From: Geobacteraceae bacterium
GTDB lineage: Bacteria; Desulfobacterota; Desulfuromonadia; Desulfuromonadales; BM103
Assembly: GCA_024641085.1 (NCBI GenBank)
Contig: JAHEDT010000023.1
Location: forward strand, 13,886 to 45,902
Direction: 5' to 3'
DNA length: 32,017 bases
Made by a program: the position numbers and the translations under genes. Below the pieces are notes generated by a model. That model was not told where the DNA came from, made no database searches, and saw nothing but the letters and a program-made list of their open reading frames with translations. Positions 1 to 32,017 of this stretch are shown here, one piece after another. Numbering within the stretch: the stretch's first letter is position 1; every line of letters starts with the position of its first letter.

Positions 1-7
1 CAACTTT

Positions 8-1105
8 TCAGAACATAAATCTCCGCATGCTCACATTCATCAGCAATCCCACACCGATCATGGTCGTCACCATGCTGGTCCCCCCGTAGGAGAAGAGCGG
101 CAGCGGCACCCCGACCACCGGTAGCAGACCGATGACCATGCCAAGGTTGACCACGATGTGCCAGAAGAGCATGGCCGAAACGCCCAGGGCGAGGTACATG
201 CCGAAGCGGTCGTTGCAGCGCAGTGCAATGTGCAGACCCCAGAGCACGATCAGGCAGTAGAGGACCAGGAGGAGCAGGCAGCCGGTCAGTCCCCACTCCT
301 CGGCAAATACGGAAAAGGCAAAGTCGGTGTGGCGTTCCGGAAGAAAGGAGAGCTGCGACTGGGTTCCCTTCATGAATCCCAGGCCGCCGAAGCCGCCGCT
401 GCCCACGGCAATCTTGGACTGGATAATATGATAGCCGGCGCCCAGAGGATCACGCTCCGGATTGAGGAACGTCAGAATGCGCTGTCTCTGATAGTCGTGC
501 AACAGGAACCATCCACCGCTGGCCGCGGCGAGTCCCGTCAGCCCGATGACCATGATGGCGTAACGCTGCACGCCGGCATACAGGGCCATGGTGCCGCCGA
601 TACACAGCACCAGCAAGGCGGTCCCCAGGTCCGGCTGTTTCATGATCAAAAGAGCCGGTATGCCGAGCAGCAAGCCGGGGGCAACCAGCTCCCGTAATGA
701 AAACCCGCGCAGATGGGCTTTGTCACTGAAATACCGCGCCAGGGTGACAATGATCACGATCTTCATGATTTCACTCGGCTGCACGTTGATCCCGGCCAGG
801 CTGATCCAGCGGGTCGCCCCCATGCTGGTCCGGCCGACGGCCAGGACCAGGACCAAGAGCAGAAGGTTGCCGCCGTACAGAGGGAAGCTGAAGTATTCCA
901 GATGACGGTAGTCGAACAGACAGATAACAGCGATGATCAACAACCCAAGGCCCAGCCAATAGAACTGCTTGAGGTAGACCGGAGGCACTGCGGTCGTCCA
1001 TGAGGACGTGGCACTGTATAGATTGGCAATACCGATACCGGCAATCAGCAGGATCAGCAGCAGGTAGGTCCAGTCGAAGTGGGTGATCAGGCGTCTGTCA
1101 AACAT
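8..1105 (-). CDS. rodA: RodA, SEDS-family peptidoglycan glycosyltransferase
   Basis: RodA polymerises lipid II into glycan strands during cell elongation, working in the inner membrane with PBP2 and MreCD. The 365-residue product is a polytopic membrane protein of normal length for the family. Visible hallmarks are W100 in the first large loop, the motif PERHTDF with D261 (the SEDS catalytic aspartate) and the C-terminal GTSMVTTMIG segment. The ATG at 1105 follows a GGAG ribosome site and lies 3 nt after the stop of the PBP2 gene, so the two are almost certainly co-transcribed. It is the last gene of the mre cluster; the 7 bases beyond its stop are too few to show a terminator. FtsW is the alternative SEDS member, but the partner PBP2 and mre context point to RodA. 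Confidence 0.96.
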   Translation of the reverse strand: MFDRRLITHFDWTYLLLILLIAGIGIANLYSATSSWTTAVPPVYLKQFYWLGLGLLIIAVICLFDYRHLEYFSFPLYGGNLLLLVLVLAVGRTSMGATRWISLAGINVQPSEIMKIVIIVTLARYFSDKAHLRGFSLRELVAPGLLLGIPALLIMKQPDLGTALLVLCIGGTMALYAGVQRYAIMVIGLTGLAAASGGWFLLHDYQRQRILTFLNPERDPLGAGYHIIQSKIAVGSGGFGGLGFMKGTQSQLSFLPERHTDFAFSVFAEEWGLTGCLLLLVLYCLIVLWGLHIALRCNDRFGMYLALGVSAMLFWHIVVNLGMVIGLLPVVGVPLPLFSYGGTSMVTTMIGVGLLMNVSMRRFMF

Positions 1106-1108
1106 CGA

Positions 1109-2977
1109 TCAGTCTCCGGAAGCAACGGGTTGGGGCGTCGCTGCGCCGTTGCCCTGGTCGGCAAAATAGGCCTCGTATATGGCCTTGGCGACCGGCGCGG
1201 CGGCGCTCGAACCGTGCCCGCCGTGTTCTATCACCACGGCAACGGCAATCTGCGGCTTCTCTGCCGGGGCAAAGGAAACAAAGAGCGCATGGTCCCTGTA
1301 CTGGTAAGGGATATCGTCATCATCCGGGGCCTCCTCATTATCGTCCTTGCGTCGGACAACCTGCGCCGTCCCCGTTTTCCCGGCGTACCGGAGCGTTGCC
1401 ATGCGACTGCGCCATGCGGTGCCGCCGACCTCGTTGACGACGGCTTCCATCCCCTTGCGTACCGCATTCAATGAACTGCTTGGCCAGGCCGTCTCGACAA
1501 GTTTTTCAGGTTTGAGAATCCAGTCCGTATCACCTTCGAGGGTCACGACCTTCTCGACAATCTGCGGTCGCCATACAGTGCCGCCGTTGGCCAGCGCGGC
1601 AGTCATCGAAGCCAATTGCAATGGAGTCGCCAAAACGAACCCCTGGCCGATGGAGGAAATCGCCGTCTCGCCATCATACCAGCTGGTGCCGAAGCGCTGC
1701 TTTTTCCACGCCCGGGTCGGAATCATCCCCGCACGCTCGCCGCCGAACGGGAAGCCGGTCGGCTTGCCAAGCCCCAAGCGTTGGGCCACACTGGCGATGC
1801 GGTCGATGCCAGTATCAAGACCAACCCGGTAGAACCAGACATCACAGCTCTCCTTGATCGCAGTGTTCAGATCGACGGAGCCATGTCCACCCTTTTTCCA
1901 GCAGCGGTATTCGTAGCTGCCGAGTTTTAAACTACCGTCGCACTGAACCCTGGTCGCAGGCGTTACACGCCCGGATTCCAGGGCCGCCAGGGCAACGACC
2001 ATCTTGAAAGTCGAACCGGGTGGGTACTGGCCGCGCAGGGCCTTGTTGGTCATCGGGTGACGCGGGTCTTCGATCAGTTTGCGCCATTCATCGCTGCTGA
2101 TGCCGCGCGCGAACCAGGCAGGGTCAAAATTGGGCCGGCTGACAAAAGCGAGAATTTCACCGCTGTTGACATCGAGTGCCACAACGGATCCGGCTCGATC
2201 GCCAACCGCCTGTTCAGCCGCCTGTTGAAGTTTGGCATCGATGGTCAGATAAAGATTTTGCCCTGGGAGCGGATCGCGGGTTGTTACCTGGCGCAGCTCA
2301 CGTCCCCGGACATTGACTTCGATGCGCTTTTGTCCGTCGACCCCCCGCAAGCGGTCTTCAAACAGGCGCTCCAGGGCCGTCTTGCCGACCATCTCCCCGG
2401 ACCGGTAGCTGGAGAATTCCGACTGACTCAATTCCTCCTCAGTCACTTCACCGAGATAACCGAGCAGGTGAGAGGCCATTTCGCCATAGGGGTAAGCCCT
2501 GAACGGTTTGACCTCGACCAGGATGCCGGGCAGATCGACGGAGTTTTCCTGAACCTTTTCCATCGCCTGGCGGCCGACATCCTCGAGCAGGGGCAACGGG
2601 CGGTAGCGTGGCAGCCCTTCTCTCTTGTGCCAGTCCTCCTTGAGATGGTCCTCGTCAACATCGAGGAGTCCGGCCAGGTTGTGAAAGAGCTGTTCACGGT
2701 CTTCTATTTCCTGGCGGAGGGCCGAAACCGTAAAAGCAGGCCGATTGTCCACCAGCAGGGTCCCGTTGCGGTCGAAAATCGCTCCGCGCGGTGCTTCGAT
2801 CGCAACATAGCGGATGCGGTTGCGCTCCGATAGCTTACGGTAGTAATCGACACCGAGAACCTGCAGGTACCAGAGCCGCAGGGCCAGAACGCAGAAAATG
2901 CCGGCAACGATTAACGAAGAGACGATGAAGCGGCGCCGCAGGCCGGGGGTTTCTTCAGGAGAGGGTTTAAGACTCAT
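1109..2977 (-). CDS. mrdA: Penicillin-binding protein 2 (peptidoglycan transpeptidase)
   Basis: A class B PBP that cross-links peptidoglycan made by RodA during side-wall growth. The 622 residues comprise a short cytoplasmic tail, one membrane anchor (about residues 17-40), a pedestal/dimerisation domain and a transpeptidase domain. The three active-site motifs are present: STFK at 322-325 (nucleophile S322), SCD at 377-379 and KTG at 534-536. The SCDVWFY context is typical of PBP2 rather than PBP3. The start lies 11 nt inside the 3' end of mreD, indicating translational coupling. The acidic linker near the C terminus (NEEAPDDDD) is a local peculiarity just before the end of the catalytic domain. 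Confidence 0.96.
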   Translation of the reverse strand: MSLKPSPEETPGLRRRFIVSSLIVAGIFCVLALRLWYLQVLGVDYYRKLSERNRIRYVAIEAPRGAIFDRNGTLLVDNRPAFTVSALRQEIEDREQLFHNLAGLLDVDEDHLKEDWHKREGLPRYRPLPLLEDVGRQAMEKVQENSVDLPGILVEVKPFRAYPYGEMASHLLGYLGEVTEEELSQSEFSSYRSGEMVGKTALERLFEDRLRGVDGQKRIEVNVRGRELRQVTTRDPLPGQNLYLTIDAKLQQAAEQAVGDRAGSVVALDVNSGEILAFVSRPNFDPAWFARGISSDEWRKLIEDPRHPMTNKALRGQYPPGSTFKMVVALAALESGRVTPATRVQCDGSLKLGSYEYRCWKKGGHGSVDLNTAIKESCDVWFYRVGLDTGIDRIASVAQRLGLGKPTGFPFGGERAGMIPTRAWKKQRFGTSWYDGETAISSIGQGFVLATPLQLASMTAALANGGTVWRPQIVEKVVTLEGDTDWILKPEKLVETAWPSSSLNAVRKGMEAVVNEVGGTAWRSRMATLRYAGKTGTAQVVRRKDDNEEAPDDDDIPYQYRDHALFVSFAPAEKPQIAVAVVIEHGGHGSSAAAPVAKAIYEAYFADQGNGAATPQPVASGD

Positions 2978-3503
2978 AACGGCTATCGAGCTTGCGCAGG
3001 CCGGGCAGGTTCCTGTGCGGCATGAAGGTGCGCTGTAGCCAGACGCTCACCCGCAAAAGGACCAGTGCCGCCAGGAAATTAAGCAGCAGTTGGAAGGGCA
3101 GCTGCAATGCCATCTGCGGCCAGATCCTTGCCGTTTGGCTGAAAAAGTCCAGTGCGAAGGCCGCCATGACCGTCTGCAGAACAGTGCCGACGGCGACCAA
3201 CAGAAGCAACAACGGGGAGCTTTCCGTATTGACCCGGGACACGATGCCGCGCACGGCAAGGAAGATGCCGAGCATGACAAAGCCGTTAAGACCGGGAAAG
3301 GTGCCGGCCATGCCATCGTAGCCCCAGCCGAGGAGATAGACCAACAGGCCGCCGCGCCAGGGGCCCTCGTGCAGGCCGAGATAGATGACCAGGACCAAAA
3401 GCAGGTCCGGCTTGCTATCTCCCGGCAACACCAGGGGGAGCAGGAGAGTCTGCAGGATGATGGCAATGCCCGCCAGGGCGAGATAGACCAGGGTCCGGTT
3501 CAT
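2967..3503 (-). CDS. mreD: Rod shape-determining protein MreD
   Basis: MreD is a small polytopic inner-membrane protein of the elongasome that balances MreC action on PBP2. The 178-residue product is hydrophobic, with five or six predicted membrane segments, and begins with a leucine-rich helix around residues 7-25. Sequence conservation in this family is low, so the call rests mainly on length, hydropathy and position between mreC and mrdA. Its ATG overlaps the mreC stop by 4 nt (ATGA), and its own 3' end overlaps mrdA by 11 nt, so it sits in a tightly coupled operon. Confidence 0.92.
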   Translation of the reverse strand: MNRTLVYLALAGIAIILQTLLLPLVLPGDSKPDLLLVLVIYLGLHEGPWRGGLLVYLLGWGYDGMAGTFPGLNGFVMLGIFLAVRGIVSRVNTESSPLLLLLVAVGTVLQTVMAAFALDFFSQTARIWPQMALQLPFQLLLNFLAALVLLRVSVWLQRTFMPHRNLPGLRKLDSRYES

Positions 3504-4318
3504 TGAGGGCTCCGCAACAGGACCAGGACCTCTTCCAGGTGAGTGAAATCAACTGCAGGGGTCACTTCGATCGACTGGAACAGACCGAATTCCCGCCGAT
3601 CGATACTCTCTACGCTGCCGATAACCAGGCCTTTCGGGAAAACCCCGCCCATGCCACTGGTCACAACACGGTCACCGATTTTGACTTCCTCCTGGCGCAA
3701 AACGAAATCGAATACCAACTGTTCACCCTGTCCCCGGCAAACACCGCGGGCACGGTTGTCCTGCAGCAGGCTCGCTACTGCTGAAGACGCATCGGTAATC
3801 AGCAGGACCCGCGAAAAATGTGGGCTGCTGCGAACGACACGACCAACCACGCCTTCAGCGACCACAACCGGCAGCCCTTCTGTAACGTTGTCATCACTCC
3901 CCTTGTCGATCATGACGGTGCGGAACCAACTCGAAGCATCCTCTGCGACCACCCGTGCCGGGAGCGTGGCCATCTCCTGGGCTTCCTTGAAGTCGAGCAG
4001 CAGACGCAGTCGCGCATTCTCCAGGCGAACTTCGTCACTCTGGGTCAAGAGGGCCTGCAGGGAGCGATTCTCTTCGACCAGGCTGAGGTTGTCTTCCGCC
4101 GTCTCCACCAGGTAGAGATAATGCCCCCAGATATCGGCGACCCCCATGATCACCCGGTCAAAAGCTGCCTGTACCGGACCGGTCGCACGCAGAACAAGGC
4201 TCTCCATGAAGCTCGTCTCATCCTGCTGACGCAGGTTGACCGAGTACCAGAGCAGCGCACCCAGCAGCAGAATGCCGCCAAGTAACAGAGGCCGGTTTTT
4301 ACGCCACCATTCCCACAT
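3500..4318 (-). CDS. mreC: Rod shape-determining protein MreC
   Basis: MreC is a bitopic periplasmic scaffold that activates PBP2. The 272-residue protein has a short basic cytoplasmic tail (WWRKNRP), one transmembrane helix at about residues 11-26, a Glu/Leu-rich coiled coil at about 70-110 and the C-terminal beta-domain with the MVTSGMGGVFPKGL-type segment (here RVVTSGMGGVFPKGLVIG), a family signature. The ATG at 4318 has only a weak GGA ribosome site and lies 14 nt beyond the end of a terminator-like hairpin (4333-4358), which could limit its expression relative to mreB. The stop overlaps mreD by 4 nt. Confidence 0.95.
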   Translation of the reverse strand: MWEWWRKNRPLLLGGILLLGALLWYSVNLRQQDETSFMESLVLRATGPVQAAFDRVIMGVADIWGHYLYLVETAEDNLSLVEENRSLQALLTQSDEVRLENARLRLLLDFKEAQEMATLPARVVAEDASSWFRTVMIDKGSDDNVTEGLPVVVAEGVVGRVVRSSPHFSRVLLITDASSAVASLLQDNRARGVCRGQGEQLVFDFVLRQEEVKIGDRVVTSGMGGVFPKGLVIGSVESIDRREFGLFQSIEVTPAVDFTHLEEVLVLLRSPQ

Positions 4319-4332
4319 GAATCATGTCCACG

Positions 4333-4372
4333 AAAAAAGAGGGCATAAGGCCCTCTTTAATGATCATTAAAG
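4333..4372 (-). terminator. Terminator-like hairpin overlapping a palindrome, before mreC
   Basis: Read on the minus strand, AAAGAGGGC (4358-4350) pairs with GCCCTCTTT (4344-4336) around a 5-nt loop and is followed by a run of six T, a textbook intrinsic terminator. A perfect 18-bp palindrome CTTTAATGATCATTAAAG (4355-4372) immediately precedes it and shares four bases with the first terminator arm, so the two structures could exclude each other. The position fits an attenuator between mreB and mreC, or simply the mreB terminator. Confidence 0.7.
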
Positions 4373-4620
4373 TAAATTGCAACTTTTCAGGGCGATACTC
4401 AGAATGGCCACATCACAGACGGGCAGGAATAATCCTAAGCCCAGAATGTAAAGTGATCAGAAATGAGTGACAGCGCACAACAGAACAAAGCATTCAATCC
4501 CCGACCCTGTTGTCCCGGCTCTTAATGCCTTATTTCCTGCACTTTGCACCATGCCGAGCGGTTCCAACGATCCAAAGCCGTCTCATACCCCGAGGTTGCA
4601 GGAGCAATTGCCGAGGCGGT
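4373..4620. other. Non-coding spacer between mreB and mreC
   Basis: About 250 bases with no credible gene on either strand. I looked on the minus strand for a sigma70 promoter to drive mreC and saw no convincing -35/-10 pair, although a diverged or non-sigma70 promoter cannot be excluded. If there is none, mreCD-mrdA-rodA depend on read-through from mreB. Confidence 0.5.
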
Positions 4621-5703
<1,083 letters not shown>

Positions 5704-5745
5704 TCAGACTTCAAGTGACCGGACCAAGGCCGGAAAATGTTGTTT

Positions 5746-5774
5746 ACACTAGCAAAAGCCCCCAGGCTTTTCAA
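5746..5774 (-). promoter_or_regulatory. Candidate sigma70 promoter of mreB
   Basis: Minus strand: -35 TTGAAA (5774-5769), 17-bp spacer, -10 TAGTGT (5751-5746) preceded by TGC, an extended -10. It would give a leader of about 55 nt before the mreB ATG. Confidence 0.5.
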
Positions 5775-5793
5775 GGGATAAAAGGAAAAACTG

Positions 5794-5822
5794 TTGCATT
5801 TATACAGGTGATTGTCTAACAT
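5794..5822 (+). promoter_or_regulatory. Candidate sigma70 promoter of the ppiD-like gene
   Basis: TTGCAT (5794-5799), 17-bp spacer, TAACAT (5817-5822). Moderate match; it lies 52 nt before the chosen ATG. Divergent from the mreB promoter, so the two promoters share about 50 bp. Confidence 0.4.
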
Positions 5823-5874
5823 TCGGCCCTATTCCCAAAAGACCCAAAAACACCTTGAGGAGAAACCCGGACTC

Positions 5875-7818
5875 ATGCTCGATTTTGTACGCAACAAACA
5901 GAAATCCATCATCATCAAACTGGCCTTCGCCATCATCATTCTCAGCTTCGTTATCGGCTACGCCATGCTCTCCTCTCCCGGCGGTCCCGGTGGCGAAGAC
6001 CAGACCGCGGAAGCGGCCGTGGTCAACGGCAAGACGATCGCCTACGACGATTTTCGACAAGCCTACGGCAACCTCTACCAGCTTTACCAGAACATCTACC
6101 AGGACCAATTCACCCCGGCCCTGGAGAAGCAACTCAAGCTGGCCGAGAAAACCATCAACAGCCTGATCGAACAGGTCCTGCTGCAGGAGGACGCCGAACG
6201 CCTGCAACTCGAGGTCAGCGGCAAGGAACTTGTTGACTCCATCGCCGGCATCCAAGCTTTCCAGGAGAACGGCGTCTTCAACAAGGACCGTTACCTGCAG
6301 GTGCTGGCCTACCAGCGCATGACCAGCGACCAGTTCGAAGCGCTGCAGCGCAGCGAGCTGCTCATCAACAAGGTGCGTGAGAACATCCAGTCCGGGATTG
6401 CCGTCACGGATGCCGACATTGAACAGGAATTTCGCAATAACAACGAGAAGCTCAACTTGAACTTCGTCAGCCTGGCACCGGCAGCTTTCGAGACCAAGGT
6501 CAAGGTGACCGACGAAGCCCTAGAGGCTTTTTTCAAGGAGCAGCAGGAGGTCTTTCGCGCTCCGGAGATGGTCGCCCTGCGCTACCTGCAATTCGAACCG
6601 CAGCGCTACCTCAGCGACGCGACCTTCGATGACACTGAACTCGAAAAGTTCTATCGTCGCCACCTCGACCGGTTCGAAATCCACGAGCGCGTCAAGGCTT
6701 CGCATATCCTGGTCAAGGTCGATGCGAACATGGACGCGCCGACCCAGGCCAAGAAACGCGCCTTTGCTGAGAAACTTCTCGAGGAAGCCAAGGCCGGCAA
6801 AGACTTCTCAGAGCTGGCCAGGCTCAATTCCGACGACAAGGCCAGCGCGGTCAACGGCGGCAGCCTCGGCACCTTCACCCGCGGTTCGATGGTCAAGCCT
6901 TTCGAAGCTGCGGCCTTCAGCATGAAGCCCGGCGACATCAGTGACCTCGTGGAAACCACCTTCGGCTACCACATCATCAAGGTGGAGGAGCACATCGAAC
7001 CCGGCATTCGTTCCATGGCCGACGCCCTGGATGAAGTCAAGGAAGGGCTGCGCGCCGAGAAAGCCGGCCAGCTGGCTTTCGAAAAAGCGATGGATGCCTA
7101 TAATATCAACCGCAAGACCGGCGACCTGGATGCGGCAGCAACGGCCAACAAGCTTGGTCTTAAGGAGACCGGCCCCTTTGCGCGCGACGGTTACATCGAT
7201 GGCATCGGCCGCAACGAGGAGATCATCAACGCCGCTTTCCTGTTGGATGAGAACACCCTGGCAAAGCCGGTCACAACCGACAACGGCGTGATCCTGTTCG
7301 GCCTCAAGGAGCGGGTTGCCAGCCACATCCCGGAATTTGCCGAGGTCAAGGACCTGGTGACAGCGGCCTACCGGACCGCCGAAGCGGCCAAGCTGGCCAA
7401 GACCGCGGCCGAAGAACTGGTCACTGCCCTGCATGACGGCGGCGGCCTAGCCAAACTGGCGGACAAGGCCGGCTACACACTTGAAGAGACCGGCGAGTTT
7501 ACCCGCAGCTACGGCCCCTTCGTGCCACGTCTCGGTAGTTCCGCAGAGCTGGCGGCAGCGGCCTTCGACCTGAGCGAGGGGCAGACTGCGATCGATCGTT
7601 ACTTCGAGATCCAGAACCGCTTCGTGGTCGCTGCGATCAAGCAGCGGATTGCCGCAAATATGACACAGCTGGATGACGCCAAGCGTGCCGAGCTGCACAA
7701 ATCACTGCTCAGCCGCAAACAGAACGATGCCGTCGAAAAGCGCCTGGCCGAACTCCGTGGCGCGGCGACGGTCATCATCTCGCCCCGCATCCAAGACATT
7801 CTCAACAAGGAGAAATAG
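5875..7818 (+). CDS. ppiD: PpiD/SurA-type periplasmic peptidyl-prolyl isomerase
   Basis: A membrane-anchored periplasmic folding factor that receives proteins emerging from the Sec translocon. The 647-residue protein has a basic N-terminal stretch, one membrane helix at about residues 11-31, a SurA_N-like helical region, a parvulin (PPIC) domain at about 269-375 recognisable by the KASHILVK start, the GGSLGTF core and the FGYHIIKV end, and a long C-terminal helical region. This is the PpiD layout and near its usual length. The ATG at 5875 follows TTGAGGAG with good spacing; the longer TTG start at 5812 lies inside the promoter and was rejected. The parvulin core seems intact, so catalytic activity is possible, whereas E. 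coli PpiD is considered inactive. The purC start follows its stop by 3 nt. Confidence 0.9.
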   Translation: MLDFVRNKQKSIIIKLAFAIIILSFVIGYAMLSSPGGPGGEDQTAEAAVVNGKTIAYDDFRQAYGNLYQLYQNIYQDQFTPALEKQLKLAEKTINSLIEQVLLQEDAERLQLEVSGKELVDSIAGIQAFQENGVFNKDRYLQVLAYQRMTSDQFEALQRSELLINKVRENIQSGIAVTDADIEQEFRNNNEKLNLNFVSLAPAAFETKVKVTDEALEAFFKEQQEVFRAPEMVALRYLQFEPQRYLSDATFDDTELEKFYRRHLDRFEIHERVKASHILVKVDANMDAPTQAKKRAFAEKLLEEAKAGKDFSELARLNSDDKASAVNGGSLGTFTRGSMVKPFEAAAFSMKPGDISDLVETTFGYHIIKVEEHIEPGIRSMADALDEVKEGLRAEKAGQLAFEKAMDAYNINRKTGDLDAAATANKLGLKETGPFARDGYIDGIGRNEEIINAAFLLDENTLAKPVTTDNGVILFGLKERVASHIPEFAEVKDLVTAAYRTAEAAKLAKTAAEELVTALHDGGGLAKLADKAGYTLEETGEFTRSYGPFVPRLGSSAELAAAAFDLSEGQTAIDRYFEIQNRFVVAAIKQRIAANMTQLDDAKRAELHKSLLSRKQNDAVEKRLAELRGAATVIISPRIQDILNKEK

Positions 7819-7821
7819 ACC

Positions 7822-8715
7822 GTGAGTGCCATCGTTCTCGAAACCAGCCTGCCCGGGCTGAAACTGGTTAACCGGGGCAAAGTGCGCGACATCTACGATC
7901 TTGGCGAGCATCTCCTGATCGTCACCTCCGACCGCCTCTCCGCTTTCGATGTCATTATGAACGAAGGCATTCCGAAGAAAGGCCAGGTGCTCAACCAGAT
8001 ATCGATCTTCTGGTTCAGGAAGATGGCCGACATCATCCCCAACCACATTGTTGCGACCGAGGTCAGCGACTTCCCGGCGGCGACCCACGCCTATCGCGAC
8101 CAGCTCGAAGGCCGCAGCATGCTGGTCAAGAAGGCCCGCCCCCTGCCGGTCGAATGCATCGTGCGCGGCTACGTATCCGGTTCGGGATGGAAGGAATATA
8201 AGAAGCTGGGCAGCATCTGCGGCATCCCCCTGCCGGCCAATCTGCTCGAGAGCGACCGCCTGCCCGAGCCGATCTTCACCCCGTCCACCAAGGCCGAACT
8301 CGGCGCACACGACGAAAACATCTCGTTCGAAGAGACCGTCAAACTCTGCGGGCAGCAGATCGCCGAGCAGGTTCGTGACAAGACCCTGGAAATCTACTCC
8401 CGTGCCCGCGACTTTGCCTGGGGTAAAGGGATCATCATCGCCGACACCAAGTTCGAATACGGCATCATGGACGATGGAAGCCTGCTCTGGATCGACGAGG
8501 CCCTCTCCCCGGACTCATCGCGTTTCTGGCCCAAAGACCTCTACAAGCCGGGCGGTCCACAGCCGAGCTTCGATAAGCAGTTCGTGCGCGATTACCTGGA
8601 GACCCTGGACTGGAACAAGCAGGCGCCGCCGCCGCCACTGCCCCCGGAGATCGTCACCAGGACTTCGGAGAAATACCAGGAGGCGCTCCTGCTGCTGACC
8701 GGTATTACCCTTTAA
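7822..8715 (+). CDS. purC: SAICAR synthase (phosphoribosylaminoimidazole-succinocarboxamide synthase)
   Basis: Catalyses the ATP-dependent joining of aspartate to CAIR, the eighth step of de novo purine synthesis, in the cytoplasm. The 297 residues are the length of the longer bacterial/yeast-like form. Seen: the [10 protein letters not shown] opening that binds [14 protein letters not shown], the [13 protein letters not shown] segment and [12 protein letters not shown] near the C terminus. It starts with GTG at 7822, whose ribosome site AAGGAG lies inside the last codons of the ppiD-like gene, so the two are co-transcribed. The pairing with ppiD has no obvious pathway logic. No clear terminator follows, but an independent tRNA promoter lies 170 nt downstream. 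Confidence 0.96.
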
Positions 8716-8881
8716 AATTATTTTTCTATAAATCTCAAAGTTTCCTATGAGGTCAAAGAAAAAAGCGCCTCAAGATGCTCCTCATCCTGTTCCGCTGGAC
8801 CCCGGGAGCCAACAGCGAAGACAAGGGGAACTGACCGGTAAGGCTTTCAGTAAAAGTTGATCGAAACGGCATAAAAAGCAG

Positions 8882-8910
8882 TTGACACTCCTGTGGTGCT
8901 CTGTTATAAA
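8882..8910 (+). promoter_or_regulatory. Sigma70 promoter of tRNA-Ala
   Basis: TTGACA (8882-8887), 17-bp spacer, TATAAA (8905-8910): consensus -35 and a one-mismatch -10. Transcription would start about 6 nt before the mature tRNA 5' end. The 166 bases between purC and this promoter hold no gene I can support. Confidence 0.85.
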
Positions 8911-8923
8911 TCTGCACCTGTTC

Positions 8924-8999
<76 letters not shown>

Positions 9000-9007
9000 A
9001 GAAATCA

Positions 9008-9040
9008 AAGGCTTACAGCAAATCGCTGTAAGCCTTTTTT
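9008..9040 (+). terminator. Intrinsic terminator after tRNA-Ala
   Basis: AAGGCTTACAGC (9008-9019) pairs perfectly with GCTGTAAGCCTT (9025-9036) around a 5-nt loop and runs into six T. It starts 9 nt after the CCA end. Confidence 0.92.
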
Positions 9041-9185
9041 CGTGAACCTTTTTACTCCAGCTTGCTATAGTATTTTTTTAGCCCTTCCATCAACCCGCCC
9101 GATAATCACCCCACAGCCAGGCCTCGCCCCGTATCGAATCCATCCGGATCATATTTGAACACTGCAAAAGCGCCCAGCGACAGTC

Positions 9186-9202
9186 AAAAAGCTGCCCGGC
9201 AG
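9186..9202 (-). terminator. Weak terminator candidate after the ChaN-like gene
   Basis: On the minus strand a short CTGC/GCAG hairpin is followed by CTTTTT. The stem is only 4-5 bp, so this is tentative. The rest of 9041-9242 shows nothing else. Confidence 0.25.
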
Positions 9203-9242
9203 GTTTCCTTTCCCTCATACGGGTGAGATTAAGGCCAGGCTA

Positions 9243-10115
9243 TTATTGCGCAAAGGTCCAACCGTCCTCGCCTTCGTCAAGCCACAGGTAGTCAGTGATC
9301 TCTGTACTCACATTTCCCCGGTCGACACGGCCGACGACTTCCGGCAGCAGGACCCGGTAACTGATATCGGCCCGCTCGAGCATCTGCCTGGGTATGCCAA
9401 ACTTCCAGGCGTGGCCGCTGCCGGCCAGCACCACCACCCGATAGTCCGGATTCTCATGCAGAAACTCCAGCAGGTTGCGGGCCATCATGGTGTCCCAGAG
9501 CAGCTGGGCTTCGCAGAAATTGAGATACTGGTTGCCTTGGCCAGCATGAACGCCCAGCGCCTGGCGGATGAAGTTACCGTAAGCCGGACTCACCACGCAT
9601 TGGACGTTACCGAGCATCTGACGCTCTTCTGCAGAGAGCGACTTGAAGCCGTTGCGGGCCACCTTGGCGGTGAGGCTGCGCGGGATGTTGAGACCCAGCA
9701 TCTTGATCCCATCACTGCGGGCGTGCAGGAAGATCTCCCGGTAGGCCGGCCACATGCTCCAGTTATCTCCGTAGACCTGCAGAAACTGCAGAAGAGGCAG
9801 TTCCCTGGCCGTCCAGAGATCCAGGATCTTTTGGCTGTCCTTGCGAAACATCTCAAGGCCGATGGCAAGCGGTCTCTCATCGTTGTCGAGGGCGTCGATG
9901 ATGGTCAGCTGGGCCTGATGGTGGCCGACATGGTCGTGGAATTCACCCATGAAGATGACCTGTGCAAGGAGCAGGTCGGCGAGCAGGTCATCAGGAGAAA
10001 CTTCGACTTTCTCGGCGGCATTGATAATATGCGGGTGGGCACAAGGGGCTGTCGGCAAGAGCAAGGCATGAACAGCGACCAGTATCGTCGTTATGGATTT
10101 ATGCAGGGCTCTCAT
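9243..10115 (-). CDS. ChaN/Tiki-fold exported protein (DUF399-type)
   Basis: Belongs by motif to the ChaN-like family, whose members bind haem or metal and share the Tiki/EreA fold. The 290-residue product has a cleavable signal peptide (about residues 1-25; the cysteine at 25 is preceded by Pro, so it is not a good lipobox). The conserved block GEFHDHVGHH at 57-66 carries the glutamate and histidines of the family's putative metal site; LEMF follows at about 87. A second conserved part, VVVLAGSGHAWKFGIP, is near the C terminus. The ATG overlaps the stop of the upstream M1-like peptidase by 4 nt, so both are made together and probably act in the same compartment. Whether it is a protease, a haem carrier or something else cannot be told from the sequence. 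Confidence 0.85.
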   Translation of the reverse strand: MRALHKSITTILVAVHALLLPTAPCAHPHIINAAEKVEVSPDDLLADLLLAQVIFMGEFHDHVGHHQAQLTIIDALDNDERPLAIGLEMFRKDSQKILDLWTARELPLLQFLQVYGDNWSMWPAYREIFLHARSDGIKMLGLNIPRSLTAKVARNGFKSLSAEERQMLGNVQCVVSPAYGNFIRQALGVHAGQGNQYLNFCEAQLLWDTMMARNLLEFLHENPDYRVVVLAGSGHAWKFGIPRQMLERADISYRVLLPEVVGRVDRGNVSTEITDYLWLDEGEDGWTFAQ

Positions 10116-12175
10116 GGTGCAGAATCCTTTTTGAAAAGCAGCATGAGTGGTGATTGGTCCGGCTTCCAGGTCGATTTCACCACATTGCGACCGCCCCGGA
10201 ATACCAGTGCGCTGTAACGGCCGTAATGGGAGATGCGACGGGCGGTGTCCAGCGCCGCGGTAACCGAGCCAGGCAGATAATAAGCCGTGACATGCTGCTC
10301 TTCGCGGCTGTCGATAACCATGAACAGCACATCGTCCGTAGCTGCATAAAGCTGGTCATCGAAGGTGAACTGCTTCGCCGAGACACTCAAGCCGACTGGA
10401 AGTTCGGCTTGCAGGGCTGCGTTCTTCGGCCAACCAAGGAAGATCACATCACGAGCTTTGGGCCGTTGGGCGAGGTAAACTTCCTCAAGCAGCACCGGGG
10501 CCCCCTGCCATTGCAGGCCACGCAGCAGATCTTTGGAGGCGTCGAGCAAAGCTTCGGACCCGCTGGCCACGATGACCAGCGGCGACCGCGACGCACGCAG
10601 ATGGTTCACCGTGGCCGGGATCTCTTCAGGGTAAAGCTTGCGGAACAAATCATATTCAGGGTCAACGGAGAGGCTGACCGGACTCTCTGTAACGTTGAAT
10701 ACGAAGTCGACTTGGCGACCAGTCAGGGCGACCGTCTGTTGATAATCCCGTGCGGTCGTCGTTACACGGATCGGCACGGCGAGTTCGTAGCCGGGTTCAG
10801 CTTGGCGGACGCTGCCAACCACCTGCCAGCCATTTACATCCCGCTTCACTCTGACGTCAGCCAGCTGTAGTTGCGGTGCTCCAGGTCGGTCGATCCATTG
10901 GTGAAAAAAGGTTGTGAGATTCGTGGCAGAGGCTGTCTCAAAATGCCGCTGCAGGTCTCTCCAGGCATAGCGTTGATCGCGCCCTTGTCGCGCAACATCT
11001 CTCAATCCGTTCCAGAAGGCCTGGTCACCGATCCGTTGCCGTAGCATGTGGAAGACCATGGCTGCTTTGCCGTAACCGACCGCCTGGTCCCGCCTGGTCA
11101 TCCGGCTGCGAAAATTCCTGAGTGGCAGGTCGACACCGGATTCGATCAGAGCGGCATAGTCACGCGGGATATTGCGGCGGTAGTCGAGCGCTTCCGCCGA
11201 ATCATGAAGCTCTTTCAGGTAATAGTCAGCAACATAGGTGGCCAGGCCTTCGCACCAGTTTCCGGATTGGTAATCAACTTCAACAGAGTTGCCCCACCAG
11301 GAGTGGGCGATCTCGTGGGGGAGGCTGATACTGCGGATGAAAGGCAGTCGAATCAAGCTGCTGCCGAGCAAGGTCCAGCCCGGCAGGCCGTAACCAGTGG
11401 GGTAGAAGTTTTCGACTACGGCAAACTTGGCGTAGGGATAGGGACCAAACAACACCTGGTAAAGCTGCAGGTATTCGCGGATCGATGCGAGATAACCCGT
11501 AGCCAGGTCGATGTTCTCCTTGCTCATAAAGGTCAGCAGCTGGATGTCGCCGAGCTTGTCCCGGCTCACCTGGTAGGGGCCCGCAGCCAGCGCCAGGGCG
11601 GTTTGGGGATGCTGCGACTGCCAGACCGTCCGCGATTCCCTGTCATCCACTTCTTGAGCAACCAGACGGCCGGCAGTCACTCCGACCATCCCCGGCGGGC
11701 CGGTAACAGTGACGCGAAAATAGCTCTGCGCACCAACCGGCAGGGGATGCCAGCTGGATGCCGCCGACAGAAAAGTGCCACGCGGCATAATGGTCGCCGT
11801 GATACCGTAGGACGGGTCCTCGATGCCGACTGTGTCTTGCGGGACCGGGTCGTCGAAGCGGACCCGGTAGTCGATGGCCAATACGGCTGTCCGGCTGGTC
11901 GTCGCGATATGCAGGACCCCGCTGTCGAACACGAAGGACGCTGGCCTGCCGTCGGCAGTCACCGCTTCGATCTCCGCGCGGGGCGCAAGCTGGAAAGGTA
12001 CCGGCCAGTTCACCAGCCCGTCACCTGGAGTCAGCACCGCGCGCCCTTCCAGGCGGTGCTCATCAGGAACAAGCCTGATGGATAATTCCTGATTGACCAG
12101 GCTCTGCGCACCGGCGGTCACCGGGGCGAGGACCGAAAAAATCAGCAAATGGATAAAGAGCAGAATTCTTGACAT
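10112..12175 (-). CDS. M1-like (gluzincin) metallopeptidase, exported
   Basis: A 687-residue protein with a signal peptide (MSRILLFIHLLIF, cleavage near AGA-Q at about 24), a beta-rich N-terminal domain and an M1-type catalytic domain. The zinc motif is HEIAH at 287-291 followed by SWWGN; the third ligand is probably E309 in NWCEGLATY, 17 residues after the second histidine where canonical M1 enzymes have 18. The GxMEN exopeptidase motif expected just upstream is absent; its place is taken by GYGLPGWTLLG. A catalytic role as a protease is therefore likely but ordinary aminopeptidase action is doubtful. The ATG at 12175 was chosen for the signal peptide; the TTG at 12208 has no ribosome site. 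Coupled to the ChaN-like gene by ATGA. Confidence 0.85.
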   Translation of the reverse strand: MSRILLFIHLLIFSVLAPVTAGAQSLVNQELSIRLVPDEHRLEGRAVLTPGDGLVNWPVPFQLAPRAEIEAVTADGRPASFVFDSGVLHIATTSRTAVLAIDYRVRFDDPVPQDTVGIEDPSYGITATIMPRGTFLSAASSWHPLPVGAQSYFRVTVTGPPGMVGVTAGRLVAQEVDDRESRTVWQSQHPQTALALAAGPYQVSRDKLGDIQLLTFMSKENIDLATGYLASIREYLQLYQVLFGPYPYAKFAVVENFYPTGYGLPGWTLLGSSLIRLPFIRSISLPHEIAHSWWGNSVEVDYQSGNWCEGLATYVADYYLKELHDSAEALDYRRNIPRDYAALIESGVDLPLRNFRSRMTRRDQAVGYGKAAMVFHMLRQRIGDQAFWNGLRDVARQGRDQRYAWRDLQRHFETASATNLTTFFHQWIDRPGAPQLQLADVRVKRDVNGWQVVGSVRQAEPGYELAVPIRVTTTARDYQQTVALTGRQVDFVFNVTESPVSLSVDPEYDLFRKLYPEEIPATVNHLRASRSPLVIVASGSEALLDASKDLLRGLQWQGAPVLLEEVYLAQRPKARDVIFLGWPKNAALQAELPVGLSVSAKQFTFDDQLYAATDDVLFMVIDSREEQHVTAYYLPGSVTAALDTARRISHYGRYSALVFRGGRNVVKSTWKPDQSPLMLLFKKDSAP

Positions 12176-12182
12176 GTTTTTG

Positions 12183-12188
12183 ATTATA
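12183..12188 (-). promoter_or_regulatory. Possible -10 element directly before the M1-like gene
   Basis: Consensus TATAAT on the minus strand ends 7 nt before the ATG at 12175; no ribosome site lies between. If used, transcription would start at or next to the start codon (leaderless). The -35 region is poor, so this is tentative. Confidence 0.35.
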
Positions 12189-12371
12189 GCATCAAGGTGC
12201 GGCCCCAAGGAAAGCCCGGGAACATGAGCGCTCGCGTTTAAAATGCCCGCCCTTGAGAGGAGTTGTCTTCAGCCGGCGGGCTGAAAACTGTCGCGAGTTA
12301 AACGGGCTGATTCTCCCTGGCAAAGAAGAGGATATAAATGCCAACGCCCCACGTTGCCGTTCTGTTAGCCC

Positions 12372-12400
12372 TTGACCACAAAGAAGTGAAATCCTATAAT
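12372..12400 (+). promoter_or_regulatory. Sigma70 promoter of tRNA-Leu
   Basis: TTGACC (12372-12377), 17-bp spacer, TATAAT (12395-12400). Start of transcription would be about 6 nt before the tRNA. The stretch 12190-12371 upstream holds only a small hairpin (12268-12285) and no gene. Confidence 0.85.
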
Positions 12401-12412
12401 GCACTCCGCTTT

Positions 12413-12498
12413 GCCGAAGTGGTGGAATTGGTAGACACGTCGGTCTCAAAAACCGATGGGCTTAGCCCGTGCCGGTTCGATTCCGGCCTTCGGTACCA
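12413..12498 (+). tRNA. tRNA-Leu (anticodon CAA)
   Basis: An 86-nt class II tRNA with encoded CCA. The acceptor GCCGAAG pairs with CTTCGGT (the first pair is G-U), the anticodon stem TCGGT/ACCGA encloses CTCAAAA (anticodon CAA, reading UUG), a long variable arm TGGGCTTAGCCCGT follows, and the T arm is GCCGG-TTCGATT-CCGGC. The long variable arm and GGTAGAC D-loop fit leucine. Confidence 0.96.
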
Positions 12499-12506
12499 GT
12501 CAATCA

Positions 12507-12530
12507 AGGGCTGCACGATCGTGCAGCCCT
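12507..12530 (+). terminator. Palindromic hairpin after tRNA-Leu
   Basis: A perfect 24-bp palindrome starting AGGGCTGCACGA, 9 nt after the CCA end. The following CAACTGTTTC is a poor T-run, so it may stabilise or process the 3' end rather than terminate well. Confidence 0.6.
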
Positions 12531-12563
12531 CAACTGTTTCTGCCGTACGGCTTTCCTTCTGGA

Positions 12564-12591
12564 TTGATAAACTCGCCATGCATGCTAGGAT
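12564..12591 (+). promoter_or_regulatory. Weak promoter candidate for the DUF3617 gene
   Basis: TTGATA (12564-12569), 16-bp spacer, TAGGAT (12586-12591). It would allow expression independent of the tRNA. Confidence 0.35.
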
Positions 12592-12637
12592 ATCGGACAA
12601 TCAGGGTTTTTCGACAATATTCCCTGCAAGGACAATT

Positions 12638-13054
12638 ATGTGCAGATATGGTCTTGCCATGGCAATCGCGATATTCGCAACCCTTCCCACCTTCCCAGTC
12701 TGGGCCGCGCCGGATGTGCAGCCGGGACTTTGGGAGATCACCTCGGCCATCGAAGTGCCTGGAATGGCGGTGACCATGCCGGCCGCAAAGCAGGCCCAAT
12801 GTATCACCGGAGATGACCTGGTGCCACGGACACAGCCGCAGAACGACAAGTGCCGCATGCTTGAAAGCAGCACCGATGGCGATACTGTCACATGGGTGGT
12901 CAAATGTGAATCAGCCGGCGGCACCATGACCAGCAAGGGCAAGGTCGTATACCAGGGAGGCAGCTTCTCGGGGAGCATCATCACAACCGGCAGCCAGCTG
13001 CCGTCTGCCATGAACCATCAGATGACCGGCAAGCGGATTGGCGACTGCCGATAG
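12638..13054 (+). CDS. DUF3617-type small exported protein
   Basis: A 138-residue protein with a signal peptide (about 1-24, ending WAA) and the opening PGLWEITSAIEVPG that marks the DUF3617 family, whose function is unknown. Four cysteines (QC, KC, KC and the C-terminal DC) could form two disulfides in the periplasm. A short repeated beta-strand pattern (TVTWVVKC, GTMTSKGKVVY) suggests a compact beta sandwich. The ATG at 12638 follows AAGGA at good spacing; the longer frame upstream runs through the tRNA-Leu gene and was rejected. A 60-residue Cys protein follows after 39 nt and may share its transcript. Confidence 0.75.
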   Translation: MCRYGLAMAIAIFATLPTFPVWAAPDVQPGLWEITSAIEVPGMAVTMPAAKQAQCITGDDLVPRTQPQNDKCRMLESSTDGDTVTWVVKCESAGGTMTSKGKVVYQGGSFSGSIITTGSQLPSAMNHQMTGKRIGDCR

Positions 13055-13093
13055 GCGCTACCTCCTCCACCTCACAAACACTGGAGCATAAAT

Positions 13094-13276
13094 ATGGGTT
13101 CAACCGACAAAGACTGCTGGACACCGGAAAAACATCCGGTCCACATGTGTAAACTTTTCAAAAAAGGGCGGATGATGGACATCGATCAGCACTCGGCCAA
13201 ACCGACCGTTGCCTGCGCCAAGTGCGGTGCCAAGGCCGATCTCCCGGAATCAGTCTGCCAGCCGAAGCCACTCTAA
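13094..13276 (+). CDS. Small cysteine-containing protein, probable zinc ribbon
   Basis: A 60-residue cytoplasmic protein with no signal or membrane segment. It carries cysteines at 8 and 19, a CAKC pair at 41-44 and another cysteine near the C terminus, with several His residues, a pattern that suggests metal binding (CxxC zinc ribbon). The ATG at 13094 has a GGAG site at proper distance. I do not recognise a named family. Chance reading is possible given the size, but the ribosome site, the cysteine pattern and the position after the DUF3617 gene support a real gene. Confidence 0.6.
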   Translation: MGSTDKDCWTPEKHPVHMCKLFKKGRMMDIDQHSAKPTVACAKCGAKADLPESVCQPKPL

Positions 13277-13337
13277 GTTCTGCGGAATGATTGGGTGCAA
13301 TTTCCGACACTTTATGCCAGAATCTTAAAAAAGGTTT

Positions 13338-13441
13338 AACGCGGAGGCGCAAAGGTCGCAGAGGGTCAATTCGTAAAGCTTGAGGACAGATCACCACCTT
13401 GGCATGGCACTCTACGTCTCCGCGTCTTTGTGTTGGTCAAC
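13338..13441. repeat. REP-like intergenic inverted repeat
   Basis: An arm around ACGCGGAGGCGCAAAGG (13339-13355, continuing into TCGCAGAG) faces an inverted copy CTCTACGTCTCCGCGTC at about 13410-13426 continuing into TTTGTG. This CGCGGAG/GCAAAG word family is a common style of short intergenic repeat. No gene is seen in 13277-13504. Confidence 0.6.
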
Positions 13442-13504
13442 GGTTTAAGTTCGGTCGCGCCTTGGTTTGGTTTTCGGCCCAATTAATCACCGGCAGGTAA
13501 AGTC

Positions 13505-14599
13505 ATGGATGACACCCCGCAGAGAGATCTTGTCAAAAACACCCTGATCATCGTCCTCATCGGCGGTCTGCTGCTGGCCTGCTTCTGGATTCTGAGGCCC
13601 TTCCTGCCGGCGTTGATCTGGGCAAGCATGATCGTTATCGCCACCTGGCCGATGCTGCTGACCGTGCAGGAGAAAGTCCGCGGCCGGCGACCAGCCGTTA
13701 TGGTGATGATGGGCCTTCTAATCCTGGTTTTTGTCATCCCCTTCACCCTGGCCGTGAGCACCATCATCACCAACGTACCCCAGTTGACCGAGTTCGGGAA
13801 ACAGGTGGCAACCTTCGAGATCCCGTCCCCGCCCGACTGGGTCGAGCAGGTGCCGCTGATTGGCAGCCAGGCGGCAGAATACTGGCAGAAAGCCGCGGCG
13901 ACCGACCCCGGTGAAATCACCAGGCGCCTCACTCCGTACCTGCGCGGCATCGCCAGTTGGTTGTTGGCCCAGGCTGGCAGCTTCGGCATGATGGTGGTGC
14001 ATTTCATCCTGACGCTGATCCTGGCCGCCCTGCTCTACCGCAACGGTGAAACCGCGGCCAGCATGGTGCGCCGGCTGGCCCACCGAATCGCCGAAGAGCG
14101 CGGTGAAAATGCGACTCTGCTCGCCGCCATGGCGATCAGGGCCGTCGCGCAGGGCGTTGTGATCACGGCCCTGGCCCAGTCGATTCTGGCCGGGTTGGGG
14201 TTGGCTGTCGTCGGCATTCCCTATGCCTCCCTGCTGACCGCCCTGATCTTCATGCTGACCATCGCCCAGATCGGTCCCGGCCCGGTCCTGATCCCGGCCA
14301 CCATCTGGCTGTTCTGGAGCGGCAGCAGCGGCTGGGGAACCGCCATGCTGATCTGGTCGGTGATCGTCATGGGGATGGACGGCTTCCTCCGCCCCATCCT
14401 GATCCGCCGCAACGCCAACCTCCCCCTGCTGCTGATCTTCGCCGGCGTCATCGGTGGCCTGATCTCCTTCGGCATCATCGGCCTGTTCATCGGCCCGGTC
14501 CTGCTGGCCGTCTGCTACACCCTGATGACCGCATGGATCGAGGAGGGCACGCCCCAGGCTGCCCCGCCGGACCCCGTCAGCGAACCTGTGGAGTTTTAG
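13505..14599 (+). CDS. AI-2E family transporter (YdiK/PerM-like permease)
   Basis: A 364-residue inner-membrane protein of the AI-2 exporter superfamily; members have been linked to autoinducer export, ion antiport or unknown cargo, so the substrate cannot be named. Layout: two N-terminal helices (about 10-55), a third at about 66-85, a soluble loop with LTEFGKQ at about 95-155, then a C-terminal bundle of five helices. Conserved C-terminal signatures are visible: the IPYASLLTALIFMLTIAQIGP stretch (positions about 239-259) and GLFIGPVLLA. The ATG at 13505 has an AGGTAAAG site. It is closest in feel to E. coli YdiK. No convincing terminator is visible after it. Confidence 0.88.
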   Translation: MDDTPQRDLVKNTLIIVLIGGLLLACFWILRPFLPALIWASMIVIATWPMLLTVQEKVRGRRPAVMVMMGLLILVFVIPFTLAVSTIITNVPQLTEFGKQVATFEIPSPPDWVEQVPLIGSQAAEYWQKAAATDPGEITRRLTPYLRGIASWLLAQAGSFGMMVVHFILTLILAALLYRNGETAASMVRRLAHRIAEERGENATLLAAMAIRAVAQGVVITALAQSILAGLGLAVVGIPYASLLTALIFMLTIAQIGPGPVLIPATIWLFWSGSSGWGTAMLIWSVIVMGMDGFLRPILIRRNANLPLLLIFAGVIGGLISFGIIGLFIGPVLLAVCYTLMTAWIEEGTPQAAPPDPVSEPVEF

Positions 14600-14743
14600 G
14601 CGGGGGTAATGGGCTGGAGGATCGGCGCCGGCCAATACGGCAGGGGGGCAACCATCAGCCTGCAATCATCCGGCCCCATCCGCCTGAATTTTGTGTTGCT
14701 GCATAATTATCCCCCCTCAAGCCTCGCTAAAAAGCCCGCCCCC

Positions 14744-14773
14744 TTTACCCCGGCAGGCCGACCGTGCTATACC
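14744..14773 (+). promoter_or_regulatory. Candidate promoter of the cyclophilin gene
   Basis: TTTACC (14744-14749), 18-bp spacer, TATACC (14768-14773) preceded by TGC (extended -10). It lies about 33 nt before the start codon. Confidence 0.4.
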
Positions 14774-14805
14774 TGCCCCACTCAAACCAACCAAGGAGCA
14801 GCACT

Positions 14806-15324
14806 ATGCCAGACTCAACCAATCCGATCGCCCGCATCGCAACCAGCATGGGCGAGATCGTCCTCGAGCTCGACGCCGCCAACGCACCGGCGACCGTTGC
14901 CAACTTCATCGATTACGCCAACGACGGTTTTTTTGAGGGGACTGTCTTCCACCGGGTCATCGACGGCTTCATGATCCAGGGTGGCGGTCTGACCGCCGAC
15001 CTGCGCGACAAGGCCAACAAGAAGGCGCCGATCAAGAACGAAGCCGCCAACGGGCTGAAAAACGAGCGCGGGACCGTCGCCATGGCCCGCACCGGGGTGG
15101 TCGACAGTGCGACCAGCCAGTTCTTCATCAACGTCAACGACAACAGCTTCCTCAACCATACCGCACCGACGACGCAGGGGTTCGGCTATGCCGTCTTCGG
15201 TAAGGTGACCGAAGGCCTTGATACGGTCGATGCGATCCGCCAGGTCCAAACCGGCAACCGCGGCATGCATCAGGACGTCCCCCTGGAAGCAATCACCATC
15301 CAGAAGGTCACCATCGAAGATTAA
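14806..15324 (+). CDS. Cyclophilin-type peptidyl-prolyl cis-trans isomerase
   Basis: A 172-residue single-domain cyclophilin without a signal peptide, so a cytoplasmic PpiB-like enzyme. The catalytic-core words are present: FHRVIDGFMIQGG (catalytic Arg in HRVI), the SQFFINV segment and FGYAVFGKVTEG. The start at 14806 has the ribosome site AAGGAG at 14792-14797; the upstream in-frame start at 14764 lacks one. It is monocistronic between the AI-2E permease and a repeat-filled spacer. One of three different prolyl isomerases in this window (parvulin, cyclophilin, FKBP). Confidence 0.95.
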   Translation: MPDSTNPIARIATSMGEIVLELDAANAPATVANFIDYANDGFFEGTVFHRVIDGFMIQGGGLTADLRDKANKKAPIKNEAANGLKNERGTVAMARTGVVDSATSQFFINVNDNSFLNHTAPTTQGFGYAVFGKVTEGLDTVDAIRQVQTGNRGMHQDVPLEAITIQKVTIED

Positions 15325-15325
15325 A

Positions 15326-15410
15326 ACTGCAGGCTGGAGGCTGGAGGCTGTCAGCCCCCGGTCTCCAGCTATCAGCTGTCAGCTATCGGCCTCAAGCCTG
15401 TTATCTCCTC
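15326..15410. repeat. Tandem/inverted GGCTGGA-CAGCTATC repeat tract
   Basis: GGCTGGAGGCTGGAGGCTGTC (15332-15352) is a tandem of a 7-8 base unit, followed by an opposite-strand version TCTCCAGCTATCAGCTGTCA (about 15361-15380) and CAGCTATC again. It can fold on itself. A related tract lies at 21864-21903. Confidence 0.6.
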
Positions 15411-15474
15411 TATTCTGCCACCCTTAAATCACCCTTTCAATCCACTGACTCTATCCCCCGACGGCCTTCTTCTG

Positions 15475-15480
15475 TATAAT
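15475..15480 (+). promoter_or_regulatory. -10 element before the phosphatase-like gene
   Basis: Consensus TATAAT 20 nt before the start codon, no good -35. The ribosome site AGGAGG lies between it and the ATG. Confidence 0.35.
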
Positions 15481-15500
15481 CCTTCCCAGGAGGAGGCACC

Positions 15501-17282
15501 ATGGCACCGCGTGCGCTGACCAGATGGCTGTCCAGCTGCTATTACGGCATCAAACTCTTCCCTTTCCGCACCGAACGCCGTGAGCGCCTGGCGGGCGGGC
15601 GTGTGAAAGGGCTGGTCGGTATCCAGATCGACGGATTGGCGTTCCCTTTTCTGCAACAGGCCCTCGACCGGGGCTACCTCCCCCACCTGGAACGCTACCT
15701 GCGCCGCGGCCATAAGCTGGTTGAATACCATGCCGGATTGCCGAGCACCACGCCGGCCGCGCAGGCGGTTTATTTCTACGGCAACGACCACACCATCCCG
15801 GCCTTTCGCTGGTTCGAGAAGGAATCCGGGCAGATCATCTCCTGCAACGACCCGGACCAGGTGCAGATCTTCCGGGAGAAGCTCTTTGCCGGGGAAACCG
15901 GTCTGCTGGCAGGCGGAGCCTCTTATTCAAACATCCTCGACGGTGATGCCGAGCGCAGCATTTTTACGGTCTCCTCACCCCATCCGCAGACCTTGTTTGG
16001 CCGTGTTGGCGGGTGGCGCATCCTCCTGTTGCTGCTGGTCAACCCTTTACGCACCTGCCGCATGTTTTTTGCCTCCGGCATCGAATTCTGGGCCAACCGC
16101 AAAGACGAATGGCATCACCGTCGCAAGAACGTCTGGCGAACCCAGGAAGGGCTGTTTCCTTTCATCCGCATCTTCTGCAACGTGATCCTGCGTGAAATGC
16201 AGACCTTCGGGGTGATCGCCGAAGTCTATGCAGGCACGCCGCGCATCTACACCACCTACAGCGGCTACGATGAAATCGCCCACCATTTCGGACCCGGCTC
16301 CTGGCCGGCTCTGAGGAACCTGCGCTATATCGATCGCCGCATCGGTGAAATTCTGCGCGCCGTCGATCATGTCCCCGGAGCCGACTACCTGGTGGTCATC
16401 CTCTCCGATCATGGCCAGACACCCGGCTACCCGTTCCAGAGCCGTTTCGGAGCGACCCTCGGCGATGCCGTGAGCGCTTTCCTGCACGAGAACCAGACGG
16501 CCGCAGTTTCATCGGGTTCAATGGAATTCACGAAAACCCAGATTGGTTATCTGCAGGATGAACTTGAGGCCCGGCAGAGCAGCTGGCGCCAGCGGCTCTA
16601 CCGGTATACCAAGAACCATGTGCAGCAGAAGATTCAGGCGCTGGTTCCGGAAACCCTCAAGATCGATCCGGCAGGCGGCGTGGTGATCACCTATTCAAGC
16701 AGTCTGGCTCATCTCTACATCACCGGCTCGGACACCCCACTCAACTGGAAAGAAGTCGAAGAGGCCCAGCCGATGCTGTTGCGCTTTCTACAGAAGCACA
16801 AGGGGATCGGTTTCGTTCTGGCGCGGGGGGAACACGCAGGTGAACTGATGATTTTTCACAGTGGCGGGCAGATTTGCGTTACGGAAGACCCCTGTTTCCA
16901 CCAGCACGAGCTGACTTTTCTGCGGCCGTACGGCGCACCCTACGCGCTGCTTGACCAGCTCTACCGCTTCGGCCTGGGGCCGCGCGGCGGAGACCTGGTC
17001 CTGTTCGGGGCGCTGGACGAAAAAGGCATGGCCTGTTTCGACGACCAGGTCGGGGGCCATGGTTCGGTGGGCGGTGAGCAATCCCGTCCGTTTATCATCC
17101 TGCCACTCGGCCATCCGGTGCTCGACAAGGAGCAGCTCAGTGGCTACGAATTTCTCTACCATGACATCTTCCGCGCCCAGGTCGGTGAAGACAAGCCGGA
17201 CCGGACTGGGCCTCCGAAGAGGGAGACCCCGCGAAGCATCAACCAGCAGCTCTTCCACTCAGACTTGTTCCTGCACGACTGA
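15501..17282 (+). CDS. Alkaline-phosphatase-superfamily phosphodiesterase/nucleotide pyrophosphatase-like protein
   Basis: A 593-residue protein whose metal-site motifs match the type I phosphodiesterase/AlkP fold: GIQIDGL with D44, PSTTPA at 81-86 (candidate nucleophile Thr), YSGYDEIAHHFGP with D257 and H261, SDHG with D303 and H304, and a late GGHGS histidine. A hydrophobic stretch near 172-190 (ILLLLLVNPL) could touch or cross the membrane; no cleavable signal is seen. About 130 residues between the SDHG and GGHGS motifs contain an inserted region of unknown role. The substrate is unknown; family members cleave nucleotide, phospholipid or glycan phosphodiesters. The start has AGGAGG. Its last 24 nt overlap the convergent RlmI-like gene. 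Confidence 0.8.
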   Translation: MAPRALTRWLSSCYYGIKLFPFRTERRERLAGGRVKGLVGIQIDGLAFPFLQQALDRGYLPHLERYLRRGHKLVEYHAGLPSTTPAAQAVYFYGNDHTIPAFRWFEKESGQIISCNDPDQVQIFREKLFAGETGLLAGGASYSNILDGDAERSIFTVSSPHPQTLFGRVGGWRILLLLLVNPLRTCRMFFASGIEFWANRKDEWHHRRKNVWRTQEGLFPFIRIFCNVILREMQTFGVIAEVYAGTPRIYTTYSGYDEIAHHFGPGSWPALRNLRYIDRRIGEILRAVDHVPGADYLVVILSDHGQTPGYPFQSRFGATLGDAVSAFLHENQTAAVSSGSMEFTKTQIGYLQDELEARQSSWRQRLYRYTKNHVQQKIQALVPETLKIDPAGGVVITYSSSLAHLYITGSDTPLNWKEVEEAQPMLLRFLQKHKGIGFVLARGEHAGELMIFHSGGQICVTEDPCFHQHELTFLRPYGAPYALLDQLYRFGLGPRGGDLVLFGALDEKGMACFDDQVGGHGSVGGEQSRPFIILPLGHPVLDKEQLSGYEFLYHDIFRAQVGEDKPDRTGPPKRETPRSINQQLFHSDLFLHD

Positions 17283-18479
17283 CACCACGTACTTGAGATA
17301 ATGTCCCTCGGGGAAATGGGCCATGAAAGGGAAGTCTTCCGCTTGGCCAGTGACGCTGACGACCTGCAGCTGACGACCGGCGGCCAGGCTGCCCTTGCGC
17401 AACTCCTTGAGATAGTCCGCCAGAACCATCTTCTGCAGATTCGACGATGTCACCAGCAGGCCGTTCGGGGCGAGCAGCCGCAGGGATTTCTGTACCAGTT
17501 CCGCGGTACCGCCAGCCGTGGTGAAGCGGCTCTGGCGGGTGGTTGAAAAACTGGGGGGGTCCATAAAGACCGTGTCGAAGCAGCGGCCCATCTTGGCCAG
17601 TTGGTCGAGCACCATGAAGCAGTCTCCGGTGATGAACTCGTGATTGGCGGGTTCAATGTCATTGAGACTGAAGTTTTCCTGCGCCCAGTCCAGGTAGCGG
17701 CCGGACGCATCGACACTGGTCACCTGCACGGCACCTCCGGCCGCAGCCGCCACGGAAAAGGCGCCGGTATAGGCGAACAGGTTGAGGACCCGGCAGCCGG
17801 CAGCCTGGCGGCGAAATTCCAGGCGGTTGTTCCGTTGATCGTGAAACAACCCGGTGTGCAGATCTTTGACTAGGTCGACACGGTAAAGCAGGCCGTTCTC
17901 GCGCACGACCAGTTTATGCGGCGCCGGCTTTCCGGCCAAAAGACGCCCCTGGGGCGGCCGGGTGTTTTTCCCGGCGTCAAGCTTGCGCGTCTCCTGCGGT
18001 CGGTATTTGCCATAAATCCCCAGCGGTGCGTAGACGTCCTGGAGGGCTGCGGTCAGCAGCGGCAGATAGCGTTCCCAGGCGACGGTATAATACTGGACCA
18101 TCAGGAAGTCGCCGTAACGGTCGACGGTGACACCCGGCAGGCCATCCCCTTCGGCATTCACCAGACGCAGCACGGTCGTATCACCCGGATCGATCCGAGT
18201 ACGACTGGCTTTGGCCTGCTCCAGACGGGCCAGCAGCCAGTTCCGATCCAGGGCGACCGAAGCAGCGGACAAACGCCGTGCCACGATACGGACCCCTGGG
18301 TCGTAAAGAGCGGTCCCCATGAATGTCCCGTCTTCGGCGACCAATTCTATGAGACTGCCGCATGTTCCCTGAGGCCAGCGAGAGGTGTAGCGATCGGCAA
18401 TGATCCACGGGTGGCCCAGGCTGAGCATGCGTGCGGTCTCAGGACCGATGGTGCAGCGGAGAAGTTTAGGATTGTTCAA
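17259..18479 (-). CDS. rlmI: RlmI-like 23S rRNA (cytosine-5) methyltransferase
   Basis: A SAM-dependent RNA methyltransferase of the COG1092/RlmI type, in E. coli modifying C1962 of 23S rRNA. It has an N-terminal PUA-like RNA-binding domain (LGHPWIIADRY, about 20-75), a central EEHG-like region, the SAM site NLFAYTGAFSVAAA and motif IV MDPPSFS. About 406 residues, a normal length. I start at TTG 18479 (NNPKLLRC), which has a GAGGTG ribosome site 5 nt upstream; a GTG at 18500 is possible but has none. The 3' end overlaps the convergent phosphatase-like gene by 24 nt. Exact target position in rRNA is inferred from family only. Confidence 0.85.
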   Translation of the reverse strand: MNNPKLLRCTIGPETARMLSLGHPWIIADRYTSRWPQGTCGSLIELVAEDGTFMGTALYDPGVRIVARRLSAASVALDRNWLLARLEQAKASRTRIDPGDTTVLRLVNAEGDGLPGVTVDRYGDFLMVQYYTVAWERYLPLLTAALQDVYAPLGIYGKYRPQETRKLDAGKNTRPPQGRLLAGKPAPHKLVVRENGLLYRVDLVKDLHTGLFHDQRNNRLEFRRQAAGCRVLNLFAYTGAFSVAAAAGGAVQVTSVDASGRYLDWAQENFSLNDIEPANHEFITGDCFMVLDQLAKMGRCFDTVFMDPPSFSTTRQSRFTTAGGTAELVQKSLRLLAPNGLLVTSSNLQKMVLADYLKELRKGSLAAGRQLQVVSVTGQAEDFPFMAHFPEGHYLKYVVSVVQEQV

Positions 18480-18518
18480 TTCATCACCTCGGGGAAACAC
18501 ATTGTTGGCAGAAATTTT

Positions 18519-18624
18519 AGAATACAGAAGACAGAGTACAGGAGAACGGAGTAAAACTAAATCGATTCAAAAACCAGCCGCAGGGTTTCATAGCGAACAT
18601 TCCGTATTCTGTTTTCTGTATTCT
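18519..18624. repeat. Long-armed imperfect inverted repeat
   Basis: A 21-nt arm starting AGAATACAGAAGACAG (18519-18539) and its inverted copy ending TTCTGTATTCT (18604-18624) match at 19 of 21 positions; the two differences are G-U compatible in RNA from the plus strand. The arms are separated by 64 nt. It lies between the divergent rlmI and 18661 genes. The word TACAGGATACA near 31320 is similar. Confidence 0.6.
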
Positions 18625-18660
18625 TAATATGTATCCTGTCACGGCAACATGGAGGTCCGC

Positions 18661-19299
18661 ATGACTCAAGCAGAGAAAACCAAGGGGGCGCAACATATCG
18701 AGCAGCTCATGCAGCAGCTGCCGCCCGACTCGGAACGTTACCAGGTCCTCGCCACGGCAAAGCAGTTCAAATCATCCTGGGTTGAGTTGGGCGAATGGCT
18801 GGCAAGAGTCAGTAACAGCAGGCGTTTCGCCGAATGGGGCTTTACGACCTTCGAAGAATATTGTACCAGGGAAGTCCGCATCCGTAGCCAGACGGCAGAA
18901 AAGCTGCTGCTCGCCTTCCGCTTCCTCGAGCGCAGGGAGCCGGGACTTCTGGAGCGCAAAGCGGGGCGTCCCCTGCCTGATTATCGTTCGGTGGACCTGC
19001 TCCGACAGGCCGACGAACAAGAGCATTTCAGCATGGCGGAGTACAGTGAATTGCGCCAGGCCGCGATTGAAGAAGAACGCAGCCACCCCGCACTGGCCAG
19101 GCAGTTTCGCGACATGGCACACGGTCACCGGCCGGAGCTGAAGACGCTGCATCAGCACCGTAACGCCCTCCTGGCCGCCAAACGTCTGTCGACCAGTCTG
19201 CAGGAGATTGCCGATGTGCCTGGCCACCTGGTGCAGGCGCTGGACCAGCTGGTGGATTATCTCGAAGCGAGCCAAGCGCACCGCGAAGACGGAAATTAG
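18661..19299 (+). CDS. Unrecognised 212-residue alpha-helical protein
   Basis: I do not recognise a named family. The protein is cytoplasmic (no signal or membrane segment), mostly helical and charged, with a central part FAEWGFTTFEEYCTREVRIRSQTAEKLL (written here in pieces: FAEWGFTTFEEYC, then REVRIRSQTAEKLL) that resembles the helical, HTH-like proteins found beside DNA-binding regulators; the tail (TSLQEIADVPGHL, ALDQLVDYLEAS) looks like a short coiled coil. The ATG at 18661 follows GGAGG; a start 12 nt earlier precedes that site and is unlikely. It stands alone between a repeat and a hairpin at 19387. A role in nucleic-acid binding is a guess only. Confidence 0.7.
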   Translation: MTQAEKTKGAQHIEQLMQQLPPDSERYQVLATAKQFKSSWVELGEWLARVSNSRRFAEWGFTTFEEYCTREVRIRSQTAEKLLLAFRFLERREPGLLERKAGRPLPDYRSVDLLRQADEQEHFSMAEYSELRQAAIEEERSHPALARQFRDMAHGHRPELKTLHQHRNALLAAKRLSTSLQEIADVPGHLVQALDQLVDYLEASQAHREDGN

Positions 19300-19386
19300 C
19301 GGGGGCCCCTCCGGAATCGCCCGATGGGCGCGATGCAGTTATCATAAGTGGGACGAGCGTAAAGCCAGACAACTTTACTCACATAG

Positions 19387-19419
19387 CCAAGGGCAGCCCC
19401 GCATCGGGGCTGCCCTTGG
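19387..19419. terminator. Strong hairpin between convergent genes
   Basis: CCAAGGGCAGCCCCG (19387-19401) pairs perfectly with CGGGGCTGCCCTTGG (19405-19419), a 15-bp GC-rich stem with a 3-nt loop. No long T-run on either side. It lies 3 nt from the stop of the DJ-1 gene and about 90 nt after the 212-residue gene, so it probably shields both. Confidence 0.65.
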
Positions 19420-19422
19420 TGT

Positions 19423-20004
19423 TCAGAGCGTAATGCGGGTCCCGAGCAGTTCGAGGAATCTGGACAGCCATACGGGGTGTGCCGGCCAGGCAGGAGCAGT
19501 CACCAGATTGCCTTCAACATGGGCCTGGTCGACCGGAATGTCGATGTAACGGCCACCGGCGCAGTTAACATCCGGGCCGACGGCCGGATAGGCACTGCAT
19601 TCACGGCCCTTGAGCACCCCGGCGGCAGCCAGCAGTTGGGCCCCGTGACAGACGGCGGCGATCGGCTTGCCGGCCGTGGCGAAATGCCGGACCATGTCGA
19701 GAACAACCGGGTTGAGGCGGATATATTCCGGAGCCCGGCCGCCGGGGATCACCAGGGCATCGTAGTCCTTGGCCTGAATGGCGGCGAAGCTGGCGTTGAG
19801 GGTGAAGTTATGCCCAGGCTTCTCGCTGTAGGTCTGATCGCCCTCGAAATCGTGGACCGCCGTGCGGACCGTGTCGCCGGCCTGCTTGTCCGGACAGACC
19901 GCCGCAACATGGTGGCCCACCATCTGTAGGGCCTGGAAGGGGACCATCACCTCGTAATCCTCAACGAAATCTCCGACCAGCATCAGAATCTGCTTCGCAC
20001 CCAT
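19423..20004 (-). CDS. DJ-1/PfpI family protein, plant DJ-1D-like (possible glyoxalase III or deglycase)
   Basis: A 193-residue single-domain member of the DJ-1/PfpI superfamily. The nucleophile elbow AVCHGAQLL places C119-H120, and E18 in [14 protein letters not shown] would be the conserved glutamate. The long matches [17 protein letters not shown], the AVHDF block and GHNFTLNA are the style of plant DJ-1D, whose domains act as glutathione-independent glyoxalase; that makes methylglyoxal or related aldehyde detoxification more likely than proteolysis. It could equally be annotated as a PfpI peptidase by routine pipelines. The ATG at 20004 has an excellent AAGGAG site. Monocistronic, ending at the 19387 hairpin. 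Confidence 0.85.
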
Positions 20005-20120
20005 AGTTATCTCCTTTGCAAACCTTGCGGCAAAAGGTCGCGCCCCCCGGGACGCAACGGACGTATCTATTCTACCAGGAGGCAGCCTGGCTAGCCATGA
20101 GTCTGGGGCCCTTTTACGAC

Positions 20121-20159
20121 AAAAAACAGGGGCGCCCCCTGCAGAAAGGGGCGCCCCTG
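20121..20159 (-). terminator. Intrinsic terminator of slyD
   Basis: On the minus strand CAGGGGCGCCCC pairs with GGGGCGCCCCTG around a 9-nt loop and is followed by six T. It lies 27 nt after the slyD stop. Confidence 0.9.
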
Positions 20160-20185
20160 TGCTGTACCGCTTAACCCATTTCGGG

Positions 20186-20668
20186 TCAGAGAATCTCGAC
20201 CAGCTCCAGTTCGAAGGTCAGGGCTTCCCCGGCCAGGGGGTGGTTGGCGTCAAGGGTGACCTCGGCATCATCGACTTCGATCACCGTAACCACCATGCTG
20301 TCACCGTCATCGTTGACCAGTTCGAAGTCGTCGCCGACCGCCGGGTTGATATCAGCCGGGAACTGGCTGCGAGGGACAATGGAGATCATCTCCTCGTCGT
20401 ATTCGCCGAAGGCGTCGTCAGCCGCGATGGTCAAGGTCTTTCGGTCGCCCGGCGACATGCCGACCAGGGCCGCTTCGATCTGCGGGAAGAACTGCTCGGT
20501 CCCGACCTCCAACTCCATTGGGCCGTGTGCGCTACCACAGCCGCAGCCGTCATCTTCACACACATCGCTTTCGTATGTCGTATCAAATACGGTGCCGTCT
20601 TCCAGGGTCCCGTTAAAATTGAACTTGACCCGGTCACCCGGTTTCACCTGTTGAATTGCCTGTCCCAT
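20186..20668 (-). CDS. slyD: SlyD-like FKBP-type peptidyl-prolyl isomerase with a Cys-rich insert
   Basis: A 160-residue cytoplasmic FKBP with an inserted chaperone (IF) flap, the SlyD layout. FKBP parts: [18 protein letters not shown] at the N terminus and [17 protein letters not shown] at the C terminus; between them [11 protein letters not shown] and the IF domain from AFGEYDEE to about VTVIEV. Between the two N-terminal FKBP strands there is an unusual segment with C37, C42 and C44 followed by H48, then GPMELEVG. E. coli SlyD instead carries a His/Cys-rich metal-binding tail, which this protein lacks. The ATG at 20668 has AAAGGA at good distance; a GTG five codons earlier precedes that site. 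Confidence 0.9.
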
Positions 20669-20972
20669 GCTGAATCCTTTCACGTTCGCTTGAGTTGATA
20701 AAGTTGCGCACTGTTATCACAGCAGGACACGGATGACAAGAGGATAAAAAAAGTCAGGATCATCCCGGACAGTCGGGATAACCCGAATGCCGCACCCGCC
20801 TGGGGCATGGACGCGCAGCCCAAGCCGGGGTCTGGGAGAAAAGTGCTACCCCTGAGGAGGTGAAGATTAAGAATCGTCTTGCCAAGTTGCATCAGATGCT
20901 TTAAAAAGCCCCATCAATAAACACTTTTCTTGGTAAAAGGCCCTTTTCCTGACAAGCATTTTCCAAAACTGG
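20669..20972. other. Non-coding region upstream of slyD
   Basis: About 300 bases between the divergent slyD and methyltransferase genes. It contains an ATCCCG/CGGGAT inverted repeat (20762-20779) and, on the minus strand about 60 nt before slyD, a TTGTCA-like -35 with only a weak -10. A minus-strand open frame at 20680-20892 has no ribosome site and is not called. Confidence 0.5.
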
Positions 20973-20981
20973 TGTTATAAT
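20973..20981 (+). promoter_or_regulatory. Extended -10 promoter of the methyltransferase gene
   Basis: TGTTATAAT: a consensus -10 with the TGn extension, which can work without a good -35. Start of transcription about 20 nt before the ATG. Confidence 0.55.
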
Positions 20982-21008
20982 CGGTTGTCTATCAAGCAGG
21001 AGGCTGCA

Positions 21009-21797
21009 ATGACGCGTGAGTTCAAAAACAAAGTCAGGGAACAGTTCGGCCGTGCGGCTGACGGCTATATCCACGACAAGGGATTTGCCACCGGCGACGA
21101 CCTGGAAATGATGGTTCGCCTGCTGCAGCCGATGCCTGATGACAACATGCTCGATGTCGCCTGCGGCGGCGGTCATACGGCCCTGCGCTTTTCGCCGCTG
21201 GTACGCAGCGTCGTCGCATCGGACCTGACCATGGTCATGCTGAAAAAGGCCCAGGAGTATATCAGTGAAGAAGGCGGTGTCGACAATATCACCTTCCGCG
21301 AGGCCGACGCTGAAGATCTCCCTTTTCCCGCCGGCGCCTTCACGCTGCTGACCTGCCGCGTCGCACCGCATCATTTTCCCGATGTCGCCCGGGCTCTGAG
21401 CGAGTTTCACCGCGTGCTGAGGCGCGGTGGCCGCATCGCCATCGTCGATACGGTACTCCCCAACGATCCGGAGATTGCCGAGTGGTACCAGGCTATGGAA
21501 AAGATGCGCGACCCGACCCATATCCAGGCTTACACCGAAACGGCATGGCGCGAAATGGTGCAGGAAGCAGGTTTTATCCTGCACGAAACGGTGGTCATCC
21601 CCAAGACTCATGATTTTCCCACCTGGGCAAAACGGGCCGGTCTGAACCGCGACGGCATGGCCAAACTGAACAAGTTCTTCGTAGATGCTCCTGACAAGGT
21701 GCAGGACTATTTCCAGATCGAAACTTTTGCCGGCGAGGTCGAAGCCTACACGGATCGCAAGCTGCTGATTCATGCCAGCCGCCCGCCGAAAAAATAA
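21009..21797 (+). CDS. Class I SAM-dependent methyltransferase, UbiE/type 11-like
   Basis: A 262-residue Rossmann-fold methyltransferase. The SAM site is LDVACGGGHTALRF (motif I, about residues 42-55), followed by the acidic residue in ASDLT (motif II), READAEDLPFPAGAF (motif III/IV) and VLRRGGRIAIVDT (post-motif). The general pattern is that of methyltransferase domain 11/UbiE-like proteins that act on small molecules such as quinones or lipids; the substrate here cannot be named. The C-terminal part (HDFPTWAKRAGLN to DYFQIETFAGE) has the look of the substrate cap seen in several such proteins. The ATG at 21009 follows AGGAGG; the frame extends further upstream without a ribosome site. Monocistronic: own promoter and terminator. 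Confidence 0.85.
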   Translation: MTREFKNKVREQFGRAADGYIHDKGFATGDDLEMMVRLLQPMPDDNMLDVACGGGHTALRFSPLVRSVVASDLTMVMLKKAQEYISEEGGVDNITFREADAEDLPFPAGAFTLLTCRVAPHHFPDVARALSEFHRVLRRGGRIAIVDTVLPNDPEIAEWYQAMEKMRDPTHIQAYTETAWREMVQEAGFILHETVVIPKTHDFPTWAKRAGLNRDGMAKLNKFFVDAPDKVQDYFQIETFAGEVEAYTDRKLLIHASRPPKK

Positions 21798-21827
21798 TCA
21801 ACCCACCACACCTCACCAAAACTCTTC

Positions 21828-21862
21828 AGTCGCTCCGGTCTTCCGGGGCGACTTTTTCTTTA
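21828..21862 (+). terminator. Intrinsic terminator after the methyltransferase gene
   Basis: AGTCGCTCCGG (21828-21838) pairs with CCGGGGCGACT (21843-21853; one G-U pair) around TCTT, followed by TTTTTCTTT. Confidence 0.88.
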
Positions 21863-21863
21863 G

Positions 21864-21903
21864 GCCTCCAGCTTACAGCCCGACAGCTTAAAGCTTACAG
21901 CTG
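21864..21903. repeat. CAGCTTACAGC-type short repeat tract
   Basis: Repeats of CCAGCTTACAG, GACAGCTTAAAG and CTTACAGCTGAC within 40 bases. Similar in style to 15326-15410. It ends about 50 nt before the LolA-like start codon, so the promoter of the following operon must lie inside or next to it. Confidence 0.55.
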
Positions 21904-21952
21904 ACTTTATGCTATGCTTATTACGGATCGAGACCATCCGCTAGGGGGAAAA

Positions 21953-22708
21953 ATGATCCTGATTCACCGCAAAAAAATACTCACCTGCCTGACCACAATG
22001 CTCTGTCTGGTGCTCTTTTCGGGCCCGGTGCTGGCGCTGGATGTCCAGTCCCTGATCCGAGAGATCGAGCAGCAGTACATGGGGGCGTCGTCACAGGCCA
22101 AGACCACCATGCAGGTCAGAACAGCCAACTGGGAGAGGACCCTGGAGATGGAAGCGTGGTCGCTGGGGCGCGATTACTTTCTGATCCGCATTCTCGAACC
22201 GGCCAAAGAACGTGACGTCGCTACGCTGAAAAGGAACCGTGAAGTCTGGAATTATCTCCCCAAGGTCGATCGCGTCATCAAGGTCCCACCGTCCATGATG
22301 GGCGGCAGTTGGATGGGCAGTCACATCACCAATGACGACCTGGTCAAGGCCAACCATATCGACGAAGAATACCAGCTCCGCCTGCTCGAAGAGTCTGCGA
22401 CGCATTTTGTCGTGGAATGCCTGCCCAAGCCCGAGGCAGCGGTTGTCTGGGGGAAAATTATCTACCGGGTCCGCAAACAGCCCCAGGTGCCGGAGCAGGT
22501 CGACTACTACGACGAGGAGATGGTCCGAGTCCGCGAGATTCATTTTGACCAAATTCATCAGATCGGCGATCGTATCGTCCCGCTGCGCCTGACCGTACTC
22601 CCCCTGGAGAAACCCGGCGAAACGACCATTTTCCACTACCGGGAACTGGTCTACGACCTGCCCCTGGAGGAGTCTTTCTTCTCACTACGCAACCTCAAAC
22701 AGCCTTGA
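21953..22708 (+). CDS. LolA-like outer-membrane lipoprotein-sorting protein
   Basis: A 251-residue exported protein of the LolA/LolB-like fold (the group often called outer membrane lipoprotein-sorting protein). Signal peptide at about 1-29 (KKILTCLTTMLCLVLF, cleavage near VLA-LD). The mature part shows the half-barrel strand pattern and the conserved words ILEPAKERDVATLKRN, VWNYLPKVDRVIKVPPSMM and GSWMGSHITNDDLVK. In this family it is expected to carry a lipid-modified or lipidic cargo across the periplasm. It heads a five-gene plus-strand cassette with two permeases, an ATPase and a beta-barrel. The ATG at 21953 has an AGGGGGAA site. General LolA of lipoprotein transport usually lacks such a dedicated permease operon, so a specialised cargo is inferred. 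Confidence 0.82.
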   Translation: MILIHRKKILTCLTTMLCLVLFSGPVLALDVQSLIREIEQQYMGASSQAKTTMQVRTANWERTLEMEAWSLGRDYFLIRILEPAKERDVATLKRNREVWNYLPKVDRVIKVPPSMMGGSWMGSHITNDDLVKANHIDEEYQLRLLEESATHFVVECLPKPEAAVVWGKIIYRVRKQPQVPEQVDYYDEEMVRVREIHFDQIHQIGDRIVPLRLTVLPLEKPGETTIFHYRELVYDLPLEESFFSLRNLKQP

Positions 22709-22710
22709 CC

Positions 22711-23934
22711 ATGCTTCTGACCCTGGCCTACCGCAATCTGTGGCGCAACCAGCGGCGCACTCTGCTCACCCTCTCGGCGATGGTGGTCTCGGCAGCCCTG
22801 CTGATTCTGGCGCTCGGCGTTTTCTCCGGGATGTTCAAGGACATGCTGGCGTCGGCAACCGAACAGTACTATGGCCACCTGGTCCTTGCCCAGCCTGGGT
22901 ACCACCTGCGCCGCGACCTGTTTGCCTCGCTGCCGGCCGAACTCGTCGATCTGCCGGCGCTCAGGGACGCCCCCGAGATTTCCGGGCGATCGCCGCGTCT
23001 GCGCAGCTTTGGCCTGCTGTCGCGGCGTGACACCAGTCAACCGGTTGAACTGCTCGGCATCATCCCCGAGTTGGAGCAGCAGGTCACGTCACTGCAGCAT
23101 GAACTGACCGCAGGTCGGTATCCGGCCGCCGAAGACCTCAATGCGGCCCTGATCGGCCAGGGCCTTGCGCACAAGTTGAAGGTGCAACCGGGCGACGAAC
23201 TGGTCTTTGTCACCCAGGCAGCCGACGGCTCCATCGGCAACGACCTGCTGGTCGTAAGCGGCATCTTCGCCACCGGCGACAGCAGGCACGACAACAACCT
23301 GGTGCTGGCACCGCTGCCCTGGCTGCAGCAGGTGCTGGTGCAGCCAGGGCGCATCCACGAAGTCGCCATGCGGGTCAACGATCCGATGAACGCGGCACAG
23401 GTCGCCAGCCGGCTCACCCCTCTTCTGCCCGACCACCTCAAGCTCCTCGATTGGGGCATCCTGCTGCCGGAAATGCGCGAGGTCATCGCAGCATACGATG
23501 TCAGCCGCATGATCATCGTCACAATCCTCTACCTGGCGACCGGCCTGGGAATCCTCAACACCTTCTTCATGTCGGTCATGGAGCGGACTCGCGAGTTCGG
23601 CATCCTCATGGCCCAGGGGATGCGCCCGTGGGCCATTCGCGGCCTGGTACTGCTTGAGACCCTGCTGCTGGGCAGTATCGCACTGACCGTCGGCCTGCTG
23701 TGCGGGGCCCTGATGACGCTTTACATGCAACAGGTCGGTATCGACCTGGCCGGGTATATCACGCCGGTCACCTATGCCGGCGGCACCATCCTGCCGCGCC
23801 TGCATGCGGTTTTCGAACCAGGCAACTTCGCGGTCCCCGCCGGAATGCTGCTGCTCGTCAGCCTGTTCGCCGGTTTTCTTCCAGCCAACCGGGCGGCGCG
23901 CCTCAACCCGGTCGCCGCAGTACGAGAAGACTGA
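22711..23934 (+). CDS. ABC transporter permease, LolC/LolE/MacB type (first paralogue)
   Basis: A 408-residue inner-membrane permease with the type VII ABC layout: an N-terminal amphipathic start YRNLWRNQRRTL, first helix at about 20-42, a large periplasmic domain (about 50-265), then three C-terminal helices (about 270-390). The coupling segment SVMERTREFGILMAQGMRPW after the second helix contacts the ATPase. Such transporters do not move cargo through a pore but extract it from the outer leaflet by mechanotransmission. The ATG lies 2 nt after the LolA-like stop and the stop TGA overlaps the start of the second permease (TGATG), so expression is coupled. Its likely partner is the 23934 gene, as LolC pairs with LolE. 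Confidence 0.88.
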   Translation: MLLTLAYRNLWRNQRRTLLTLSAMVVSAALLILALGVFSGMFKDMLASATEQYYGHLVLAQPGYHLRRDLFASLPAELVDLPALRDAPEISGRSPRLRSFGLLSRRDTSQPVELLGIIPELEQQVTSLQHELTAGRYPAAEDLNAALIGQGLAHKLKVQPGDELVFVTQAADGSIGNDLLVVSGIFATGDSRHDNNLVLAPLPWLQQVLVQPGRIHEVAMRVNDPMNAAQVASRLTPLLPDHLKLLDWGILLPEMREVIAAYDVSRMIIVTILYLATGLGILNTFFMSVMERTREFGILMAQGMRPWAIRGLVLLETLLLGSIALTVGLLCGALMTLYMQQVGIDLAGYITPVTYAGGTILPRLHAVFEPGNFAVPAGMLLLVSLFAGFLPANRAARLNPVAAVRED

Positions 23935-25169
23935 TGGTCGATTACCTGCACCTGGCATGGAAAAATCTCTGGCGCAACCGGCGGCGCACCATGATTACAC
24001 TGGCCGCGATCGCCTTAAGCATCATGCTGGTGCAGGCCCTGCACAATCTCTCCAATGGCGTTTATGCCGGGATGGTCGACAGTGGCGTACGAGCGGGATC
24101 AGGGCACATTGCGATCTATCAAACAGGTTACCTGGACAGCCGCGAGGAAAACCTGGACTTCGAGGATCGCAACCTGGTTGAGCTGATTACGGCATTGGAC
24201 GGTGTCGAGCAGGTTCTGCCACGCCTCTACATTCCCGCCCTGGCCCAGTCGAGCCGTGAGAGTCGCGGCGTGGTGCTGATCGGCGTGGATCCGCAGCGGG
24301 AACGCTCGATCAACCCGTTTCTCAAAACGCTGCCAGAAGATGCCATGGTCAGATCTGTGGATTCGCGCGACGCCGTAGTCGGCGCGCGCCTGCTGGAAGA
24401 ACTGCAGATCAAGCCCGGGCAAAAGTTCGTGGTCACCGCTCAAAACCGGGACGGGACCCTGCACAGCGAACTGCTGCGTGTGCGTGGTGTGGTCAGCACG
24501 GGAATGAAGGATGTCGACGGTTCCCTGATCATGGTCGGACGGGAACGGGCTGGAATGCTCACTGGCAGCACTGGTTCGGTCCATGAAGTGGCCATCATCC
24601 TGGCCGACTCCGACTCCGCGGAAACGGTCCTGGGAGAGATCACCAAGCTGCTCGACGACCACCCGGGGACCGAAGCGGTTAAATGGGAGCGTGCCATGCC
24701 GAACCTGGCCAACGCCATCAAGCTTGATTACGCCAGCCAGAAATTCATCTTCCTGATTATTCTGCTGATCGTCGCGATCGGGGTCGTCAACACCCTGCTG
24801 ATGTCGGTCATGGAGCGCATGCGCGAATTCGGTGTGATCCTCGCGCTCGGCAGCCAACCGGGGACTCTGCGTGGTATGATCCTGCTCGAAGCCCTGGTCC
24901 TCGGCCTGCTGGCGGCGGCCGTCGGCACGCTGCTCGGCACCCTGGCAACCTGGTACCTGGTCACCGTGGGCATCGACTTGGCGAGCCTGGTCCCGGAGAC
25001 CCTGGAGTTTGGCGGCGTCGTCTTCGATCCGATCATGCGGGCCAGCTGGAATCCAGGCTGGATGGCGCGGATTGCCGGCTACGTCGTCGGCCTGACCTTG
25101 CTGGCGGCACTTTACCCGGCGATCAAGGCCGGTCGCATCACTCCGGTGGAGGGGATGCGGCATCTTTGA
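23934..25169 (+). CDS. ABC transporter permease, LolC/LolE/MacB type (second paralogue)
   Basis: A 411-residue paralogue of the preceding permease: same start style (WKNLWRNRRRTM), same four-helix layout, coupling segment SVMERMREFGVILALGSQP. The periplasmic domain (about 45-270) differs clearly from the first, which argues for a heterodimer rather than a redundant duplicate. The long open frame extends 78 codons upstream inside the first permease; I take the ATG at 23934, which overlaps the stop of the first gene. Followed after a 69-nt hairpin-containing gap by the ATPase. Confidence 0.88.
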   Translation: MVDYLHLAWKNLWRNRRRTMITLAAIALSIMLVQALHNLSNGVYAGMVDSGVRAGSGHIAIYQTGYLDSREENLDFEDRNLVELITALDGVEQVLPRLYIPALAQSSRESRGVVLIGVDPQRERSINPFLKTLPEDAMVRSVDSRDAVVGARLLEELQIKPGQKFVVTAQNRDGTLHSELLRVRGVVSTGMKDVDGSLIMVGRERAGMLTGSTGSVHEVAIILADSDSAETVLGEITKLLDDHPGTEAVKWERAMPNLANAIKLDYASQKFIFLIILLIVAIGVVNTLLMSVMERMREFGVILALGSQPGTLRGMILLEALVLGLLAAAVGTLLGTLATWYLVTVGIDLASLVPETLEFGGVVFDPIMRASWNPGWMARIAGYVVGLTLLAALYPAIKAGRITPVEGMRHL

Positions 25170-25182
25170 AGCAAAAGCGGAC

Positions 25183-25219
25183 CGCGTGAGGCACGAAAAA
25201 AGCTTTTTCACACCTCGCG
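25183..25219. repeat. Hairpin-forming repeat between permease and ATPase genes
   Basis: GAAAAA/TTTTTC (25195-25209) caps a stem continued by GAGG/CCTC and CGCG/GCG, followed by GTCTGGCACCTCGG. The GAGGTGC word recurs near 27874. It is the only break in the five-gene cassette and could lower or modulate ATPase expression. Confidence 0.55.
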
Positions 25220-25238
25220 TCTGGCACCTCGGGATCCT

Positions 25239-25928
25239 ATGGCTCTAATCGAACTGCACAACGTTTCCAAGATCTACCGCCTGGGCAGTCAGTCTGTGTC
25301 GGCCCTGTCAGAGCTATCGCTGACATTCGAGGCCGGAGAATTTGCCGTACTGGCCGGCCCGTCAGGAAGCGGCAAGACAACAGCACTCAACCTGATCGGC
25401 TGCCTGGATCGACCGACGTCAGGACAGGTGATCGTCAACGATATGAATCTTGGCACGGCCAGTTCCAGGCAGCTTGCCGATTTCCGCCTGCAGCACATCG
25501 GTTTCATATTCCAGTCCTACAATCTGATTCCGGTCTTGACAGCCGCCGAAAATGCCGAGTTCACGCTGATGCTACAGAAAATTCCGAAAGCACCCCGCCG
25601 GGAACGGGTCCGCAGGCTGTTTGCCGAACTCGGCATCGATGGCCTGGAAGAACGTCGCCCGGCCGACCTTTCCGGTGGACAGCAGCAGCGGGTGGCCATC
25701 GCCAGGGCCATGGCCGGAAACCCTCGCGTGATACTGGCTGACGAGCCAACCGCCAACCTCGATTCTCACGCAGCAGAAGAACTCCTGGAACTTATGCGCC
25801 GGCTCAACCGGGAGCAAGGCACGACCTTTGTGTTCAGCTCCCATGACGATCGCGTCATCTCCCAGGCAAGGCGGGTGATTCGCCTGGAGGACGGCTGCCT
25901 CGCCGGCGACACCGGACACGACAGATGA
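25239..25928 (+). CDS. ABC transporter ATP-binding protein, LolD/MacB type
   Basis: A 229-residue ATPase with Walker A GPSGSGKTT at 40-48, Q-loop FIFQSYNL, signature LSGGQQQ at 144-150, Walker B VILADEPTANLD at about 164-175 and the H-loop SSHD. The words GPSGSGKTTALNLIG and FQSYNLIPVLTAAENAE are the LolD/MacB/FtsE pattern. It would energise the two permeases encoded upstream. The ATG at 25239 has only a weak GGGAT site directly after a repeat, so translation may be low. The stop overlaps the beta-barrel gene (ATGA), so the last two genes are coupled. Confidence 0.93.
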   Translation: MALIELHNVSKIYRLGSQSVSALSELSLTFEAGEFAVLAGPSGSGKTTALNLIGCLDRPTSGQVIVNDMNLGTASSRQLADFRLQHIGFIFQSYNLIPVLTAAENAEFTLMLQKIPKAPRRERVRRLFAELGIDGLEERRPADLSGGQQQRVAIARAMAGNPRVILADEPTANLDSHAAEELLELMRRLNREQGTTFVFSSHDDRVISQARRVIRLEDGCLAGDTGHDR

Positions 25929-27154
25929 AACCAGGCTGCCTGCAAACACGTCCAGTGATCAAGGTGGCTCTGGTCCTCGTTGTTTGCCTGCTCTGGCCAC
26001 CATTTCGGGCCGCTGGGGAGGCACCCCAATGGAGCGGTTCCCTCAAATCCCTCAACCTTTACGGTGAGGCATCACCCGCAGACTTGTTCCCCTCCTATCG
26101 ACTCTCCAGCAACAAACTGCGCCTCAACATGGATTGGCAGGCGGCCCCGGAGTGGCGCTTTGAAGCAGCCATCGACCACCAGTATCTCTGGAGCGACCCG
26201 GCTGAAACGTTTACTGTTCCGACCGACGACCAAAACCGCCATGTCGACCTGGACAAGACCTGGCATCATGATGAGCATGGCACCAGCCGCCTGCAGATCG
26301 ACCGGCTGAACCTGCAGTGGCGAACTGGTCCGCTGGACGCTACCGTCGGGCGACAGGCGGTCGGCTTCGGCAGGATTCTGATCTCCTCGCCCCTGGATGT
26401 GATCAACCCCTTCCCTCCTGACGCCATTGACACCGATGTACGCAGCGGCATCGATGCCTTGCGCACCATCTTCAATTACGGGCTCGACGGCCAGCTTGGC
26501 GGGGTTGCCGTCTGGGGGGACGAACCCCGCCATGATTCTTTCCTGGCCACTTGGACAGATAACCGGTCCGGTGTGGACCTGCTGATGATCGGGGGCAGCC
26601 TGCGGGGTCGTTCCATGTTCGGTGCCGGCCTGGCCGGCAGCCTCGGTACCCTGGGATTGAAAGGCGAATTCAGCATCCACAAAGGCCGGGATGTGGGGGA
26701 CATCGGCGGAGATCTTGACGATTACTTCACCCTGGCCGCCGTTGAAACCTGGTACCGTTTTGACAACGGCATCTCCCTGGTGGTCGAGTATCTTTACAAC
26801 GGCCCCGGTGCCGACAGCCCGGAAGATTACCCCGAGGTCCTCAACTCGGCGCCCCTGCAGGAAGGGCTGACCTACCTGCTCGGCCGTCACTACCTCATGG
26901 TTGCGCCTTCCTATGAACTCCATCCACTGGCAACGTTGCAGGGCCTGGCAATTTACAACCTCGGTGACGACTCGGCCTTGCTGCGCCCCACCCTGGACCT
27001 CAACCTCGCCGACAACCTTTCCTTGCAGCTTTTTTGGACCTGGTACACGGGAGAATCACCGCGTGTCGTTGCGTCTGCCCAGTTCGCTGAACCCCGCAGC
27101 GAATACGGCATGCTTGGTGACAGCGGCGGTTTTTTCCTGAAATGGTTTTTCTGA
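25925..27154 (+). CDS. Predicted outer-membrane beta-barrel protein of the ABC cassette
   Basis: A 409-residue protein with a signal peptide (about 1-30, ending FRAAGEA) and alternating strand pattern throughout: LRLNMDWQAAPEWRFEAAID, LQIDRLNLQWRTGPLDATVG (pieces at about 60-145) and so on, ending in KWFF with the C-terminal aromatic residue typical of outer-membrane barrels. No family name can be given with certainty; it resembles the porin/DUF1302-like barrels that accompany LolA-like proteins in other envelope operons. Its ATGA overlap with the ATPase shows it belongs to the cassette, possibly as the outer-membrane receptor or gate for the transported cargo. Confidence 0.75.
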   Translation: MKPGCLQTRPVIKVALVLVVCLLWPPFRAAGEAPQWSGSLKSLNLYGEASPADLFPSYRLSSNKLRLNMDWQAAPEWRFEAAIDHQYLWSDPAETFTVPTDDQNRHVDLDKTWHHDEHGTSRLQIDRLNLQWRTGPLDATVGRQAVGFGRILISSPLDVINPFPPDAIDTDVRSGIDALRTIFNYGLDGQLGGVAVWGDEPRHDSFLATWTDNRSGVDLLMIGGSLRGRSMFGAGLAGSLGTLGLKGEFSIHKGRDVGDIGGDLDDYFTLAAVETWYRFDNGISLVVEYLYNGPGADSPEDYPEVLNSAPLQEGLTYLLGRHYLMVAPSYELHPLATLQGLAIYNLGDDSALLRPTLDLNLADNLSLQLFWTWYTGESPRVVASAQFAEPRSEYGMLGDSGGFFLKWFF

Positions 27155-27195
27155 TTGTTGTCTGAATCCGGCAGGCTTCAAGTGCCCAAGAGATA

Positions 27196-27238
27196 GACCG
27201 GTCAGCAAGAGAGCATGGTCTTGCCCCAGCGACCGGCC
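27196..27238. other. Hairpin between convergent genes
   Basis: GACCGGTC plus GCAAGA (27196-27210) faces TCTTGC and GACCGGCC (27219-27238) with an 8-nt loop and a small internal bulge. No T-run follows, so termination is only possible. It separates the barrel gene from mnmM. Confidence 0.4.
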
Positions 27239-27254
27239 ATTTATGACTGGTCCT

Positions 27255-27857
27255 TCAGATAAGGCGCTCCGCTACCAGCAGATAGGGAGCGCGGCTGATA
27301 TTTGCCGCACGCAGGGAGAGCACCTGCCACCGGTCGCTGGGCAAATGACTGAAGAGGGTATTGACCAGGGCGCCTTCTTCCTCGCCACCGGGGTGGGCCG
27401 GATAGACCGTTACGGCAAGACGACCTCCGGGAGCCAGTAAACCGAGAGACGCCTGCACGGCCTGCAGGGTCGAAGCGGGGCGTGTGATCAACAGCGGATC
27501 CCCCCCCGGCAGATAACCGAGGTTGGCCATGATTGCCGTGGCGGGAGACTGCAGGACTCTGCCAACGGCACTGTGACAGGCCTGAATCAGGAAAACCCCG
27601 GCTCGAACTGGCAGCACTTGTTCCGCAGGCCAGGCATGGACGGCAAAGCCATGGCTTTTCAGCAGCGCCGAGGTTTGTTCGATGGCCGCCGATTGCACAT
27701 CGAACGCCACGACCTGCCCCTCCGCACCGACCGCCCGGGCCAATGCCAAGGTATCCCTCCCCGTACCGGCAGTCAGGTCAACGGCCAGCACACCGGGACG
27801 GAGAACTTCACCTATCAGCTGCTGACTCCATGGAACGATGCGGGTTAAAGAACTCAT
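27255..27857 (-). CDS. mnmM: MnmM/YtqB-like SAM-dependent tRNA methyltransferase
   Basis: A 200-residue Rossmann methyltransferase of the rRNA_methylase/YtqB family, which in Gram-positive bacteria completes the mnm5 modification of tRNA wobble uridine. The opening LTRIVPWSQQLI, SAM site DLTAGTGRDTLALA, the NLGYLPGGD motif, TRPASTLQAVQASL and the catalytic-region words VYPAHPGGEEE all follow the YtqB pattern closely. Proteobacteria commonly use MnmC for this step, so a YtqB-type enzyme here is a useful phylogenetic note. No ribosome site is visible before the ATG; a short repeat (27864-27885) abuts it instead, so translation may be weak or start elsewhere. Confidence 0.8.
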   Translation of the reverse strand: MSSLTRIVPWSQQLIGEVLRPGVLAVDLTAGTGRDTLALARAVGAEGQVVAFDVQSAAIEQTSALLKSHGFAVHAWPAEQVLPVRAGVFLIQACHSAVGRVLQSPATAIMANLGYLPGGDPLLITRPASTLQAVQASLGLLAPGGRLAVTVYPAHPGGEEEGALVNTLFSHLPSDRWQVLSLRAANISRAPYLLVAERLI

Positions 27858-27863
27858 CAGAAA

Positions 27864-27885
27864 CGCGAGTCACGAGGTGCGAGGG
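27864..27885. repeat. GCGAGTCACGAGGTGCGAGG short repeat
   Basis: A 20-base GA/CG word directly upstream of the mnmM start codon; the word CGAGGTGC also occurs inverted at 25223-25232 (GCACCTCG). A copy of an intergenic repeat style. Confidence 0.5.
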
Positions 27886-27973
27886 GGGAAAATTCAAAAT
27901 CCTTGGTTACAGGTATTTTTGGCGGTGACATGATGATTTTCAGCTAGGATGTTGTTGCCTAGGGCTGCGTCTC

Positions 27974-28432
27974 TCACTTGGCGCTGCGCGTCTCGTTGAG
28001 GACCATCAGCTTCCGGTCAATGACGTCCTTGTGATCAAGGCGCAGCAGGGTGGCCAGTTGTCGCGCCAGGGCGTCTTCGTACTTATCCAGGGTGCCGTCA
28101 GCGTAAATCACCCGCCAGACCCCTTCCATGACATCGAGTTTCTCCGCGCGGCTGAAATGGGCGTTGATCTCCCGGGCGAACTGGAAGAGGTCAAGGCTTT
28201 CCTGGCGATGTTCCTGGGAGTAGTCGATCAGTTCGGTCACTGCAGCGGCGGACAGGTCGAATTTTCGGGCCAGCAGGTCATGGACGATTTTAGCCTCTAC
28301 GGCCTGGTAGTGGCCATCGCTCTGGGCCACCTCCAGCAGCAGGGCACAGGTCGCGACCTGGACGCGCTCGAAGCGACTGTCCCGGACGACTTGATCCTCT
28401 CCCTGCAGCAGAGTCATGATACGCTTGAACAT
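27974..28432 (-). CDS. TerB-like (tellurite-resistance fold) protein
   Basis: A 152-residue all-helical cytoplasmic protein. The pattern VATCALLLEVAQSDGHYQAVEAKIV and its near-repeat EGVWRVIYADGTLDKYEDAL (each with the acidic xADG/SDG turn, pieces at about 27-50 and 105-125) is characteristic of the TerB domain, which binds metal ions at those acidic turns. The function of stand-alone TerB proteins is not established. The ATG at 28432 lies 4 nt after the stop of the DUF190 gene; the longer GTG start at 28465 would overlap that gene. Last gene of the lipoprotein-crcB-DUF190 operon. Confidence 0.78.
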   Translation of the reverse strand: MFKRIMTLLQGEDQVVRDSRFERVQVATCALLLEVAQSDGHYQAVEAKIVHDLLARKFDLSAAAVTELIDYSQEHRQESLDLFQFAREINAHFSRAEKLDVMEGVWRVIYADGTLDKYEDALARQLATLLRLDHKDVIDRKLMVLNETRSAK

Positions 28433-28436
28433 GTGG

Positions 28437-28772
28437 TTAGCTATCCTTGTGGAAATTGATGACACGGGCTTTTTCCAGGGTGATCAGGCCCCCCTGGAAC
28501 ATCCCTTCGATGAGCGGCAGAACCGCCTCGATTTTATCTTCCCGGTCGACCACCTCGACCACCACGGGAAGATCGCTGCTCAGGCGCAGGAAGCGGTCGG
28601 AATGCACGGCATTTTTACCGCTGTACCCCATGGCCCCCTTGATGACCGTGGCCCCGGCCACCCCCTCGGCGCGAAACAGTTCAACCAGGGCCTCATAGAG
28701 CGCCTGCTTCTGATAGCGGTCACTCTCGCCGACAAAGATCCTCATCAGGATCATCTCTTGCTGTTGCACCAT
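28437..28772 (-). CDS. DUF190 family protein
   Basis: A 111-residue cytoplasmic protein of the DUF190 family, a ferredoxin-like/PII-like fold of unknown function often encoded next to the fluoride channel CrcB. Seen: MRIFVGESDRY, LYEALVELFRAEGVAGATVIKG (in pieces), the AMGYSG turn, LSSDLPVVVEVVD and the end EGMFQGGLITLEKARV, all typical. I start at ATG 28772 (MVQQQEM), which follows GAGG; a start nearer the core at 28745 would also give a complete domain. A regulatory role for the channel, by analogy with PII-like proteins, is inference. Confidence 0.88.
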   Translation of the reverse strand: MVQQQEMILMRIFVGESDRYQKQALYEALVELFRAEGVAGATVIKGAMGYSGKNAVHSDRFLRLSSDLPVVVEVVDREDKIEAVLPLIEGMFQGGLITLEKARVINFHKDS

Positions 28773-28800
28773 GCTTCCTCGCTTTCGCCACAAGGGCCGC

Positions 28801-29172
28801 TCACATCTGCCGGGCCAGGTAAATTCCGACCAGCGCGGCCACGATACAGACGGTGACGTTCAGCAGAACATTGGCCCCGGCCGCGACCAGGCTGCCCTCT
28901 TCCAGGAGCCTTACGGTTTCGTAGGAGAAAGTAGAAAAGGTCGTAAAGCCGCCCATGAAACCGACGGTCAGGCCGAAACGCAACTCCGGGCTCAGGAGGG
29001 TGCTGCGCAAACTGCCCTCCATGATCAGGCCAAGCAGGAGGGAACCAATCACATTGACGGCCAATGTGCCATAGGGAAGTGCCTTGCCGGAGAGATCATA
29101 CACCCATCCGGACACCAGGTAGCGCGCAACGCAGCCGAAGCCGCCGAATATTCCCAGGTAAAGTATCTTCAC
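28801..29172 (-). CDS. crcB: CrcB/Fluc fluoride channel
   Basis: A 123-residue, four-helix inner-membrane protein that exports fluoride as an inverted-topology dimer. The signature GFMGGFTTFSTFSYE in helix 3 with the phenylalanine box and NxxGS in helix 2 (NVIGSLLLG) are present; the early GGFGCVARY carries the conserved arginine. Normal length. It starts with GTG at 29172 with an AAGGG site 4 nt upstream and 12 nt after the small lipoprotein stop. With only about 42 nt of leader before the first gene there is no room for a fluoride riboswitch, so regulation must differ from the well-known riboswitch cases. Confidence 0.95.
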   Translation of the reverse strand: MKILYLGIFGGFGCVARYLVSGWVYDLSGKALPYGTLAVNVIGSLLLGLIMEGSLRSTLLSPELRFGLTVGFMGGFTTFSTFSYETVRLLEEGSLVAAGANVLLNVTVCIVAALVGIYLARQM

Positions 29173-29184
29173 GACCCTTGTCGT

Positions 29185-29331
29185 CTAAAAGCGCTTCTCG
29201 AAGAGAGCGTCGAATTCATTGCCGCAGGCCGGGCAAACAACCTTGCCACGGGCCTGGCCCGGGGTTGTTGCGCAAGCCGTCAGGAGCGCGGTCATGAGAA
29301 GAACCGCAACCAGAACACGAAGGCAATACAT
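29185..29331 (-). CDS. Small lipoprotein with a CPxC motif
   Basis: A 48-residue product: a basic N terminus, a hydrophobic helix and the lipobox LLTAC (lipidated Cys at about 20), then a 28-residue mature tail containing VVCPACGNEFDALFEKRF-type CPxC (C33 and C36). It begins at ATG 29331 with a strong AGGAGGAAA site. Two cysteines in the style of a half zinc ribbon or a redox pair facing the periplasm. I do not recognise a family. It heads the operon with crcB, DUF190 and TerB-like genes under the promoter at 29381-29409. Confidence 0.7.
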   Translation of the reverse strand: MYCLRVLVAVLLMTALLTACATTPGQARGKVVCPACGNEFDALFEKRF

Positions 29332-29380
29332 GAGCTTTTCCTCCTGGCACGACAGGGTTGACTGGCGCCAAACTGGTGAC

Positions 29381-29409
29381 ATTATGCGGTGGGCATGAGC
29401 GACTGTCAA
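29381..29409 (-). promoter_or_regulatory. Sigma70 promoter of the lipoprotein-crcB operon
   Basis: Minus strand: -35 TTGACA (29409-29404), 17-bp spacer, -10 CATAAT (29386-29381). Full-consensus -35 and one mismatch in the -10; it gives a leader of about 42 nt. Confidence 0.8.
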
Positions 29410-29437
29410 CTTTTACCACGCATCCGGAAAGACCCTC

Positions 29438-29466
29438 TTGCACAATGACATTCGATTTGGTATATA
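29438..29466 (+). promoter_or_regulatory. Sigma70 promoter of rpoH
   Basis: TTGCAC (29438-29443), 17-bp spacer, TATATA (29461-29466). Transcription would start inside the CIRCE element at about 29473, the usual arrangement for HrcA repression. Confidence 0.6.
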
Positions 29467-29469
29467 TAT

Positions 29470-29496
29470 TTGGCACTCGTTGTAGTAGAGTGCTAA
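29470..29496 (+). promoter_or_regulatory. CIRCE operator (HrcA-binding inverted repeat) upstream of rpoH
   Basis: Left arm TTGGCACTC (29470-29478), 9-bp spacer, right arm GAGTGCTAA (29488-29496). This matches the consensus TTAGCACTC-N9-GAGTGCTAA with a single change, including the exact spacer. HrcA is the known ligand of CIRCE; hrcA itself is not in this window. Confidence 0.92.
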
Positions 29497-29522
29497 AAAT
29501 CGATTTACAAGGTATAAATTTA

Positions 29523-30368
29523 ATGCGTACGCTGAATTTACCGATCACGACCGATACCTTTGAACATTACATGGTCCAGGTCAACCGCTTCGACCTGCTC
29601 AGTGCGGAACAGGAGTACGACCTCGCCGTCCGGCACCTGCAGAACGGCGACATGGAAGCGGCTCACCGGCTGATCTGTGCCAACCTGCGTTTCGTCGTCA
29701 AAGTCGCCAACGAATACCGCGGCTATGGCCTGCGCCTGCTCGACCTCGTCCAGGAGGGCAACATTGGCCTGATGATGGCCGTCAAAAAGTTTGACCCGAT
29801 GCGCGGGACACGGCTGATCACCTATGCCGTCTGGTGGATCCGCGCCTACATCCAGAACTACATCATGCGCAGCTGGTCGCTGGTTAAAATCGGCACCACC
29901 CAGATGCAGAAGAAGCTTTTTTTCAAGTTGGCCCAGACGCGCAACGCCCTGCGTAATCTGACCGGCTCGGAGCAGATCGAGGAGATCGCCAACGAACTTG
30001 AAGTCAACCAGCAAGTGGTGGCTGAAATGACTCAGCGTATGGGCCGTCGCGACGCCTCTCTCGATGTCGAATTGACCGAGGGCGAGGGCTATACGCTGCT
30101 CAATACCCTGGCCGACGAGAGCAGCAACCAGGAAGAACTGCTCCTGGCTCATGAGGAGCAGCGCCTCAATGCCGAACGCACATCGGCCGCCCTGGCTGTC
30201 CTGAAACCCCGGGAACGTCAGATCATCGAACAGAGGATCCTCGCCGAGGCGCCGAGCACCCTGCAGGATCTCGCTGACGAATTCGACATCAGTCGCGAGC
30301 GGGTTCGCCAGATCGAGCAGAATGCTCTGCGCAAACTGAGGACCGCGATCTCTTTGCCGCTAGATTGA
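29523..30368 (+). CDS. rpoH: RpoH heat-shock sigma factor (sigma32)
   Basis: A 281-residue sigma70-family protein, typical for RpoH. Regions: 1.2-like start (FDLLSAEQEYDLAVRHL), 2.1-2.2 (NLRFVVKVANEYRGYGL), 2.3-2.4 (RLITYAVWWIRAYIQNYIM), the RpoH box QKKLFFKLAQTR that separates sigma32 from other sigma factors, and region 4.2 (LADEFDISRERVRQIEQNALRKL). The ATG at 29523 follows AAGG; the longer frame upstream crosses the CIRCE element and was rejected. Transcription is likely controlled by HrcA through that element, so two heat-shock systems are linked in series. Followed by bamD under its own promoter. Confidence 0.95.
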   Translation: MRTLNLPITTDTFEHYMVQVNRFDLLSAEQEYDLAVRHLQNGDMEAAHRLICANLRFVVKVANEYRGYGLRLLDLVQEGNIGLMMAVKKFDPMRGTRLITYAVWWIRAYIQNYIMRSWSLVKIGTTQMQKKLFFKLAQTRNALRNLTGSEQIEEIANELEVNQQVVAEMTQRMGRRDASLDVELTEGEGYTLLNTLADESSNQEELLLAHEEQRLNAERTSAALAVLKPRERQIIEQRILAEAPSTLQDLADEFDISRERVRQIEQNALRKLRTAISLPLD

Positions 30369-30402
30369 GCACTCGTGAGCGCCGGCAGATTTCAGGAAAC
30401 GG

Positions 30403-30432
30403 TTGACAAAAAGGCCGCTTTGCCATTATCTA
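30403..30432 (+). promoter_or_regulatory. Candidate sigma70 promoter of bamD
   Basis: Consensus TTGACA (30403-30408), 18-bp spacer and a weaker TATCTA (30427-30432). It lies just after the rpoH stop. Confidence 0.55.
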
Positions 30433-30489
30433 GTGCTTCGCAAGATTTCCGATCGATCATTTTCAAACCCCACCATCAGGGCGGTCAGA

Positions 30490-31230
30490 ATGCACAAAAC
30501 GTCAAGCTTCCTAGTCCTCTTCAGTCTCCTCCTTTTGACCGCCTGCGCAGCTAAGCCCGAACCGCAACAAGATGCCGGTTACTACTTTCAGGAAGGCGAG
30601 GCATTCTTTGCGGAAGGCCGCTATAAAGACGCTGTCGCTTCCTGGGAGAAGGTCAGGGACAGCTACCTGTCTCCGGAATTGAACACCCTGACCGAGTTGA
30701 AGATTGCCGAGGCCCACTTCCTCAATGAGGAGTATGTCGAAGCCGCCGTCGCCTACGAGGCTTTTTTGAAAAACCACCCTGATCACGCCCGTATTCCCGA
30801 CGTACTTTACCAACTGGGGCTCAGTTACATGTATCAGATTTTGAAACCTGACCAGGATCAGACGGCGACCGTCTCCGCACTGAGGGCTTTCAATAGCCTG
30901 CAGGAGCGCTTCCCGGATGATCGCCGCATGCAGGAAGTGAAGATCTACATCAATCGCTGTCAAAATCAGATTGCCGATAGCGAACTCAACATCGGCCAGT
31001 TCTACCTGCGCACCAAGTACTACTCGGCTGCGATCAACCGGATAGAGGGCCTTCTGAAGAAAAACCCGAGTTATTATCAGGGGGACAAGGCCTACTTCTA
31101 CCTCGGCAAGGCTTACCTGATGAACGGTGAACAGGACAAGGCCGAAGCCGTGTTGAAGACCCTTTTGAAAGATTATGTTGGCAGTGATTTCACCGCTGAG
31201 GCCCAACAGTTGATCGAAGAAAACAACTGA
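30490..31230 (+). CDS. bamD: BamD, outer-membrane protein assembly lipoprotein
   Basis: The essential lipoprotein of the BAM complex that helps insert beta-barrels. A 246-residue precursor with signal peptide and lipobox LLLTAC (Cys at about 19), followed by five TPR-like helical repeats: YYFQEGEAFFAEGRYKDAV, ELKIAEAHFLNEEYVEAA, VLYQLGLSYM, NIGQFYLRTKYYSAAINRIE and AYFYLGKAYLMNGEQDKAE. The spacing and the sequence AINRIEGLL fit BamD rather than a general TPR lipoprotein. ATG 30490 was chosen so that the signal peptide is at the N terminus; the ribosome site is weak (GGGCGG). Strong terminator follows. Confidence 0.9.
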   Translation: MHKTSSFLVLFSLLLLTACAAKPEPQQDAGYYFQEGEAFFAEGRYKDAVASWEKVRDSYLSPELNTLTELKIAEAHFLNEEYVEAAVAYEAFLKNHPDHARIPDVLYQLGLSYMYQILKPDQDQTATVSALRAFNSLQERFPDDRRMQEVKIYINRCQNQIADSELNIGQFYLRTKYYSAAINRIEGLLKKNPSYYQGDKAYFYLGKAYLMNGEQDKAEAVLKTLLKDYVGSDFTAEAQQLIEENN

Positions 31231-31251
31231 ACACCCTGCACTTGACAGATT

Positions 31252-31281
31252 AAAAAGCCCGTCCGGCCGGACGGGCTTTTT
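31252..31281. terminator. Intrinsic terminator after bamD (symmetrical)
   Basis: AAAAAGCCCGTCCGG (31252-31266) is a perfect inverted copy of CCGGACGGGCTTTTT (31267-31281); A-run and T-run on both sides make it work in either direction. Confidence 0.92.
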
Positions 31282-31314
31282 GCGTTTCAGGTCGGGCATT
31301 TGAAGCAAGCAGAT

Positions 31315-31336
31315 AGTATACAGGATACAGTATATT
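31315..31336. repeat. AGTATACAGGATACAGTATA short repeat
   Basis: A 20-base word with dyad character (AGTATAC...GATACAGTAT) similar to the arms at 18519-18624. It ends just upstream of the CoA-transferase promoter. Confidence 0.4.
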
Positions 31337-31341
31337 TTCCC

Positions 31342-31370
31342 TTGACTTGCAGGGGGCCGCATACTATAAA
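31342..31370 (+). promoter_or_regulatory. Sigma70 promoter of the CoA-transferase gene
   Basis: TTGACT (31342-31347), 17-bp spacer, TATAAA (31365-31370). It implies a transcript start near 31377 and a 5' leader of about 220 nt. Confidence 0.7.
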
Positions 31371-31595
31371 AATGTTCTATTTGTATACTGAAAGTTGGCT
31401 GCCCGTCTGTGCGGAATGGCAGGACCGTTACTCGCCTTTTCGTTGTTATGCTTACAAAGGCGCAGATACCCAGGACGCCCGCGTAAAAAAAAACGTCATC
31501 ACCGGGTTCAAGGACAGTGTTTTATTCAACCTTCCCCGGCAGATAATTCCAAATTCGGGATCAGTTCCGAATAAATTCCATCATGGAGGAGAGAG
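31371..31595 (+). promoter_or_regulatory. Long 5' leader of the CoA-transferase gene
   Basis: No gene is supported here. It contains an inverted repeat ATTCGG/CCGAAT (31553-31572) ending 12 nt before the ribosome site GGAGGA (31585-31590), a possible operator or translational switch. I could not match it to a known riboswitch by eye. Confidence 0.4.
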
Positions 31596-32017
31596 ATGTC
31601 CGATTACGGCACACTGGAAAGTCGCGTTCGTCGCAAGTCCCTGCTCAGCAAGGTCATGAAGGCTGAAGATTGCGTACAGTTCTTCAAGCCCGGCATGAAC
31701 ATCGGCTGGTCCGGATTCACCCCGGCCGGCTACCCCAAGGCGGTTCCTATTGCCCTGGCCGACCATGTCGAGAAGAACAAGCTGCAGGGCACCACCAAGT
31801 ACAACTTGTTCGTTGGTGCTTCTGCCGGCGCCGAAACGGAAGACCGTTGGGCTGCCCTCGACATGCTCGACCGCCGCTGGCCCTACCAGACCGGCAAGAA
31901 CATCGCCAAGGGGATCAACGAAGGCCGCATCCGCATGGGTGACAAGCACCTCGGTCACTTTGCCCAGGACCTCGGCTACGGCTTCTACACCGAGAACGGC
32001 CGCGTCGACATCGCCAT
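31596..32017 (+). CDS. Acetyl-CoA hydrolase/acyl-CoA:acetate CoA-transferase (5' part only)
   Basis: The first 140 residues of a protein of the acetyl-CoA hydrolase/transferase family, cut by the window end. The start [19 protein letters not shown], the [20 protein letters not shown] segment and the block [17 protein letters not shown] followed by [16 protein letters not shown] are typical of succinyl-CoA:acetate CoA-transferases and acetyl-CoA hydrolases. In Geobacter-like bacteria this enzyme activates acetate with succinyl-CoA at the entry to the TCA cycle, the favoured reading here. Catalytic Glu lies beyond the window. The ATG at 31596 follows GGAGGAGAG with ideal spacing; expression probably from the promoter at 31342. 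Confidence 0.9.

Follow-up and report, generated by a model that had tools for sequence, protein, structure and literature searches.

We report herein that the heat-shock sigma factor gene rpoH of a Geobacteraceae bacterium has a CIRCE element, the putative operator of HrcA, at its start, and that rpoH is very probably under the control of HrcA. Judging from the sequence of the region, we hold with considerable confidence that this operator is built into an rpoH promoter of the sigma-70 type, and that HrcA would repress rpoH directly and release it together with groESL and hrcA-dnaK. Within the window, by which we mean the whole stretch of 32,017 nucleotides that was analysed, positions 29470-29496 of the + strand read TTGGCACTC-GTTGTAGTA-GAGTGCTAA, an inverted repeat whose arms (29470-29478 and 29488-29496) are exactly 9 bp apart. 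Seventeen of the 18 arm positions agree with the consensus TTAGCACTC-N9-GAGTGCTAA. The CIRCE that the first-pass annotation had placed upstream of rpoH, with a 9-bp spacing and one base off consensus, is thus confirmed by pattern match as well as by conservation. It is the sole match in the whole window at up to three mismatches, and 100 dinucleotide-preserving shuffles of the window gave none at that threshold. The offset of CIRCE to the ATG is -53.

The gene that follows (29523..30368, + strand) encodes a protein of 281 aa, which is identified as the heat-shock sigma factor sigma-32 by TIGR02392 and by an identity of about 50-91% to its relatives in the class. The whole protein scores 336.7 bits with this RpoH equivalog model (cut-off, 323.1), and other sigma models stay under their cut-offs (RpoS, 192.3 of 378.7; the best RpoD model, 154.4 of 572). 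A longer in-frame alternative, with a TTG start at 29358, exists upstream of the ATG at 29523, but it is unlikely to be the gene, because 25 of 29 related loci align from residue 1 of the ATG frame. By eye, AAGG at 29509..29512 (+ strand), 10 nt 5' of the ATG, is a possible ribosome-binding site. A small minus-strand frame of 48 aa (window 29185-29331), divergent from rpoH, below the length limit of the ORF list and translated by eye, has a lipoprotein-like start and a CPACG motif.

The candidate promoter consists of a -35-like hexamer, TTGCAC (29438..29443, + strand), assigned by sequence and having a TTG start that is conserved in the class, and a -10-like hexamer, TATATA (29461..29466, + strand), which lies 17 bp past the -35 and 3 bp ahead of CIRCE. 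The -35 of this pair is a poor one. A consensus promoter scan did not list the pair and listed instead a + strand pair at 29358-29385, so the TTGCAC/TATATA call rests on conservation. The pair listed by the scan, TTGACT-N16-CATTAT (29358..29385, 9 of 12 consensus positions), could drive HrcA-independent transcription of rpoH, and transcripts from it would have to traverse CIRCE.

The first-pass annotation had made its reading depend on the presence of hrcA in the genome, and the gene is there: a search of the whole assembly (3.5 Mb, 151 contigs, completeness 99.5) found the HrcA domain PF01628 at 219.8 bits (218.5 bits in a second scan). The hrcA frame (346 aa) has a CIRCE upstream and heads a row with grpE-, dnaK- and dnaJ-like frames (L131), and another CIRCE precedes groES- and groEL-like frames (L132); gene names in this regulon other than HrcA and RpoH come from translations by eye and not from family scans. 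At up to three mismatches the genome holds three CIRCE places, each with one mismatch, against one match for a backward-read control pattern, and these lie upstream of hrcA-grpE-dnaK-dnaJ, groESL and rpoH. Among the matches listed, comparison by eye revealed no clear difference in mismatch number between rpoH and the other sites. With hrcA present under a CIRCE of its own and three CIRCE places in all, HrcA therefore has three predicted target operons, rpoH included.

Conservation and placement of the operator in the class

RpoH scored above the family cut-off in 29 of 31 related genomes; the rpoH gene or pieces of it were found in 30, and none in G025. These relatives, a class sample of 58 genomes and additional fetched stretches yielded 71 genomes with an rpoH locus, spread over 19 family codes. 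A CIRCE with at most two mismatches lies within 350 bp 5' of rpoH in 70 of these 71 genomes, two of which (G008 and G027) were judged from separate contig pieces, their main rpoH locus being cut. Counted by locus, the site is present in 74 of 77; L050 lacks it, and L019 and L034 are cut by contig ends. When the upstream sequences of all 128 loci were shuffled, the lowest mismatch count was four, reached in 3 of 2560 cases. In a CIRCE-anchored alignment of 35 loci (at most three per family), the arms carry 1.87 bits per column and the loop 0.23; the eight columns 5' of CIRCE carry 0.46 bits, and positions further out 0.12-0.16.

In the RpoH tree, the RpoH of a named Geobacteraceae genome (L155) falls among the rows of family f18, which suggests a class of Geobacter and Desulfuromonas type. 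Within this family, the left arm of the rpoH site reads TTAGCAGTC in 14 of 18 cases (e.g., L062, L092 and L102). The hrcA sites of the same family vary at the right end instead in 7 of 10 cases (GAGTGCTAT). By their sequence, these arm changes are one-armed, target-specific variants of CIRCE.

The position of CIRCE relative to the promoter is nearly fixed. Among the best-scored promoters of the 74 class loci, 69 have a -35 that begins with TTG, 69 have a 17-bp spacer and all 74 have a -10 that begins with TA; CIRCE follows at a distance of 0-3 bp in 59. With a simple sigma-70 scorer, the median gap between -10 and CIRCE is 2 bp at these rpoH loci and 8 bp at 17 hrcA loci (Mann-Whitney p 3.6e-9, a value that overstates the difference because the species are related). 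The hrcA set comprised our own genome and those fetched stretches in which a site could be recognised (16 of 19, the other three being left out); it is drawn mostly from family f18, with four loci from outside the class. The scored gap is 16-17 bp at three of the rpoH loci, and the groES gap of our genome is 10. TTGACA is found in 17 of 17 hrcA promoters, compared with TTGCAC at our rpoH, and the median promoter score (lower is better) is 3 for hrcA and 4 for rpoH. We infer that the rpoH operator sits nearer the start site, at about -3 to +24 here, and on a weaker promoter than at hrcA. Across 80 loci the distance from CIRCE to the ATG varies from 42 to 267, so the position of CIRCE follows the promoter rather than the start codon.

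The single class genome with rpoH but no CIRCE at it, G063 (L050 and L151), has two CIRCE places left, compared with three in G066 of the same family. Upstream of its rpoH, where CIRCE lies in the other genomes, the end of TATATT is overlapped by a different inverted repeat, TGTAAAC-N5-GTTTACA; by its sequence and position, this is possibly an operator swap. All 58 sampled class genomes have hrcA, and 8 of the 58 gave no rpoH match at E 1e-70, namely G054 (family f19) and the seven sampled members of family f8 (G025, G033, G044, G047, G058, G060 and G073). The nearly complete f8 genomes keep hrcA, and G025, without rpoH, keeps two CIRCE places; a loss of rpoH in this family is possible.

Outside the class, 50 rpoH-bearing genomes of the phylum were divided by HrcA and by CIRCE at rpoH: 6 have both, 27 have HrcA without CIRCE, 17 have neither and none has CIRCE without HrcA. 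The site was therefore found in 6 of 33 HrcA-bearing and in 0 of 17 HrcA-less genomes. Two of the latter 17 (family f42) have neither HrcA nor CIRCE with an RpoH near the class type (52-55% identity), and G089 (L121) has HrcA and an RpoH 50% identical to our own, without CIRCE at rpoH. The 27 of 33 HrcA-bearing genomes without the site speak against a strict rule that HrcA controls rpoH.

Mode of control and alternative readings

In the absence of stress, HrcA would occupy CIRCE (about -3 to +24, for a start site 7 bases past the -10) and would block RNA polymerase at rpoH, as it would at hrcA-grpE-dnaK-dnaJ and groESL. HrcA is kept active by GroEL in other bacteria. Unfolded protein would titrate GroEL, whereupon HrcA would let go and the three operons would rise together; the extra GroEL and HrcA would then shut the feedback loop. 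RpoH would itself belong to the HrcA regulon, a level beneath HrcA, and its own targets would come later.

What those targets are bears on a stronger proposal, made in the first-pass annotation, that release of HrcA raises RpoH and so adds a second wave of chaperone genes. Its upper half is well supported, with HrcA placed above rpoH by the presence of hrcA, the three-site regulon, the 70 of 71 class genomes and the 0 of 17 HrcA-less ones; the second wave is so far unsupported, and we lean somewhat against the full cascade while regarding it as possible. RpoH is intact and its operator conserved, and sigma-32-like promoters before dnaK-dnaJ and clp genes are given for G. sulfurreducens by Rodionov et al. 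2004 (PMC545781). In our genome, the exact pattern TTGAA-N13-16-CCCCAT has 12 matches as opposed to 2 for a backward control, and a further candidate lies within grpE, about 510 bp 5' of dnaK, where a CTTGAAA is paired with a partner that has two mismatches. However, none of the 12 exact matches stands before a frame read by eye as a chaperone (two of the 12 have no frame at all). At up to three mismatches, the sigma-32 pattern is absent from the 400 bp 5' of hrcA and of rpoH, and one weak match occurs past the groESL CIRCE. With looser settings, the stretch around the hrcA operon yielded 8 sigma-32-like entries, located at 4 places, a small excess over the shuffled mean of 5.1. These scans used the E. 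coli consensus, which may be ill suited to this RpoH, and did not find a convincing RpoH promoter of the class.

The hsp20-hsp20-clpB operon of our genome (L245 and L280) also counts against the cascade, as it looks sigma-54-dependent from a sigma-54-like element upstream, TGGCAY-N5-TTG. In 16 of 30 clpB loci, our own included, this motif and a TTGCGACGTCGCAA-like palindrome occur no more than 250 bp apart, compared with 0 of 150 shuffles.

Direct repression of rpoH by HrcA competes at a second level with the idea that CIRCE acts chiefly as a 5' stem-loop in the mRNA, affecting stability or translation of the rpoH transcript. CIRCE stem-loops influence mRNA stability in Bacillus, and with a start expected in or beside the left arm, the transcript could include most of the inverted repeat. 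On the other hand, the rpoH leader has no special fold (z -0.04; 89 of 200 shuffles equally good), and the place of CIRCE follows the -10 and not the ATG. Moreover, the stem would be shorter at rpoH because CIRCE is nearer the promoter there than at hrcA. This alternative is unlikely. A structured RNA in the leader was also considered and dropped, as the one microRNA match in Rfam stayed below threshold (17.4 bits; gathering score, 57). That the palindrome is a functionless relic or a product of chance is very improbable, chance being refuted by its presence in 70 of 71 class genomes, by arms of 1.87 bits amid surroundings of 0.12-0.23 and by 0 of 100 window shuffles.

CIRCE at rpoH outside the class and on islands

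A profile scan of named genomes for RpoH, taken as the best 80 of at least 591 confirmed candidates and hence not an unbiased sample, gave 35 loci with a CIRCE of at most two mismatches within 500 bp 5' of rpoH. One is the Geobacteraceae locus L155; the other 34 lie outside the class and carry the labels beta-, gamma- or unspecified proteobacteria, with one Verrucomicrobia. The scan covered RpoH and the stretch upstream of its gene. The genera include Trinickia, Pandoraea, Nitrosomonas, Alcanivorax, Pseudoalteromonas, Dyella, Methylocaldum and Polynucleobacter; Vibrio, Pasteurellaceae and Enterobacterales rows among the best 80 have no CIRCE at rpoH.

In 17 of the 35 loci, at least two of which (L190 and L201) are near copies, the best GGAACTT match (at most two mismatches) begins 16 or 17 bp 5' of CIRCE; the other 18 have none in this register. 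In 13 of these 17, the last bases of the left arm together with the start of the loop spell TCTAA or TCTCA, at the position of a sigma-E -10; GGAACTT and TCTAA are read here against the sigma-E consensus. A register of 16-18 bp was found in 3.4% of shuffles and in 5 of 80 class-type loci. Only this fixed register is informative, because GGAACTT with two mismatches anywhere in 60 bp is common (49.5% of shuffles and 45 of 80 class-type loci). A literature search of titles and abstract openings returned no earlier report of such a sigma-E/CIRCE overlap, which we do not claim to be unreported. The rpoH upstream region of Xanthomonas pisi (L218) has, after a GGAACTT, a CIRCE-like repeat with symmetrically altered arms (GCAGTC/GACTGC) and five mismatches.

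On a FastTree of 162 RpoH rows, the CIRCE label needs 11 changes (shuffled mean, 52.6), at least three of them forced by starred branches; 11 is slightly high because L019 was counted as lacking the site though it is cut by a contig end. CIRCE-bearing rows fall mainly in two regions of the tree. There may have been one early origin of CIRCE at rpoH followed by losses; separate origins are suggested by the different promoter types only.

A second CIRCE-bearing rpoH occurs in G055 and G057 (family f18) and in G050 (family f20), on a heat-shock island (L149:4400-10000; also L147 and L148). The island rpoH is divergent from three HSP20 genes and from genes for a DnaJ-type protein, a MerR_2-type protein and a trypsin/PDZ protease. 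G055 and G050 are 100% identical over 7.5 kb, as far as the fetched sequence reaches, and 99.95% identical over the adjoining 1.95 kb with rpoH; in G055 (L147), the two parts are separated by a 1.3-kb insert that carries a transposase gene. The corresponding parts of G057 are 98% and 91% identical to those of G055, and G035 has a more distant version of the island, with CIRCE. From the near-identity across families and the transposase, the island is probably mobile.

Taken together, these observations lead us to a broader proposal, finely balanced and held tentatively, that rpoH is, as a widespread rule, under the control of HrcA. Such control would act on a sigma-70-type promoter with CIRCE past the -10, or, in many beta- and gamma-proteobacteria, on a sigma-E-like promoter (GGAACTT-N16/17-TCTAA or similar) with the end of the CIRCE left arm within the -10, and islands would plug into the HrcA of their host. 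If the sigma-E/CIRCE composite is real, rpoH would be a logic gate, calling for an active envelope-stress sigma factor and a released HrcA at once.

Comparison with known systems

The first-pass annotation had allowed that the wiring may be known in relatives, and it had in fact been predicted: Table 8 of Rodionov et al. 2004 (PMC545781) gives a CIRCE at -51 of rpoH, and the same three HrcA operons, in Geobacter sulfurreducens. The rpoH site appears in that table for G. sulfurreducens only, and not for G. metallireducens or Desulfuromonas species. Relative to that listing, what is added here is the spread through the class, the shift in geometry, the overlap with a sigma-E-like promoter and the probably mobile copy, for none of which we claim priority. 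As far as the table goes, the operator, the gene and the three-operon regulon are alike in the two genomes, and the site is at -51 there and -53 here. In contrast to the listing of a single species, CIRCE is found in 70 of 71 genomes of the class, at a near-fixed place past the -10.

HrcA and CIRCE control groESL and hrcA-dnaK in many bacteria. The system at hand shares with these the consensus, the 9-bp spacer and an hrcA that itself bears CIRCE; it differs in that the target is a sigma factor gene and that CIRCE lies about 2 bp, not about 8 bp, past the -10.

In E. coli, rpoH is controlled through several promoters, including the sigma-E-dependent P3, through an RNA thermometer and through DnaK and FtsH. 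The gene product is the same, whereas our rpoH has a sigma-70-type promoter with an operator, and a leader without a special fold. PF01628 found no match in an E. coli control genome. The contrast drawn with E. coli in the first-pass annotation, that rpoH there has no HrcA input, was fair but narrow, as 34 RpoH loci outside the class also have CIRCE. Repression by HrcA and activation by sigma-32, both classical controls of the heat-shock response, are commonly presented as alternatives or as inputs acting in parallel. If HrcA stands above rpoH, the level of rpoH in metal-reducing bacteria should track the load on GroEL by way of HrcA. Natural comparisons are offered by a family in which no rpoH was found, by a genome in which CIRCE is missing at rpoH alone and by islands that bring in a second copy. 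If this control prevails in the class and in many beta- and gamma-proteobacteria, then the E. coli scheme without HrcA would be the special case.
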